From an uncultured Granulosicoccaceae bacterium (lineage in GTDB: Bacteria > Pseudomonadota > Gammaproteobacteria > Granulosicoccales > Granulosicoccaceae), in the NCBI GenBank assembly GCA_937951345.1, contig CALFCF010000001.1, positions 1-64,000 on the forward strand: a stretch of DNA of 64,000 bases. The letters are read 5' to 3'. The notes beneath the pieces were generated by a model, which saw only the letters and a list, made by a program, of their open reading frames with translations, did no database searches and was not told where the DNA came from. Shown here one piece after another: positions 1 through 64,000 of this stretch; positions within the stretch are counted from its first letter, which is position 1; each line of letters begins with the position of its first letter. The position numbers were made by a program, and so were the translations under genes.

Positions 1-137
1 ACCTCTGATTTATTAGGCGAGGCAGGCAGGGCAAGGCGAAATTTGGCGAAAAAGCGGAGTGTATATGCGAATACATGAGCATTTTGAGCCGAATTTCAAC
101 GCAGCCCTGGCAACGCAGGCGATAAATCAGAGGTTCC
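1..137. repeat. Palindromic element, family 1, copy 1 (left end cut by window)
   Basis: The stretch starts with ACCTCTGATTTAT and ends at 122-137 with ATAAATCAGAGGTTCC, its inverse complement. It matches the complete 140-bp copy at 8667-8806 at all but three of its 137 visible positions. In the middle sits a small hairpin, TGTAT (60-64) and ATACA (71-75) around a 6-nt loop. There is no coding capacity. Size, terminal inverted repeats and near-identity of two copies 8.7 kb apart fit a non-autonomous mobile or REP/MITE-like element; no transposase is nearby. Confidence 0.85.
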
Positions 138-431
138 TTAAGCTAACTCAGTCCTTGCTCGTTTGTAAGACTAGGAGCTATTCGACAGTGTGTTCCTGAA
201 CATTCGTCGTTGTTGGCTTGTATAAACAATAGGTTATCAACTGATAGTAAGACACTGAATTCCCCTGGTTTCCCCGGTTTTCCAGTTGTATCACTCCAAT
301 CGTTTGAAATTTAATTCAGATTTTTTTCTCAACGCCGCTATCCATTTAAGATTTATTAGGACTACTTGCAATCAGTGCGCTGGTTAACGGGTAGTTGAAA
401 GTGTTTTATGGTTGTAATTTAGTGGTGCCAA

Positions 432-1394
432 ATGAAAGTAGCTGTATTAACCGAGTTCTCTTCCTCAATAGACCATCGTACTCGCTGGATTCGAAAACTA
501 AACCCGGAACCGGGCATTGCGCCGACTGACTCATTGAATGTCGGATTGGGCAATGCCTTTGTTATCTCAAATAGTAAAAATCGCCTGCGGTTTTCTTTAG
601 TTATATGTCTTTGCAGTTTGGCAGCAGCGTGTGGCTCCGGCAACGGGTCTTCTGCTCTGGATACTGTAGAGAACGAGTTAAGTATTGGTGCTGCAACTGA
701 CAACCTGCCAATCGAAGAAAACCAGCCGATCGAAGAAAACCAACCAATCGAAATAGTCGAACTGGATGTTGAACTGACGGCGCAGAACGTATCACCTCCT
801 GCCTCTACAACAGAATTAGTTCCAGACACTAATGAAGAAGCGGTTCCTCAGGCTGAGATTGAAATCACTCCTGCAGCGCCAGCGCCTGAATCCATTGATC
901 TGCCGACTTCGCAACCTGATTCTGCTCCAGTTTCCACTATCGTACTTGAAGATGTCGCCTGTGACGCTGATCAGGAGACTTTCAGAACGGCGCTACTTGA
1001 GTTGACCAACCAGGCACGGCAAATTTCCCGTGCCTGTGGCAGCAGTCTATTCGAAGCCGTTGCACCCTTAGCATGGGATGAGTCTTTAGCTCGCGCGGCA
1101 TCAGGTCATTCGACCGATATGTCGAGGCACAATTTCTTTAGTCACACGGGATCTGACGGCTCCAGTCCTGCACAGCGCGCCACTGCAGAAGGTTTTACGT
1201 TCAGTACAGTAGGAGAGAATATCGCGGCGGGTCAGCGTACCACCGGGGTTGTTCAAGAAGGTTGGCTCAATAGCCCGGGCCACTGTCAGAATATCATGCG
1301 ATCAAACTACACTCATATGGGTGCGAGTTGTGTGATCGACGAAGGCGCTGACTTCAGACGATACTGGACAGTTGTATTCGGACGCCCTCGATAG
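432..1394 (+). CDS. CAP (SCP/PR1, YkwD-like) domain lipoprotein
   Basis: Probably an exported, lipid-anchored protein with a C-terminal CAP/SCP fold (about residues 185-320). Family hallmarks visible are HSTDMSRHNFFSH, GENIA, and the C-terminal GWLNSPGHCQNIM followed by HMGASC. Bacterial members are extracellular and mostly of unknown activity. A hydrophobic stretch at about 54-66 ends in a lipobox (LAAAC, Cys67), so the first 35 or so residues are unusual for a signal peptide; TTG codons at 534 or 546 are possible real starts. Residues 70-180 are a Pro/Glu-rich linker containing a tandem PIEENQ repeat. It is monocistronic, with the palindromic repeat upstream. Function is assigned to family only. 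Confidence 0.85.
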   Translation: MKVAVLTEFSSSIDHRTRWIRKLNPEPGIAPTDSLNVGLGNAFVISNSKNRLRFSLVICLCSLAAACGSGNGSSALDTVENELSIGAATDNLPIEENQPIEENQPIEIVELDVELTAQNVSPPASTTELVPDTNEEAVPQAEIEITPAAPAPESIDLPTSQPDSAPVSTIVLEDVACDADQETFRTALLELTNQARQISRACGSSLFEAVAPLAWDESLARAASGHSTDMSRHNFFSHTGSDGSSPAQRATAEGFTFSTVGENIAAGQRTTGVVQEGWLNSPGHCQNIMRSNYTHMGASCVIDEGADFRRYWTVVFGRPR

Positions 1395-1437
1395 CGCACA
1401 GGTTTTCTGCGCGCAATAGTCAGTCTCCCTGGTGTCG

Positions 1438-2235
1438 CTATACCTGCGTTGATGGTCCGGCTGTTAACCCGCCATCAACCACCAATGTTTCACCGGTAAT
1501 GTATCTACCACCGGCACAAAGAAACAAAATCGCTTCTGCATAATCCTCGGGTGTACCTGCGCGTTTTAACGGAATTTTGCTCATAAATTCATCGGTTCGT
1601 TCAAAACGACACTCCCACTCAGAATCTACAACTCCCGGTGCTATGGCATTGACACGGACGTCCGGTCCGAATGCACGAGCATGTTCTTTGGTTAGATTGA
1701 TGAGCGCAGCTTTGGTTGCAGCATAGGTTGAACTAGAACCATTGCCATAGATTCCCGCAATGGATGCGGTATTGACGATAGCCCCGCCGGTTTTCTGTAG
1801 CGCGCCTATTGCAGCACGTGTGCAATACCAGGGTCCCAGCAAGTTGACCTGTAGCAACTTTGTCCAGAAGTTTTGATCAGGTGTGTCCAGATCATGTGCC
1901 GGGATCGGTGACTTCGTCCCCGGTGTACCTGCATTGTTCACCAGAAAATCCAGTCGACCGAGATCGGTTATCGCGGTTTCGACCATTTCGGTTGCTAATA
2001 CTTCATCGCCGGCGTTACCGGGTGCAGATATCGCTTGATAACCTTTGGATGTGATCGCATCAACAGCCTGTTTTAACCGCGGGTTTCCGGGTAAGTCGTT
2101 CAGTGCCACTTTACAGCCGTTTTCAGCAAGCAATAATGCAGTAGCGAAACCGATACCCGATGCTGCTCCGGTTACCAGTGCGGTTTTTTCATTGAGATTT
2201 GCCGAGATGTTGATCGTCTGGGTTGTTGATGTCAT
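1438..2235 (-). CDS. SDR family NAD(P)-dependent oxidoreductase
   Basis: A 265-residue classical short-chain dehydrogenase/reductase. The cofactor motif TGAASGIG is at 22-29, NNAG at 100-103, and the catalytic Ser158, Tyr171 and Lys175 (YxxxK) are all present. The C-terminal VVDGG is typical. The substrate cannot be deduced. The frame is open further upstream, to 2397, but that part runs over the end of queG and shows no SDR similarity, so the ATG at 2235 (MTSTTQ) is chosen. It is the last gene of the minus-strand block ogt-queG-SDR, with about 20 bp to queG. Confidence 0.87.
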   Translation of the reverse strand: MTSTTQTINISANLNEKTALVTGAASGIGFATALLLAENGCKVALNDLPGNPRLKQAVDAITSKGYQAISAPGNAGDEVLATEMVETAITDLGRLDFLVNNAGTPGTKSPIPAHDLDTPDQNFWTKLLQVNLLGPWYCTRAAIGALQKTGGAIVNTASIAGIYGNGSSSTYAATKAALINLTKEHARAFGPDVRVNAIAPGVVDSEWECRFERTDEFMSKIPLKRAGTPEDYAEAILFLCAGGRYITGETLVVDGGLTAGPSTQV

Positions 2236-2255
2236 GACAAAGAAATGAATTGCAG

Positions 2256-3419
2256 TTAGTTGTGTTGTTTTAACGCCCAGTCTACATGTTCTCTGACGAG
2301 TGCGGACGTGTCTTCGCGGCGCGCAACCAATGCTGAAGTTACATCTGTCGTCGTCGGTGCATTGCCAAGCGCAACCGCTATGTTTCGTAACCAGCACTCG
2401 TAGCCAATGCGTCTTATCGCTGAACCTTCGGTTTTCTGTAGAAACTCGGCTTCGGTCCAGGCGAATAAATCCACCAGCCGGCTGTGATCAAGGGCGTGGC
2501 GTGGCTCAAAATCAGCCTCGCAGGTCTCTGATGCAAACTTGTTAAACGGACAGACCAGTTGGCAGTCGTCACAGCCATAAATGCGGTTACCTATGGCACG
2601 GCGAAATTCCTCCGGGATCGAACTCCGAAGTTCTATCGTCAAGTAGGAGATACAGCGTCGTGCATCCACCTGGCGGGGAGCGACTATCGCGTCGGTCGGG
2701 CAGGCCGTCATACACGCTGTGCAACTGCCGCAATGATTGTTTTTGCTAACTTCGTTGCCGATTAGTTCAATACTATCGGCAGGTTGTATCGTTTTGATGG
2801 GTGTTGTTGCGGATTGCGCAGACTCTTTCAGTTGCGCTCGTTGCATTGTTGGTTCGCTGTCCGCTGTTTTATTAAGTGGCAGATCGGTATAGATCTCACC
2901 AATAAAGAACCACGACCCGGCATTCTGATGTAACAGGTTGGAATGTTTTCCAATCCAGCCAAGTCCGGCTTTTTCAGCCAGTGCTTTCTCCAGAACCGGC
3001 GCACTATCGACGAACACGCGATAACCGAATTCACCGACATGTTCGGTCAGCTTCGACGCCAGCTGTTGCAAACGTTTTCGCATGAGTTTGTGATAGTCAC
3101 GCCCTGTTGCGTAGCGAGAGACGTAGCCGCGCTCAGCATCATTCAGAATCTGTTCGGCGTCGGCCGCTTGTGCTGGCCAATAGTCCATACGAACACTGAT
3201 GACGCTTATAGTGCCGGGTACCAGTTGTTCAGGGCGGGAACGTTTTCGCCCGTGGCGTTCCATGTACGACATATCGCCATGAAAACCGGCGTCCAGCCAG
3301 CGTTCAAGAAACGTTTCATGCCTGGATAAATCTGTGTCGCTGAAACCAACGGCTTGAAAACCGGCACCCTGTGCCAGCGTTTCAACCAGATGGCAATAGT
3401 GTTCTGCGCTGTGCTTCAA
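2256..3419 (-). CDS. queG: Epoxyqueuosine reductase QueG
   Basis: Last step of queuosine synthesis: cobalamin-dependent reduction of epoxyqueuosine in the tRNA wobble base. The 387-residue protein has the QueG N-terminal domain (FVDSAPVLEKALAEKAGLGWIGK, which holds the active-site Asp) and two [4Fe-4S] clusters, CGSCTACMTACP and YGCDDCQLVCP. Oddity: about 35-45 extra residues, Ser/Thr/Gln-rich, lie between the TDLPL strand and the first cysteine cluster, where E. coli QueG has a short loop. The start overlaps the ogt stop by 4 nt (ATGA), implying translational coupling with ogt. Confidence 0.95.
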   Translation of the reverse strand: MKHSAEHYCHLVETLAQGAGFQAVGFSDTDLSRHETFLERWLDAGFHGDMSYMERHGRKRSRPEQLVPGTISVISVRMDYWPAQAADAEQILNDAERGYVSRYATGRDYHKLMRKRLQQLASKLTEHVGEFGYRVFVDSAPVLEKALAEKAGLGWIGKHSNLLHQNAGSWFFIGEIYTDLPLNKTADSEPTMQRAQLKESAQSATTPIKTIQPADSIELIGNEVSKNNHCGSCTACMTACPTDAIVAPRQVDARRCISYLTIELRSSIPEEFRRAIGNRIYGCDDCQLVCPFNKFASETCEADFEPRHALDHSRLVDLFAWTEAEFLQKTEGSAIRRIGYECWLRNIAVALGNAPTTTDVTSALVARREDTSALVREHVDWALKQHN

Positions 3420-3961
3420 TCGTTTGCCATTGCGGTTGCCACCGGTTGCAGCTGGAAGTCATCTGCCACGGCGTTCGCCTCCAGTTTCAGAAGGTGTTGT
3501 TTGCGTTCCAGACCTCCGGCATAACCCGTCAGTGAGCCCGATGCACCGATAACACGGTGACAGGGGACGATGATTGATACAGGGTTGCGCCCGACTGCAG
3601 CTGCCACGGCACGAACGGCACTTGGTTTATTTAGCCGTTTAGCCAACTCGCCATAGGTAATGGTTGTACCAGCTGGAATTTCCAACAGCTTGTGCCAAAC
3701 CTTCTGTTGAAAGTCCGTGCCGCTAAGGGAAAGTGACGGTGTGGATGGTGCATCGCCGGTACTAAAGTAATTTTGTAAAGCGCCAGCTGTTTCGCTTAGC
3801 AAGTTATTGCGGTCATCCTGTTGCCATGTTTGTGGTACTTGCGGATAGTATTTTTGCTGATCAAACCAAATACCGCTCAGTCCGTTGTCGTTGCATGTGA
3901 TCAATAGTCTGCCTAACGGCGAGTCTGAGTATGTGTAACGTGTATTCATCGTGTGCTCCAA
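3416..3961 (-). CDS. ogt: Methylated-DNA--protein-cysteine methyltransferase
   Basis: Suicide repair of O6-methylguanine in DNA. The protein has 181 residues, with acceptor Cys134 in PCHRVIG, the arginine finger in AVRAVA (Arg118) and the C-terminal GYAGGLERKQHLLKLE. Met5 (MNTRYT) is an alternative start. It overlaps queG by 4 nt and lies 72 bp downstream of the Ada-AlkA fusion on the same strand, so two alkylation-damage repair genes are adjacent. Length and motifs fit Ogt/Ada C-terminal-domain enzymes without an extra fused domain. Confidence 0.95.
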   Translation of the reverse strand: MEHTMNTRYTYSDSPLGRLLITCNDNGLSGIWFDQQKYYPQVPQTWQQDDRNNLLSETAGALQNYFSTGDAPSTPSLSLSGTDFQQKVWHKLLEIPAGTTITYGELAKRLNKPSAVRAVAAAVGRNPVSIIVPCHRVIGASGSLTGYAGGLERKQHLLKLEANAVADDFQLQPVATAMAND

Positions 3962-4033
3962 CTTCCTTCAGGTGTCACTGTAACTACAAACCGCTGGCAA
4001 TCGGAATCTGTGCGTATGCCTGGGCGTTTAGAC

Positions 4034-5554
4034 TTATTTTTGTGCATGTTTACTCGCTGTCTCGAGTGATCGCCATAAATGCATAACTGCATAAGCGCGC
4101 CACGGGCGCCAACGTTCAGCTAAATGTTTTGCTTTGGCCGGTGTATCTATATTCAGCGCTTTCATCACACCATAATCCGCTGCCGGAAATGCGTCTGGCC
4201 AGTGCAGTGCCCGCATACACAGGTAATGTGCAGTCCAGTCACCGATGCCCGGAAATGCCTTTAGCGTTGCGAATGTTGTGTCTGCATCTGCAGTGGGTGA
4301 CAGATCAAGTTCGCCTTTAACCAGTGCTTTTGCAATTAGTCGAATGGTATCGGCACGTCGACCGATGATACCGAGCTTTGCGATGCTGTCTTTGCGGGCG
4401 CGCGCGATCGTCGAAGCCCGTGGGAACGTGTAGGCATGCTCTTCATTCAGCGGATTGTCTATTTTATCGCCGAAGCGATGCACAAACCGGGTTGCCAGCG
4501 TGCGTGCAGCTTTAACTGTTATTTGTTGTCCCAGCACGGCCCGTACCGCAAGTTCAAACCCGTTTGCGGCCCCCGGTAATCGTAAGCCGGGTGTCTCACT
4601 GGCAAGATCACCCAGCACAGGTAAGTAGGCGTCTGGGTCCGCATCGAGATCAAACAAGTGGCGAACGATTGCGATTACCGTGGTAACTTGTGGTAACAAC
4701 GACTCGTCCATTGCCAGTGACAGGCAGTTTTTACCACTCACCGGTGTGACATGTATCCAGCCGCGGTGGGTTTTTGTGTCATTTATTGGATCTTGCAGGC
4801 ATAGCGTCCGGCTGTAACGCAATTCATCCGTGTATTCGACTCCGTGCAGACTGCGTGCCGATAGAAATTTAACAATACGCGGGAAGTCATAGGGCTCGCG
4901 ATAACTCAGTAGAAAAACAGATTTTTCACTTCCCAATGTATCTGTTTTCTTTTTTGTTCTTACACGGGTTTGCTGTCGCAATTCTCCGGGAGTGCATTGG
5001 TAATGCTGCTTAAAACTGGCTTGCAGACGGCGCGTGCTGCTAAACCCTGATGCCATCGCAACATCGTTGACCGTAAGTTCAGTACCTGCCAGTAAACGCC
5101 TTGCCATCAATCGGCGTTGTGTCTGCAGGTAGTCAATCGGTGTCACGCCCAGATGTTGTTCAAACACCCTTCGCAGGTGCCGATCCGTAACACCGAGTTG
5201 CGCTGCTATTTCTGTTACCGGCTGCGATGTATGCAGATCGTTTCGCATCAAACGTGCAGCATGCAGTGCCAGTTGGTGGCTTATATCGTTCGTGGACCAA
5301 CCCGGTGCATTTTCTGGGCGGCATAACAGACAGGGTCTGAAGCCGGCCTGTTCAGCAGCGGCTGCGGAATCGTAAAACCTGCAATTGACGGCTTTGGGGC
5401 GGCGCACACGACAGACCGGACGGCAGTAAATGCCAGTTGATAAGACGCCGACATAGAACTTGCCATCGAATCGGGAATCACGCGATACCAGCGCCTTGTA
5501 GCAAACTTCCGGGTCGCTGGTTAATCGGTCTGTTTCGGATGAGCTTGTCGTCAT
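4034..5554 (-). CDS. alkA: Ada-AlkA fusion: methylphosphotriester sensor, AraC HTH, 3-methyladenine DNA glycosylase II
   Basis: Three fused parts in 506 residues. First is an Ada-type zinc domain with Cys44, Cys48, Cys75 and Cys78 (CRPVC and CLLC); Cys44 is the expected methyl acceptor from phosphotriesters. Second is an AraC-type helix-turn-helix at about 95-200. Third is an AlkA N-terminal domain and HhH-GPD glycosylase, with FPGIGDWTAHY and the catalytic Asp in AADYG. This arrangement is known in many bacteria and joins damage sensing, gene activation and base excision. The O6-methyltransferase domain of E. coli Ada is absent and is instead supplied by the next gene, ogt, a likely regulatory target. 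The next 170 bp upstream are non-coding. Confidence 0.95.
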   Translation of the reverse strand: MTTSSSETDRLTSDPEVCYKALVSRDSRFDGKFYVGVLSTGIYCRPVCRVRRPKAVNCRFYDSAAAAEQAGFRPCLLCRPENAPGWSTNDISHQLALHAARLMRNDLHTSQPVTEIAAQLGVTDRHLRRVFEQHLGVTPIDYLQTQRRLMARRLLAGTELTVNDVAMASGFSSTRRLQASFKQHYQCTPGELRQQTRVRTKKKTDTLGSEKSVFLLSYREPYDFPRIVKFLSARSLHGVEYTDELRYSRTLCLQDPINDTKTHRGWIHVTPVSGKNCLSLAMDESLLPQVTTVIAIVRHLFDLDADPDAYLPVLGDLASETPGLRLPGAANGFELAVRAVLGQQITVKAARTLATRFVHRFGDKIDNPLNEEHAYTFPRASTIARARKDSIAKLGIIGRRADTIRLIAKALVKGELDLSPTADADTTFATLKAFPGIGDWTAHYLCMRALHWPDAFPAADYGVMKALNIDTPAKAKHLAERWRPWRAYAVMHLWRSLETASKHAQK

Positions 5555-5723
5555 GGGGATGCGGTTCAGGATGTATGACCTGTATTCCGGTTACCTTCAT
5601 GCGGTCTATTATGAAGTGAATACTGCTTTAGTGTGCGCTGATATCGGACATTGTGTTTCCGTCACCGCTATATCGGGCACTGTGGACGCCGGTGAACTTT
5701 GTATAACGACTACAAAAGGGCCA

Positions 5724-6467
5724 CTAGACGGGAAAGTGCCCGTTTTTGTAGTACACCAGCGTACCCGGATGTCCGCCCCAGGCCTGCCAGGCGGGAACCG
5801 GATTGCGTAACCAGCTTTTCGGTGCGTAACTGCCGTAGGCATCGTGCAGCTTTCCTTCAACGACAAAGATTTCCTCGCCCTGCGGGTCGAGCTGCGGTTT
5901 GAACCATGCGGGCTTAAGCCATCGAATCATTAAAACGCTCCGCTCGGCATGCACATGCAACGGCAAAACTTCCGTATGCTCCACAGGTCCGGGCAACCAT
6001 TCGTTGTCGTTGGCCAAATCAATGATTCGCTCCTGGTCATCGCGCATCGACATCTCACCGATTTTCAGGAGAGCGTAACAGCCGTGCCGGCTGCTGAAGT
6101 TCAGAGATTCCGCCTGTGGCAGACGAATGTAGGAACGTTCTACAAATTGTTTTTTTATCGTGTGCGATTCGGTTAAATCGCCACTGATTAAAAGCGCTTC
6201 ACAACCTGCCGGTGATGGTTGAATCTGCCAGGTTGATTGCGCACCAAGAGATAGTAAACAGGTCATGCGCCGGCCAGCCCGTTGCAACGGGCTTCCAGAC
6301 AGGTCGACAGCTTCGAATACATGGCAATCGGTTTCCCCTCGTTTCAGGGTAACCGTCCATGGTGGTGTGACACCCGCGTCACCGCTGTGATTGTCCGGAT
6401 GGAGATCTTCAACGCGCACCGTATAGTCACCGTTGGCAGCCGCTATGGATTCTGGGTCAAAGAGCAT
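5724..6467 (-). CDS. ChrR-like cupin domain protein
   Basis: A cytosolic protein of about 247 residues with two cupin-like halves; the second matches the ChrR-type anti-sigma cupin pattern (HVHAERS, GEEIFVVEG, GSYAPKSWLRNP, HPGTLVYYKNGHF). Such domains usually bind a metal ion. The N-terminal zinc-binding anti-sigma domain of true ChrR is missing and no ECF sigma factor is adjacent, so a role as anti-sigma factor is unlikely. The frame is open to 6566; the ATG at 6467 (MLFDPESIAAANGDYTV) is chosen because similarity to the family begins there. It is divergent from lexA. Confidence 0.75.
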   Translation of the reverse strand: MLFDPESIAAANGDYTVRVEDLHPDNHSGDAGVTPPWTVTLKRGETDCHVFEAVDLSGSPLQRAGRRMTCLLSLGAQSTWQIQPSPAGCEALLISGDLTESHTIKKQFVERSYIRLPQAESLNFSSRHGCYALLKIGEMSMRDDQERIIDLANDNEWLPGPVEHTEVLPLHVHAERSVLMIRWLKPAWFKPQLDPQGEEIFVVEGKLHDAYGSYAPKSWLRNPVPAWQAWGGHPGTLVYYKNGHFPV

Positions 6468-6663
6468 GGGGAAACGGATTCGTGGCCTCAACTGTGAATG
6501 AAATATAAAACATATTTTGTGTTTGACCTGCAAACTTGGACTCGCCTGTCTGGCAGTTTGAAGCAAACGTTGCTGCGATAGCGCCGAAACTGCGAACAGA
6601 GAATGTCCATTGGACAGCGTTACACGTACAGGCTGATCTTAAAAATTCTTTGAAATTCTTGAA

Positions 6664-6710
6664 TAAACCATTTGAATGTTCTCTAAATGTACTCTATATT
6701 CTAAATACAA
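6664..6710 (+). promoter_or_regulatory. Probable lexA promoter/operator region
   Basis: Immediately upstream of the lexA ATG the AT-rich DNA carries a direct repeat: TTCTCTAAATGTAC at about 6680-6693 and TTCTAAATAC further on, ending just before the start codon. LexA usually represses its own gene from operators placed here. The E. coli-type CTGT-N8-ACAG box is not visible. This is inference from position and repetition only. Confidence 0.3.
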
Positions 6711-7436
6711 ATGACATCCGCACACACAACCATACCCACACTAACAGGCTTTGAGAAAAAGCTTGTGTGCGCTATTGCAGTGCTGGCCGGTCCAACGCAG
6801 TCACCAACAGTCGCTGAAATTGCAAGGCATCTCAAGGTAAATTCGCGAGGCTCAGTGCATCGGTATTTACAATCCTTGATAGCCAAAGATTGTGTTGAAC
6901 GCGAGGGCAGGGGGTGGCGCAGTATCAGCCTGACTCCAAGCGGCAAGGCTGCCGCTGATCATTTTATGCCCACTTTCGGCACAAGCCCCGTCACGGGCAG
7001 CCACCTGTCGCCTGTGAACCTACCGTCAACTGATAGCGAACAGTTGAACACTGACAATTACAGAATCCCGCTTCTCGGCAAGATCGCTGCTGGTAAACCC
7101 ATCGAAGCCATGTCCAACGAGGATACCTTGGATCTTGCCGGGTTTTTTATTGGACCGGATCGCTATGCACTGCGAGTAACTGGTGACTCAATGATTGAGG
7201 CCGGCATACTCGATGGCGATACGGTCATTGTTAAAAAGCAATCCACCGCCCGCGCGGGTGACATAGTGGTTGCACTGATAGACAGGCAGGAAGCCACATT
7301 AAAACGACTGGGCGCAACTAAAACGGATGGATCAGTCGAGTTACAACCGGAAAACGTCAACATGAAACCCATGCGCTATGCCGGGTCGCGTGTCGATATA
7401 CAAGGTGTGGTGGTAGGGCAGTTGCGTTCCTACTAA
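6711..7436 (+). CDS. lexA: LexA repressor (S24 autoprotease), SOS regulator
   Basis: Transcriptional repressor of the DNA-damage response that cuts itself when RecA is activated. Residues 14-75 form the winged-helix DNA-binding domain (PTVAEIARHLKV, recognition region SRGSVHRYLQSL). The cleavage bond is Ala127-Gly128, and the catalytic dyad is Ser160 (TGDSM) and Lys198. Length is 241 residues, longer than the 202 of E. coli because of a longer linker (about 80-115). The recognition helix differs strongly from the E. coli type, so the operator is expected to differ as well. No other SOS gene follows it here. Confidence 0.9.
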   Translation: MTSAHTTIPTLTGFEKKLVCAIAVLAGPTQSPTVAEIARHLKVNSRGSVHRYLQSLIAKDCVEREGRGWRSISLTPSGKAAADHFMPTFGTSPVTGSHLSPVNLPSTDSEQLNTDNYRIPLLGKIAAGKPIEAMSNEDTLDLAGFFIGPDRYALRVTGDSMIEAGILDGDTVIVKKQSTARAGDIVVALIDRQEATLKRLGATKTDGSVELQPENVNMKPMRYAGSRVDIQGVVVGQLRSY

Positions 7437-7540
7437 CAGATCACCGACTGATTTGGATTGCTTGTTGCCGGTTGCCGGTTGCTACGCGTTGTTGTTTGTC
7501 TATAGTAGCTTTACTGATATAGATAGCTGACAGCCCAGGT

Positions 7541-8605
7541 ATGAAAGTCGCAGTCTTCGTGCAGGACAGCCTGCCCAATCGTTATGTTGGTCCGGATCTT
7601 ACACCTAACTTATGGCGCCTGATTACTAACGGTGGAGGGTGGTGCCAGAGCGGTGGTATTTCGGTGCTTGCGTCGTCAACTTTTCCTAATCATGCAACGT
7701 TCGTGACCGGTGGTGACGTGCAGGACCATGGTATCTATACCAACAAAAATTGGAACGGGTCTGAATTCATCTGTGCGTCTAGCGTTGGCCCTGCCATAGA
7801 AACACTGTTCGATGCAGCTGCAAAGCAAGGGCTTACAACAGCTGCAGTCATGGGTGATCAGACTATGATCGGTGTGACGGCTGCGCACCGGGCGGATGTT
7901 TTCTGGCCGAGTGAAAGCCACGCACAGCCACCGAACCGAACCGATTCACTGGGCTATGCCGCCAATCAGGTGGTTATTGAACAACTGATCGCACTTGATG
8001 CACCAAAGGCTGATCTCTGTCTTATACACATTAATGAGCCTGATTCGGCTTTGCATGTGTGGGGGCCTGAGGCAACAGAGGTTCATGATCAGATCAAACG
8101 TTGCGATGATGATCTGGGTGTTGTCGTAGAACTATTTAAAACCGCCTGGCAGGACACCGTGTTTTTCGTGCTCAGTGATCATGAGCAGGAGCTGGTAGAC
8201 CAGTCTCAACCTGAGATAACAATCCAGTCGCTCCTCGATGCAGCATGTCTGCAAGGGCATGGACATGATGAGGGGGCAGTTGCGCAGGTTGTTGACGGAC
8301 CGGGTGCGTCCAGGCTACTGCAAATACCCGAGATTGAAGGGGCAGTTGATCTCGATGACAAACATTCGCTGGTATGGTCGACCAGCGGACGGGTGTTTGG
8401 ACATCAGCGCAAGGGGCGATGCGGCCAGCATGGTTCGCCCAGAACCGTAACGCAAGTGGCTGCAGTGGCTGGCGGTCATCCGGTGGTTGGCAAGATTGCG
8501 TCGACACTAAATAGCCGACAACCCCATGCAACCGAATGGGCGCCTACCATTGCGAAGTGTCTGGGTTTTGAACTGCCGTCAGCGACTGGTCGAGCGTTGT
8601 GGTGA
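7541..8605 (+). CDS. Alkaline phosphatase superfamily: nucleotide pyrophosphatase/phosphodiesterase-like
   Basis: A 354-residue metal-dependent hydrolase of the type I phosphodiesterase/nucleotide pyrophosphatase family. Metal ligands are expected at Asp9, in HINEPDSALHVWGPE and in LSDHEQE; the nucleophile is Thr47 in SSTFPNHATF, followed by the family's HGIYTN loop. No signal peptide is seen, so it is predicted to be cytosolic, which is unusual because many relatives are exported. The substrate is unknown. It lies about 100 bp downstream of lexA on the same strand, perhaps with its own promoter, and ends 60 bp before the palindromic repeat. Confidence 0.85.
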   Translation: MKVAVFVQDSLPNRYVGPDLTPNLWRLITNGGGWCQSGGISVLASSTFPNHATFVTGGDVQDHGIYTNKNWNGSEFICASSVGPAIETLFDAAAKQGLTTAAVMGDQTMIGVTAAHRADVFWPSESHAQPPNRTDSLGYAANQVVIEQLIALDAPKADLCLIHINEPDSALHVWGPEATEVHDQIKRCDDDLGVVVELFKTAWQDTVFFVLSDHEQELVDQSQPEITIQSLLDAACLQGHGHDEGAVAQVVDGPGASRLLQIPEIEGAVDLDDKHSLVWSTSGRVFGHQRKGRCGQHGSPRTVTQVAAVAGGHPVVGKIASTLNSRQPHATEWAPTIAKCLGFELPSATGRALW

Positions 8606-8666
8606 AATTGTTTTTAGCTTCGTTGCAAAACCACAACACAAATACAGTAAACCGTAGCAAAACTAA

Positions 8667-8806
8667 GGAACCTCTGATTTATTAGGCGAGGCAGGCAGAG
8701 CAAGGCGAAATTTGGCGAAAAAGCGGAGTGTATATGCGAATACATGAGCATTTTGAGCCGAATTTCAACACAGCCATGGCAACGCAGGCGATAAATCAGA
8801 GGTTCC
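8667..8806. repeat. Palindromic element, family 1, complete copy
   Basis: A 140-bp element with perfect 16-bp terminal inverted repeats, GGAACCTCTGATTTAT (8667-8682) and ATAAATCAGAGGTTCC (8791-8806). The central hairpin is TGTAT (8729-8733) and ATACA (8740-8744). It is nearly identical to the copy at 1-137. Its right end touches the 45-bp direct repeat that starts at 8808, so the element marks the left border of the accessory stretch. Confidence 0.92.
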
Positions 8807-8807
8807 C

Positions 8808-8852
8808 TAAATATCCAACCCTCTTTGAGCTGATTCCTGAAGTGGCTGGCTG
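8808..8852. repeat. 45-bp direct repeat, left copy (att-like)
   Basis: It is identical at 44 of 45 positions to 12275-12319. Read on the minus strand it encodes the last 14 residues of the SRAP protein (SQPLQESAQRGLDI) and a stop codon, but no SRAP sequence continues upstream apart from a few further similar bases. A copied gene end of this sort is what a site-specific integration at the SRAP 3' end would leave. Confidence 0.8.
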
Positions 8853-8946
8853 TGTATTCCAGTGACAGTTTACTTAAATGGTAGTTCGTGCAATGCAATT
8901 GGGTAAACTGTCCCGAGATCACGGAAAGCGAGGCTAGTCCGGTTGC

Positions 8947-9273
8947 TTGACGCCAAGCTCTGATACGGTCAGCATTTGTCGTGTGAACACCTTGAAATCA
9001 CACCAAGTGGAATATGATTCTGGCGAAGTCAGCGAGACTGGCTTTGCTGCAATAGATGATGCTGAAGGTTATGCTGCTGCATCGTCAATTGGCGCTGGCA
9101 GTGTTTGCATAGCGATGATATGGGCCGCATTCAGAGACGGGAAGTCGCTTCAACTTTACTCCGGAGATATGACCGTCGTGCATCCGATAACTGAACAAGA
9201 GCTGGCAAGCTGGTGTGAATCCAACTTTCCAATGTGCTACGGCGAGTATCTTAGACGTGCGAAGCTCAAGTAA
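8947..9273 (+). CDS. Hypothetical protein
   Basis: An open frame of 108 codons that I do not recognise. The 8947 start is TTG; a GTG at about 8983 (VNTLKSHQVEYDSG) is equally plausible. The product is small, acidic to neutral and soluble, without signal peptide or membrane segment; a central AAASSIGAGSVCIAMIWAAF is the only hydrophobic patch. It lies inside the stretch bounded by the 45-bp direct repeats, 85 bp before a VOC-family gene on the same strand. Whether it is translated is uncertain. Confidence 0.45.
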   Translation: MTPSSDTVSICRVNTLKSHQVEYDSGEVSETGFAAIDDAEGYAAASSIGAGSVCIAMIWAAFRDGKSLQLYSGDMTVVHPITEQELASWCESNFPMCYGEYLRRAKLK

Positions 9274-9357
9274 GCATAAGCATTTCGGGGTATTAAACGT
9301 TGATCTGATTTAGATCGTGCTACGAACGCGAGAATATGAAGCTAACCGGAAAACAAC

Positions 9358-9753
9358 ATGGTTAAATTCGGCTACGCAATCGTTTATGTCCTAAATGTAG
9401 ACGAGGCACTACTGTTTTTCGAAAAAGCCTTCGGTATGACTCGCAAATTCATTACAGAAGAAAAGGACTACGGCGAGTTGGATACGGGTGAAACCATACT
9501 TGCATTCGCATCACACGAACTTGGCAGCTCAAATTTCACTGGCGGCTATATTAGTGTTTCAGAATCAGAGAAACCGCTAGGCACTGAAATAGCACTGGTC
9601 ACATCTGATGTTGCTGCCGCCCATGCAGCCGCACTTGAGCATGGGGCTATCGAGCTTAAAGCCCCTGCAGAAAAACCCTGGGGGCAAGTTGTTTCGTATG
9701 TGCGTTGTCCGACTGGTGTTTTGTTGGAGTTGTGTACTCCGGTAGGGGATTAG
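9358..9753 (+). CDS. VOC family (glyoxalase/bleomycin-resistance fold) protein
   Basis: A 131-residue protein with the paired beta-alpha-beta-beta-beta units of the vicinal oxygen chelate fold. The start GYAIVYVLNVDEALLFFEKAFGM and the end PWGQVVSYVRCPTGVLLELCTP are typical. Members are metal-dependent lyases, dioxygenases or antibiotic-binding proteins. The first metal position, often His, is Tyr or Ile here and the last is a Glu, so activity is unclear. It is one of two VOC genes within 3 kb in the accessory stretch; the other is fosA-like and broken. Confidence 0.82.
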   Translation: MVKFGYAIVYVLNVDEALLFFEKAFGMTRKFITEEKDYGELDTGETILAFASHELGSSNFTGGYISVSESEKPLGTEIALVTSDVAAAHAAALEHGAIELKAPAEKPWGQVVSYVRCPTGVLLELCTPVGD

Positions 9754-10083
9754 TTGGAAGAAAAAATTTGTGCTGCTTATAGGCTATTTGCAATGTAAAA
9801 ATAGACTATGGCGTTGAGTTATGGATTCCTTGCTTTCGCTACAAGCACTAGAGCGGCTTTTAATATCCCTGATACAAACACTAAATCTAGTACTGAACCC
9901 CGAACAGTTAGTAATTCGTTCAATTTCTTCTTTGTATCCAACTGACTGAGTGCGATTTTATCAGGTCGAGCCAAGCCAAATTAATTTATCCTTGGCTCGT
10001 ACCTGGGTGTAAACAGCTGACGTCAGTCGTTTACCAAACACAGTCAGTTTTTGATTTGTGCAATCGTTCCCTCATTCGGCACT
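9754..10083. other. Gene-poor interval with a hairpin and a possible 42-codon ORF
   Basis: No recognisable gene. An ATG at 9821 opens a 42-codon frame (to 9949) encoding a leucine-rich peptide starting MDSLLSLQALERLL; there is no clear ribosome binding site, so it is only a possibility. A hairpin at 9967-9999 and a CTGACGTCAG palindrome at 10017-10026 lie between the convergent genes. Confidence 0.5.
9967..9999. terminator. Hairpin between convergent genes
   Basis: A perfect 9-bp stem, CGAGCCAAG (9967-9975) and CTTGGCTCG (9991-9999), with a 15-nt AT-rich loop. It sits between the VOC gene (plus) and the membrane-protein gene (minus). No T-tract follows on either strand, so termination is only a positional guess. 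Confidence 0.4.
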
Positions 10084-10467
10084 TTAAGCAGACGTATCGC
10101 GAACAGCTTTCTTTTCCATTATTCGCATTTGTTCACTGCGGTAACGCCCGATGATGTAGAGATTGAACATATGCATAGCACCGACGATTAACATGACGAG
10201 TCCAATGTTCTTGGATAGAAAAACAATTGCCCTATCCAGCGTCTGGATAGATTTATGGCTATCGAGCTGAAATAGCGCAAATCCAAGATTGATTAGATAA
10301 AAGCCTACGACCAGTAGGTGGTTGACCGACCGGGCAAGGGGTTCGTTGCCGGCAAAACCGTCGATTAGAAATAGCGCCCCGTTCTTACTTAATGTGCGGG
10401 CGACCAGTACCGTAATCAGGACTACGGCGACTATGTAGATTAAAAAGGTGGCTGCTGTAATGCTCAT
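10084..10467 (-). CDS. Small integral membrane protein, unknown
   Basis: 127 residues from the start chosen here (MSITAATFLIYIV). The frame also has an ATG five codons upstream, but those codons contain the AGGAG ribosome binding site, 7 nt before the inner ATG at 10467, which decides the start. Three hydrophobic spans (about 4-24, 50-70 and 85-107) are separated by short polar loops, and the C-terminus is basic. No family is recognised. The gene lies 170 bp downstream of a membrane-bound AraC-type regulator on the same strand and may be its target. Confidence 0.7.
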   Translation of the reverse strand: MSITAATFLIYIVAVVLITVLVARTLSKNGALFLIDGFAGNEPLARSVNHLLVVGFYLINLGFALFQLDSHKSIQTLDRAIVFLSKNIGLVMLIVGAMHMFNLYIIGRYRSEQMRIMEKKAVRDTSA

Positions 10468-10638
10468 GGTTTTCTCCTGCAATTTTCGAAGATGACAGGA
10501 GTAGTTTCGACAATCAGCGGTCGTTTAACCTCCGGGATTATGGATTAGGAACAACTAAATTTATTTAACGAAAAAATCAATAGGTTACGATATTCCTAAA
10601 TGATAATCCGGGAGATTTTGAGTGGGATAAACGCCTGA

Positions 10639-11655
10639 TCAGACGCTTTTTAGGTGTTGGGCTCTGTACTTGCCCGGAGTTTGGCCTACGATCTGGCCGA
10701 AGGCGGTGTAAAAGCTCGATTGTGAGGTGAATCCTGACGATAGGCCGACGGACAGAACACTTGCCTTTGGTTCTACACGCAGTAGGCGTTTAGCGTGGTC
10801 GATTCGCTTACTACGGATGTAGTGTGAGAATCCCTGATCGAATTCTACGTTGATGAGTTCGGATAATTGGTGGGAGCTGAGATCGAGCTGGTCTGCCACA
10901 TCGGACAGGCTCAGGCGTTCATTCAGATACAACTTTTCGTCGTCCATAAGTGATTTGAGTCGCGATATGGTGCTGCTCCGGTCAATTTGATCCAACGTGC
11001 TTTTTGCATAGCGTATTTCCACCGCTTCGTTCAGGTTCTGTGCGGTATCCGGTACCAACAGTAATAAAGCTAACACCAGGAAAAAAGATAGCCCGATCAA
11101 TACGCAATAGCTGACAAGAAACAAGACACTGTTTTGGGCGATAGTTGTGGATATAAGGCCAACGGCAACGGCTATTAGTAAAAACCCGGCAATAGCTGCC
11201 AGTTCCAATTTAAATCGCTTACGTTTGTTTTGCAGATCCAGGATCAGATAAACGCACAGGCCGGCGTAAACCGAGCCCATCATAAACGAGATTGGAACGA
11301 TCCATTTATTAGGGACGAACGCGTTTGCAACCAGTGGTATCAGGTGGAGCAGATCAAGCAGAGAGTTATCGCGACCATCCGTTATGTAGCCACGGACAAA
11401 AAAATAGAATGCCGGTGCGGTCAGGATGATCAGGCTGGAATATAATTTAGATGCATAAAGGTCAGCCGGATTATTGAGGTGGCGCCAATTCAGCATTTGA
11501 ATCGACGCAAAACAAATCAGCAGCAGGGCTGCTGACAGGATGGAGCGGACCGGTTTGTTCCAGAGTAAATACAGTCGCGTATAAACGATCAGCAATAATA
11601 CTGCTGAGACGATTGAAAAGCCGGTTGAAATAGATACCAAATAGTTAAGCATCAC
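10639..11655 (-). CDS. AraC-family regulator with N-terminal membrane domain
   Basis: 338 residues. The first 210 form six or seven hydrophobic helices, and the last 100 are a canonical AraC/XylS HTH pair (LSLSDVADQLDLSSHQLSELIN, then SSGFTSQSSFYTAFGQIVGQTPGKYR). This type is thought to sense membrane or extracytoplasmic signals and act directly on DNA. Ligand unknown. The membrane-protein gene downstream on the same strand is the obvious candidate target. It lies in the accessory stretch between the 45-bp direct repeats. Confidence 0.88.
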   Translation of the reverse strand: MMLNYLVSISTGFSIVSAVLLLIVYTRLYLLWNKPVRSILSAALLLICFASIQMLNWRHLNNPADLYASKLYSSLIILTAPAFYFFVRGYITDGRDNSLLDLLHLIPLVANAFVPNKWIVPISFMMGSVYAGLCVYLILDLQNKRKRFKLELAAIAGFLLIAVAVGLISTTIAQNSVLFLVSYCVLIGLSFFLVLALLLLVPDTAQNLNEAVEIRYAKSTLDQIDRSSTISRLKSLMDDEKLYLNERLSLSDVADQLDLSSHQLSELINVEFDQGFSHYIRSKRIDHAKRLLRVEPKASVLSVGLSSGFTSQSSFYTAFGQIVGQTPGKYRAQHLKSV

Positions 11656-11845
11656 TAATTTTTATTTCTGATCCTCACCATATTCTGTTGTTGTTAATTC
11701 CACTGTATACAAAACTGGAAGCAGTGTGAATAAATAGTACCTTTCGGTATCAACTTTAATCGCATGGCAACACTTAACAAAGGTTCCGCCGATCGTTTAA
11801 CATCTAGCTTCCGCGAATATAACTTAAAGCTAGCGATTGCGTGCA

Positions 11846-12244
11846 ATGATTACCGGATTAAACCACATCACGCTGGCCGTATCTGACTTAAAGATATCCA
11901 CAGCGTTTTATACCGAGCTGCTGGGATTCAAAAGCCATGTTATCTGGGATAAAGGCGCTAATCTTTCTGTTGGCGATCTGTGGTTGTGCCTGTCGCTCGG
12001 TAATCCCTGTGAAAAAACCGATTACACCCATGTGGCTTTTGCTGTGGATATGAGTAATTTCAATAGTTTCTCTGAACGGTTGATAAAGGCCAGCGTCAAT
12101 GTTTGGAAAGAAAATGTCAGTGAAGGAGATTCGCTCTATTTTCTCGACCCGGACGGACACAAGCTTTAAATTCACTGCGGTGATCTAGCCAGTCGGCTGG
12201 CTGGTTTGCAGGAAAAGTCTTACGCCGGCATGAAGTTTCTTTGA
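11846..12244 (+). pseudogene. fosA-like fosfomycin thiol transferase, interrupted by a stop codon
   Basis: The frame from the ATG at 11846 (MITGLNHITLAVSDL) follows FosA closely: the first metal-ligand His in GLNHITLAVSD, DLWLCLS, the second His in DYTHVAF, and EGDSLYFLDPDGHKL. A TAA at 12167-12169 stands where FosA proteins have the third metal-ligand Glu (GHxLE). After it the same frame continues with family-like residues (IHCGDLASRLAG, KSYAGMKFL) to a TGA at 12242-12244. A single nonsense change therefore removes the Glu ligand and the last 24 residues. The shortened product should be inactive in glutathione or thiol transfer to fosfomycin. Confidence 0.85.
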
Positions 12245-12273
12245 TTGTATTCCCGGTTAGTGCAGTGCTGGCT

Positions 12274-13032
12274 TTAAATATCCAACCCTCTTTGAGCTGA
12301 TTCCTGCAGTGGCTGGCTGCATTCCGGTCCGGTGTTGCGGGCGTTGCTGACATAGCTGCTGACCTCGTGCATGCTCAGCCAATCGTTGTCGATAGGCGCC
12401 ATCAGGCTATCGATTTTTTGGTGACTATCGGTTGCCTTCTGGTGTTCATTGGCACTTCCACTGGCTTTATCGTCACTCATCCAGTCACCGATATCGTCAG
12501 GGCGAATAATGACGGGCATTCTGTGATGAACCTTGTTCATCTCATCGTTGGCAGCTGTGGTTAGCAGCGTGACCTGCACATCGTCTTCAACCTCTTGATA
12601 CAGTGCGCCGAACAGCATCGCGCGTCCTTTGCTCGGGTAGATGTAAAACGGGCGCTTGGTGTTGCCGTCGCGATGCCATTCGTAAAAACCCGTCACTGGA
12701 ACCAGGCACCGGTTAGGACCAATAAGGTGACGAAAGGAGGGTTTTTCTCTTACAGTTTCTGAACGAGCGTTTATTAGTGGGCGTTTGAATTGCCCGTCAC
12801 GCGCCCACGGGGGGACCAGACCCCAGTTCATTTGTCGGTGTTGGTAGGTGCCGTCAGATGATGTGGCTTCGGCAGCATCACTAGTGTTTGGCTGTCTGCG
12901 CACCAACACGTCCAGCGATTGGGATGGAGAAACATTGAAGCGTGGACTGGCTGCCGGCCAGGATGACAGACCGACGATCTCCATCAGGAATCGGATGCCT
13001 TCATTGTCGGTGATGTTCATGCGTCCACACAT
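12274..13032 (-). CDS. yedK: SOS response-associated peptidase (SRAP/HMCES, YedK-like)
   Basis: It protects abasic sites in single-stranded DNA by forming a DNA-protein crosslink through the N-terminal Cys2, exposed after Met1 is removed. In 252 residues the active-site set is present: Cys2 (MCGR), Asn88 (LINARSET), Glu118 (GFYEWH) and His170 (HHRMPVII). The region after about residue 180 is longer than in E. coli YedK and poorly conserved. The last 14 codons and stop are duplicated at 8808-8852. It is divergent from nth with 72 bp between, so two DNA-repair genes share a promoter region. Confidence 0.92.
   Translation of the reverse strand: MCGRMNITDNEGIRFLMEIVGLSSWPAASPRFNVSPSQSLDVLVRRQPNTSDAAEATSSDGTYQHRQMNWGLVPPWARDGQFKRPLINARSETVREKPSFRHLIGPNRCLVPVTGFYEWHRDGNTKRPFYIYPSKGRAMLFGALYQEVEDDVQVTLLTTAANDEMNKVHHRMPVIIRPDDIGDWMSDDKASGSANEHQKATDSHQKIDSLMAPIDNDWLSMHEVSSYVSNARNTGPECSQPLQESAQRGLDI
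12275..12319. repeat. 45-bp direct repeat, right copy (SRAP gene 3' end)
   Basis: It contains the last 14 SRAP codons and most of the stop codon. It is identical to 8808-8852 apart from one base. The two copies enclose 3.4 kb with genes of unrelated function. A gene 3' end is the usual target of tyrosine integrases, but no integrase remains between the copies. Confidence 0.8.
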
Positions 13033-13104
13033 GATCGTTCCTCCACTTGTCTCAACGGCATACCGGTATTGGCGGCGAACCGTCTGCCTGCATAGAATAC
13101 CTGT

Positions 13105-13746
13105 ATGAACAATGAAAAACGCGCCCGGATTTTTGCCCGACTGAAACAGTCCAATCCGAATCCGACTACAGAGCTCAATTACAGCAATCCCTTTGAGCTG
13201 TTAATTGCAGTCATTCTGTCTGCGCAGGCGACTGATGTCAGCGTCAATCTGGCTACCGACAAATTATATCCGGTCGCCAATACGCCGGAATCGATTTTGA
13301 AGCTCGGGGAGTCCGGGCTGAAGAAGTACATTCGGACCATTGGGCTTTTCAACACTAAGGCGAAGAACGTCATAGCCACGTGTCAACACCTGGTAGACGA
13401 GCACAACAGCCGGGTACCTGATACACGAGACGCGCTTGAGGCGCTGCCGGGGGTTGGGCGTAAAACAGCCAATGTGGTGTTGAATACCGCTTTTGGCCAT
13501 CCAACGATGGCGGTGGATACTCATATTTTTCGCGTATCCAACAGAACCCGTCTGGCTGGCGGAAAAACGGTACTAGCGGTGGAGAAGAAACTGCTGAAAA
13601 CCACGCCTTCGGAATATCTGGTCGATGCGCATCACTGGTTGATATTGCACGGGCGGTATACCTGTACGGCGCGCAAGCCCAAGTGTGGCGAATGCGTAAT
13701 TTACGATTTGTGTGAGTTCAAGGATAAAACCCCGACCGACAGCTGA
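13105..13746 (+). CDS. nth: Endonuclease III
   Basis: DNA glycosylase/AP lyase that removes oxidised pyrimidines. The protein has 213 residues, with the HhH motif LPGVGRKTANVVL carrying catalytic Lys120, Asp138 in AVDTHIFR, and the [4Fe-4S] cluster cysteines 187, 194, 197 and 203 (C-x6-C-x2-C-x5-C). All these positions equal those of the E. coli enzyme. It is divergent from the SRAP gene and followed by 150 bp without a gene. Confidence 0.96.
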   Translation: MNNEKRARIFARLKQSNPNPTTELNYSNPFELLIAVILSAQATDVSVNLATDKLYPVANTPESILKLGESGLKKYIRTIGLFNTKAKNVIATCQHLVDEHNSRVPDTRDALEALPGVGRKTANVVLNTAFGHPTMAVDTHIFRVSNRTRLAGGKTVLAVEKKLLKTTPSEYLVDAHHWLILHGRYTCTARKPKCGECVIYDLCEFKDKTPTDS

Positions 13747-13899
13747 TACAGTTCACATCTTCAGGGCGTTCCGTTTCCCTGTCCATACCGTAGCGATCAA
13801 AACTGCTTGCGGGTTGCTATTATCAAATGACTTACTCATTTCAATCTGTCTGTGTTGCTTCGGTAATCAGCGTGCGCAGTACAAGAACTTTCGGTATCG

Positions 13900-16083
13900 A
13901 TGGGACGAGCTACACCGAACAAAGCAAAGCAGCATGAAGATTTGCGCTATCTCGCGCGTGCTTATGGCTTGCTTGCCGGCACCTGTGATTCAGAACGTGT
14001 AATCGCAGGCCGCATCTCCCGTCACTGGATCGCTACAGAAGTCGAGCACCCAGTACCACTATCCGCCTTACCGCGTGCCTTGTTCAAAACACAACGCGGT
14101 CGGGACTTGTTGGCTTCTGAATTATTCGAAGACAACAATGTTGACCCTGAGTCTATAGACCCCGATCAGCTCGATATTGACGCGCTCGGGGCCGGTCTCC
14201 AGATCAATTCCAACCGGATTCCCAAGCTCGAGCCACGAATCCATGTGGCAGTGCTAGTGGCTAACATCCTGGCTGGCGTCAGGTTATATGGTGATCATGG
14301 CAAGGGCGTGCCCGCAGTCGATCATGATGTAGTGATCGCTGCGATGATTCAGGACGCCATCGGTAAGCCTTATCTGTTTAGCTCATTGTCATCGGAAGAG
14401 TACGAACTGGTTGATGACGATTATCTGCTGACCTGGTTTGGGCCGCGTATCACACAGCTTGCTAACCATTACCGTGACGGATTGGAGCGGTTTGAAGCAG
14501 CCGTTCAGGCAGGGCAAAGCGTGGACTTACCGGATGTCGAACATTTGCATTCGGTTCTGGCTGCGATATACAGCAGTCGCCTTCGACTAACCGCCCGTGC
14601 TGCAGGTGACGGAGTCATCAGTTTCCTCGATCCGGAGCTGCAGAAAGAGTTGGTCGCAGTGGGCGTGGATGTCGACAGCGATTTTCCGGAACGCCCGTTC
14701 CTCGAGAATGACTACCGTCTGACACATGCAGCCTACGAAATGCCGGGTGTAGATCACTATGCCTTGCGCGAGCCTTTGCGTAATACGTTGTTGATAGCGG
14801 TTGAGGATGCCCTTGAGAGCACACCGAAACGTGTTCGTTTATCCGGGCGCCGTGGCAAGGCTGTGCATGAGGCGCATTTGAATTTACCGATCATGGAATA
14901 TTTTGTTGCTGCTGAGGCACCTAATTCGATAGAAACCGTCCATTTGGCTTCGCTGGAGATGATGCGCTCACTTGAGAAGGGTCGGCGCAAATCGATCAGT
15001 ACCATGACCGCACACGCGTTTCGCATTAGCGCATTGGCCGAGCGATTGTTGGGCAATGCACTGGAGCCGTTGGTTGTCAGCTTGGCGATGTTGCATGATG
15101 TTGTCGAGGATGGATCAAGACGTGTCACAGGATACGATCATTCGCTGCGCAAAATCATGTATCGCTTTGGTGCGCCGATAGCAGCGATGGTTTCGGAATT
15201 GACCGACTCAACACTGGCGTCCCCTGAAGCCGTAGCGTTGGAAGGTGCCGATAAGGCACGTCGTACGTTGGATCATCCGTATATTATTTCGCCGGAGCGT
15301 CAGTACAACGTGACCCGCTTTACCGAAATGAACTTGCGACCCACTGACAAGGGGCAGCCTTATACACTATCGGGCATTGTTGTGAAGCTGCTTGATACGT
15401 TGGTATCTCTGGAAGAAGGTATACGTGATCCGGAGCTTTTCACTGGCTGGTGGCGTCACAGCGGTGCGCGAATCTTCTGGGTTGAAAACATGCGCGGGCA
15501 GATAGTTAACCCGTTGATCGAACGCTTGGTGAAGGAATTAAAACAAAGTCAGTCCGATCCAGATTACATAACGCGTCCGCATCGCGTTAATCGCACACGC
15601 TTGAAGGCGGGCAAGGTGTTGCTCGAGTCAACGCTTAACTATTTTGATCTGTATGCGACCCAGAATCTGGCGATACTGGCCGATGAATACGGACTTGACG
15701 AAGGACAACGGGATTTTCTCATTCGTTCGTTCAATGACAGTAATATTGATGAACAAACTTTTTGCGAAAGGGTTGTCGATGGAATGCTAACCGAAGACCG
15801 GCTTTTGCTTGCGATCGAAGCTGGACGGGTTCCCGCAAGAGCTTACGTAACACTGTATCCGAAGGGTGTTAAAGCGGATGAAGCCAGCGATCCGGAAACG
15901 TTTCTTTCGTATCGGACAAGTGCACTGCGGCGCAAGGCAATTCGGGAAGATCTGGGTTTGAATACGACAGATAAAATTGCAAGCCTTGATCTACGCAATC
16001 AACAGGTGCTGTCAATGTACGATCAGAAAATGCGTGATACGGAATTGCGTAACCCGATAACCTGTAACCTACTGGCGGTATGA
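13900..16083 (+). CDS. Large tandem HD-domain protein, RelA/SpoT-hydrolase-like
   Basis: A 727-residue cytosolic protein of unknown function. Residues 365-510 resemble the HD hydrolase domain of RelA/SpoT enzymes: His372, the HDVVEDG motif (His399, Asp400, Glu403, Asp404), then a KLLDTLVSLEEG helix (Asp499) in the place of the usual KLADRLHN. Residues 110-235 have the same layout (HDVVIAAMIQDAIGK, YLLTWFGPRITQLANHY, then an SSRLRL helix), but HD is replaced by QD and ED by GK, so the first site should be inactive. No synthetase, TGS or ACT domain follows. A role in (p)ppGpp breakdown or another nucleotide hydrolysis is inference. Confidence 0.7.
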   Translation: MGRATPNKAKQHEDLRYLARAYGLLAGTCDSERVIAGRISRHWIATEVEHPVPLSALPRALFKTQRGRDLLASELFEDNNVDPESIDPDQLDIDALGAGLQINSNRIPKLEPRIHVAVLVANILAGVRLYGDHGKGVPAVDHDVVIAAMIQDAIGKPYLFSSLSSEEYELVDDDYLLTWFGPRITQLANHYRDGLERFEAAVQAGQSVDLPDVEHLHSVLAAIYSSRLRLTARAAGDGVISFLDPELQKELVAVGVDVDSDFPERPFLENDYRLTHAAYEMPGVDHYALREPLRNTLLIAVEDALESTPKRVRLSGRRGKAVHEAHLNLPIMEYFVAAEAPNSIETVHLASLEMMRSLEKGRRKSISTMTAHAFRISALAERLLGNALEPLVVSLAMLHDVVEDGSRRVTGYDHSLRKIMYRFGAPIAAMVSELTDSTLASPEAVALEGADKARRTLDHPYIISPERQYNVTRFTEMNLRPTDKGQPYTLSGIVVKLLDTLVSLEEGIRDPELFTGWWRHSGARIFWVENMRGQIVNPLIERLVKELKQSQSDPDYITRPHRVNRTRLKAGKVLLESTLNYFDLYATQNLAILADEYGLDEGQRDFLIRSFNDSNIDEQTFCERVVDGMLTEDRLLLAIEAGRVPARAYVTLYPKGVKADEASDPETFLSYRTSALRRKAIREDLGLNTTDKIASLDLRNQQVLSMYDQKMRDTELRNPITCNLLAV

Positions 16084-16224
16084 ATCACTGACGAGTAAGT
16101 CGCGGATCGATTATGGGTATTCGTGCTGCCTGGAACCCAAAAAAACTACTCAGGCTGTCGATTCTTCTAACTGATGGGTTTGATGGTTAAGACCCTGCCG
16201 GGTATTGTACTACCGGACAAGGGA

Positions 16225-16247
16225 GTGCCGAACAGATTGTTCGGCAC
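16225..16247. terminator. Hairpin between convergent genes
   Basis: A perfect 10-bp stem, GTGCCGAACA (16225-16234) and TGTTCGGCAC (16238-16247), around a 3-nt loop. It lies between the HD-domain gene (plus) and the DUF2853 gene (minus) in a 218-bp gap. There is no T-run, so it is a possible rather than a proven terminator. Confidence 0.5.
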
Positions 16248-16301
16248 CGGTCGCGCAAAAGATTACGGAGGACGTCGCGCAGAAAGTTGTGCAAAACCAA
16301 A

Positions 16302-16637
16302 TCAGGAATACACAGATTCCTTGTTCAGATACTTCACGATCAGGTAATAAAAAACCGGTCGCAGTTTCTGTCGGTTAGCTGAGCCGATTTTGTCAATTGC
16401 ATGCTCGATTGCCTTGTCAGCTTCAGCGCCTTCCACACCCAATTTGCCTGCAACAAAACGGGTCTTGATGTTTTCCACTTCCTTCGGGTCACCTGCTGCA
16501 ACAAGGTTGGAGTCTTTGTTGTAAATCGAAGGACCAAGGGCCTTGGTCACACTTTTGAGCAGAGCTTCATCGCAGTCTATGTTGCAACTCTGCATTTGAG
16601 CCTTGCTCGCTTCCATCGCTTCATCAAATTTGGACAC
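16302..16637 (-). CDS. DUF2853 family protein
   Basis: A 111-residue small soluble helical protein matching DUF2853 (KALGPSIYNKDSNLVAAGDPKEVENIKTRF, AIDKIGSANRQKLRPVFYYLI). The family has no established function. A good ribosome binding site (GGAG, 6 nt before the ATG) supports the start. It is monocistronic, with a long AT-rich upstream region, and faces the HD-domain gene. Confidence 0.88.
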   Translation of the reverse strand: MSKFDEAMEASKAQMQSCNIDCDEALLKSVTKALGPSIYNKDSNLVAAGDPKEVENIKTRFVAGKLGVEGAEADKAIEHAIDKIGSANRQKLRPVFYYLIVKYLNKESVYS

Positions 16638-17017
16638 TTCATTATCTCCAATACTAGGTTAGGAAAAATCTATTGACGGCCGCTTCCGTGTTACCTGATA
16701 TTTAACTGTTGCGAACGACTTTCTGTTTAGGTTTGTGAGCTGAATTGTTGTATCAACTAAACTTTCGTTTACCTGTGTTTGACAATATTCATTATTGATT
16801 AAAACACAGCTAGCTCACTGCTTAATAACGATTTGTTCAACAGGCAAAGATATTTTTTTATCTGATACGTGTTTTCAGAAAGTTGTTTAACAGACGCAAG
16901 TAAAAACTACTCGCAAACCGATCAGGTTTTACAGCCTTGAACTAAGTCTAGCACCGTGCAATTACACGTCCAAGAGCCACTGCCAAGGGTTGAAGATAGT
17001 TTACGTTGTTAGTGAGT
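16638..17017. other. Non-coding interval, AT-rich
   Basis: 380 bp between the DUF2853 start and the end of the formate-locus regulator, both on the minus strand. It must hold the DUF2853 promoter and the 3' end of the regulator transcript. It is clearly more AT-rich than its surroundings. I see no gene, repeat or strong hairpin in it. Confidence 0.6.
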
Positions 17018-18055
17018 TTACAAAGATTTAACAGTGTGTAATTCATTCTCACCAGGTAGCTGGTAAGACGAATGCCATTGATTCTGGATGTGTTCGTCAG
17101 TATGAGTTAGTTTTTTGAGAAGTGTTTGTGACAAATTCTGGAAATAAGTTTTACGCAGCATGACAAGGTCGATTGCGACTCTGTCGATTGTTACGAATTG
17201 CAAACCGTATTCTCTAGACACTGCTTCACTGGTCAGTGCAATGTCGGCTTGATCGTGAGCAACTGCTGCAGCCGTTTCGCGTTCGCCAGCGTAATAGCTA
17301 ACCGTTTCTCCCAGCTTTTCAGGTGACATACCGAACTGGCTGCAGATATCTTCCAATAGTCGCTGGGTTCCACTTTCATGGTGGCGTTGCGCCCATTGCA
17401 GTTTTTCAGTTGAAAGTAGTTCGAATAATTGTCCGAGACGTGAATGATCTTTCAGCGGTTCGCTTTGTCCGGGTAAATCGCCCAGTTTGCTTTTTAACCG
17501 GGCAAAACAGGCTGGCGAAAACGCCAGACATTCATTTCGATAAACACATCGAAGCGATATCCAGTGGCGGTGTTCACGAAAACTTCGAAGCAATCCATGG
17601 TGTCTAATATCACTCCGTTCATCTGCACCCCAATGGAAAAAACAGGCATCTGCTTTTCTTGCCGCTAACAACCTTAAACCGTGCATCGAACCGCAGGGGT
17701 TGTAGCAAAGCACACCGCTTCGACCCAGCTCGAGTGACAATCTGCGGCACAGTCTGTCGACTAACAAATCGTCAGCGCCGACTAAAACCAGACGATCGGA
17801 CAGACTACCGGGGTGGCTGGTTTCTATTATCCAGTCGTGTACGAGTTGCGTGGGGAACAACCATTTGCCGGTAACCTTTGTACAGGGTATCTCTCCATCG
17901 GCTGCCAGCTGATAAACTTTTTTTTCGTTAATGTAGAGAAGAGCAGCCAGCTGTTTTACTGACAGCAGAGAAGGTAGCTGCTCGGGAGTCTGGACTGACG
18001 GTAAGTCAGTTGACGAAGAAATCGTTTCGATACCGGGTTTTTCTTTGACGGTCAT
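17018..18055 (-). CDS. Excisionase/MerR-type HTH regulator with periplasmic-binding-like domain
   Basis: 345 residues. About 28-80 is an excisionase-type helix-turn-helix (LLSVKQLAALLYINEKKVYQL, GKWLFPTQLVHDWI). About 85-320 resembles a type 2 periplasmic-binding fold of the COG1910 kind (LVLVGADDLLVDRL, DIALTSEAVSREYGLQFV), often linked to molybdate or related ligands. No signal peptide, so it acts in the cytosol. It stands next to fdhD at the edge of the formate dehydrogenase locus and probably regulates that locus in response to an oxyanion, cofactor or formate; the ligand is inference. Confidence 0.82.
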   Translation of the reverse strand: MTVKEKPGIETISSSTDLPSVQTPEQLPSLLSVKQLAALLYINEKKVYQLAADGEIPCTKVTGKWLFPTQLVHDWIIETSHPGSLSDRLVLVGADDLLVDRLCRRLSLELGRSGVLCYNPCGSMHGLRLLAARKADACFFHWGADERSDIRHHGLLRSFREHRHWISLRCVYRNECLAFSPACFARLKSKLGDLPGQSEPLKDHSRLGQLFELLSTEKLQWAQRHHESGTQRLLEDICSQFGMSPEKLGETVSYYAGERETAAAVAHDQADIALTSEAVSREYGLQFVTIDRVAIDLVMLRKTYFQNLSQTLLKKLTHTDEHIQNQWHSSYQLPGENELHTVKSL

Positions 18056-18091
18056 TGTTAAAGGGTTACACCGGACGTTTTGTTATGGGCG

Positions 18092-19015
18092 TTACAGGCT
18101 TTTTTCCAGGTCGCGCATACCTTTGGTCGGTGGTGGGGTACGACGTTGCGGAGGAATAGCGTCGAACTCGACAGTCTCTTTGCCGTTGTAGACCAGGAAA
18201 TGTTTGCCTTTCGCTCTTGCGATCATCGTCATATCCAGCTCTGTCGCCAGCTCGAGTCCCATTTGCGTGACACCCGAGCGTGACAGCAAAGTAGGAATAC
18301 CCATGAAAGCCGTCTTCATAACAATTTCAGATGTCAGTCGACCGGTTGTGTAGAAAATTTTGTCGCTGCCATCGATACCGTTGAGCCACATACGCCCGGC
18401 TATAGCATCTGCTGCATTGTGACGCCCGACATCTTCAATGTGCATCAGTGACTCAGTAGCGCTACACAATCCACAACCATGAACTGCACCTGACACACGA
18501 TAAACTTCGTTTAGTTTGCCGACGTTAGCGATGAGTTCATAAATTTTTGATTGCTTCAGCGACGGGGGAGTGAGTTTCACTTCGTAAAGTTTATCTACCG
18601 TGCAGCTGAATATTGTTCCCTGACCACAGCCGCTGGTGATAATCCGTTTTTTCATTTTCTCCTGCCAGTCACTGATTCCTTCGCCGGCAACCGTGGTTAC
18701 CTCCGCAACCTCGCGGTCCCAGTCAACGGCAACCGAGGCGATATCCTCAATGTTTTCGATCAGTTTCTGGTTGCGGATATAACCAAGCGCCAGGGCCTCG
18801 GGTTCGGTACCCAGAGTCATCAGCGTGACAACCTCCATGCCGTCCACTTTCAGGGTCAACGGTAATTCACCCGGTATGTGTACATCCCGGTGTTCACCGA
18901 ATTCGTCCATTGCCTGTACGGCAAACGCCGGATCAAGGCCCTCATCTGAGAGAATGGGTCGCTTTTGTGCGCCTGTTTGTCTGGTTGCTGCGTTTGTCAT
19001 TGTCATGCCCGACAT
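18092..19015 (-). CDS. fdhD: Formate dehydrogenase accessory sulfurtransferase FdhD
   Basis: Transfers sulfur from a cysteine desulfurase to the molybdenum cofactor before it enters formate dehydrogenase; without it the enzyme is inactive. 307 residues with the family motifs LALGYIRNQKLI, ITSGCGQGT (Cys130, the likely persulfide carrier), HGCGLC and EDVGRHNAADAIAG. E. coli has two closely spaced cysteines in the loop; here the second candidate, Cys138, is eight residues on. It lies 36 bp upstream of the regulator on the same strand and is divergent from the fdh genes with about 330 bp between. Confidence 0.95.
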   Translation of the reverse strand: MSGMTMTNAATRQTGAQKRPILSDEGLDPAFAVQAMDEFGEHRDVHIPGELPLTLKVDGMEVVTLMTLGTEPEALALGYIRNQKLIENIEDIASVAVDWDREVAEVTTVAGEGISDWQEKMKKRIITSGCGQGTIFSCTVDKLYEVKLTPPSLKQSKIYELIANVGKLNEVYRVSGAVHGCGLCSATESLMHIEDVGRHNAADAIAGRMWLNGIDGSDKIFYTTGRLTSEIVMKTAFMGIPTLLSRSGVTQMGLELATELDMTMIARAKGKHFLVYNGKETVEFDAIPPQRRTPPPTKGMRDLEKSL

Positions 19016-19343
19016 TAACTGCGTCGATACCGCGGAAATCCGTTGTTAAAGTATCACTATATAGGAATGCGCTGGAAGAAACCTGTGGCAAGTCAAATTG
19101 CGAGGAAAAAACTAGAAAAAACAATTAGATACCGTAGTAAATCAGGCATTTTATTATGAAAAAATACGCATTTATAGGTGATATAGCCGGCACAAGATCA
19201 TTGCTTAATGACAGGCCAGCGCTTAACGTAACTTGTTGAAAGACGCGGGCGCGGTCAATGAGCGCTCGTTTAGACAGTAAAAAGTACGGTTAGCGTGCGT
19301 CATCTAGCCCAGAATAACCGCAATACGGAGGACAGCAAATCGA
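19016..19343. other. Divergent control region of the formate dehydrogenase locus
   Basis: 328 bp between fdhD (minus) and the DUF3305 gene (plus). It contains the promoters of both transcripts. A purine-rich, AT-rich stretch at about 19090-19160 stands out, and a GGAGG ribosome binding site precedes the GTG at 19344. I cannot name a specific binding site. Confidence 0.6.
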
Positions 19344-19937
19344 GTGGATATTGATTTGCAACAACGCGAGATTAAGCTGCCGGTGTCGGTGGTGCTTGAG
19401 CGCAAACTGGTAAAAGGGGATTTCTGGGAATCGCCGGTCTGGTCTCTTGACAGTGTGCTGGTCGGTGAGAAGCTGTCGTACAACGGCGCCGCGGGTACCG
19501 AGCTGCCCGACAGCGGTAATCGTGATGGTCGAACGCGGCACTTGTGGAATGGCTATACGGTCAGGTTGTATCGTGATGCCTGTGAGCGATACTGGCATGC
19601 ACTTATCGGTAATGAGCCAAAGGTCTACGTTGTACTCGAAAAGGATGAGATCGATGGCACGGTGGAACCCTGGCTTGTCACCATTGATTATGATGAAGCC
19701 ACTGCACACACTGAAATTGATGCTGAAGTTGTGACCGCACCCATACCCGGTGAGTTGTATGTCGTAATGGAGCAGTATGTTTTACAGCACTACAAACCCG
19801 TGCCATTCAAGAAGCGTAAGCGTAAAAACTGGTCGGCTGACGAAAATTCAGTTAACCCGAATGGTGACAAACCCGATCAGGAACTAAGCCCCTGGGATGA
19901 ACGAAGGCGGTTCAGGCGGCGTGGTTATCACGGTTGA
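19344..19937 (+). CDS. DUF3305 domain protein of formate dehydrogenase locus
   Basis: A 197-residue protein with the DUF3305 pattern (LPVSVVLERKLVKGDFWESPVWSLDSVLVGE, VRLYRDACERYWHAL, PWLVTIDYDEA). In proteobacteria it is found beside DUF3306 and formate dehydrogenase genes; its task, perhaps in assembly, is not established. Start is GTG at 19344, 12 nt after GGAGG. The C-terminal 45 residues are highly charged (KKRKRKNW, RRRFRRRGY) and probably disordered. First gene of the plus-strand fdh run. Confidence 0.85.
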   Translation: MDIDLQQREIKLPVSVVLERKLVKGDFWESPVWSLDSVLVGEKLSYNGAAGTELPDSGNRDGRTRHLWNGYTVRLYRDACERYWHALIGNEPKVYVVLEKDEIDGTVEPWLVTIDYDEATAHTEIDAEVVTAPIPGELYVVMEQYVLQHYKPVPFKKRKRKNWSADENSVNPNGDKPDQELSPWDERRRFRRRGYHG

Positions 19938-19974
19938 AGTTTGATCCGTTTTTTATCACTCACAGCAATTATCA

Positions 19975-20862
19975 ATGCCAGACGATAGCCAACAATCGAT
20001 TTCCAAATCTGCGGATACCACTCAGGTACCGGCAGACGATCATAGTAGTACCGAGGGTCGTTTTTTTTCTCGCTGGTCAAGCCGCAAGCAGAATGCCCGT
20101 GATACGTCGGCTCGCGAAACAACAGATGTCGAGCAAAGCGAAGATGCCACAGAACGTCCGGCTGATTCCACCGCTCAGAATCTTTCGACAGCCAACGACA
20201 ACGAATCGGTAACGTCTGCTGATGCAACGGGACAAGCTCTTCCTGCTGAACAAAGTCCTGATGAAATTGTTTTAACGGATGCTGATATGCCGTCTCTCGA
20301 CACGCTCAGCGATTCCAGCGATTACAGTGGGTTTTTTAGTCAAGGTGTCAGTCCCGAGTTACGTAAACAGGCGTTGCGGCATTTATTCAGTCATGCGGTG
20401 TTCAATCAACGGGATGGACTGAACGATTACGACGAGGACTACACAACCTTTGAACCGCTGGGCGATACCATAACCTCGGATATGCGCTGGCATCAGGCGC
20501 GTAAGGAGCGCGAACTCGCAGAGCAGCAGGCTGAGGAAGAGAAGCTTCGTCAGGCAGAACTTGCATCGCAGGAACAGGAATCGCTGGCGGATACGACCGC
20601 GAGCGAAACCAACCAATCCGAAGCGTTGGAATCACCTGATGATGACAACGAAAATAACAACGGTGAACGCAACACGGATCAATTAGCTGAAACGACGGAC
20701 GCGCAACACAGTGATGTGCAATCTCAGGCATTAGCTGATGAAGGCGGGTCGCATCCTGTTTCGACTGACTCATCGGACAATGCCCGAAAGAATACTGATG
20801 ACGCAACGACGGCGGATTCCAGTATTGAGTCTGACTCGAAGACAGAGGAAAAATCAGTATGA
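19975..20862 (+). CDS. DUF3306 domain protein of formate dehydrogenase locus
   Basis: 295 residues. The recognisable DUF3306 parts are the N-terminal FFSRWSSRKQ and the central MPSLDTLSDSSDYSGFF, SPELRKQALRHLF, DGLNDYDEDY. The rest, above all after residue 165, is an acidic, Ser/Asp/Glu/Asn-rich, low-complexity tail that is far longer than the conserved part and probably disordered. It always accompanies DUF3305 in this kind of locus; function unknown. It lies 37 bp after DUF3305 and 39 bp before the iron-sulfur protein. Confidence 0.85.
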   Translation: MPDDSQQSISKSADTTQVPADDHSSTEGRFFSRWSSRKQNARDTSARETTDVEQSEDATERPADSTAQNLSTANDNESVTSADATGQALPAEQSPDEIVLTDADMPSLDTLSDSSDYSGFFSQGVSPELRKQALRHLFSHAVFNQRDGLNDYDEDYTTFEPLGDTITSDMRWHQARKERELAEQQAEEEKLRQAELASQEQESLADTTASETNQSEALESPDDDNENNNGERNTDQLAETTDAQHSDVQSQALADEGGSHPVSTDSSDNARKNTDDATTADSSIESDSKTEEKSV

Positions 20863-20901
20863 GCTGTTGCCCGGCCAACTTAGACAACCACGGTACGCAA
20901 C

Positions 20902-22779
20902 ATGACAAACCGGTCTGATACTGAATCATCAAACGGCAGCGCTCCGGTCGTTTTCAGTAGTGACCCTGTGGCGCTGGCAGATCCACTGGGTATAAAACAG
21001 GCACGCGAGCAGCTGGCTGCACACACCGCGCGCACGACTGTAACTTCGCTGATTGATTATCGTGCCTCCAACCAATGTCTGGTTGTGGCTGCGAGCAGCG
21101 AGCCTGAGGCATTGGATGCGGCGCTTGAAATAGTGTCACGTTGCCCGGCGCTGAAAATTTCGATTCTCTGTCCGTTACCGGAATCGGCAGACGAGACTCA
21201 AATGCGTCGCGAATTAACCGAGGATGGCACCGCAGTTTATTACCGGCAGTTGGCAACCGTTGATGGTTACCTGGGTCAGTTCGATGTGCAGGTGCACCGT
21301 CGCGAGCGCGAGAGTCAGCCGGAACACCTAGGAGTGTTGTGCCGAACCGAAACGGGACTGTTTGATTTGCTGCTTGATCTGGGCACGACGCCGGTGTTCG
21401 GTATGCGTCTACCTCCGTTTGGTTATTTTCACGCGACAGATGAATCCGCACTTGAGCGGGCAGTCGCTGACCTGCCGAACTTTGTCGGTGATTTTGAAAA
21501 GCCGAAATATTTTGACTACAAGGCAGATATTTGCGCACACAGCCGCAGTGAGTTAAACGGTTGCAACAAGTGTCTCGATATTTGTGCGACCAATGCCATA
21601 TCGCATGCAGGCGAGGGCGTCATGATTGATCCTCACCTTTGCCAGGGGTGCGGACATTGTGCGACTGTGTGCCCGTCAGGTGCGATGACCTATGCCTATC
21701 CGGCACCAGCTACTGCTATCGACAGTACGCGGCAAATGCTGCGTGGCAAGGATGTAGCGGTTACCGGTCTGTTGATTTATTCAATAAACGAAAATCAGAA
21801 CGACACTGACACCGACACCGACACCGAAAGCGGTCAATCACTGGAAACTCTTGGTGACCATCTTCCCGACTCTGTCGTCGCTGTTACCGTTGAAGAAGTG
21901 GGTTCGCTGGGTATGGACTTCTGGTCCGCTATGGTTGCATCCGGTATTCGGAAAATCGTTGTGATGGGTCAAACCCTGAGTGCTGATCTTTTTTCGGGTA
22001 CAGCTGATACGGTACCGTCAGACATTGACCCCGGTGTTGTCGCAATCCAAAAGCAAGCCGACATTCTTAACCGCATACTTAGTGGCATTGGCTTTCCCGA
22101 TGACGTTGTGGATGTTATTACCGAGGTTCCCGTGCAAGTTGACGATTTGGTCAAACTGCTGGCATCGCGATTCAACGACTCGCAGTTAGCTGATGATCAT
22201 CCGGTACAGCAAATATCTGCTGCGAGCTTTGCCACGCATAACGACAAGCGCGCCACGATTCGATCAGCGATCGATCACTTGCATCAGCATCTTCCTGAAA
22301 CACCTGAAGTAGTCGACTTACCAGAGCAAAGTCCGTTTGGACAGATTGCGGTGGACAGTGCCGGTTGCACGCTTTGTCTTGCGTGTGTCAGCACATGCCC
22401 GGCTGGTGCATTGACGGACGGTCAGTCTTTACCCCAACTACGTTTCATCGAAGCTAATTGCCTACAGTGTGGGCTGTGCCAGGAGGCGTGCCCGGAAAAC
22501 GTGATTACTTTGCAACCGCGATACCTTGTCGATTCCGGCGTATCCCGACAGGCACGGGTACTAAACGAGGAAGAGCCGTTTAATTGCGTACGCTGCCACA
22601 AGCCATTTGCGACACGCAAAATGATCGACAATATGACGACGAAGCTGGGTGATCACTGGATGTTTGGCGACAACCAGGCGTTGCGCCGGCTGAAGATGTG
22701 CGAAGACTGCCGGGTCAAGGACATATTTGAGGCCAGTGAAGCGGGCATCACGGTGCATCGGGATTCGTCAGATTCCTGA
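20902..22779 (+). CDS. Multi-cluster 4Fe-4S ferredoxin-type protein of formate dehydrogenase locus
   Basis: 625 residues, cytosolic, no signal peptide. Two pairs of ferredoxin-like cysteine sets are visible: CNKCLDIC with CQGCGHCATVCP at about 215-260, and CTLCLACVSTCP with CLQCGLCQEACP at about 490-535, room for four [4Fe-4S] clusters. After them come two further CxxC pairs (CVRCH, CEDC) that look like a zinc or fifth metal site. Between the pairs is a region of alpha/beta character with a DTDTDTDTE microrepeat. Homologues sit in DUF3305/DUF3306/FDH loci; a role in electron supply or FDH maturation is inference. Confidence 0.82.
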   Translation: MTNRSDTESSNGSAPVVFSSDPVALADPLGIKQAREQLAAHTARTTVTSLIDYRASNQCLVVAASSEPEALDAALEIVSRCPALKISILCPLPESADETQMRRELTEDGTAVYYRQLATVDGYLGQFDVQVHRRERESQPEHLGVLCRTETGLFDLLLDLGTTPVFGMRLPPFGYFHATDESALERAVADLPNFVGDFEKPKYFDYKADICAHSRSELNGCNKCLDICATNAISHAGEGVMIDPHLCQGCGHCATVCPSGAMTYAYPAPATAIDSTRQMLRGKDVAVTGLLIYSINENQNDTDTDTDTESGQSLETLGDHLPDSVVAVTVEEVGSLGMDFWSAMVASGIRKIVVMGQTLSADLFSGTADTVPSDIDPGVVAIQKQADILNRILSGIGFPDDVVDVITEVPVQVDDLVKLLASRFNDSQLADDHPVQQISAASFATHNDKRATIRSAIDHLHQHLPETPEVVDLPEQSPFGQIAVDSAGCTLCLACVSTCPAGALTDGQSLPQLRFIEANCLQCGLCQEACPENVITLQPRYLVDSGVSRQARVLNEEEPFNCVRCHKPFATRKMIDNMTTKLGDHWMFGDNQALRRLKMCEDCRVKDIFEASEAGITVHRDSSDS

Positions 22780-23045
22780 TTAGTGTTTCGCTGCTCAGTA
22801 GTTGGTGGTCAATAATTGGTCAATAATCGAAATTGGTGTATTTTTGGTTTGCTCTGTGGCCAGTTATTTCGGTATTTAAACGTCTGTGGTTGCCTTAGAT
22901 ATTCGGCCGGAGCTTTAAATTCAGGCAATTTGGCGTAAAACAGGAGTCAATGAATGCAACTGTTACTTATTGTCAGTTTTACGGATTCTGTTTCCATGCA
23001 AACCGGTTTTGTCGATCAATAACCCTGAATACAATGAGGGCATAA

Positions 23046-23765
23046 ATGGATAAGTTTTCAGCTGATTCCACGCTTCAACCAGCTGCAGCACCGCAGGGTG
23101 CGCTGAAATCAGCCGGCAGGCCTGAATCTGACACAGATTCCACTGGAATCGGGATTCCGGTCTTGTCTGAAGAAGATGCGCTTGAATTGCAGGCCCAAAG
23201 CATGCGGGCCAGCGTCTACGAGTTGCTCGCATCGTTACTGGTTGCAGCACCGGATAAAGCGTTGGTAGACGCGCTTGCCGGGCTTGACGATGTCGAGGCC
23301 GGATCAAGCGAAATTGAAATGGGCTGGTCCTTACTTAAGAAGGCAGCCGAGAAGTCCTCACTCGAAGAGATCGAAGATGAGTACTTCAGGTTGTTCATCG
23401 GATTGGGCAGAGGGCAACTGGTACCGCACGGATCCTGGTACATGACCGGATTCCTGATGGAAAAACCGGTGGCTGTGTTGCGTAAGGACCTGCGCGCACT
23501 CGGCATCGTCAGAGAGGAGGGAGTGCGCAAGTCAGAAGATCACATTGCAGCACTATGTAACGCAATGGCACTGTTGATCCGCAACTCCGATGACATATCG
23601 TTTGAGCGGCAGAAACAGTTTTTTGATGATCATTTGGCAGAGTGGGTAGGGACACTGTTCGCTGACATGCAGCAAGCCGACGCGGCACATTTTTATCGCG
23701 CAGTCGGATTTTTTGGTGAAAGCATATTCAAGTTCGAAAAAGAATATTTCGCGATGCAGGTTTGA
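23046..23765 (+). CDS. TorD/DmsD-like chaperone for the formate dehydrogenase
   Basis: A 239-residue all-helical protein of the TorD family (RASVYELLASLLVAAPDKALVDAL, EYFRLFIGLGRGQLVPHGSWYMTGFLMEKP, DHIAALCNAM). These chaperones bind the Tat signal of a molybdoenzyme and hold export back until cofactor is loaded. The likely client is FdhA or the small Tat protein just downstream. About 45 polar residues precede the family homology. It is preceded by a GAGGG ribosome binding site and a 266-bp gap, so it may start a new transcript. Confidence 0.88.
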   Translation: MDKFSADSTLQPAAAPQGALKSAGRPESDTDSTGIGIPVLSEEDALELQAQSMRASVYELLASLLVAAPDKALVDALAGLDDVEAGSSEIEMGWSLLKKAAEKSSLEEIEDEYFRLFIGLGRGQLVPHGSWYMTGFLMEKPVAVLRKDLRALGIVREEGVRKSEDHIAALCNAMALLIRNSDDISFERQKQFFDDHLAEWVGTLFADMQQADAAHFYRAVGFFGESIFKFEKEYFAMQV

Positions 23766-23998
23766 CAGAGTAGTAAAAAGCACGGCAAAAAAGGTACAGC
23801 AAAAATACGGTGAGAAAAACCGCCACCATGGAAGCAGCAAAAAGGCGTAGCCACCGTCAGTAAGGACGAACACAAGCGACAAATATTGGTAAACAGAACT
23901 AAACTTTTGAAACAGATTTGCCAGACTTTTTGATCAATTAAAATCAATCTGACGTGAGTCAGTATCTTGCCGGATCGGATCCGGTTGCGAGGAGTGAC

Positions 23999-24214
23999 AT
24001 GAGCAATAAACAGAAACTCATCAATGCACGACGACGCACATTTCTACAGAGTTCCGCTCTGTTGACAGCCGCTTCGGCGGGTGCTGCTACAACTGCGGTA
24101 GCGTCTACAACGTCGACAGAGAACCTGCAGCAACCTGCTGATGAAATCAAAGGTTCTGCCGGCTACAAGGAAACCGACCGGGTCCGCCGGTATTACAAGA
24201 TGGCGCGCTTCTAG
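23999..24214 (+). CDS. Small Tat-signal protein of formate dehydrogenase locus
   Basis: 71 residues from the ATG at 23999, which follows GAGGAG at good spacing; the frame extends to a GTG at 23954 without support. The N-terminus is a twin-arginine signal (RRRTFLQSSALL, then an Ala-rich hydrophobic part), leaving about 35 mature residues ending KETDRVRRYYKMARF. Small proteins of this type lie directly before formate dehydrogenase alpha subunit genes in related loci. Its role is unknown; joint export with FdhA is inference. Confidence 0.83.
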   Translation: MSNKQKLINARRRTFLQSSALLTAASAGAATTAVASTTSTENLQQPADEIKGSAGYKETDRVRRYYKMARF

Positions 24215-24304
24215 GCCACGGTTAACTAATTTTCTTCATTCGATACTTCGATACGGATTCAACCGAGATAGCAACGACAGGTTGCCTTTCTCCAGAGAGA
24301 AGCG

Positions 24305-27196
24305 ATGAAACTAACACGAAAAGATTCAACAGGATCAGCCAACCCGGCACTCGATCTCGTCGGCAACGCGGTCAATCGACGAACGTTCCTGCGAAATTCC
24401 GGTATGACCGCCGGTGGTGCAGCACTGGCTGTTGCCACAGGTCCCGGATTGTTGCGCAAGGCAAACGCAGCGGAAGGCGAGGTTTTCGGCCCGAAAGAAG
24501 GCGTCGAGACAACGCTAGTCCGCTCTGTCTGCACTCACTGTTCAGTGGGTTGCGGTGTCATGGCAGAGGTGCAGGACGGTGTGTGGACCGGTCAGGAACC
24601 TGACTATGATTCACCGCTTAACCTCGGTTCGCATTGCGCCAAGGGCGCATCTGTTCGCGAGCACGGACACGGTGAGCGACGTCTGAAAACACCTATGAAA
24701 CTCGAAGGTGGTAAATGGAAGGCTGTTGACTGGGATACCGCGATAAACGACATCGGTGACCAGATGTTGAAAATTCGTGAAGAGTCCAGTGCCGATTCGG
24801 TTTACTGGCTCGGGTCTGCAAAATTTAATAACGAGCAGGCTTACCTGTTCCGTAAGTTCGCCGGTCTCTGGGGAACTAACAATGTTGACCACCAGGCACG
24901 TATCTGTCACTCAACAACCGTTGCCGGGGTAGCAAACACCTGGGGTTACGGTGCAATGACCAACTCCTATAACGACATGCACAACTCGAAAGCGATGTTT
25001 TTCATCGGTTCGAATGCAGCTGAAGCACATCCGGTGGCAATGCAGCACATATTGCGTGCCAAGGAGAGTGGTTCCAAACTGATCGTGGTTGACCCGCGCT
25101 TCACGCGTACCGCAGCACATGCTGATCAGTTCGTACAGATGCGACCGGGGTCTGACGTCGCCGTTATTTGGGGACTGCTGTGGCACGTGTTTGAAAACGG
25201 TTGGGAAGACAAAGAGTTCATTGCATCACGCGTCTACGGTATGGACCAGATTCGTGAAGAAGTGGCGCAGTGGACACCGGACGAAGTTGAACGCGTTTCC
25301 GGTATTCCAGAAGCAACATTGAAACTAGCTGCACAAACCATGGCTGAAAATCGTCCCGGCACCATCGTCTGGTGTATGGGTGGTACGCAGCACACCATCG
25401 GTAATAACAACACCCGCGCTTACTGTGCGATGCAACTGGCGCTTGGCAACATGGGCGTAGAAGGTGGCGGCGCGAATATCTTCCGCGGTCACGACAATGT
25501 GCAGGGCGCTACTGACATGTGTGTTCTGAGCCACAGCCTGCCCGGTTATTACGGGTTGTCTGCAGGATCCTGGAAACACTGGTCAGGTGTCTGGGGTCTG
25601 GAATTCGACTGGGTTCAAAGCCGTTTCGATCCGGAGTCCTACGAAGAAGTCAAAGGCAAGCCGGTCTCCACCATGCACCGGCCGGGCATGCCGGTATCAC
25701 GCTGGATCGATGGTGTACTCGAAGATCCCGATAACATCGCTCAGAAAGACAACATCCGAGCAATGGTGTTGTGGGGGCATGCGCCGAACAGTCAGACCCG
25801 CGGGCCTGAGATGAAAGCGGCGATGGAAAAACTTGACCTGATGGTCGTTATTGATCCTTACCCGACGCATTCTGCGGTACTGCCGGATCGTGAAGATGGT
25901 GTCTATCTGCTGCCGGCGTGTACGCAGTTCGAAACCTACGGTTCGGTCACTGCATCGAACCGCTCACTGCAATGGCGTGACCGTGTAATTGAGCCGCTGC
26001 ATGATTCTTTGCCCGATCACACCATCATGTACAAGCTGGCTAACAAGCTTGGCTTTGGTAAAGAACTGACCATGAACATTGAGGTCACTGACGACGAGCC
26101 GCTGATTGAAGACATAACACGTGAATTCAACAACGGTATGTGGACTATCGGTTATACCGGCCAGAGCCCGGAACGTCTCAGGGCGCATATGGAGCACCGG
26201 GGTACGTTCAATACGACAACATTGAAAGCTGAAGGCGGTCCGCTTGATGGCGAGTACTTCGGTATGCCTTGGCCGTGTTGGGGCACAGCCGACATGAAAC
26301 ATCCGGGAACACCGGTGCTTTACGACACCAGTAAACCGGTTGCAGAAGGTGGACTGAACTTCCGCGCACGTTTCGGTGTAGAACGCGACGGCGTGAATCT
26401 GCTGGCTGAAGGGTCTTATTCCGTCGGCGCGGAGATCGAAGACGGTTATCCGGAATTCACCGCTGACATTCTGAAAAACCTCGGTTGGTGGGATGACATG
26501 ACTGACGAGGAGAAACAGGCAGCGGAAGGCAAGAACTGGAAAACAGACCGCTCGGGCGGCATCCAGCGTGTTGCAATCGAACACGGTTGCGCACCCTTCG
26601 GAAACGCTAAAGCGCGAGCTGTGGTCTGGACATTCCCGGATCCTGTACCGGTTCACCGTGAACCGCTGTATACATCGCGACGTGATCTGGTTGAAGATTA
26701 TCCAACTTATGAAGACCGCAAGTCACACTACCGGTTGCCAACGCGTTATGCATCGATCCAGGAAACGGATTACAGCAAGGACTTCCCGCTGATACACACT
26801 AGTGGTCGACTGGTGGAATACGAAGGTGGTGGTGAGGAGTCACGCTCCAACCCGTGGCTTGCTGAACTGCAGCAGGACATGTTTGTCGAGATAAATCCGG
26901 CTGATGCCAACGATCTCGGTATTCAGGACGAGCAGTTGGTCTGGCTGGAAGGACCGGAAGGCGCCAAGATCAAGATTAAAACGATGGTCACCAACCGCGT
27001 AGCCCGAGGAGTGGTGTTTACACCGTTCCACTTCGGCGGACATTATCAGGGTGAGGATCTGCTGGATAAATATCCGGGAGGTGCTGCACCGTATGTTCGA
27101 GGTGAAGCAACAAACACCGCCATGACATACGGTTATGATTCCGTTACACAAATGCAGGAGACGAAATGTACTCTCTGCAAAATATACGCAGCGTAA
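24305..27196 (+). CDS. fdhA: Formate dehydrogenase catalytic (alpha) subunit
   Basis: Molybdenum (or tungsten) bis-MGD enzyme that oxidises formate to CO2. 963 residues. A Tat signal (Arg25-Arg26, RRTFLRNSG) with likely cleavage after AlaAsnAla near 55 places it in the periplasm. A [4Fe-4S] cluster is bound by Cys76, Cys79, Cys83 and Cys111. The metal ligand is Cys201 in ARICHSTTVAG, so this is the cysteine form, not selenocysteine. The C-terminal cap ends in CTLCKIYAA. It is 14 bp before fdhB and is the core of a membrane-bound FDH like the E. coli Fdn/Fdo type. Confidence 0.96.
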   Translation: MKLTRKDSTGSANPALDLVGNAVNRRTFLRNSGMTAGGAALAVATGPGLLRKANAAEGEVFGPKEGVETTLVRSVCTHCSVGCGVMAEVQDGVWTGQEPDYDSPLNLGSHCAKGASVREHGHGERRLKTPMKLEGGKWKAVDWDTAINDIGDQMLKIREESSADSVYWLGSAKFNNEQAYLFRKFAGLWGTNNVDHQARICHSTTVAGVANTWGYGAMTNSYNDMHNSKAMFFIGSNAAEAHPVAMQHILRAKESGSKLIVVDPRFTRTAAHADQFVQMRPGSDVAVIWGLLWHVFENGWEDKEFIASRVYGMDQIREEVAQWTPDEVERVSGIPEATLKLAAQTMAENRPGTIVWCMGGTQHTIGNNNTRAYCAMQLALGNMGVEGGGANIFRGHDNVQGATDMCVLSHSLPGYYGLSAGSWKHWSGVWGLEFDWVQSRFDPESYEEVKGKPVSTMHRPGMPVSRWIDGVLEDPDNIAQKDNIRAMVLWGHAPNSQTRGPEMKAAMEKLDLMVVIDPYPTHSAVLPDREDGVYLLPACTQFETYGSVTASNRSLQWRDRVIEPLHDSLPDHTIMYKLANKLGFGKELTMNIEVTDDEPLIEDITREFNNGMWTIGYTGQSPERLRAHMEHRGTFNTTTLKAEGGPLDGEYFGMPWPCWGTADMKHPGTPVLYDTSKPVAEGGLNFRARFGVERDGVNLLAEGSYSVGAEIEDGYPEFTADILKNLGWWDDMTDEEKQAAEGKNWKTDRSGGIQRVAIEHGCAPFGNAKARAVVWTFPDPVPVHREPLYTSRRDLVEDYPTYEDRKSHYRLPTRYASIQETDYSKDFPLIHTSGRLVEYEGGGEESRSNPWLAELQQDMFVEINPADANDLGIQDEQLVWLEGPEGAKIKIKTMVTNRVARGVVFTPFHFGGHYQGEDLLDKYPGGAAPYVRGEATNTAMTYGYDSVTQMQETKCTLCKIYAA

Positions 27197-27210
27197 GGGG
27201 AGAATAAGAC

Positions 27211-27804
27211 ATGGCTAGAATGAAGTTTCTATGTGACGCTGAACGCTGCATTGAGTGCAACGGTTGTGTGACCGCATGTAAAAACGAGCACGACATTCCG
27301 TGGGGAGTGAATCGACGACGGGTTATAACACTGGGCGATGGTGAGCCGGGTGAGAAATCCATTTCAGTCGCTTGCATGCACTGTACAGATGCGCCTTGTC
27401 AGGCCGTTTGTCCGGTTGATTGTTTTTATACCACTGATGATGGCATCGTCCTGCACGACAAGAACCTGTGCATCGGCTGTGGCTATTGTTTTTATGCCTG
27501 CCCGTTTGGTGCACCACAATACCCGGGTAAAGACGCGGGCGGTGCATTCGGTGCACGCGGCAAAATGGACAAATGTACATTCTGTGCTGGTGGACCGGAA
27601 GATGATCTGACCGATGCCGAGTTTGAAAAGTACGGGCGCAATCGAATCGCAGAGGGTTCGTTACCACTGTGTGCAGAGATGTGTTCAACCAAGGCACTGA
27701 TAGCTGGTGACGGCGACGCAGTAGCAGACATCTATCGCGAACGCGTATTGCGTCGTGGTGGTCGTCCGCAAACCTGGGGTTGGGACACAGCTTACGATCA
27801 GTAG
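27211..27804 (+). CDS. fdhB: Formate dehydrogenase iron-sulfur (beta) subunit
   Basis: Electron-transfer subunit of 197 residues with four [4Fe-4S] cysteine sets (CIECNGCVTACK, CMHCTDAPCQAVCP, CIGCGYCFYACP, then CTFC and CAEMC). It passes electrons from FdhA to the cytochrome b subunit. There is no signal of its own; it should leave the cell bound to FdhA through the Tat system. It lacks the C-terminal membrane helix of E. coli FdnH. It sits 14 bp after fdhA and is followed by a strong hairpin. Confidence 0.95.
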   Translation: MARMKFLCDAERCIECNGCVTACKNEHDIPWGVNRRRVITLGDGEPGEKSISVACMHCTDAPCQAVCPVDCFYTTDDGIVLHDKNLCIGCGYCFYACPFGAPQYPGKDAGGAFGARGKMDKCTFCAGGPEDDLTDAEFEKYGRNRIAEGSLPLCAEMCSTKALIAGDGDAVADIYRERVLRRGGRPQTWGWDTAYDQ

Positions 27805-27816
27805 TCATTAAGTTAA

Positions 27817-27851
27817 AACCGGGTTGCAGACAATACGTAGGCAACCCGGTT
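27817..27851 (+). terminator. Terminator-like hairpin after fdhB
   Basis: An 11-bp perfect stem, AACCGGGTTGC (27817-27827) and GCAACCCGGTT (27841-27851), with a 13-nt loop, followed by GTTTAACCTTT. It could end or attenuate the fdhAB transcript, giving less of the lipoprotein and fdhC mRNA, or protect the fdhAB 3' end from decay. Confidence 0.6.
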
Positions 27852-28076
27852 GTTTAACCTTTGGTTTCTGGCCCTGCTTTGATCCGCTTTCAACGTTGCC
27901 GTAGTGTGACATTGCTGTAGCGGATAAGCTGTTCAAACTGCACAAGGGTTGCACAAACCACGAGATTTCAATTGCGGTAGTTAGCCCTTTGTAGTGTTAC
28001 ACCAGCTGTAGCAGACTTCCCGGGTTTGTCTATCCGGAAAGTTCATACCAGTCTGCTCGTTCTTAGGAGTTGCACC

Positions 28077-28376
28077 ATGTCTGTTTATACCAAAAGCGAT
28101 ATTAGAAACGATCACCAGTCCGAGCGTTTTATCAACGGGACGGCCGGTCGTACGCGTGTTTTACTGACACCTGTGATTCTGGCTGGTGCGCTGATGCTCG
28201 GCGGGTGTCTGGACCTGGAAATCGGTGGCAGCGAAAGTACCTACGATGCGGAAAATCCGTCGACGCCCGGTGATTATGTTTACAAGGGACAGGTTGATCC
28301 GTTGACTGCAACATCAGCTGCAGATCGGGCGGATGCATTGAAACAGCGGTTTATGCAAGTTCAAGGTCGAGAGTAA
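28077..28376 (+). CDS. Small lipoprotein between fdhB and fdhC
   Basis: 99 residues from the ATG at 28077, which follows an AGGAG site (the frame runs on to 28026 without support). A hydrophobic segment at 28-42 ends in the lipobox LMLGGC (Cys44), after an unusually long polar N-terminus. The mature part is about 55 polar residues (YDAENPSTPGDYVYKGQVDPL). I do not recognise the family. Position inside the fdh run suggests it belongs to the enzyme, perhaps as a periplasmic anchor or assembly factor; this is inference. Confidence 0.72.
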   Translation: MSVYTKSDIRNDHQSERFINGTAGRTRVLLTPVILAGALMLGGCLDLEIGGSESTYDAENPSTPGDYVYKGQVDPLTATSAADRADALKQRFMQVQGRE

Positions 28377-28430
28377 CGGCGACGAGTTACAGATTTAAAT
28401 AAATAAAAAAATACATCGACGGAGGATAAG

Positions 28431-29555
28431 GTGAGCAAAAAGAAAATGACCAAAAAGCAGCGCAGACGTTTTGCTGCGTGGAGTCTGTTTGCAATAGTTT
28501 TTACCGCGTTGATGTTACCTCTGGGTTCCCAGACCGTTCACTGGTTTCAGGGGACTGCGCATGCTCAAACTTCCAATGCAGCGGCGGCGGTTAACGAACG
28601 CTCCAACTATTGGCGCGCTGTCAGAGAGGGTGCACCGGGTTACTCTTCGATTAAGGGTGAAGGTTCCGGCGTGCTTATCGCCAGTGGCGGTAATGCCTGG
28701 CGTGATGCGAAAGAAAGTAAAGCTGTCAAAGCGCTGCCCTGGTTAATTGTGGCGATGATTGCCGCACTGCTTTTGTACCACGTGGTGCATGGTCGAAACC
28801 GCATCGATCACGAACTAAGCGGACGTAAAGTCAAGCGATGGAACGGGTTTGAACGTATCGTGCATTGGGTAACCGCAATCTCGTTTATCATTCTCGCGAT
28901 CACGGGTCTGAGCATGATGTTCGGCAAAGCCATGTTGTCCTGGACGATTGGAGGGTCACCCATTATTTCCAAAGCAGCTTTCGCCTCCTGGGCCCAGATC
29001 TCGCTTTCAACGCACAACATCATCGGCCCGGTTTTTTCTATCGGTATTTTGCTGATGATCATCATGTGGATCTGGTTCAACATTCCGACCTGGACGGACG
29101 TCAAGTGGTTTGCGCAAGGCGGTGGCTTGTTTGGTAAGGCTCACCCCTCTGCCGGACGTATGAACGGTGGTGAAAAAGTCTGGTTCTGGATTCTTGCCAC
29201 GCTGGGTGTGGTTGTCTGTATAACCGGAATCGTTATGGTAGCTCCATTGATGGGCTGGACATTGCCGGAAGCCATGACAGGGCGTGCCATCCTGCAACAG
29301 TCAAATCTCTTCCATGGCATCCTCGCGATAATATGGACTGCAGTGGCGTTGGGGCATATTTATATCGGTACGGCTGGGACAGAGGGTGCGATAGAAGGAA
29401 TGGCAACCGGTTATGTCTCTGAAGAGTGGGCCAAGCAGCATCACGACCTTTGGTACGAGAAGGTATCTAACCGCAAGCCGGATCCGTATGTCGATCCGAA
29501 CCGGCAACCTGACTCAAGCTTTCGCCGCGAAAACCAGGGGCCGGAATACAGTTAA
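28431..29555 (+). CDS. fdhC: Formate dehydrogenase cytochrome b556 (gamma) subunit
   Basis: The membrane subunit that binds two hemes b and reduces quinone. 374 residues, GTG start after GGAGG. Residues 15-35 are a hydrophobic segment ending near AHAQ, followed by about 65 periplasmic residues and then four more helices. Candidate heme-ligand His residues are in FERIVHWVTAISF, LSTHNIIGP, NLFHGILAI and ALGHIYIG. The extra periplasmic part occurs in other proteobacterial FdhC proteins. It completes the FdhABC enzyme. Confidence 0.93.
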   Translation: MSKKKMTKKQRRRFAAWSLFAIVFTALMLPLGSQTVHWFQGTAHAQTSNAAAAVNERSNYWRAVREGAPGYSSIKGEGSGVLIASGGNAWRDAKESKAVKALPWLIVAMIAALLLYHVVHGRNRIDHELSGRKVKRWNGFERIVHWVTAISFIILAITGLSMMFGKAMLSWTIGGSPIISKAAFASWAQISLSTHNIIGPVFSIGILLMIIMWIWFNIPTWTDVKWFAQGGGLFGKAHPSAGRMNGGEKVWFWILATLGVVVCITGIVMVAPLMGWTLPEAMTGRAILQQSNLFHGILAIIWTAVALGHIYIGTAGTEGAIEGMATGYVSEEWAKQHHDLWYEKVSNRKPDPYVDPNRQPDSSFRRENQGPEYS

Positions 29556-29907
29556 CCGGCCTGCTGAAGGCAATTCTGTGCCGGCTTCGCGACTGACGTA
29601 AAACTGTACGTCAGCCCTTGGCCGGCATCGCTGCGCTGCCCCTCGCTGCTTGTCCTTCGTTTGTATGTCCTTTGTTTGCGCGTCTTTTGTTGTTCTTTAG
29701 TTGTTAGTACACCTTTATTTCGCACGCCTGCGTTTCTTTGGAAACGAGTCGTTACTGGGCAGTTCTCGCGCAGTCGACTGACGGCTTCACACCTTTTCAG
29801 ATTCTTCTGCATTTACGATCGCCATCTCGTAGAATTAAGAGCGGCGACGTGCTTTGTAAAACACTTGGCCTTATTCCATTAACCGCGCAGTTGGCTTCTA
29901 ATCGAGT
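29556..29907. other. Non-coding interval after fdhC
   Basis: 352 bp with no gene. An 8-bp hairpin, CTGACGTA (29593-29600) and TACGTCAG (29607-29614) with a 6-nt loop, lies 38 bp after the fdhC stop and may end the fdh transcript, though no T-run follows directly. The rest (29640-29750) is T-rich on the plus strand. Confidence 0.55.
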
Positions 29908-30507
29908 ATGCAGAAATTTCCGGATGCTGTGATCCGTGCCATGCATCATGCCGGCACGACAGCGACATGCATGCCTGTGGCATACGATGCCGATGGTGTA
30001 GCTGCTGTGATGACCGACGACGATATGAACGCGTCGGGCAGTGAGCAGCAGCAAAATGACGACACCTGGGAGTCGGCGTTTTTTCTTGTTACGCCACCTG
30101 AGATCGAACGCAAGCAGTTAAACCGATTGTTCCCTTCTGATTCCCTGTTTCCCGTCGGTGTCGAGGCAGATTTGCTCGAGTTCGAAAATGCCACGCTAAT
30201 CGAAATAATTGTCGATGTTGATATCGGGTTGAAACAGAAGTTGTCCGGGCGAATTATTTTCGTTACCGGGCATCTTCCTGCGCACTATGAAGCGGTGCAG
30301 CTTCTGGCAGAACAGGAGAGTATCGGATTGTTCATAGGTGATATGCATTGCAATCTGTTGCACCAACAGCGCATACCGTTGGCTGAACCCCATCGGGATG
30401 TTTTCCGCCAAATGTTGCAAGAAGCGCTGCGACGCGATGCGCTGTTGCGGATGACCAGTCAATACGAACCAGAAGCCGCGTTTGCATTAGCAACGCAGGG
30501 TAGTTGA
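29908..30507 (+). CDS. Hypothetical protein
   Basis: 199 residues, not recognised. No signal peptide or membrane helix. The pattern (SAFFLVTPPEIERKQLNRLFPSDSLFP, ATLIEIIVDVDIGLKQKLSGRIIFV, ESIGLFIGDMHCNLLHQQRIPL) suggests an alpha/beta fold. Cys21, Cys159 and several His residues are present without a clear motif. Its stop codon overlaps the ATG of the ankyrin gene by one nucleotide, so the two are probably translated together and may act together. It has no obvious ribosome binding site. Confidence 0.7.
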   Translation: MQKFPDAVIRAMHHAGTTATCMPVAYDADGVAAVMTDDDMNASGSEQQQNDDTWESAFFLVTPPEIERKQLNRLFPSDSLFPVGVEADLLEFENATLIEIIVDVDIGLKQKLSGRIIFVTGHLPAHYEAVQLLAEQESIGLFIGDMHCNLLHQQRIPLAEPHRDVFRQMLQEALRRDALLRMTSQYEPEAAFALATQGS

Positions 30508-31364
30508 TGACGACGATCCGCTTAACCCGGCCTCAGAAAAGGGCAGAGGTGGTGTGCACTCGCTGGATTGCTGTCGCTTGCCGGGTTAGTTGTTGTGTCT
30601 TCCTGTTGATAGCCAACACGGCGTTAAAAGCGCAATCTGCGGTAGCGGATGATGGTGCTGGCGTCGACAACAATCAATCAAATGTTTTCGAGCGATGGCG
30701 AAGTGCTATTGCCAATGATCGCGCTTCTGAATTGCTGTCTCTATGGCAGGGCAGTAGTGACAAGCCGGCGTTACTGGAGGCGAGAACGGGTAACGGCAAA
30801 GATGCGTTCATGATTGCAGCGAAAACCGGACACACCGACTTGTTCGACTTGCTGCTTGAAGCCGGAGCCGACCCTGATTCAAGTACGGTGACCGGTGGTA
30901 CACCGATTATGTTCGCAGCGCTGGGTAATCACCCGGAGCTTGTCAAACGATTGATCGCTGCAGGTGCAGATCCGAATCGTCAGGGTTCCAATGGCTGGTC
31001 GGCTTTGACGATTGCCGCGGCTAAAGGTTTTCCCGATTTGATTCGTCTACTCGTATCGGTCGGAGCCAGGCCGGATGTGCTGGATGTTTATCGATGGTCG
31101 CCTTTAATGCGTGCTGTCGACAATGGTCATACGGATGCAGTCACAGCGATTCTTGCCGTTGGCGATGTGGATGTAGAACAACAGGATGAGGCTGGCAATA
31201 CCGCACTGCATTATGCCGTTGCGCACGGTAACGCAATAATGGTGACTGCTTTGCTTGAAGCGGGTGCAGATCCGGATGTGCTCAACCGCGACCGCCTGTC
31301 GCCTCGTCAACTCGCATTCACCGGATCAGCAAGTGAATCGTTGTCCCCATTGTTTGAACGTTGA
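30507..31364 (+). CDS. Exported ankyrin-repeat protein
   Basis: 285 residues from the ATG at 30507 (a TTG one codon earlier is open too). A basic N-terminus and hydrophobic stretch ending LKAQSAVA near 45 form a likely signal peptide. About 95-275 hold five ankyrin repeats (for example DAFMIAAKTGHTDLFDLLLEAGADPD and TALHYAVAHGNAIMVTALLEAGADPD), which usually bind a protein partner. It is coupled to the unknown gene upstream. Its last 58 nt overlap the 3' end of the convergent patatin gene. Confidence 0.85.
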   Translation: MTTIRLTRPQKRAEVVCTRWIAVACRVSCCVFLLIANTALKAQSAVADDGAGVDNNQSNVFERWRSAIANDRASELLSLWQGSSDKPALLEARTGNGKDAFMIAAKTGHTDLFDLLLEAGADPDSSTVTGGTPIMFAALGNHPELVKRLIAAGADPNRQGSNGWSALTIAAAKGFPDLIRLLVSVGARPDVLDVYRWSPLMRAVDNGHTDAVTAILAVGDVDVEQQDEAGNTALHYAVAHGNAIMVTALLEAGADPDVLNRDRLSPRQLAFTGSASESLSPLFER

Positions 31365-33784
31365 GCCATAACTGCCGGATCAGATTCTACCGATGAATTA
31401 ACCGGTGATTTCTGTGAAGGCTCAATTGTGGAATCATCAGTTTCTGTGCTTTGCGAAGCGGATTCGCTGTCTGCCTGATCACCGACCGCTTCTTGCTCAA
31501 CGCTGTCAGCCGACGAATCATCTCCCAGCTGTGTTTTCGCTGATGCAGAAGGGTCCAGCACAGGGTTTAATACTTTAAGCGCTGTCTGATAGCCGATATC
31601 GCTGATCTCGGGGAATTTCTTGAACTCCAGTAACTGAAATTCGCCCACATCCGGGATAATGAGTGTGTCGAGCAATTCACGTGTTTGCGCAATACGCTCA
31701 AAACTCTTGATGTCGGTTGCGCGCAACAGTGTTTCCACGATTCGCGGTACGCGAACGCCGTCTTTCATCGGATTTAAACGGTTTATCAAAACCTGCCAAC
31801 CCGATACAGAGCTGCCAAAACTATAAGCCTGTTTTATGTCACCGATCTGACTGACATCTACGCCGATAATGCTGCCCCCGGCAAGTAATCTATCCATCAC
31901 ATCAACCGGAAAATTGTTAAGTACCGAGCCGTCCGTCAACAGCTCCCCATGGATGGTGGGGACGGGAGAAAATATTCCCGGCAATGAAATCGTCGCACGT
32001 ACCGCCTGCCATAAATCCCCGCGCTGATGAACAACTTCCTGCCCATTGGATAAATTGGATGACACGCAGAAATACGGTATCCATAAATCTTCGATGCGGT
32101 TTGTGCCGTAAACTTCGTGACAAAAGTGAGTCAGCTTGCGCGACTTCATTAACGATACCAGCGGCAGGGTGTAGTCGAACAGCGCGCCTGCGTTCGCGAA
32201 GGTTTCAGATAATTTGTAAACGTCTGAATAGCTCTTGCCCATTGCCATCGCTGCGCCCAGTAAACCTCCCATACTGGCGCCACCGATGTAGTCGATATCG
32301 AAATCGGTTTCTTCGATAGCCCGCTGAACACCGAGATGCGCGTAACCCCTGGCGCCGCCGCCACTGAACACCAGGCCACGTGCTTTGCCTGTTAAGCGCC
32401 GGTACAACCGCTGAATATGCTGGCGGTCACCAATACGAACATGGTGGAAGGCGTCTATTTTGCGTTTCTTGAGCCAGCGCTCCGTATTTACCGGTTGCAC
32501 GGTGTCAGACGGGTGCACCAGTACCAGTTCAATACGCGGTTTGAATTTAGCATCGCGATAAAGCTCGTGTATCTTGTTTTCGATCTCCCGTAAGTCATCC
32601 GGATTTTCCTGCCTGGCACTGACAACAAGTAAAATCCGGTCTGCGCGATTTATACAGCGCTGTGTCCAGGCATTCCAGTGGGGTGATGCGATATACAGTA
32701 CATGACTGTAGTGGTTTTCCTTGTCATCCATCCAGGCGGATATACTGGAACTGAACGGATCGACATAGGAAGTTTGCGACGCGCCTTCCTTACCATAGAG
32801 TGTATCGAAACCGCTTTGGTCGATAACCAACGGGGATTCGGACTTATCGAACGCGCTTGACATGTGAATAGTCAGACGGCGTATAGGTAAACGTTCGTCT
32901 AACGGGATGACGACGAAGTTGGTATCCGCAGCCTGTTGGACTTTGCCGCGCACATTGATTAGTTGCCGCTGGACTATCAGTTTGGTGACCGAAGCCAGTA
33001 GATCCGGTTCAGTCATTATCAGTGAATCAAATTTTTCGCGTGGCAGTCGTGCAACCATCGATTCACGTGTTGCATAAACTGTCGCATAACGTTCACTGTC
33101 GGTCAGGAGCGCATATTCACCGATAGTTTCACCGGCATGGACAACGGCCAGAGTGACCTGTTTTCCGGAATTGTCAGTGGTATCAACATTCAATCGTCCC
33201 GCGATAACCACGTAAAGCCCATTGGGAGCGTCGCTCTCGGTAAACAGTGTCTCGCCAGTTTCCAGATGGTGGAGTTCACTTGCGCTGAGCAACGTGTTTA
33301 ATCGCTCAGCATCTATGTCACCGAACAACTGACAGTAGACCTTTGCCATAATGACACGCTGCGATAGATTGGATGCAGTGTCGTAGATATAAGCGAGAAT
33401 ATCCGGTGCGATATTCCTGAGTAACTCCAGCGCCTCTCGAGGAAAGCAAGCCAGTCGAGTACGGCCAGTCGCTTTGGCCGTTACAAGATGTTCTGCACCG
33501 TTTATCAGCGCAAAGTCGCCGGCAGTTTCACCCTTGTGGCGCTTTTGTAGTTCCAGTGGCTCTCTGTCAGTATCGAATACAAACTGCAGGCTGAGTGAAC
33601 CTTCGACAATGACGTACAGGTTTTCAGTTGAGGTGCCGCTGTTGAAAAGTACCTCACCGTCCTGAAGATGTTTGACGAACAAATGCGGTTGTAGCGTGGC
33701 CCACAGGTTCTTATCCAGCGCATCTACCAGAGGTAATCGTTTCAGGTTACGCAAGACGCGCGAATCCGTGCTCAGTATATTCAT
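31307..33784 (-). CDS. Patatin-like phospholipase with two cyclic-nucleotide-binding domains
   Basis: An 825-residue neuropathy-target-esterase-like protein. Two CNMP/Crp-type sensor domains cover about 10-130 and 145-275 (GEVLFNSGTSTENLYVI, GETAGDFALI; GETLFTESDAPNGLYVV, GETIGEYALL). The patatin hydrolase is at about 470-680, with oxyanion motif GGGARGYAHLG, nucleophile Ser in GGASMGG, and DGSVLNNFP with catalytic Asp. The last 80 residues are an acidic Ser/Asp/Glu tail. It would hydrolyse (lyso)phospholipids under a nucleotide or ligand signal. No membrane helix is evident, unlike eukaryotic NTE. Confidence 0.92.
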   Translation of the reverse strand: MNILSTDSRVLRNLKRLPLVDALDKNLWATLQPHLFVKHLQDGEVLFNSGTSTENLYVIVEGSLSLQFVFDTDREPLELQKRHKGETAGDFALINGAEHLVTAKATGRTRLACFPREALELLRNIAPDILAYIYDTASNLSQRVIMAKVYCQLFGDIDAERLNTLLSASELHHLETGETLFTESDAPNGLYVVIAGRLNVDTTDNSGKQVTLAVVHAGETIGEYALLTDSERYATVYATRESMVARLPREKFDSLIMTEPDLLASVTKLIVQRQLINVRGKVQQAADTNFVVIPLDERLPIRRLTIHMSSAFDKSESPLVIDQSGFDTLYGKEGASQTSYVDPFSSSISAWMDDKENHYSHVLYIASPHWNAWTQRCINRADRILLVVSARQENPDDLREIENKIHELYRDAKFKPRIELVLVHPSDTVQPVNTERWLKKRKIDAFHHVRIGDRQHIQRLYRRLTGKARGLVFSGGGARGYAHLGVQRAIEETDFDIDYIGGASMGGLLGAAMAMGKSYSDVYKLSETFANAGALFDYTLPLVSLMKSRKLTHFCHEVYGTNRIEDLWIPYFCVSSNLSNGQEVVHQRGDLWQAVRATISLPGIFSPVPTIHGELLTDGSVLNNFPVDVMDRLLAGGSIIGVDVSQIGDIKQAYSFGSSVSGWQVLINRLNPMKDGVRVPRIVETLLRATDIKSFERIAQTRELLDTLIIPDVGEFQLLEFKKFPEISDIGYQTALKVLNPVLDPSASAKTQLGDDSSADSVEQEAVGDQADSESASQSTETDDSTIEPSQKSPVNSSVESDPAVMAQRSNNGDNDSLADPVNAS

Positions 33785-34095
33785 CTGATCAGGTTTGGCA
33801 GCGGGTATGCGTAGTCATTTGAGAGATCGAGTGTAGGGGCGGGGCTGGTGTTATAGGTTAGGTCTAGTTGACTCGATATCCTGCATAAATCAGTGATCTT
33901 GGTAAGCGCATGACGCAGTTAGTCTTATGCAGTAAATATCGGTAATATCAACATTCTGTTTAACGTTTGGCTGGATACACGCTGCAGCTTGTTACGTGCC
34001 GCACAGAATTACACCGATGTTGCATCAGCTATAGCCTGGCTACAGCTAATTGGCTTACCTGCTTGCCTGGCTTAGCGATTGATTGCGCTGGTTTA
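33785..34095. other. Non-coding interval
   Basis: 311 bp between the start of the patatin gene and the end of the Rieske gene, both minus strand. It should hold the patatin promoter. No gene, repeat or convincing hairpin is seen. Confidence 0.5.
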
Positions 34096-34890
34096 TCAGC
34101 ACAATATCTGCATTGCCGAAAATTCGTCGGCCGGTACAACAGATGTTGTTGGCCCGCTGGTTTCGTAAGGATCAGTCAGATTTTGTTCTATTGCCTGTCG
34201 AAATCCGAATTTCTCCACGAACTGCTCCAGCATATCTCCACCGTAAAGACTGTCCGCGTACAGTGAGTCGTCTTTGTCGATTGTTAAGCCGATCGACGCA
34301 AGTGGTTGCGAGGCAGGTCCAGACAGTACACGAGCACCTTCGAATGGGTCGTAGACACTGTGTTCAGAGCAACAGTATATAAGCTGGCTGCCATTTTGTT
34401 GTTGACCTTGCCTGTCATAATAGACCTTGTCTTCGGGACGGAAGTTCAAGTGACTGACCGGTTTCGCCGGATGCGACATTTTGTGCGTGCAAATTGCCGA
34501 AAATGCAACGATTGCATTGCCGGGTCCAACACCACCGGCCCACTGATAGCTGCGGCCGTTTTTGTCAGTAAGTGTTACCGGGGAACTTTTGTCAGATGTC
34601 TGCCTAGCGTCGCTACGTAAGCGGATAAGAAAACCCGGGGTCGATTTAAACGGGAAGTGGAAAATGTAAGCCGTACCTTCCGCCAGAGAGTCAGCGGTTA
34701 CGGGAGCTCCGTTCGGGAATACCAGCTGCGTCGAGCGGATCTTGCGCCCGGCAACCTCAACACCAGCGGTATCCGATGCGGCCTCGCTCTGATTCTCACT
34801 CGCCGCAATGGCGGCCCTTGAAGCCAGGCTCAACGACGACGCGCCGGCAACGAGGCTCGAGCATAAACGTGTGAATTTTCGTCTATCCAT
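34096..34890 (-). CDS. Tat-exported Rieske [2Fe-2S] protein
   Basis: 264 residues from the ATG at 34890, chosen because it begins a Tat signal (MDRRKFTRLC, hydrophobic part, AIAAS); the frame extends to 34992. Rieske ligands are Cys134 and His136 (CTH) and Cys174 and His177 (CCSEH). The cytochrome bc1 pattern (CTHLGC, CxCPCHGS) is not followed, and no cytochrome b or c1 gene is adjacent, so it is not the bc1 subunit; the type resembles stand-alone periplasmic Rieske proteins. It is divergent from heme A synthase with 231 bp between, hinting at a respiratory role. Confidence 0.83.
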   Translation of the reverse strand: MDRRKFTRLCSSLVAGASSLSLASRAAIAASENQSEAASDTAGVEVAGRKIRSTQLVFPNGAPVTADSLAEGTAYIFHFPFKSTPGFLIRLRSDARQTSDKSSPVTLTDKNGRSYQWAGGVGPGNAIVAFSAICTHKMSHPAKPVSHLNFRPEDKVYYDRQGQQQNGSQLIYCCSEHSVYDPFEGARVLSGPASQPLASIGLTIDKDDSLYADSLYGGDMLEQFVEKFGFRQAIEQNLTDPYETSGPTTSVVPADEFSAMQILC

Positions 34891-35121
34891 AGGTTTACTG
34901 TAGCATGTGTTCTGGCGCCGCTGCGCGGATACCTTCACTAAACATCCGTATCCGGCTGAAACACGTAGCATGGCATAACCGTTGTCGGGCAAACACGCGT
35001 AGTGTTCGACTACCTGAGCCTACATAGCGCTGATGCAGGATGCCCGATTGCTCCGAGTAAACATTGATAAGCCTGTGACCAGAATGTCGGTCAACCGGCC
35101 CGTAGATTTATAGAGTACCTG

Positions 35122-36189
35122 ATGGCTCAACCAAGCACTAAGCCGAGTGATCAAGAGATTACGCATCAACCGGTGCGAAGCGGGCGTGCTATGCGACGCT
35201 TCCGTACGGTAAGTCTGGCAACCGTACTGACGATTTATGTGCTCATATTGGTGGGTGGAATCGTCAGGGCAAGCGGCGCCGGCATGGGCTGTCCGGACTG
35301 GCCGACTTGCTTTGGACGCTGGATCCCCCCGACAGCCGAATCACAACTTCCTGCTGACTACCAAAGCATCTATGCTGATCTGGGTTATCGCGATACAACA
35401 TTCAATGTGCGAAAAACCTGGACGGAATACGTCAACCGGCTACTGGGTGTGTTCACAGGACTGTGGATCCTGGCGACACTGCTGTGCGCATTGCCATTAC
35501 GTCGGCAAGACAGAGGATTACTGTGGGTGTCGTTCACGGGATTTATTCTGGTGGCGTTTCAGGGCTGGCTCGGATCACGCGTTGTTGCGAGTAATCTGGC
35601 ACCGGGGATGATAACGCTGCACATGGTGGTGGCGCAGATTATCGTATGTCTGTTGCTGTATGCGTATTTGCGTTCGCAGCGTGATGTTCTGATTGCTCAG
35701 TCGAGCAATGCGTTGGGGCGACTACCCCGGCTACTGTTATTTAGCGCGATTGTCGTGACGTTAATACAATTGTTGTCGGGTACGCAGGTGCGTGAGTCGA
35801 TAGACATGATTGCGAAACTTAACAACAACGAAAACCGGCATCTCTGGGTTGATAATCTGCCGTTGATTTTTTCACTGCACCGCATACTTGCTTATCCTGC
35901 TGTGCTCCTGAACCTTCTCGTTGTGGTGTTGATATTTCAAACGCGTTCGCTTGCACCTTCAGCGTATCGTGTAGCGGTTGTAGTGGCGGGTTTGACGATC
36001 GGCGCAATGGTGATGGGTTTGACGCTCGACCGATTGCACGTACCGGCGTTTGCGCAACCACTGCACTTGTGGTTTGCATCCATGATATTGGGTGGGTTGT
36101 TCTATCTGGTGTTTGTCGATCGTTATGCCCGGCAGGCTAATCGCCAGCCGTCAGGTGTTGATGCAAGCCTTGCCGCGACCGGCTCCTAG
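35122..36189 (+). CDS. ctaA: Heme A synthase (COX15/CtaA)
   Basis: Converts heme O to heme A for aa3-type cytochrome oxidase. 355 residues with eight membrane helices. Family motifs GGIVRASGAGMGCPDWPTCFGRWIPP, the helix-loop TWTEYVNRLLGVFTG, and conserved His in TLHMVVAQI, FSLHRIL and QPLHLWFA (heme ligands) are present. The oxidase genes themselves are not in the window. Its stop codon lies inside the left arm of a 23-bp hairpin shared with the end of apt. Confidence 0.94.
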   Translation: MAQPSTKPSDQEITHQPVRSGRAMRRFRTVSLATVLTIYVLILVGGIVRASGAGMGCPDWPTCFGRWIPPTAESQLPADYQSIYADLGYRDTTFNVRKTWTEYVNRLLGVFTGLWILATLLCALPLRRQDRGLLWVSFTGFILVAFQGWLGSRVVASNLAPGMITLHMVVAQIIVCLLLYAYLRSQRDVLIAQSSNALGRLPRLLLFSAIVVTLIQLLSGTQVRESIDMIAKLNNNENRHLWVDNLPLIFSLHRILAYPAVLLNLLVVVLIFQTRSLAPSAYRVAVVVAGLTIGAMVMGLTLDRLHVPAFAQPLHLWFASMILGGLFYLVFVDRYARQANRQPSGVDASLAATGS

Positions 36190-36236
36190 CCTGCTCTATT
36201 CATGAAGGGTTCGCCTTCGTGAATAGAGCAGGCTAG
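36186..36236. terminator. Bidirectional hairpin containing both stop codons (ctaA and apt)
   Basis: A 23-bp stem (36186-36208 with 36214-36236; one G-T pair in one orientation) and a 5-nt loop. Each arm begins or ends with CTAG; the ctaA TAG (36187-36189) and the apt TAG (36233-36235, minus strand) lie in mirror positions in the arms. There is no T-run, but the hairpin is by far the most stable of the window and lies exactly between convergent genes. Confidence 0.8.
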
Positions 36237-36760
36237 TGCCCGGAAAATTCACACAGACAGTGTGTCGGGCAATCCAGCGCTTCAATCTTGTCCAGGCCAC
36301 CGAGATCGGGCAGGTTGACAATAAACGCGCAACCGATGACGTGGCCACCCAGTTGCCGAACCAGTTTGACGCCCGCTTCGCAGGTCCCACCTGTAGCGAT
36401 TAGATCATCGACAATCAGCACCTGGTCACCCGGTTTGATCGCATCCTCGTGAATCTCGACGATTGCCTGACCATATTCCAGCGTGTATTCCTCGGCCACT
36501 GTTTTCCACGGCAGTTTGCCTTTCTTTCTCACTGGTACAAATCCGACGGAGAGTTGATGCGCCACCGCGCCGCCGATAATGAAGCCCCTGGCTTCCAGCG
36601 CAGCTACTTTGTCGATGCGTTGACCGGCGTAGGGCAGCAGCAATCCATCAACAGCCATGCGAAAACCGCGCGCATCATTGAATAGCGTGGTCACATCGCG
36701 GAAGATAACCCCTTCTTCGGGAAAGTCTGGGATAGCCCGAATAAAATCCTGAATTTTCAT
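36233..36760 (-). CDS. apt: Adenine phosphoribosyltransferase
   Basis: Purine salvage: adenine and PRPP to AMP. 175 residues, standard length, with PRPP-binding motif [13 protein letters not shown] and the Apt-specific [32 protein letters not shown] and VRKKGKLP. Monocistronic, convergent with ctaA, divergent from the CoA-transferase gene with about 100 bp between. Confidence 0.96.
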
Positions 36761-36857
36761 GATTCGATGGTAGCACGCGCCGGATAATCTGTTTCTGTTT
36801 GCACGTTGCCGGCATCACGTATCGCACAGTGCACTTAACACAAAGAGGGGAAGAACA

Positions 36858-38108
36858 TTGCCACAGGCACCGCTGAACGAGATACGGGTACTGGATCTGA
36901 GCCGCATCCTGGCAGGTCCATGGGCCACCCAGTTACTGGCTGATCTGGGTGCTGACGTTATCAAGATCGAACGTCCTGTGCGTGGTGATGACACCCGCAG
37001 TTGGGGCCCTCCCTACCTAACGCATCACGAGACCGGTGAGCCAACCACTGAGAGTGCTTACTATTTGTCGGCCAATCGTGGCAAACAGTCGGTAGCAATT
37101 GATATCGCAAACCCGCAAGGCCAGCAGCTGATTCGTCAACTTGCCATGCAAGCGGACGTCGTGGTTGAGAATTTCAAAGTGGGGGGATTGGCGCGCTACG
37201 GTCTGGATTATCAAACACTCAGCGAAGTAAATCCGCGTCTGGTTTATTGCTCGATCACAGGTTTCGGTCAGGATGGACCTTATGCGACTCGTGCAGGCTA
37301 CGATCTGTTAATCCAGGGTATGAGCGGCTTGATGAGTCTGACCGGTGACAGTGAAGGTGAACCGCAAAAAACAGGTATTGCCATTTGCGATCTGATGACC
37401 GGTATGTATGCCAGTAATGCCATTCTCGCTGCGTTGCATGCACGCGAGTCGACAGGCGAAGGACAGCATATTGATATGGCGTTGCTTGATACAGCGGTTG
37501 CCTGGCTTGCTAATCAGGGTATGAACTTCCTGTGTAGTGGTAATGTTCCGCGTCGAATGGGTAATCAGCACCCCAGTCTTGTGCCGTATCAGGTGTTCGA
37601 AGTTGCCGACGGTGAAATTAATCTTGCCGTTGGTAATGACACGCAGTTCCGTGCATTTGCGATTGCGGCTGGTCACGAGGAGTGGGCAGATGATGAACGT
37701 TTCGCGACTAATCCTGCACGTGTCAAGCACCGCGATCAATTGCTTGAACTGATGAAGCCGGTGTTGAAATCGCGCGATAAAACAACCTGGCAAACTCAAT
37801 GCGAAAAGGCCGGCGTTCCGGCAGGTCCGATCAATTCGATCGCCGAGTCGTTCGATGATCCGCAGATCCGTCACCGTGGCATGCAGCTGGATATGTCTCA
37901 CCCGGTTGCCGGGCGAAGTCCGGGTGTTGGTAATCCGATTCGCTTCTCGACAATGCCGTTAGCGCAACCGGTGGCACCGCCGCTGCTCGGTCAGCACACC
38001 TTTCAAGTATTGGCGCAGTTGCCTGGGGTCGATGACGACATGCTGCACGCGCTCGCTGCTGATGGCGTTATTCAAGGAGCAACGGACTCAGATCAAACCA
38101 TCGGCTGA
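36858..38108 (+). CDS. CaiB/BaiF family (class III) CoA-transferase
   Basis: A 416-residue family III CoA-transferase: moves CoA between carboxylic acids through an aspartyl intermediate. N-terminal IRVLDLSRILAGPWATQLLADLGADVIKIERP and the region YDLLIQGMSGLMSLTG with the expected catalytic Asp in ATRAGYD are typical. The start is TTG after AGAGGGGAAG; no ATG lies closer. The substrate cannot be told; formyl-, succinyl- and carnitinyl-CoA transferases look alike at this level. Monocistronic. Confidence 0.92.
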   Translation: MPQAPLNEIRVLDLSRILAGPWATQLLADLGADVIKIERPVRGDDTRSWGPPYLTHHETGEPTTESAYYLSANRGKQSVAIDIANPQGQQLIRQLAMQADVVVENFKVGGLARYGLDYQTLSEVNPRLVYCSITGFGQDGPYATRAGYDLLIQGMSGLMSLTGDSEGEPQKTGIAICDLMTGMYASNAILAALHARESTGEGQHIDMALLDTAVAWLANQGMNFLCSGNVPRRMGNQHPSLVPYQVFEVADGEINLAVGNDTQFRAFAIAAGHEEWADDERFATNPARVKHRDQLLELMKPVLKSRDKTTWQTQCEKAGVPAGPINSIAESFDDPQIRHRGMQLDMSHPVAGRSPGVGNPIRFSTMPLAQPVAPPLLGQHTFQVLAQLPGVDDDMLHALAADGVIQGATDSDQTIG

Positions 38109-38191
38109 CTGTCCGTTCGTCGGGTTGGGTATCGTTTTACGTGATTTTATGTAGCGCAGAGTGTAAGTAATTGTAATTCTGCATTGTTTGG

Positions 38192-38208
38192 GTCGCGATT
38201 GTCGCGAC
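38192..38208 (+). terminator. Small hairpin after the CoA-transferase gene
   Basis: GTCGCGA (38192-38198) and TCGCGAC (38202-38208) around a 3-nt loop, 84 bp after the stop codon. Only 7 bp and no T-run; weak candidate. Confidence 0.3.
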
Positions 38209-38270
38209 ACCGGTCATTTGCACAGGGTTGCCTGTGCTAGGATTTCACTTCGATTAATGGAGATCTTTGT

Positions 38271-38954
38271 ATGAATCTGGTTGGAATGCTTGGAAAAATG
38301 GTGTTATCGAACGCGATGTCGCGTGGTGGTGGCGGTAATTTGCTTGGTAGTTTATTAGGCGGGGCACAACAAGGTGGCATGGGTGGCGCCGGTGGTGGTC
38401 TTGGCGGAATGCTCGGCAGTTTAATGGGTGGACAGACTGGCGGTACGCAGCAACCCGGTGGCATGCTCGGTCAGATTTTAGGTGGACAGGGCGGGCAGGC
38501 AGGTGGTGGTGCTGGCGGTCTTGGTGGTCTGCTCGGACAGGCAATGGGCATGAACCAGCAACAAAACCAGCCGCAGATGCAAGCACCTGCAGCTTCGCAA
38601 AACGACCAGGCGGCGATCATGATCCGCGCAATGGTGAATGCGGCCAAATCGGATGGTCAGATTGATGAGCAGGAACAGCAGAACATCGTCGGCAAGCTCG
38701 GTGGTGATATCGGCGCTGAAGAAGCTCAATTCATCCGTAACGAAATGGCTGCACCACTGGATGTCAATGCATTTGCGCGAACAATACCCCAGGGTATGGA
38801 GCAGCAGGTTTATCTAGTGTCTTTAATGGCCATCAATCTGGATAACAAAGCAGAGGCTGTTTACCTCGATCAGTTGGCCAAGTGCCTTAACATCAATGAG
38901 CAGCAAAGTAATCAGTTGCATGCTGAATTGGGTGTCCCACAGCTGTACAGTTGA
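38271..38954 (+). CDS. DUF533/TerB-like protein with glycine-rich N-terminus
   Basis: 227 residues. The first 110 are Gly/Gln/Met-rich low complexity (repeats such as GGGLGGMLGSLMGG). From about 115 on comes a helical tellurite-resistance TerB/DUF533 domain (AAIMIRAMVNAAKSDGQIDEQEQQNI, QVYLVSLMAINLDNKAEAVYLDQLAKCLNI). E. coli YebE is a relative; function is unknown. No signal peptide, but the Gly-rich part could associate with membranes. Monocistronic. Confidence 0.87.
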   Translation: MNLVGMLGKMVLSNAMSRGGGGNLLGSLLGGAQQGGMGGAGGGLGGMLGSLMGGQTGGTQQPGGMLGQILGGQGGQAGGGAGGLGGLLGQAMGMNQQQNQPQMQAPAASQNDQAAIMIRAMVNAAKSDGQIDEQEQQNIVGKLGGDIGAEEAQFIRNEMAAPLDVNAFARTIPQGMEQQVYLVSLMAINLDNKAEAVYLDQLAKCLNINEQQSNQLHAELGVPQLYS

Positions 38955-39069
38955 CATTGTGCAGCAACGGTTGTTATCCGTTGTCAGCAAAATCCGAATC
39001 AGCGCAAGTGTCAACTGAGCTTGCGCTGTATCGATCGAATATTTGTTGACTCAGTATCTAAAGACCAGG

Positions 39070-39213
39070 TAGAAGCCATCTCAAAATCGATCTTGCACGC
39101 TGATCCTGCGTTGTGTGCCGTTCTGCGCTGCTCATTTACTGCGTGTAAACTGCGCTGCTCGAGCGCCACACGCCTTGTCTGAGCGTTCAATCTCAATTTT
39201 GAGATGGCTTCTA
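39070..39213. repeat. Palindromic element, family 2
   Basis: A 144-bp element with perfect 18-bp terminal inverted repeats, TAGAAGCCATCTCAAAAT (39070-39087) and its inverse complement (39196-39213). A central hairpin is formed by TTTAC (39135-39139) and GTAAA (39145-39149). No coding capacity. The ends differ fully from the family 1 elements at 1-137 and 8667-8806, but the inverse strand of the core aligns with theirs (CAAGGC, central hairpin, TGAGCA, CAACGCAG in the same order and spacing). Confidence 0.85.
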
Positions 39214-39255
39214 GTTGCTTATTAGCTATTGCTGAAGTTAAAACAGGAAGATGCA

Positions 39256-41184
39256 ATGAACATGTCGCGATCAATCATGTCGAGATCACATAAAACCCCC
39301 GGCGCCTGTTTAAGCGTCTGCATGATGTTATTACTTGCCAGTGTCCTTGTGCCGGGTAGTTTACAAGCCCAAATAACGGTGTTCGCCGAATGCAACTACC
39401 AGGGCAAAGCTATTTCTCTTGCGCCGGGTATTTACGACACACGTGCGCTGAACCGTGCCGGTGTGGGTGACAACTCCATCTCCTCCATTGTCGTGTCTGA
39501 TGGCTTTTCTTCGACTCTTTATGTTGACGATCGCTTTGAAGGCACCTCGGGTACATTAAAGAAGTCCAATAGCTGCCTGCACAATACCTATAAGGGCAAC
39601 ATTTCTTCACTAACTGTACAAAAGCGTGGCAACGAAAAGCTGGCTCAGCAGGCGGTAGAGGAGCGTTATCCACGAAATAAAACATCTGCCGGTGTGACGT
39701 TCTACGGGTTGTGCGACTATCGCGGCAAAGCAGTTACTCTTCCGGCAGGTGACTACAGGCTGGCTGATCTGCAGGCCGCCGGGATAGCTAACAATGATAT
39801 TTCGTCACTGAAAATTCCGCGGGGTTTCTCGGTGATAGCCTATGCCAATGATTTCCTCCGCGGTGATTCACTAGAGCTTCAGAATAGCGATAGCTGTCTG
39901 TCTAACGACGGCTTTGACGAAACGATTTCATCACTGTCGATACGTGTGGACCCCCGATTTGTCGCTGACAATACCCGGGAAGAGTCATTCAATTCACAAA
40001 CAGTGATTGCCTATAGTGAATGTAATTATCGCGGTACAGCGGTAGAGCTTGCGGCGGGCGAATACACGGAAAGCGATCTGCTGCAACGCGGCATGCGCAA
40101 CAATTCGATTGCGTCCTTGCGCGTACCGGAAGGGTTTTCGGTAGCGGTGTATGAGAACAATTTTTACCGGGGCAACGGCGCCTTGCTGGAAACCGATGTC
40201 GCCTGTCTTGACGGTCGTGCACTTAGCAACAAAATCAGCTCCGTTGTTGTTGAAGGCTCTGCGGTAAACGCATCGCAGTCCACAACGCAAGCGGGCAGTA
40301 CCGCTGGTTCAAACGCTTCATCGGCTGTGGTTACGTTGTTTTCGAAGTGTGGTTATGAGGGTAATCGGGTTGCGCTGCCGGTAGGCGAATATAACTCGGA
40401 GCAATTGCAGCGCCTCGGTATGCCTGACAATGCGTTGTCCGCTATGCGAGTAAACCCCGGTTACGAGGCCGAACTATTTTTCTTTGATTTTTTTCGTGGT
40501 AAGTCGGGTGTTCTGCGCTCCGATGATAGTTGTCTGTCCAACGACGGTTTTGACAACGAGGTTTCGTCTATTCGTGTAAAACGCACCGGAACAGGTGGCA
40601 GCACTGACAACTACAGTGAGGGTATAGCTGGGAATGCCGATGATTTTGCTGCAACTGTCTACGGCCAATGCAATTTTGCTGGTGGTAATGTGTCGCTGCA
40701 ACCCGGACGATATACGCAAACGCAGTTGGCTGAGCTCGGTATCGGCAATGACGCTATTGCATCACTACGCGTGAAACCCGGCTTCACTGTTGTGCTTTAT
40801 GACAATGGTCAGCATCGCGGGCGGGGTGTACCGTTTAACGCTGATGATAATTGTCTTGACGATAATAATCTGTTGCGTCGCGTGTCTTCGCTGGTGATCG
40901 GCAAGACCCCCGAGCGTAGCAACAGAAACAACAATGCGGGTTCTCTGTCGTCCGGCGCATCAACTTCTCCTGCTCTGGCACAAGGTATTAACTGCGTATC
41001 GTTGTATGTGGAACGCAATCTGTGTGAAGCCAGACGATGGACTGCAATGGCAAATCGCTGCAAGCTCGAGCGTATACCGAACATGAGCGACGGATATCTG
41101 GAGTCACAGGTGCTTGCCGGTAACTGTACCAGTGCCAATTGGCCTACACTGCGGGAACGTATACGCAATCCGTCGTTACGTTAG
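39256..41184 (+). CDS. Exported protein of five beta/gamma-crystallin domains
   Basis: 642 residues from the ATG at 39256, which follows AGGAAG; the frame opens earlier at a TTG. A signal peptide ends near SLQAQ. Five beta/gamma-crystallin domains of about 85 residues follow, each beginning like VFAECNYQGKA and ending in a SSLxV strand, each with two conserved Cys that could form one disulfide. Calcium-site motifs (N/D-N/D-x-x-S-S) are intact in domain 1 (DNSISS), domain 2 (NNDISS) and late domain 4 (DNEVSS) and altered elsewhere. A 65-residue tail with four Cys closes the protein. Probably a periplasmic or extracellular calcium-binding structural protein. Confidence 0.88.
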   Translation: MNMSRSIMSRSHKTPGACLSVCMMLLLASVLVPGSLQAQITVFAECNYQGKAISLAPGIYDTRALNRAGVGDNSISSIVVSDGFSSTLYVDDRFEGTSGTLKKSNSCLHNTYKGNISSLTVQKRGNEKLAQQAVEERYPRNKTSAGVTFYGLCDYRGKAVTLPAGDYRLADLQAAGIANNDISSLKIPRGFSVIAYANDFLRGDSLELQNSDSCLSNDGFDETISSLSIRVDPRFVADNTREESFNSQTVIAYSECNYRGTAVELAAGEYTESDLLQRGMRNNSIASLRVPEGFSVAVYENNFYRGNGALLETDVACLDGRALSNKISSVVVEGSAVNASQSTTQAGSTAGSNASSAVVTLFSKCGYEGNRVALPVGEYNSEQLQRLGMPDNALSAMRVNPGYEAELFFFDFFRGKSGVLRSDDSCLSNDGFDNEVSSIRVKRTGTGGSTDNYSEGIAGNADDFAATVYGQCNFAGGNVSLQPGRYTQTQLAELGIGNDAIASLRVKPGFTVVLYDNGQHRGRGVPFNADDNCLDDNNLLRRVSSLVIGKTPERSNRNNNAGSLSSGASTSPALAQGINCVSLYVERNLCEARRWTAMANRCKLERIPNMSDGYLESQVLAGNCTSANWPTLRERIRNPSLR

Positions 41185-41253
41185 TCGATTCCATAGTTGA
41201 ACAATTGAACTGATCGGCTTGTACAGCTGCATAGCTGCACAGCTGCATAAGGC

Positions 41254-42252
41254 TTGCACCGCATCGCGACAATGTTCCCGCTGTACAACGATGTCGGCAT
41301 TCTCGCAGATAAACCGGAATCACCGTTGTCCGGCAATAAAGGCTTAAAGCTTGGACCGCATGTACATGCGGCGCTGCAAAGTAAGCAAAATGGCCTGATC
41401 GGGTTTGGCAGTGCGTATTCCAACTTCCTAATGAGCCTTGCACTCGACTGTCATCGGGTGGGTCTTCAGTCTATCGGCATTATTAGTGGGGAAGAACTCG
41501 CCAGACGGCCATTGAATCCGGTTCTGGCTATTGCAAAGGCCTGTGGTATGCAATTGCACTTTGTCTCCAGAGCGCAGTACCGATTGCGTCATTCGCCTGA
41601 ATACATTGTTCAACTGCAGGCGCAGCACCCCGGTTTTTCTGTCGTGCCGGAGGGTGGTAGCACGTTGGCTGCCGCGACTGCCTGCGGAGAACTAATTCGT
41701 CAATATCGCGAAGCTACCGGCATAAACACGCAGTGGCTGGTAGCGGCAGGTACGGGCGCGACCAGTGCCGGTGTTGCCGCTGCTATGTCGCCGACTCAAC
41801 AGGCATTGGTTATTAGCGTTACTAATGACACCAACGTTCCGGCTGCGATTAAGCAACAGGCACAGGCGATTTGGCGCAAGCAGAACGCTGTTGTCAGTCA
41901 CTGCGATAACGAACTGACGCAACGTATAACAATTTTGCCCTGCAAACGACCACCGCGTTTTGGCAAACTTGATCGTGAGCTCTGTCGTATCGTTAGCGAA
42001 TGCCATGACGCAACGGGTATTTTGCTTGACCCTGTTTACACTGTTCGTGTGTTACAAACGTTTAGTCAGTGGCGCTCGGTTAATAACGCGTGCGATGTTT
42101 TTCCGGTTCTGATTCATACAGGTGGTTTAAGCGGTTGGTTGGCGCAACCCGGGGTTGTACACCAGTGGTTAGGTAGTGCGACAGTGCAGGCCATTGAAAA
42201 GGTCTGTGATACCTACCGGCAGTTACCGGATAACGCTAGCGAATATTGTTGA
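41254..42252 (+). CDS. PLP-dependent ACC deaminase/D-cysteine desulfhydrase-like enzyme
   Basis: A 332-residue fold type II PLP enzyme. The cofactor lysine is in LSGNKGLKL, the family's SGNKxRKL motif; GFGSAYSNF and the phosphate-binding AAGTGATSAGVAAA loop are also present. Substrate choice between 1-aminocyclopropane-1-carboxylate and D-cysteine cannot be read from sequence; gammaproteobacterial relatives are usually desulfhydrase-like or uncharacterised. The DUF2288 gene follows 63 bp later. Confidence 0.85.
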   Translation: MHRIATMFPLYNDVGILADKPESPLSGNKGLKLGPHVHAALQSKQNGLIGFGSAYSNFLMSLALDCHRVGLQSIGIISGEELARRPLNPVLAIAKACGMQLHFVSRAQYRLRHSPEYIVQLQAQHPGFSVVPEGGSTLAAATACGELIRQYREATGINTQWLVAAGTGATSAGVAAAMSPTQQALVISVTNDTNVPAAIKQQAQAIWRKQNAVVSHCDNELTQRITILPCKRPPRFGKLDRELCRIVSECHDATGILLDPVYTVRVLQTFSQWRSVNNACDVFPVLIHTGGLSGWLAQPGVVHQWLGSATVQAIEKVCDTYRQLPDNASEYC

Positions 42253-42314
42253 GCAACAGTTGGCGACATACTTTTTATCCTTGTCCTGACATCGTATCTG
42301 CAAAGAGTTTATTC

Positions 42315-42680
42315 ATGGCTACAAACGACGAATCGTCTGAAAATCTTAAACCGATCCTGTCATCTGATCGCCCCGACGCGGACAATACCGCACCGTTATC
42401 GGAGCGGCTGGAAAGTGAAACCGGCTACCTGGGCTGGTCTGATCTGGTCCGGTTTTTTGCGCGTGGTGTGGTTGTCAAAGTTGATCCATCGCTTGATCTG
42501 GTGGCCGTTGGTAAGTGCATGAGCATCGACGACTCGGATCGCCTGAAAGCCTGGCTGGAAAACGGCCTGGTCGCCCGCGCCAGCGATGATGATGCAAGGC
42601 GCTGGAGCGCTGGTAGTCCGACTTTCCTCGCGCTGGTTACGGCCCCCTGGGTGCTGGTTCAGGAGAAATCTCCTGCGTAA
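42315..42680 (+). CDS. DUF2288 family protein
   Basis: 121 residues from the ATG at 42315 (MATNDESSEN) after an AGAG site; the open frame reaches back to 42246 over the end of the PLP enzyme. The DUF2288 signature is ETGYLGWSDLVRFFARGVVVKVDPSLDLVAVGKCMSIDD followed by SPTFLALVTAPWVLVQE, shown here only in parts of the protein. Small, cytosolic, function unknown. About 30 acidic residues precede the conserved domain. Confidence 0.85.
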   Translation: MATNDESSENLKPILSSDRPDADNTAPLSERLESETGYLGWSDLVRFFARGVVVKVDPSLDLVAVGKCMSIDDSDRLKAWLENGLVARASDDDARRWSAGSPTFLALVTAPWVLVQEKSPA

Positions 42681-42836
42681 TAGCATTGAAAATCAATAAG
42701 TTATCGGAGTGATTCTATGTAAATCGGCAAACTATGCGACTCAATTGTTAAATTTTTATCATGCCACTTGTTATAATTGGGAAAATAATGCCAAATATAG
42801 GCAAGCATAAAAACAAGCATCACGGCAGAGAAGCAT

Positions 42837-43715
42837 ATGAGCACAGGAATCAGTGGTACTGGAAAAGGCAGCGCCTTGATTGTCGCCACGGCAATCGGTC
42901 TGACAGCGTGTGGTTCAGGGTCAGACAGTGGACCTGAGACAGCGGCTTTTGATGAGACGTTGAGCGCCCAGGCATTGCTGGATTCGTCGGTTGAATCGCA
43001 GAACCAACCGGTTACACCTAGCACCATTATCGGTGCCGACTTGCTGTTCGAACCGATGACTGATGCGGCAACCTATCTGGTGACCGTGCGCAATTTCTGG
43101 GGCATGGACGACTTCCCGCAGGCCTTTCCGGACAATGCACACTTGTCGCTGTTTGGAGGTGCGGTGCACAACGCATCGATATCGTTCTGGGAGATTGGCG
43201 AGCCGCCGAGTCGAGGTATTGAGGACATGGCGGAAGCCGGCCTGATTGACATACTGCTTTCAGACGAAGTAACCCCTGCGATCGAGCAGGGTACAGCCAG
43301 CTCTTTTATTGAAGTCAGACAATTCACGGACCCGGCCGTCGCAGGTGAGCCCGGTGAATTGCAGTTTGAAATTACTGTCACGCGTAGTCATCCGCTTGTC
43401 AGTATGACGTCGATGCTTGGCCCGAGCCCGGATTGGTTTGTCGGTGTAAGTGGCCTGTCGTTACTCGATGATGGTGATACAGCCGGCGTTCAGGGGCTAG
43501 CTGCGACGCTGCATCCGTGGTTTGAACGATTGGTGGTGGGTTCGCCATTACATGATGGTGGCAGTAAATCTGACATCACACCGGTGATGGGTGGGCCGGA
43601 TATCATTCCGCCGGACCCAATCGGGTTTGTTGCGTACAACGAGGCGGCCGGTGTTTATCTGCCGACGGATGTTCCTCAAATCGTGGCTGAATTTGATTTT
43701 CAGCGCATTCGATAG
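42837..43715 (+). CDS. Spondin-domain lipoprotein
   Basis: 292 residues. Signal with lipobox LTAC (Cys25). About 65-260 match the spondin N domain (ATYLVTVRNFWG, HLSLFGGAVHNA, THPLV-like SHPLVSMTSMLGPSPDWFVGVSG), a calcium-binding beta-sandwich best known from animal F-spondin and found in secreted proteins of marine bacteria. It probably sits on the cell envelope; partner unknown. It is 28 bp before the large lipoprotein gene, with which it is likely co-transcribed. Confidence 0.87.
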   Translation: MSTGISGTGKGSALIVATAIGLTACGSGSDSGPETAAFDETLSAQALLDSSVESQNQPVTPSTIIGADLLFEPMTDAATYLVTVRNFWGMDDFPQAFPDNAHLSLFGGAVHNASISFWEIGEPPSRGIEDMAEAGLIDILLSDEVTPAIEQGTASSFIEVRQFTDPAVAGEPGELQFEITVTRSHPLVSMTSMLGPSPDWFVGVSGLSLLDDGDTAGVQGLAATLHPWFERLVVGSPLHDGGSKSDITPVMGGPDIIPPDPIGFVAYNEAAGVYLPTDVPQIVAEFDFQRIR

Positions 43716-43743
43716 ACGACTTAGATTAGCGGGAATAACCTAG

Positions 43744-45705
43744 ATGAGAATCGGTCACTTCGTTGCACACGCGACTGCGCTTGTAGTGGTAGGTTTACTG
43801 GCAGGTTGTTCGTCGGGCAGCGATAACGCGCCAACTGATGTGCCGGTTGATGCAACAGACAACGCGGTAGATACATCGACGCAGCCGCAGTTAATCGGGC
43901 AATCACCTTCTGCAATGGATGACACCAGTGATACAAATACTGCTGTCGATGAGCCTACCGTCACCCCACAGTCTCCATCACCGGAACTGACAATCGATGA
44001 CACCGGTTCACTGGTAAGTGACTTACCGTTTATCACTGACGATTCGTTGGTTGAGGTCGTACCACCGCAGACTGTAACCGAGCCGTCGATCAACCCTGAG
44101 CCTGACACTGTTGTCGACACGGAAACCACTGTTGATGAAACTGTTGCGGACGTACCAGTAACAACACCTGAGGTTATAACGGACAACGAGGCAACGCAGG
44201 ATGCTTCTGTGTTGAACCCGTTTCTATTGGATGGTACGCCACGCGGGACACCGCCTATACCGTCCACAGCGCCGGACGATTGCATACTGGCAGTGGCAGG
44301 CGATGGTGCTATTTTTTGCTTTAGCCCTGCGACACGCACGTTGCGCGCCTGGGGAAGCACATCCGTTCCCTGGTGGTCGTTTGAGCTACCCGGCGACAAC
44401 GCTACCAACATCATTCGCGGTTTACAGGTTATCGACCAGCGGTTGATGCTGGTTGCTGAAATTCGTGTACCTGAACTCGAAAGGCGACTGGAGGTTTCGG
44501 TTTTTTCTACAGGTGGCCAGTTTGATCGCAGTATTTCATTCTGGACGCATAACACGGATCTCGATCTGGCAACACATCGTCTGTCAACAGCAACGCTTGA
44601 TGGAGACTTAATTGTCGTTACAGATCAGGGCGATTTCTCGAATAACATACTGCCGAATGCTAACCATGGGACGCAGGTGTTGACACTTGATATTCCTGAT
44701 GAAGGTATCGCAATTCGCTTTAACTATCTCCCGGATATGAGGCAAACCAACCCGTTGCAAATAATTAGCAACGCTGATAACGAAAATGATACTGAAGCTG
44801 CTAGTGAACAACTCGTACTTGAATTGGGTCATCAGGTAAGGTCAGTGGAGTCTCCTGCGCGGCTCAGTGTGGATAGTCTTGGTTCTTTCCAGTCGATACC
44901 TTTTACGCGCCGGAATTATCTACAAAAGAAAAGTCGTCTGACAGGTCTGATTGAATCACCACTATTACAGCAATTAGCCGAAAAAATTGAAAATGGTTAT
45001 CTTGATTTGCGTAATCAGGCGGGTGCATCGCTGGCAGATGCCATGCAGATTGCATTCGAGTGTCCGGATGGGGGTACCGCGCAGCGTATAGCTTCAGCCG
45101 GTCTGACTTCTCAAAGAAGCAGCTATATATTTGAGAATTGCAGCAGTGATAATTTAAGCGCAAACGGCACTTATACAAAAATCATGGGTGACTTTTGTGG
45201 AAGAGATTGCAGAGGGCCGCAACTGAATCTCTCGTTTACCGATTTCTCTGCAAGCTTTGCCGATGGAGACATATGGTCAGTACAGGGTTCCTTAATCCGC
45301 AACGCGGATCGCCTGAGTGCCACTCAGACCGGAGGGTTGATTGAAAATCCGGTGACTGACTACAGGAATTCCACGGATATCGAAGCGCTGACACTAGGCG
45401 ACAATGGCTTGTTGCTGCAGATTGATGCAGCAGCTTACGCGTATAGAGGCACTGCACTTAACGGAACGGGTAGCTGGTCCGGTAGCGGGTCATTAGTACA
45501 GCGCGACAATAGCACTGAATCATTTGATATGGACATGACCCGTACGCTGGAAGAGGGTGTTCAAACGCTGTTAACCGGTTACATTGAAGGTCGGCGAAGT
45601 GATGGTACTTCGTTACGTGTTGAAGTCGGTGGTGAAGATGAGCAACAGTTGACCTACACTGTGAGTGCCGGCACTGAATCGATCAGTATTGTCAATGACT
45701 GGTAA
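43744..45705 (+). CDS. Large lipoprotein, unknown
   Basis: 653 residues; lipobox LLAGC (Cys22). Residues 23-165 are an acidic Thr/Asp/Val/Pro-rich, probably disordered stalk. The central part (about 180-380) contains repeated short strands (DDCILAVAGDGAIFCFSP, NIIRGLQVIDQRLMLVAEI, LDGDLIVVTDQGDFSNN) that suggest a beta-propeller-like fold, and the C-terminal 250 residues look like a beta-rich domain with four Cys. No family recognised. Likely in an operon with the spondin lipoprotein. Confidence 0.75.
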   Translation: MRIGHFVAHATALVVVGLLAGCSSGSDNAPTDVPVDATDNAVDTSTQPQLIGQSPSAMDDTSDTNTAVDEPTVTPQSPSPELTIDDTGSLVSDLPFITDDSLVEVVPPQTVTEPSINPEPDTVVDTETTVDETVADVPVTTPEVITDNEATQDASVLNPFLLDGTPRGTPPIPSTAPDDCILAVAGDGAIFCFSPATRTLRAWGSTSVPWWSFELPGDNATNIIRGLQVIDQRLMLVAEIRVPELERRLEVSVFSTGGQFDRSISFWTHNTDLDLATHRLSTATLDGDLIVVTDQGDFSNNILPNANHGTQVLTLDIPDEGIAIRFNYLPDMRQTNPLQIISNADNENDTEAASEQLVLELGHQVRSVESPARLSVDSLGSFQSIPFTRRNYLQKKSRLTGLIESPLLQQLAEKIENGYLDLRNQAGASLADAMQIAFECPDGGTAQRIASAGLTSQRSSYIFENCSSDNLSANGTYTKIMGDFCGRDCRGPQLNLSFTDFSASFADGDIWSVQGSLIRNADRLSATQTGGLIENPVTDYRNSTDIEALTLGDNGLLLQIDAAAYAYRGTALNGTGSWSGSGSLVQRDNSTESFDMDMTRTLEEGVQTLLTGYIEGRRSDGTSLRVEVGGEDEQQLTYTVSAGTESISIVNDW

Positions 45706-45760
45706 TTGCTTGAGCGGTTATAAAGCTTAAGCAGTTGCAAGCAAGGCAGTTGATATCAAC

Positions 45761-46126
45761 ATGACCACTACAAAAGAGCACGATGCCCAAATCGCCAAAT
45801 AAACATTTGCGGAAGTCTATCCGCATTATGTTACGAAGGTTGAAAAGAAAGGCCGAACCACAGAAGAACTGCATGAAGTCATTAATTGGTTGACCGGATT
45901 CAACGATAAAGACTTGCAGAAATTAGTGGATAAAGGAGTTACGTTTGAAGAATTCTTTGCTAAAGCGAAAATAAACCCCAATGCAAAACTGATCACCGGA
46001 TCAATCTGCGGTTATCGCATTGAGGATACAAAAACACCGTTAACCCAACAAGTCAGATATCTGGACAAACTTGTGGACGAACTCGCCAAGGGTCGTAAGA
46101 TGGAAAAAATTCTGCGCTCCGGGTAA
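45761..46126 (+). pseudogene. DUF2200 family protein, interrupted by a stop codon
   Basis: From the ATG at 45761 the frame gives MTTTKEHDAQIAK, then TAA at 45800-45802, then TFAEVYPHYVTKVEKKGRT and the rest of a DUF2200 protein (INWLTGFNDKDLQKL, FEEFFAKAKINPNAKLI, VRYLDKLVDELAKGRKMEKILRSG) up to 46126 in the same frame. DUF2200 proteins normally continue through this point with a Met or similar residue. So one nonsense codon splits an otherwise intact 121-codon gene. Restart further down (TTG at 45890) would lose the conserved N-terminal third. Confidence 0.82.
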
Positions 46127-46153
46127 TGGGAGTGCCGGTTATCAGCGGCTAAA

Positions 46154-46834
46154 TCAGCAGGGGTTATCAAATTTAAAGGCCAATTCTCCATCATCCCTAT
46201 GAGCTTTCAGCCAGCCTGTATAAGTTGAACTGTCGATGATTGTTTCTTCACGCATTTTGAGTGGCATATAGTCTGGTCTTCGTTCCAGCTTTAACCACAA
46301 TTGATCAGCCGTAGATTCGAATCCTCGAAGCGTAAGCGAGTAGTAACCATCATCTCTATTGTGTATAGCCATCTCGAGTGGGTCTTGATTCGGCTGCACA
46401 TGTAATTCATGACCTGTATCTGGCGTGATAAACCACTCCGCCTGAAGTAGATCGTCAAGGCTGCTAAATTCCCCCGGGCCTTGCTCTTTCATCCAAAGTA
46501 GCTGGCCATCTACCGTTTTAACACGTAACCAGCTCTTGTGCGTTCCATACACATGGATGGACGGTGAAATAGCATAAGTGAAGTGTGTTAGTTTAAGGGT
46601 GTAGATGTCTTCGGCAACCAGGGCAGGGTAGGCACTTTCAGTTGGGTTGTTGAATAGTTCGATATCAACTGGTGTACTCAAAGCGGTTATAAGCCAACGC
46701 TCATCTGAGCTAGTCTCCCAGTAATCGGCGTAACTTGGAAATTTGAAATACCCTGTCAAATTGGCTGCATCAGATGATGCAAATACGGTGATAGGGAAAA
46801 AAACTATGACTAACAGTGTTTTTAGAAATCGCAT
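46154..46834 (-). CDS. Exported protein, unknown
   Basis: 226 residues with a clear signal peptide (MRFLKTLLVIVFFPITVFASS). The mature part is rich in aromatic residues (SYADYWETSSDERWLI, SWLRVKTVDGQLLWM, TGWLKAHRDDGELAFKF) and could hold an SH3-like domain at about 105-125; no family is recognised with confidence. A C-terminal Cys ends the protein. Convergent with the broken DUF2200 gene, 27 bp away. Base composition is a little more AT-rich than neighbours. Confidence 0.7.
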   Translation of the reverse strand: MRFLKTLLVIVFFPITVFASSDAANLTGYFKFPSYADYWETSSDERWLITALSTPVDIELFNNPTESAYPALVAEDIYTLKLTHFTYAISPSIHVYGTHKSWLRVKTVDGQLLWMKEQGPGEFSSLDDLLQAEWFITPDTGHELHVQPNQDPLEMAIHNRDDGYYSLTLRGFESTADQLWLKLERRPDYMPLKMREETIIDSSTYTGWLKAHRDDGELAFKFDNPC

Positions 46835-47083
46835 AGTGATACCAGTGGTTGTGGGTGGGTATAGCTATGTTCGCCCACTACCGATCGTCAATGGGGATCA
46901 ATACACGTTCAAAAATGATCAATTATGATGGTGGATAATCTTTTGTGCGCTTGTGCACAGAGCGGCAGAATCGAAAAAACAATAGCCGACGAAAAAACGA
47001 CACCTGAAAAAACGGTTTGGGAACTTAGCCGCTATTCAAACATGCGCCCATCGAACACGTCCCGCACGGTCAAATCTGAACAA

Positions 47084-48112
47084 TCACAATTCATCAGACT
47101 TAAAACTGTCATAGGTTTCAAGCAGTCTGTCTGCAGCAACTGATGCTGATAGCTCGCCGTTGTCTATTGCCTTTTGTATGTCTTGAAGCTTTTCCTTAAC
47201 CGCTTTGTTATCACGAAACCTTGTCAGTAACCGATCTTCAAGCTGTGCCCACAGCCATTGATGTTGCTGGGTATTACGCCGGGTAGCAAATTCGCCACTG
47301 GCGGTAACTGCGTTTTGAAAGTCGCAAACGCTCTGCCAGACTTCTGCAATGCCATGACTATGCAGTGCGCTACAGGTCAACGCTCTGGGTGACCAGGCAT
47401 TGCTACGCGGTGTAATAATTTCAAGTGCACGTTGATACAAGGCTGCTGCTTGACGCGCAGCGAGAGAGCGGTCGTCGTCTGCCGGGTCTGCTTTGTTAAC
47501 AACCAACAGGTCAGCCACTTCGATAATGCCTTTTTTTATGCCTTGCAATTCATCGCCGGCACCGGCCAGCATTAACACCATAAAACAGTCGACCATCGAA
47601 TCGACAACGACTTCTGATTGCCCGACACCCACGGTTTCAACCAATACCACGTCATAACCGGCAGCTTCGCAAAGCAGAATGGATTCACGCGATGTTCGTG
47701 CGACACCGCCAAGCTCACCGCTGGTTGGTGAGGGTCTGACATAAGCGTGCTTGTGTTGACTCAAATTGAGCATGCGTGTTTTGTCGCCCAGAATACTGCC
47801 GCCGGTCCGACTGCTGGTGGGGTCAATGGCCAGTACTGCAACACGCTTACCGGTATCTATCAGGTGAAGTCCAAGCGCTTCGATAAACGTGCTCTTACCC
47901 ACACCGGGTACACCGCTGATTCCAACCCGCAAAGCGTTGCCGGTGTTCGGCATAACACGTTCGAGCAGTGAGTTTGCGAGTTCGCGATCAGCCGGTCGGC
48001 TGGATTCAACCAGCGTTATGCTGCGCGCCAGTATCGAACGATCGCCGCGTTGCAAACCGGCATCAAAGTCATCAAGTGACAGGGTGGGGCGCGTGCTGCC
48101 TGATGTGGTCAT
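47084..48112 (-). CDS. meaB: Methylmalonyl-CoA mutase-associated GTPase MeaB
   Basis: G-protein chaperone that gates adenosylcobalamin loading into methylmalonyl-CoA mutase and protects it from inactivation. 342 residues with Walker [28 protein letters not shown], the ETVGVGQSE switch and VVNKADPAD for guanine specificity. Third gene of the mutase operon, 36 bp after the large subunit. Confidence 0.95.
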
Positions 48113-48148
48113 TTCGAGCGCACGAGCAGAATAAGGTGGTGCATAGCG

Positions 48149-50377
48149 TTACGCCGCATAACCCAGTGCTTTGTTTAATTTGGCCAACAGATTGACTGCC
48201 GCATCACTGATAATCGTTCCCGGTGGAAAGATGGCGGCTGCACCTGCGTCGATCAGAGCGTCAAAGTCAGCAGGTGGTATAACACCACCGACAGTAATCA
48301 GAATGTCTTCACGTCCGAGTGCCGCCAATTCTTTTTTCAGTTCCGGTACCAGCGTCAGGTGACCAGCTGCGAGGGAACTTGCGCCGATAATGTGTACATC
48401 GTTTTCAACCGCCTGACGCGCGACCTCTGCCGGTGTCTGGAATAGGGGCCCGATGTCGACATCGAAACCGAGATCGGAAAACGCGCTGGCGATAACTTTC
48501 TGGCCGCGATCATGGCCATCCTGTCCCATCTTGGCTACCAGTATGCGTGGTCGTCTACCTTCGTTTTGTTCGAACGCTTCAATCATGTCATCGATTTTCG
48601 CCACGGTCTCTCCTGTGCCTGCACCACTTAATTCACTGCGATACACACCCTGTATAGATCTGATCTCTGCAACATGTCGACCAAAGCTTGATTCCAGCGC
48701 ATCAGACATTTCACCGACCGTTGCTTTTGCGCGCGCAGCATCGACCATAAGCGCGAGCAAATTCTGCTGCATGGATTGATTATCAGGCTTGTTGTTAGCC
48801 GCGAGATCCTGCAGTGCACGAAGCGCTCGCTTACAGGCTACGGCATCGCGCGTAGTGCGCAATTCGTTTAACTGATTGATCTGGCTTTCGCGCACGACAC
48901 TGTTATCTACCTGTCTGACGTTAACACTTTCCTCCTGCTCAGGGAAAAAACTGTTAACCCCCACGACCGTCTGCTGACCGGAATCAATATGCGCCTGAAT
49001 GCGTGCTGCCGATTGTTCGATGCGTAGCTTCGGGATGCCAAGCTCTATGGCTTTGGCCATACCGCCTTTTTTTTCAACTTCAATAATGTGTTCCCAGGCT
49101 CTGGCCGCCAGATCTGCTGTCAGTTTTTCCATAAAGTAACTGCCACCCCAGGGATCGGCAGGTCTGACCGTGCCACTTTCCATTTGCAGAAGCAGTTGTG
49201 TGTTGCGTGCAATGCGCGCTGCGTGATCTGAAGGCAACGCCAGTGCTTCATCGAGTGCGTTGGTATGCAAGGATTGCGTATGGCCCTGTGTCGCGGCCAT
49301 CGCCTCGATACAGGTACGAGTGACGTTGTTGTAGACATCCTGCGCCGTCAAGCTCCAGCCGGATGTCTGACAATGCGTTCTGAGGCTAAGGGATTTCGGA
49401 TTTTTCGGTTCGAACTGACTGACTAATCGAGACCACAGTAAACGGGCGGCACGCAGTTTGGCAATTTCCATGTAGAAGTTCATGCCGATTGCCCAGAAGA
49501 ACGACAGTCGCGGGGCAAAGCTGTCGACATCCATTCCGGCATCAATGCCGGTACGCAGATACTCGATGCCATCAGCGAGCGTGTAGGCGAGTTCAAGATC
49601 AGCGGTCGCACCGGCTTCCTGCATGTGATAGCCGGAAATACTGATGCTGTTAAATTTGGGCATGCGTTCCGATGTATACGCGAAGATATCGGAAATGATG
49701 CGCATGGATGGAGACGGCGGGTAAATGTAGGTGTTACGCACCATGAACTCTTTAAGGATATCGTTCTGAATGGTGCCGGTTAATTTTTCCGGTGCGACGC
49801 CTTGTTCTTCCCCTGCAACGATAAAGAGCGCGAGTATCGGTAACACCGCACCGTTCATGGTCATGGATACACTCATTTGATCCAGCGGTATGCCGTTAAA
49901 CAGCGTACGCATATCCATAATCGAATCAATAGCTACACCTGCCATACCGACATCGCCGGTAACTCGGGGGTGGTCGGAGTCGTAGCCGCGGTGTGTGGCT
50001 AAATCGAACGCGATTGACAGGCCTTTTTGTCCTGCCGCGAGGTTGGCGCGATAAAACGCGTTACTCTCTGCTGCAGTTGAGAACCCGGCATACTGTCGAA
50101 TCGTCCAGGGTCTGGAGACATACATGCTGGGGTAGGGGCCGCGTACAAAAGGCGGTAACCCGGGGTATGTGTCAACAAATCCCAATCGATCGATAGCATC
50201 AGCCTCATAACCTGATTGGATCGCTATCTGTTCCAGCGTCTGCCAGTCTTCTTCACTATTACGATGTTCTTTGCGATGACCGGCCGGCGCATCAGATGCA
50301 AGTCCAGCTACGCCTGACGGACTTGCAAGCGATGCAGGATCAGGAAGAGTGAATCGTGTTTTTTGAGTACTATCCAT
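48149..50377 (-). CDS. mutB: Methylmalonyl-CoA mutase, large (catalytic) subunit
   Basis: Interconverts succinyl-CoA and (R)-methylmalonyl-CoA with adenosylcobalamin; used for propionate and odd-chain or branched substrate breakdown. 742 residues. The TIM barrel with substrate residues ([41 protein letters not shown]) fills the N-terminal part, and the cobalamin-binding domain is C-terminal, with DGHDRG holding the lower-ligand His and the following GLA-type loops ([11 protein letters not shown]). It lies 17 bp after the small subunit. Confidence 0.95.
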
Positions 50378-50394
50378 TCGTTGTTACCCTGATC

Positions 50395-52494
50395 CTATAG
50401 CTTTCCAAGAGACTGTTGCAGGTTGTTAGCCAGTGCGATGACATCGCAGCCAGCGAACATATCGTGATCCCAGTCACTGGCGGCCGAGGCGTTACTATCA
50501 TCTGTTTTAAAAATAGCACTGGTTTTACCGGCAAGTACCACAACGTTTGTTCCTTTACGTTTAAGGGATTGCGTTAACCCGGCAGCTATTTGTCGATAGC
50601 TGTCATCGTCACCACACAATACACAGATAGGTGCCAGTGTCGTCGAATCATTTAACTGCGTATGCAGTTGCGCCTGTAACCAGTCTTTTGGATTGGTGTC
50701 CGGTTCAATTGCATTTTCTAACACAATATCACTGCAGGTTAGGCCGATAGCGCTCACCAGATTACGTGCGAATCCGGCACGTGCGCGGTAGATAGCCGGC
50801 TTGCCAAAACAAATCAGATGACAGGCGATAGTCTTGTTGGTTGCCTGGTCGTCGCTGCCGGATTGATTGATACTGTCGATTGAAAACGCATTCAATGATT
50901 GACAGGTCTGAGCGCGTAACGATTCAAACGCCGCTGAATCACGAAAGTCTGTATTCTCGCTTGTGGCAGAACATGCATCAGACTGCGCTAGATGCAATTC
51001 TTGAGCAGCGGCGAACTCGCTAACACCAACCAACGGCAACGTTCGATGCGCAATTTTTGTACTTCGCTTCTGCCGGCTGCCGGCAATGCGCTCCAGGAGC
51101 GATCCATTGTCCAGATTTTCCTCAATACCACCGCTTGACTCTATCTCCTGGAGTAGTTGCCAGGCTTTTTCAACAGATTCCGTAGTTTGAGATTCGGCAA
51201 AGGGTGAACCACCGATCGGATCCTGCACACGGTATAGATTTGATTCCTGCATCAGGATGTGTTGAATGTTACGGGCAAGTCGACGGGCATCTTCATCGGG
51301 ATCTGCTGCCGGAAACGATGCATTGATCGAACATGGTCGATGGGGTTCTACGGATATGCTGTCCGCGCCCCCAATTGCCGCTGCAGCGCAGGCGATTGTA
51401 TTGCGCAGTTGATTGTTGTCAGTATCAAGCAGACTGAGCATGCGCAGCGATGTATGTGCATGTATGTTGGGTAGCAGTATTCCCGAAGGTTTATCTGTTT
51501 CTGAATCTGACTGCGTTAGCAAATAGCACCAGGTTTCGCGTAGCGCGCGCAGTTTGATGATGTTGGCGAAAAAGTCATGATCAATCGCAACATGAAAAAC
51601 GATTTGCCTGTTAGCTTGTTCAAGCGTAATCCCCAGCTCCCGTAGCCATTTGAGATACGCGAGTCCACTTGCGCAGGCTATCGCGATTTCCTCTATGCGA
51701 GTACAACCGAGGTTGTGGTAGTGACGCAAGTCGACCGCCAGATGAGTGATTTGCTCCTCTGCAGCGGTTGACTTTGTTATCGAGTTCCCGAGCGTTGACA
51801 GTTCGTCTGCAGATGGTTTTTCCCTTGTCTGCGGGTTTTGTGAAGGCAAGGAAAGCCAATCGTGGTTCAGTGCCAGGCGTATCTGGTCACCGGACAGATT
51901 GCGCGCAGCGTACCCCTGGCGCAACGCGTCAACCGGGCTGGTACCTGGCAATGCCGGTTCAATCGATAGTGTGATGAGTTCAAGATAAACACCATCGGTT
52001 AACGCATCGGCGTCTGAGTGATTATCGATTGCTATCCAACTGGATTCATTGCTATCAGAATTCTCAGCACTTGCAGCGGAACGATTTTTTGCGAATAGGT
52101 GCACTGAAGTCGCTCCCTGCGATAATTCGCTCAGCATTAACCGATTGGCATCCTTGATTGATGTGGCACGAACTTTTTGTCTAATGTCCCATATGCCACT
52201 GTCGTTGGAACTGTTTGACCCGTCTGTATATTGCGCATGGTGGGCGGACTGTCGACGAGCGCTTGCCAGCGGTATATCGTTTGGTAAATCAGCACGCGTG
52301 TAGAGTGGACGAGTCGTTAAGCCGTCAAGTGTTGAATAGGAGAGCTTGTTTAGCGCTGCCTGTAAGGTCTCGCTGGATGGTGCTTCATTGTTCGATGTTG
52401 ACGCTCTGTTGCTTGATGCCGCGAGTAACCGCAGCCATGCATCGGTGCTGGCGTCAGGAAATTCCTGTTCAATGCCACAGTCAGTATCGATCAT
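50395..52494 (-). CDS. mutA: Methylmalonyl-CoA mutase, small (non-catalytic) subunit
   Basis: A 699-residue relative of the large subunit that builds the alpha-beta heterodimer. The barrel is recognisable (LYTRADLP, GIWDIRQKV, YLKWLRELGITLEQANRQIVFHVAIDHDFF, DPIGGSPFAE), but the C-terminal domain lacks the DGHDRG cobalamin motif, as expected. It contains several Ser/Asn/Asp-rich insertions (around 25-45, 90-160 and 510-545), making it somewhat longer than typical. First gene of the operon; no methylmalonyl-CoA epimerase or propionyl-CoA carboxylase is in the window. Confidence 0.93.
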   Translation of the reverse strand: MIDTDCGIEQEFPDASTDAWLRLLAASSNRASTSNNEAPSSETLQAALNKLSYSTLDGLTTRPLYTRADLPNDIPLASARRQSAHHAQYTDGSNSSNDSGIWDIRQKVRATSIKDANRLMLSELSQGATSVHLFAKNRSAASAENSDSNESSWIAIDNHSDADALTDGVYLELITLSIEPALPGTSPVDALRQGYAARNLSGDQIRLALNHDWLSLPSQNPQTREKPSADELSTLGNSITKSTAAEEQITHLAVDLRHYHNLGCTRIEEIAIACASGLAYLKWLRELGITLEQANRQIVFHVAIDHDFFANIIKLRALRETWCYLLTQSDSETDKPSGILLPNIHAHTSLRMLSLLDTDNNQLRNTIACAAAAIGGADSISVEPHRPCSINASFPAADPDEDARRLARNIQHILMQESNLYRVQDPIGGSPFAESQTTESVEKAWQLLQEIESSGGIEENLDNGSLLERIAGSRQKRSTKIAHRTLPLVGVSEFAAAQELHLAQSDACSATSENTDFRDSAAFESLRAQTCQSLNAFSIDSINQSGSDDQATNKTIACHLICFGKPAIYRARAGFARNLVSAIGLTCSDIVLENAIEPDTNPKDWLQAQLHTQLNDSTTLAPICVLCGDDDSYRQIAAGLTQSLKRKGTNVVVLAGKTSAIFKTDDSNASAASDWDHDMFAGCDVIALANNLQQSLGKL

Positions 52495-52810
52495 GTGTCT
52501 TATCCGGGGCTGTCTCAGTATGGTTCTTGCGGCGAACCGATTTTGGCGATCAGCAGGTTACAGATTTTATGCGTGTATTGCGTCCTGCACGGGACGAAAG
52601 CAATAACGCAGGTAATTGCTCAAAAACTATGCGCAGCTTTATTTGCGACACACCTTCTACACTCGTTATATTATAGCGCGCCCCGCCGAGCGGCTCTATC
52701 TGAAAACCGCAAAGCTCGATCTGCATCGACTTATTCCGGCTGATGACACAAATCCAACCGTTTGTTTGTAACGCTGAAATTGCCGGATAGTTCCGAGGCT
52801 GTCGCCCGAT
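52495..52810. other. Upstream region of the mutase operon
   Basis: 316 bp with no gene. On the minus strand a perfect TATAAT occurs at 52675-52670, about 175 bp before mutA, after a very GC-rich stretch; no good -35 box is at the right distance, so its use as a promoter is uncertain. The left end overlaps a small inverted repeat at the MnmC-like gene's stop (CCCGA and TCGGG around 52805-52824). Confidence 0.4.
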
Positions 52811-54181
52811 CTAGCCGGGTCGGGGAGTGCTAAGGCGTCGTTTAGATCGTCTTATCAGAAAACGGGCAGGGTGTAACAGTGTGTACAAACTATCGTCTGT
52901 CGAACCGGTATTTTTACCCAGTATCTGAGCCGCTAACAATCGCGCGGCGATGAAAGCGACTGATAGTCCTCTTGATCCCAAGCCACCCAGTACATACAAC
53001 CCCGGTTGGTACTGCGCATCCGGATACAACGCTTCAGGTTTGCCATGATGCAGATCATGGTAGTGCATGTGGTAGAAAGTAAAATCCGGTAGATGCCCTA
53101 CGACGGGCAGTCGATCCGGTGTGGTTGCTCTGACGCCTGCCCAGTGCGATTCAATGTCACTGCAGGCAGTGGTTGGATCGGTATTTGTTCTTTTTGCAGC
53201 AGTGAAAACATCTTTACTGTTCAACGATTGTTCTGCAGCAGTCAGGTTTGCAACATCATCGGCATGATCAGTCGTCGCGTTACTGCTCTGTCTGTCATAA
53301 GTGGCACTGATTTGCCATTGTTGCGTTTGTTGTAATTGTTGTGACTGATCTTTTGAATCCGTTTGCAACGGGATAACGGTATGGCTTCCGCAAACAGCCA
53401 CCGTCAGCTTCGGACAAGGTGCTTCAATACGGGTGGTTTGACCGCGCACGGGTTGCAGTGTCAATTCCTGCATTGCGTTGAAACTGCTAATGCCGGTTCC
53501 GTTGGCCAGCACAACCCGTGAGGCTTGGTAATTTGTTTTATCGCTGTTGATCTGCCATTGGTTTGCAACGCGATCGATCGAATGAACCTGTATGCCAGTG
53601 ATGAAATCAATACGGGGATGTTGCAGTAACAACTGACACAAAACCGGAACATTTACATAACAGGCGTCGGGATAGTACAAGCCGCCAGTGGCAAGCGGGT
53701 AGCCGGTCAGTGTTCGGGCTGACTGTTTCGAGACGTGCCGGTAAAGCGGATGCTCCGGGTAATCGTCAGATCGCTCAAGAAGATGCAATGCACCACAGGT
53801 ATGGAAGACTGGTCGCTTGCCGGGCTTGTTTGATGCTTCAAGCGTTTTTAATACACTCAGCGTTTCAAGGAATCCGCTCGCGGAGAAACGGCTGGCCAGA
53901 TTACCCTCGCGTGTTATGTGTGGTCGCAGCAACGCTGCGGTATTGCCGGATGCGGCAGATGCTGCTTCGCTTGCACTATCCAGAACAGTGACCCGCTGAC
54001 CCTTGCTCGCCAGTGTATGTGCTAGCGCACATCCGGCCAGGCCCGCCCCAATGATAACCAAGGCTTTATCAGACGCTGAGTCGTTATCTGTCGTGCTTGT
54101 GTTGGTGCTAGGTTCGTTGCTTACCGGTTGTGCTAAACCGGAATGTGTCGGCAACTTGAACCAGGGGGGTGAATCACTCAA
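52811..54181 (-). CDS. mnmC: MnmC-type FAD-dependent tRNA cmnm5s2U34 oxidoreductase domain, stand-alone
   Basis: FAD enzyme that in MnmC converts cmnm5-uridine at the tRNA wobble position to the nm5 form. 456 residues: dinucleotide motif VIIGAGLAGCALAHTLASKG near 42, then SASGNTAALLRPHI and a C-terminal GLGSRGLSVA. The methyltransferase half found in E. coli MnmC is absent. The protein begins with SPPWF, which resembles the linker joining both halves in fused MnmC, and the only start is TTG at 54181 with a stop three codons upstream. Several polar insertions (about 25-40 and 270-330) are present. Confidence 0.82.
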   Translation of the reverse strand: MSDSPPWFKLPTHSGLAQPVSNEPSTNTSTTDNDSASDKALVIIGAGLAGCALAHTLASKGQRVTVLDSASEAASAASGNTAALLRPHITREGNLASRFSASGFLETLSVLKTLEASNKPGKRPVFHTCGALHLLERSDDYPEHPLYRHVSKQSARTLTGYPLATGGLYYPDACYVNVPVLCQLLLQHPRIDFITGIQVHSIDRVANQWQINSDKTNYQASRVVLANGTGISSFNAMQELTLQPVRGQTTRIEAPCPKLTVAVCGSHTVIPLQTDSKDQSQQLQQTQQWQISATYDRQSSNATTDHADDVANLTAAEQSLNSKDVFTAAKRTNTDPTTACSDIESHWAGVRATTPDRLPVVGHLPDFTFYHMHYHDLHHGKPEALYPDAQYQPGLYVLGGLGSRGLSVAFIAARLLAAQILGKNTGSTDDSLYTLLHPARFLIRRSKRRLSTPRPG

Positions 54182-54245
54182 CGATTGTCTTTAGTCACGT
54201 GTATAAAGAAGCGTTTTTCACCGGGTTTGTTATCCAAGCGGATGA

Positions 54246-55469
54246 TCATCCTGCGGCATAACGCGATTCAACATAGTTCTCAACAATCTGCTGAAACTCG
54301 GTTGCGATGTTGTCGCCTTTTAACGTCATGGCCTTTTCACCGTCGATGTAAACCGGTGCGACCGGCCGTTCGCCAGTGCCCGGCAAACTGATACCGATAT
54401 TTGCGTGTTTACTTTCACCGGGGCCATTGACCACGCAGCCCATTACCGCAACGGACATATCTGCAACACCCGGGTACTGTTGTTTCCAGGCCGGCATACT
54501 GTCGCGTAAAAAGCTTTGAATACCGTCAGCCAGTTCCTGAAAATACGTACTGCTTGTGCGGCCGCAACCCGGGCACGCGCTAACCATCGGGGTGAACGAG
54601 CGGATACCCATGGTTTGCAGAATTTCCTGAGCAACGATAACTTCCCGCGTTCTATCACCGTTCGGCTCAGGTGTCAGCGATATGCGTATTGTGTCGCCAA
54701 TGCCCTGCTGCAGTAAAACTGCCAGTGCAGCGGTTGAGGCAACGATACCTTTACTACCCATACCTGCTTCCGTTAACCCCAGATGCAGCGCGTACTTGCA
54801 CTCGTTACCTAATCGCTTGTACACATCGATCAGATCCTGAACACGACTCATTTTGCACGAGACAACAATTTTCTCAGCCGGTAGTCCGATTTCCTCGGCA
54901 CGTACGGCGCTACCGAGTGCTGACTCTATAACTGCATCGCGATTGATCTGATCAAGCGTTACGGGGTCTTTACGTTTCGCGTTGTCATCGAGCAACTGTG
55001 CCAACAGGTCCTGATCGAGGCTGCCCCAGTTAGCACCGATACGTACTGGTTTATCGTGACGGCATGCAATCTCAATCATGGTTGAGAATTGCTCATCACG
55101 CTTACGACCACGACCGACATTGCCGGGGTTGATGCGGTACTTGTCGAGCGCTTCAGCACAAGCAGGCACATCGCTTAGTAGCTTGTGACCGTTGAAATGG
55201 AAATCACCCACCAGCGGGACATCACAGTTCATCGCCAGCAATCGTTCTCGAATTTCAGGGACTGCGCGCGCAGCGGCTTCGGTGTTGACGGTAATGCGCA
55301 CGATTTCCGAACCCGCACGTGCCAGGTCGGCAACCTGATGAGCCGTGCGTACGACATCTTCCGTGTCAGTATTGGTCATCGATTGCACGACGATCGGATT
55401 GTTTCCACCCATCAAGACACCGCCAATGGCAACCGGTGTGGACGGGCGTCGGGAACTGGATAAAGGCAT
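54246..55469 (-). CDS. ispG: (E)-4-hydroxy-3-methylbut-2-enyl-diphosphate synthase, flavodoxin type
   Basis: Penultimate step of the MEP isoprenoid pathway, a [4Fe-4S] reductase. 407 residues, with N-terminal TIM barrel ([37 protein letters not shown]) and C-terminal cluster residues in CPGCGRTS and [11 protein letters not shown]. coli IspG is 372; the extra length lies partly near the cluster domain. It precedes the MnmC-like gene by 64 bp on the same strand and may share its transcript. Confidence 0.96.
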
Positions 55470-55982
55470 GATCGCTGGTTGTGCGTGTATTACCCCGGCA
55501 TGCGTTTCTTGAGTATGCCGAGTTTAAATATTTTGATTGGAGATCCATTGTAGCAGGTTGCAAACAGCGCAAACTGGGTGCATTGACTGTTGCACCCAGT
55601 TTGTGAAGCTGATGGGATGCTAGAACAACAAGCCTTCGTTCACCTGAAACTCGACCAATTCAAGCGGCTGCCTGCCTGAACATTGCCTTTTCCGCAGCCG
55701 ATCAGTGTACTAAGTGAGCACCTGCAACAGTCAATGCAGTCACTTTGGAAACGGTGAGAGCGGGTCCGTGGCAGGCTGGGTTTCAGCCAGCAACCTTTGC
55801 GGGCAGCCATCTCCAGCTCAGGATGACGCCGGGCTCAGCCTGCGGATGTAGCTTGATAGTGAATTTTGCGCCGTACAGACGCTGTCAACTGCATGCTACA
55901 CGTGACGTAGTCAACAAAGCGTGTCTTTGAAACCCCGATGTAATCAATTTGCAAGCTTGCTGCGCTCGGGTAGAATCCGGCC
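55470..55982. other. Gene-free interval with several hairpins between ispG and hrcA
   Basis: 513 bp between divergent genes. A 13-bp perfect stem lies at 55570-55603, a second structure (AAGTGA, CTGCA, TGCAG, TCACTT) at 55712-55745, and GGCTG and CAGCC around a GGTTT loop near 55777-55791. No reading frame looks real. It must contain both promoters; an unannotated RNA is possible. I compared it by eye with tmRNA, RNase P RNA and 4.5S RNA and found no match. Confidence 0.5.
55570..55603. terminator. Strong hairpin upstream of ispG
   Basis: CAAACTGGGTGCA (55570-55582) and TGCACCCAGTTTG (55591-55603), perfect 13-bp stem with 8-nt loop, 100 bp upstream of the ispG start. No gene reads into it from either side, so as a terminator it would need an unseen transcript; it could also be an operator or leader structure. 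Confidence 0.4.
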
Positions 55983-57047
55983 ATGACTGATGAAAAGTCA
56001 ATCGGTATAGAGGTTACGGAGCGTGAGCAGAACATTCTGCGCATGCTAGTCGACCACTATATAAACGACGGGCAGCCGGTAGGGTCGCGAACCCTGTCGA
56101 AACTGCCGGGCATCGGTATAAGCGCCGCATCGGTTCGCAATGTGATGGGTGATCTGGAGAGTATGGGTTTACTCAGATCGCCGCATACCTCTGCCGGCCG
56201 GGTACCTACCACCGCTGCTTATCGTATTTTTGTGGATTCGATGCTGGAATACCAGGAGCCGGGCAGCGACACCATAAAGGAAATCCAGTCTGCGTTTGAC
56301 TCTAACCTCAGCGATCAGGCGCTGGTTAAAGTCGCATCCAAATATCTCTCCGGTGTCACGGGGATGGCTGGCATGATTACCGTGCCCAAGCGCGAAACCA
56401 TCGCCGTCAAGCAGGTCGAATTTTTACCGTTATCCGACAAACGTATTCTGGCGATTTTGATCCTCAGCGATAACCAGGTAGACAATCGCATTATTTCAAT
56501 GGACCGCGACTACACCAAGGATGAGCTCGAAGAATTCGCACGTTTTCTGAATGCCGAGTATCTCGGACGATCCCTGTCGGAAGTCCGCGACAGCCTGCAA
56601 AACGAGCTGCAAAGTGTTCGTGCCGACATGAGCCAGCGGATGCAGCTGATGATAGATCTGGCGGGGCAGGTACTGGATGGAAACGAAAAAGCCGCAGAAA
56701 ATGAAGACCTGTTGGTTGCCGGTGAAACCAACCTGATGTCGCATGCCGATTTATCAGATGTTGGAACGCTGCGTGAGCTGTTTCACGCGTTTGAGCAAAA
56801 GCGTGACATCTACCACTTACTGGAACGTTGCATCACCGCCGACGGCGTTCAGATCTTTATTGGCAATGAAGCCGGCTACGACGTCCTGCAGGAGTGCAGC
56901 CTGATAACCTCTACCTATGAGGTCAGTGGCAGCGTACTGGGTGTGATGGGTGTTATCGGGCCGAAGCGTATGGCCTATGACAAAGTCATTCCTGTGGTTG
57001 ATGTCACATCAAAATTGCTCAGTGCCGCCTTGAATTCCAAAAAATAG
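55983..57047 (+). CDS. hrcA: Heat-inducible transcription repressor HrcA
   Basis: Winged-helix repressor of chaperone genes, folded with the help of GroEL. 354 residues with EQNILRMLVDHYINDGQPVGSRTLSKLPGIGISAASVRNVMGDLESMGLL (shown in the first 70 residues), SPHTSAGRVPT and the C-terminal GPKRMAYDKVIPVVD. It opens the hrcA-grpE-dnaK-dnaJ block. A clear CIRCE operator is not visible upstream of any gene of the block. Confidence 0.95.
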   Translation: MTDEKSIGIEVTEREQNILRMLVDHYINDGQPVGSRTLSKLPGIGISAASVRNVMGDLESMGLLRSPHTSAGRVPTTAAYRIFVDSMLEYQEPGSDTIKEIQSAFDSNLSDQALVKVASKYLSGVTGMAGMITVPKRETIAVKQVEFLPLSDKRILAILILSDNQVDNRIISMDRDYTKDELEEFARFLNAEYLGRSLSEVRDSLQNELQSVRADMSQRMQLMIDLAGQVLDGNEKAAENEDLLVAGETNLMSHADLSDVGTLRELFHAFEQKRDIYHLLERCITADGVQIFIGNEAGYDVLQECSLITSTYEVSGSVLGVMGVIGPKRMAYDKVIPVVDVTSKLLSAALNSKK

Positions 57048-57174
57048 CCCCCACGCTCACCTATCACCTGGATTTCCTGACTCAGGAAGCCAGGGTTTTA
57101 TTGTTGCTTGGAATGCGTAATTGCTGCGTTATCGGGTCAGTCCGACGCTCGACTGCTAATCAATTTTTACTCGT

Positions 57175-57987
57175 ATGAACAAAAACACGACTTCCACTGA
57201 TGAGTCGGGTGCCAGCGATGTGCCTGGCGACGAAACCGTGTCTGATTCCGGCGATGACCAGCAGTCAGCGAACGGTGATAGCTCTGTCGCTGACAACAAG
57301 TCCGAAGACACCGGTGAAGGGAATCCGACAGATGGATTGCCGGAAAAAATGTCGGCTGAGGAAAACCTCGATCCCCCGGATCTGGAGCCGGGGCAGGCTG
57401 ATGACAGCTCTGCAGAGGCGAATAAAAACCCGCAGCAGGTCGCTGCTGATGAAAATGCACCGTCTGAGAACGCCGAAGATGAGTCCGAGTCGGATGAACA
57501 GCCGGAACAAGACCTGACACCGGAGCAACAGGTACTGCAGTTGCAGGAACAGTTGTCAACGCAACAGGCGGGTTTCAAAGATGATCTGTTGCGCATGCAG
57601 GCGGAAATGCAAAACCAGCGTAAGCGGCTCGAAGCACAGTCTGACCGCGCTCGAAAATTTGCCGTAGAAGGATTCGCAAAAGATCTGCTCGAAGTCAAAG
57701 ACAGTCTGGAAATGGGTCTTGAGGCGGCGCAGCAGGAAGGGGCCGATGTGGCCAACTTTGTTGAAGGTGCTGATCTGACACTGAAAATGCTGTCGCAGTC
57801 GTTTGGCAAGCACAATATTGCTGAAATCAATCCGATGGACGAGAAATTCAACCCGGAGCTCCACGAGGCCATGTCGCAGGCGCCGGTTGAGGGTAAGGAG
57901 CCCAATACGGTTATCGGGGTTATTCAAAAGGGTTACACCCTGAATGGCCGGGTCATTCGCGCTGCCCGTGTGATGGTTGCCAAGTAG
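57175..57987 (+). CDS. grpE: Nucleotide exchange factor GrpE, with long acidic N-terminus
   Basis: Releases ADP from DnaK. The GrpE core is at about 115-270 (coiled coil LQLQEQLSTQQAGFKDDLLRMQAEMQNQRKR, then KDSLEMGLEAA, and the beta-wing AMSQAPVEGKEPNTVIGVIQKGYTLNGRVIRAARVMVAK in parts). Residues 1-110 are an acidic Ser/Asp/Glu-rich, probably disordered extension, roughly 70 residues more than E. coli GrpE. It lies about 130 bp after hrcA. Confidence 0.93.
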   Translation: MNKNTTSTDESGASDVPGDETVSDSGDDQQSANGDSSVADNKSEDTGEGNPTDGLPEKMSAEENLDPPDLEPGQADDSSAEANKNPQQVAADENAPSENAEDESESDEQPEQDLTPEQQVLQLQEQLSTQQAGFKDDLLRMQAEMQNQRKRLEAQSDRARKFAVEGFAKDLLEVKDSLEMGLEAAQQEGADVANFVEGADLTLKMLSQSFGKHNIAEINPMDEKFNPELHEAMSQAPVEGKEPNTVIGVIQKGYTLNGRVIRAARVMVAK

Positions 57988-58013
57988 GTCATCACGAGCG
58001 CTAACGCTAAGTG

Positions 58014-58038
58014 TTGAAATGCGCCCTGCGGGCCACAT
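58014..58038 (+). promoter_or_regulatory. Possible sigma-32-type heat-shock promoter of dnaK
   Basis: TTGAAA (58014-58019), a 13-bp GC-rich spacer, and CCACAT (58033-58038) resemble the heat-shock consensus CTTGAAA and CCCCAT. It lies 150 bp upstream of the dnaK ATG, beyond the end of grpE. Between it and dnaK is an inverted repeat, GGTGATCA (58063-58070) and TGATCACC (58089-58096), which would fall in the mRNA leader. Confidence 0.45.
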
Positions 58039-58187
58039 ATATCAATGAGACATGAAAAGACGGGTGATCACTCTCGTTCCGACGGGGTTGATCACCGCAC
58101 AAGTGGCTTGCGGTGAGCGCGAAGCCAGTTAATAAACGTTTTACTTAAACAAACAACTAATACCAGGTTTTTCCGGAGACAATCTCA

Positions 58188-60122
58188 ATGGGCACAATAA
58201 TCGGCATCGATCTCGGCACGACTAATTCGTGTGTCGCTGTGATGGAAGGCGGCCAGCCGCGGGTGATTGAAAATTCCGAGGGCGATCGCACAACCCCCTC
58301 GATCGTTGCCTTTGGTGATGACGAAGAGGTGTTGGTTGGACAACCGGCTAAACGTCAGGCGGTCACCAATCCGCAAAATACACTGTATGCCGTTAAGCGC
58401 CTGATCGGACGCCGTTTTCAGGAAGATGCTGTCCAGAAAGACATCGAGAAAGTGCCTTACAAGATCATCAAGGCCGACAATGGTGATGCCTGGGTTGAAG
58501 CCAATGGCAACAAGATGGCACCGCCTGAAGTATCGGCCCGTATTCTGATGAAAATGAAGCAGACGGCTGAGGAGTATCTCGGAACGGATGTGACGGAAGC
58601 GGTTATTACCGTGCCTGCCTACTTTAATGATTCGCAGCGTCAGGCAACTAAAGATGCCGGACGCATTGCCGGACTGGATGTAAAACGTATCATCAATGAG
58701 CCAACTGCTGCTGCACTGGCTTACGGTATGGACAAGCAGCGTGGTAATAAAACCATCGCAGTTTATGACCTGGGTGGCGGTACGTTCGATATATCGATTA
58801 TCGAAATCGCTGAAGTCGACGGTGAACACCAGTTCGAAGTGCTTTCAACCAACGGCGACACGTTCCTGGGTGGTGAAGATTTTGACAATCGACTGATTGA
58901 GTATCTGGCCGAGCAGTTCAAAAAAGAAAGCGGCATTGATCTGCATAACGATCCGCTGGCTTTGCAGCGACTTAAAGAAGGTGCCGAGAAAGCTAAAATA
59001 GAGCTATCCTCAACCTCGCAAACTGACGTTAGTCTGCCGTTTATTACCGCGGATGCAGCAGGTCCGAAACACCTGAACATCAAAGTTACCCGTGCCAAGC
59101 TCGAATCACTGGTTGATGACCTGATTCAACGCACAATCGGCCCCTGTAAAACTGCGCTGAAAGATGCCGGACTATCAGCATCTGATGTTGCTGACATCAT
59201 CATGGTGGGTGGTCAGACTCGTATGCCGAAGGTTCAGGAAGTCGTTAAAGATTTCTTTGGTAAAGAGCCACGTAAAGATGTTAATCCGGACGAGGCTGTT
59301 GCTGTCGGTGCTGCTATCCAGGGTGGTGTATTGGGTGGACAGGTAAAAGACGTATTGCTGCTTGACGTAACACCTTTGTCACTGGGTATTGAAACTCTCG
59401 GTGGCGTTATGACCAAACTCATTGATAAAAACACCACTATCCCGACCAAAGCACAGCAAGTGTTCTCCACGGCCGATGACAATCAGGCTGCGGTTACTGT
59501 GCATGTATTGCAAGGTGAGCGTGATATCGCTTCCGGTAACAAGTCGCTGGGTCGATTTGATCTGGAAGATATTCCACCGGCACCGCGCGGGGTACCGCAA
59601 ATCGAAGTGGCATTCGACATCGATGCTAACGGTATCCTGAATGTTTCTGCACAGGACAAGGCGACTGGTAAACAGCAGTCGATAGTTATCAAGGCATCAA
59701 GTGGTTTATCAGATGATGAAATCGATCGCATGGTGGCTGATGCTGAAGCGCATGCCGATGATGATGCCCGTCAACGTGAATTGATTGATGTGCGCAATAC
59801 CGCTGACTCGTTAGTCCACCAGACTGAAAAATCGATGAACGATCTTGAAGGGCAGATGGAGCCTGGCGAGAGAGAGGATATTACATCGAAGCTCAACGAG
59901 TTGCGGGAAGTTGCCAAAGGCGATGACAAGACGGCGATCGACGAGAAAATCGAAGCGTTATCTGAATCTGCGCAGAAGTTAGCTGAGCGTGCTTATGCGG
60001 CTGCGAACCAGGATTCTGGTGATGCAGCGGGTGCCGCGCCTTCGGATCAAGCGGATGCGCCGCCTTCTGACGATGCTGTTGAAGCGGAGTTTGAAGAAGT
60101 TAAAGACGATAAGCGCCAGTAA
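58188..60122 (+). CDS. dnaK: Chaperone DnaK (Hsp70)
   Basis: ATP-driven chaperone of 644 residues. ATPase signatures [32 protein letters not shown] and [11 protein letters not shown] are present; the substrate domain follows from about 390, and the C-terminus ends in the acidic [11 protein letters not shown] with a few extra residues. A ribosome binding site (CCGGAGA) precedes the ATG. It is preceded by the sigma-32-like promoter and followed by dnaJ after 105 bp. Confidence 0.98.
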
Positions 60123-60227
60123 AATTTACTGATCAGATCGTTCATGCGTTTGTGCTGCCGGACAGGTCGTCCGGCGCTGTATTGAATACCCGATAAACCG
60201 TCCTACTACGAACTATTTCAGGTCCAA

Positions 60228-61364
60228 ATGGCAAAACGGGACTATTACGAAGTGCTTGGCGTCGAACGTGGCGTCACAAAGGCTGACCTGAAAAAGGCCT
60301 ATCGTCGGCTGGCGATGAAATATCACCCGGATCGAAATCCGGACGATGAGTCGGCTGCAGAGAAATTCAAGGAAGCTAAAGAAGCTTACGAAGTAATCGG
60401 TGACGATCAGAAGCGTGCTGCATACGATCAGTTCGGACATGCCGGTGTTGATAACTCTGCTGCGGGTCCCGGTGGTTTCGGTGGCGCTGCCGACATCAAC
60501 GATATTTTTGGTGATGTATTTGGCGACATCTTCGGTGGCGGTCGTGGGCGTGGCGGGCCACGTGTGCATCGCGGTGATGATCTGCAGTACAACCTGGAGA
60601 TTTCGCTTGAAGATGCGGTCGCCGGTGTAGAGACAAAAATCAAAGTTCCGAACCTTGTTGCCTGCGATGCGTGTGATGGCAGCGGATCGAAACGCGGCAC
60701 CACACCGAGCAATTGCCCAACCTGTCACGGGGCGGGTCAGGTACGTATGAATCAGGGATTCTTTTCTGTTCAGCAAACCTGTCCTGCGTGCCGCGGCAGA
60801 GGTAAAGTCATCACTGATCCATGCCCGCGTTGTCGTGGACAAGGCCGTAAACAAAAAGAAAAAACACTGTCAGTCAAAATACCGGCCGGTGTCGATACAG
60901 GCGACAAGATCCGACTTTCGGGTGAAGGCGAAGCCAGTGAAAACGGTGGTCCTGCCGGTGATCTGTATGTTGCTATCCATGTTAAGCAACACGATATCTT
61001 CGAACGTGATGGTGCGCAGCTGCTGTGCACGGTACCGATCAACTTTGCCACAGCGACTATTGGCGGCGAGCTTGAAGTACCAACGCTGGACGGTCGTGTA
61101 AAACTGAAAATTCCGGCAGGTACTCAGTCTGAAAAAACCTTTCGGCTGCGTGGTAAGGGTGTGAAACCGGTACGTGGTGGCCCGACAGGTGATCTGATGT
61201 GTAAAGTGCGGGTTGAGACTCCGATCAATCTGTCGTCGCAGCAGAAAGAACTCCTGATGGAATTTCATGATTCTATTGGTGGTGATAACGCGGCCAAGCA
61301 TAGCCCGCAAGCGCATAACTGGCTCGGGGGCGTAAAGCGTTTTTTTGACAGTATCCGAAGCTGA
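60228..61364 (+). CDS. dnaJ: Co-chaperone DnaJ (Hsp40)
   Basis: Brings substrates to DnaK and stimulates its ATPase. 378 residues: J domain with HPD (YHPDRNP), Gly/Phe-rich segment, four CxxCxGxG zinc repeats ([32 protein letters not shown]) and two C-terminal beta domains. Standard length. It is followed by 268 bp without a gene. Confidence 0.98.
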
Positions 61365-61632
61365 TACCGGTTGTTTGTGATTTTCAATCACTGAACTGAA
61401 GCTCCCCTGACGGATACCCGTTTGTCTTCATTCGTCTTTAAACCTGAGTCGCCAGCGTTTTATCCGCCTGGCCTTAGCCTTGTATTTGTATCCGCTCCAG
61501 ACCCGCGGTCTTCAATGCCGTCGTTCGCGCGCTTTGTCGCGACGCTACGGTGACTTTTCCTGTTATTGTTCAGCACAGGCTGCGCATCCATAATGGTCGC
61601 GAGTCGGCTGAAAATCGGGAGGATTGGTCAGG

Positions 61633-64000
61633 TTGAAAACGCACGCAAGAGTTGTGATTATCGGTGGAGGTATTGCCGGATGTTCTGCGCTTTACCATCT
61701 GGCAGAACTAGGCTGCACTGATGCTGTACTGCTTGAACGGGATGAATTAACGTCCGGTTCCACCTGGCACGCTGCTGCGCAGGTAACACAATTCGGTGCC
61801 AATCAAACCATGTTTGCACTGAAACGTCACAGTATTGATCTGTACAGACGTTTAAGTGAAGACAAGGATCACCCGATCACCTACCACATCTCAGGTGGCA
61901 TGCGTCTGGCGCACACTAGCGATCAGGTCGATATCTATAAACACTTTATTGGTAGCGCCGGCGGTATGGGTGTTGAAATGGAATTTATCGATGCAGATGA
62001 AGTTGGCAAGCGACACCCGTTACTGAATACCCAGGGACTGCTCGGTGCCTGGTGGGATCCGCTTGACGGTGATATTGACCCGGCCGGCATCACGTTTTCA
62101 CTGGCGCGCGAGGCACGCAAGCTGGGCGCTGAAGTCCATCGTTTCACACCGGCAACTGCTGTAAAGCGAAAAGCGTCAGGCGAATTTGAAGTCACCACAC
62201 CTAACGGCACGATCACCTGTGAGATGCTGGTTAACGCCGGTGGTTATCGTGCCAATGAAATCGGCGCGCTGCTTGGTGTCACGCATCCGGTAACATCACT
62301 CGAACACATGTATTTTCTAACGGAGCCACTCGCCGAGCTCGAAGCGCTCGATTTCCGGGTGCCGATAATTCGTGACCCGGGTGATGATTTCTACTCCCGG
62401 CAGGAAAAAAAAGGTTTATTGGTGGGTGTCTATGAGCAGGGTTGTAAACCCTTCGGTCTGGAGGGCATACAGGCGGACTTCACCAAGGCACTTTGTCCAT
62501 CCGACCTCGATCGTTGTCTGGACAATATGGAACGGATTTTCGAGCGTATGCCGGCGCTGGCAGACACTGGCATTCATACGGTTATAAACGGACCGATCAC
62601 TTACACACCGGACGGTGCACCGTTGATTGGCCCGGTACCGGGAGTACCGAATTATTTTTGTATGACTGGTCTGCGTGCCGGTATTGGCGAAAGTGGCGGA
62701 TACGGAAAGATTCTTTCCGAGTTAATGCTGCATGGTGAATGTGAATGGGATGCCTGGTATGTCGACCCAAGACGTTTCGGTAATTACGCATCTATCGAAT
62801 ACACCAATCAGAAAGCGATTGAAGATTATCAAAATGAATTTCATTATCACCTGCCGCATGAACACCGACCCGCATGCAGGCTTATGCGAACCACACCACT
62901 GTATTCAGCGTTAAGCGAAGCCGGTGCAGTCTGGGGTGTTGTTGATGGCTGGGAAAGAGTACTGCATTTCAAACCGTTACCCGACTATAAGGAAGTACCG
63001 GGTTTCCGCTTCAATGAACGTGAGCAGGTGGTAGCTGCAGAAATCCAACAGATGATCAAGCATGTAGCAGTGGCGGAGATTTCCGGGTTCAACCGCTTTG
63101 AACTGAAAGGCGCGGGCACGTTTGAACTGCTGGAGCGACTGGTATGCGGACGTGTGCCAACGGCCGTTGGCAAAGTTGGTCTTTGCTATCTGCTAACTGA
63201 AAAGGGCAATCTGCTATCGGAAGCCACTGTGGTTAAACTCGGTGACGATCACTACTGGTATGGGTCAGCGGCAGCTTCTGAGCGTCATGACTATGACTGG
63301 CTCAATCGACACAAACCGGATTCCGTTACGGTTGAGCGCTATGCCGATCGTGTGACTACTCTGCTGATCAGTGGTCCCGAAGCACGCTCGTTGTTGCAGT
63401 CTGTTGTCGTGCGCGACGATGTTTCTATGCAGTCGCTACCGTGGCTGCGATCGCGTTATCTGGAAATTGGTCATGTGCGCTTGCTTGCGATGGCCGTTAG
63501 TTTTTCCGGTGAAGACAGTATCGAGTTACATGTACCGAATGAAGGCTTGTTGTATGTATGGCAGCAGCTCACTACAAGTGGCCAATCATTCGACCTGTCT
63601 TACTTCGGGCTGGATGCAGTGGAATCCATGCGCCTTGAAAAGGGTTATCGTCACTGGAAAGCCGATCTAATCTACGAGTTTAATCCGTTCGAGCTTGGGC
63701 TCGAGCGGTTTGTCAAAACTGACAAGCCTGATTTCATCGGCAAGTCTGCGTTACTTGAACAGCAATCCCGTGGCGCGCGCCAGCAGTTTGCGGTGTTGCG
63801 CATTGATAGCGATCTCGCCCCGGCTCATGCAGGCAGCCCGGTGTTTAAAGCGGGTACGCAGGTCGGTACCGTAACGTCGGGCGGTTATGGCCATCGCGTA
63901 CAAGCCAACCTGGCTTACGCAATGCTTGATCCGCAACAGGCGGCAACCGGAAACTCGCTTGAGGTGGGAATACTGGGCCAGAGATATGCAGCCGTGACGG
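61633..64000 (+). CDS. FAD-dependent oxidoreductase/GcvT fusion (dimethylglycine or sarcosine dehydrogenase-like), 3' end missing
   Basis: The frame from the TTG at 61633, after GGGAGG, stays open for 789 codons to the window end, so only a short C-terminal part is missing. The N-terminus is a DAO-type FAD domain (VVIIGGGIAGCSALYHLAELG, SGSTWHAAAQ). From about 430 comes a GcvT aminomethyltransferase-like domain (GVVDGWERVLHF, GPEARSLLQS), ending in GTVTSGGYGHRVQANLAYAML. Such proteins oxidise N-methyl glycines and pass the methyl group to folate. The exact substrate is not deducible. Codon use matches neighbours. Confidence 0.9.
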   Translation, partial: MKTHARVVIIGGGIAGCSALYHLAELGCTDAVLLERDELTSGSTWHAAAQVTQFGANQTMFALKRHSIDLYRRLSEDKDHPITYHISGGMRLAHTSDQVDIYKHFIGSAGGMGVEMEFIDADEVGKRHPLLNTQGLLGAWWDPLDGDIDPAGITFSLAREARKLGAEVHRFTPATAVKRKASGEFEVTTPNGTITCEMLVNAGGYRANEIGALLGVTHPVTSLEHMYFLTEPLAELEALDFRVPIIRDPGDDFYSRQEKKGLLVGVYEQGCKPFGLEGIQADFTKALCPSDLDRCLDNMERIFERMPALADTGIHTVINGPITYTPDGAPLIGPVPGVPNYFCMTGLRAGIGESGGYGKILSELMLHGECEWDAWYVDPRRFGNYASIEYTNQKAIEDYQNEFHYHLPHEHRPACRLMRTTPLYSALSEAGAVWGVVDGWERVLHFKPLPDYKEVPGFRFNEREQVVAAEIQQMIKHVAVAEISGFNRFELKGAGTFELLERLVCGRVPTAVGKVGLCYLLTEKGNLLSEATVVKLGDDHYWYGSAAASERHDYDWLNRHKPDSVTVERYADRVTTLLISGPEARSLLQSVVVRDDVSMQSLPWLRSRYLEIGHVRLLAMAVSFSGEDSIELHVPNEGLLYVWQQLTTSGQSFDLSYFGLDAVESMRLEKGYRHWKADLIYEFNPFELGLERFVKTDKPDFIGKSALLEQQSRGARQQFAVLRIDSDLAPAHAGSPVFKAGTQVGTVTSGGYGHRVQANLAYAMLDPQQAATGNSLEVGILGQRYAAVT

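Follow-up and report, generated by a model that had tools for sequence, protein, structure and literature searches.

We found that two palindromic repeat families, F1 (family 1) and F2 (family 2), that occur together in a stretch of 64 kb of DNA (the window) are probably two lineages of a single non-autonomous, MITE-like superfamily, whose body would be selected for its fold and whose exchangeable ends would let IS5-type transposases act on it in trans. What can be read from the sequence itself is a common body, covariation within it, strand asymmetry, varied types of ends and duplications, a chimera of the two families, and an insertion that a congener lacks. In kind these elements are MITEs: they are short (140 bp for F1 and 144-158 bp for F2, below ~500 bp), dispersed and without a transposase. 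Terminal inverted repeats are found in F1, F2 and a further end type, A, and target site duplications in F1 and type A, with F2 displaying TA only. What is new is a folded interior conserved across phyla and combined with exchangeable ends.

Three elements, two of F1 and one of F2, lie within the window. The F2 element (39070..39213, body strand minus) is an imperfect palindrome of 144 bp with TA at both edges and perfect 18-bp ends, TAGAAGCCATCTCAAAAT/ATTTTGAGATGGCTTCTA. Its terminal inverted repeats GAAGCCATCTCAAAAT are located at 39072..39087 (plus strand) and 39196..39211 (minus strand), its conserved folded body at 39093..39187 (minus strand), and its central hairpin AGTTTACACGCAGTAAATGAGCA, with the stem TTTAC/GTAAA, at 39129..39151 (minus strand). 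The usual full-length F2 in the source genome (G000, a draft assembly) measures ~154-158 bp rather than 144 bp; a 14-bp unit (body-strand sequence GACTCGGCGTCCCC), present zero to three times among F2 copies, is missing from the window copy. This unit is found in tandem near the right F2 end (for example in L009, L019, L026 and L136), and in one of these F2 copies, L136, the CAAGGC block is repeated threefold. The left neighbour of the window F2 is a gene for a DUF533 protein (38271..38954, plus strand), and the element is followed after ~40 bp by the start of a gene for a beta/gamma-crystallin-domain protein (39256..41184, plus strand). A species of the same genus possesses the orthologous DUF533/crystallin pair with a shorter spacer and no F2; as the two spacers have diverged, this establishes absence of the element and not a base-exact empty site.

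The complete F1 element of the window (copy 2, 8667..8806, plus strand, 140 bp) has the terminal repeats GGAACCTCTGATTTAT and is flanked by CTAA at 8663-8666 and 8807-8810, with its conserved folded body at 8691..8786 and its central hairpin AGTGTATATGCGAATACATGAGCA at 8727..8750 (both plus strand). Copy 1 (1..137, plus strand; body at 22..117, plus strand) lost the first bases of its left end to the contig start, and is directly followed by TTAA at 138-141. Several contigs of the source genome begin or end inside F1, including at window position 1, and F1 repeats appear to break this assembly. A 45-bp direct repeat (8808-8852 and 12275-12319, 98% identical) starts at the right edge of F1 (8806), its second copy being 3.5 kb away. 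A further repeated palindrome of the source genome, starting with CTAGCCTGCTCTATTCATGAAGG, is found at 36179-36243 and in the flanks of L012, L022, L024, L080 and L145. It adjoins several F1 or F2 copies and may mark an insertion hotspot or constitute a third mobile family.

The minus strand of F2 carries, in order, CAAGGCG, AGT-TTTAC-acgca-GTAAA-TGAGCA and CAACGCAG, and the blocks of F1 are CAAGGCG, AGT-GTAT..ATAC-ATGAGCA and CAACGCAG. A sequence-only reading of the window had claimed this shared order between F1 and the inverse strand of F2, together with two-sided changes in the central stem, and reading both sequences confirmed the two claims: two of the five stem pairs differ, with both sides altered each time. 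It had further proposed a comparison with shuffled palindromes, on which the pairwise likeness proved modest, its inner local score of 22 being equalled by 83 of 5000 shuffled palindromes (1.7%), so that outside evidence was needed. A covariance model, R2, derived from 60 sequences with none from the source genome, was decisive. Scanning the window with R2 returned exactly three sites and nothing else at E<=5, namely F1 copy 1 (91.5 bits, E=7.2e-20), F1 copy 2 (84.3 bits, E=4.2e-18) and F2 (model positions 1-95, 66.8 bits, E=7.7e-14), with E-values that are rough because calibration was shortened. Judged by sequence and model, F1 and F2 are one superfamily with a common, predicted folded body.

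The superfamily suggested by the earlier reading also gained support from scans of its class and phylum. R2 located 89 body copies in the source genome; a complete pseudomonad-like genome (G451) has 69 and a third genome (G322) 42. In a phylum-wide sample scanned with R2, with only ten candidates scored per genome, the body was detected at E<=0.001 in 125 of the 398 genomes and 53 of the 213 genera. A loose pattern of the central hairpin, in which the flanks and inner TA pairs were fixed and the remainder was free, occurred 66 times in the source genome and was found in 82 of the 274 genomes representing its class, with up to ~80 occurrences per genome; the reversed pattern, used as a control, gave about a dozen matches in all. 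Among the matches listed for a stricter pattern, the named genomes were those of Pseudomonas, Stutzerimonas, Halomonas/Vreelandella/Billgrantia, Marinobacter, Marinomonas, Nitrosomonas and Chromobacterium, along with MAGs of Desulfobacterales and many of Alistipes and other Bacteroidota. Loci collected from pattern matches are alike in architecture and different in their outer ends, and form many intermediate families. By these scans, the predicted superfamily is present in between about one in four and one in three of the sampled proteobacterial genomes and in some Bacteroidota. Copies are mainly intergenic, frequently right behind stop codons. There were four matches in viral contigs and few in plasmids, mostly of Pseudomonas, and BLAST gave no match in E. 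coli genomes or phages. One plasmid copy (L457, Pseudomonas tremae plasmid p1, 79.7 bits) is situated immediately upstream of genes for coronafacic-acid-type biosynthesis; an annotated IS5 family transposase is ~1.3 kb away. The superfamily is apparently undescribed so far. The window had no match in Rfam 15 at gathering score, relaxed Rfam scans with elements of two relatives gave sub-threshold matches only, none of them near, and sequence and concept searches of open-access papers returned no description of the family or, as the sequence-only reading had supposed, of the link between F1 and F2.

Next, we examined the fold of the body, a long hairpin of ~95 nt on one strand with fixed internal loops and the tip AGTTTAC-loop-GTAAATGAGCA. 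Selection for structure had been suggested from the window, with covariation as its check, and a 67-sequence alignment supports the former by strong covariation. Standard pairs make up 92.4% of its cells, against 73.8% after shuffling and 33-41% when partners were slid by 1-3 positions. Changes on both sides of a pair number 362 versus 101 in shuffled alignments, and double changes affect 22 of 30 pairs. The central stem varies solely at pairs 2 and 5, where the two sides are paired or almost paired in every case (UA/GC, CG/UA), and these covarying pairs are exactly the two at which F1 and F2 differ. Where the search patterns fixed a position, its conservation follows from the search itself and is uninformative; the GAAA, CAAGGC, AACGC and TTTTGAG elements were left free in at least one of two pattern searches. 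With RNA parameters the AGT strand is the more stably folded of the two strands in 63 of 67 sequences, and with DNA parameters in 64 of 67. At variable pairs, G.T outnumbers A.C (83 vs 33) and G.A outnumbers C.T (72 vs 5). Stability and mismatch bias together indicate that one strand, that with AGT, is the folded one. The GA/GA, CAAGG and GSAG loops are kept from Pseudomonas to Alistipes. A reading of TTTAC-N-GTAAA as an operator in double-stranded DNA is disfavoured by the variation of the apical loop from 4 to 6 nt. A mini-ORF starting at ATGAGCA is open in 50 of 67 sequences against 37 expected, a weak excess.

Longer forms in G451, of 155-290 bp, contain inserts of 8-57 nt, many of which are hairpins. 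In those copies with alignable ends, the inserts occupy six internal-loop positions (the left outer loop, CAA|GG, the left GA loop, the GSAG loop, the right GA loop and the right outer loop) and none falls within a helix. The modules are mixed in varying combinations in this genome, and inserts in the left GA loop were also found in Desulfobacterales, Nitrosomonadales and other Gammaproteobacteria. Hairpin modules such as CGACTGCATGGATGCAGGAGGTAGAGCGAMGCAGGAAGCC sit at both outer loops in G451 loci L420-L433, L365, L391 and L396 and also substitute the entire ends of some G451 copies, which suggests that modules of this type are another repeat family recombining with elements of the superfamily.

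In contrast to the body, the ends vary between families and genomes. Copies of F1, with ends GGAACCTCTGATTTAT, are 94-98% alike and therefore recent. Exact 4-bp YTAR duplications flank 28 of 40 of them, and the non-palindromic cases are direct rather than inverted by 10 to 2. Type A ends of G451, CAGGCYGTTGAAAA, have exact 4-bp YTAR in 18 of 37 copies (non-palindromic cases, 11 direct and 0 inverted). F2, with ends GAAGCCATCTCAAAAT, displays TA/TA edges in 23 of 41 copies, and these are palindromic, so that a duplication cannot be proven from them. As YTAR is the target duplication of IS5 (PMC10359306), the IS5-group signature is present in F1 and type A and absent in F2. Other end types are GGGCRCCTCTAAAA, GTGTGAAAACG and TAGGCTCTGTACGAAAA in G451 and AGAACCTGTTTACGATC in G322. 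Two elements of the same genome, L370 and L373, have bodies that are 95.6% identical over 114 nt and terminal ten bases that differ at both ends. A chimera in the source genome (L121, contig C48, ~44758-44902) consists of a left half of F1 and a right half of F2 joined at the central hairpin. The differing terminal repeats and duplications, the end switch on 96%-identical bodies and this chimera uphold the idea of exchangeable ends put forward in the earlier reading. Its suggested tie to one transposase or RAYT family found no support: the duplications suggest several IS5-type transposases, and replication-strand bias is absent.

Scars in the source genome center on the same hairpin. Three F1 half-elements (L122, L127 and L135) are broken in the hairpin loop, after which there is a copy of ~18-27 bp of left flank, with short microhomology. 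In at least nine F2 copies the hairpin is gone, removed by a deletion of 27 bp that is bounded by 11-bp direct repeats. They are scattered on the F2 tree (8 changes versus a shuffled mean of 8.2, a comparison of little power with nine copies on a mostly unresolved tree), indicating that the loss recurs, with no visible multiplication of such copies. These scars suggest that single-stranded DNA folds into the central hairpin in vivo.

The same scars bear on an account in which selection on the body plays no role. The elements may be ordinary IS5-type MITEs descended from one old MITE, with a functionless body whose arms are maintained by quasipalindrome correction, whose ends drift with the available transposases, and whose loops are ancestral leftovers. 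This account is unlikely, but it draws on clear MITE hallmarks and on the template switching at the hairpin and the repeated slippage deletions just described. Moreover, arm-to-arm copying in palindromes also yields paired changes and is able to mimic covariation, so that the argument for selection has to be carried by the loops and the strand asymmetry. Arm copying would erase internal loops, yet GA/GA, CAAGG and GSAG remain; the strand asymmetry is strong, and large insertions keep out of helices. Taken together, the preserved loops, the strand asymmetry, the restriction of insertions to loops and the wide distribution speak in our view for a fold that is probably selected.

We then asked in which nucleic acid a selected fold would act. 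A structured RNA carried on MITEs (a regulatory RNA, a UTR element or a terminator-like insulator), with the transcript under selection, could explain why one strand is better folded and G.T is tolerated, and the hairpin modules inserted in loops recall expansion segments of structured RNAs. However, copies show no preferred orientation towards the genes beside them (42 same versus 47 opposite in tandem contexts, summed over five sets with crude ORF calls), the foot of the hairpin has no T-run, and Rfam gave no hit at gathering score, nor a near one at relaxed thresholds; we consider this explanation quite doubtful. The lack of orientation bias together with the DNA scars leads us to favour single-stranded DNA rather than RNA as the acting form.

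A single-stranded fold could itself be the substrate of transposition or site-specific recombination, by a RAYT/REP, an IS200/IS605-like HUH or an integron-type attC route. A long, imperfect hairpin in which unpaired bases are conserved, and copy numbers like those of REP/REPIN families, would fit, and like REP/REPIN with RAYT (PMC2817692, PMC3116915) the elements are many dispersed intergenic hairpins without a protein of their own. They differ from these in a length of 140-300 bp, in target duplications and in several types of terminal repeats; a REP is 20-40 nt with a GTAG foot and no duplication, and F1 and F2 have no conserved GTAG foot. As copies are also distributed without replication-strand bias (61 versus 67, with the origin assumed at base 1), this route is very improbable. 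Chance or palindrome convergence as the source of the F1/F2 resemblance, which the 1.7% of shuffled palindromes reaching the pairwise score might have allowed, is refuted by the independent R2 model (E=7.7e-14 for F2 and 7e-20 for F1) and by the many intermediate families.

Having weighed these alternatives, we return to mobilization of the superfamily by IS5-type transposases in trans. Neither the source genome (a draft; a partner can also be lost) nor the complete G451 yielded an autonomous element whose ends match. No kb-sized pair with matching ends was present among single F1 and F2 ends and F2-end pairs of the source genome or type A ends of G451. Inverted repeats of five DDE_Tnp_1 genes were absent or of another kind, and G322, with its 42 copies, had zero DDE_Tnp_1 matches. 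Among known systems, MITEPsy1 of Pseudomonas syringae, linked to the IS5-family ISPsy2, is likewise short, non-autonomous and palindrome-ended, and transposes in vivo with 4-bp CTAG/YTAA duplications that resemble those of F1 (PMC3189936). Its ends, GGAAGGTCTGAAAAAGCC, are near GGAAGCTCTGAAAAAG of the L172 element. It differs in its 100 nt, its low copy number and its lack of a match to the folded body; as it moves without this body, the body is unneeded for IS5-type mobilization in general. A Pseudomonas plasmid locus, L461, has the same end as MITEPsy1, GGAAGGTCTGAAAAAG, after CTAG, with an apparent protein-coding sequence at once behind it that we read as a putative IS5-type transposase. 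The ends of ISPsy19, GAGGGTGTAGACAAAAT (IS5 family, 3-nt duplication, PMC3189936), resemble GAGGGTGTTTACAAAA of the Billgrantia element L198 and relatives in L224 and L239; ISPsy19 is an autonomous IS, and the likeness is in the ends only. QMITE2 of Coxiella burnetii (PMC5896051), compared by its description, is a hairpin-forming, mainly intergenic MITE of 150-190 bp that differs in its longer and variable duplications and in having a GTAG REP.

We propose that short inverted repeats around the body would be recognised in trans by different IS5-type DDE transposases. Ends may be swapped when recombination or template switching takes place at the central hairpin, and arm-to-arm copying after hairpin joining would then produce a body with new paired ends. 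The least certain step is a possible contribution of the fold to the spread of the element, most likely in the form of single-stranded DNA in replication or transposition; it might, for example, draw the two ends together. More tentatively, and perhaps somewhat against the balance of probability, the folded body could be an independent genetic entity, namely a structured module of single-stranded DNA (or RNA), recognised by a conserved protein of the host or element, that spreads between phyla by borrowing transposase ends and grows via hairpin modules in its internal loops.

MITEs are commonly viewed as deletion products of one insertion sequence, with an irrelevant interior. Here the interior is conserved and the ends are replaceable, in several classes of bacteria from two or more phyla, and R2 is a covariance model ready for annotation. 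If our interpretation is true, the superfamily would account for a large number of intergenic hairpins of proteobacterial genomes that are so far uncatalogued, would be a natural system for studying how a non-autonomous element changes its transposase, and would make it testable whether a folded interior helps a transposon move.
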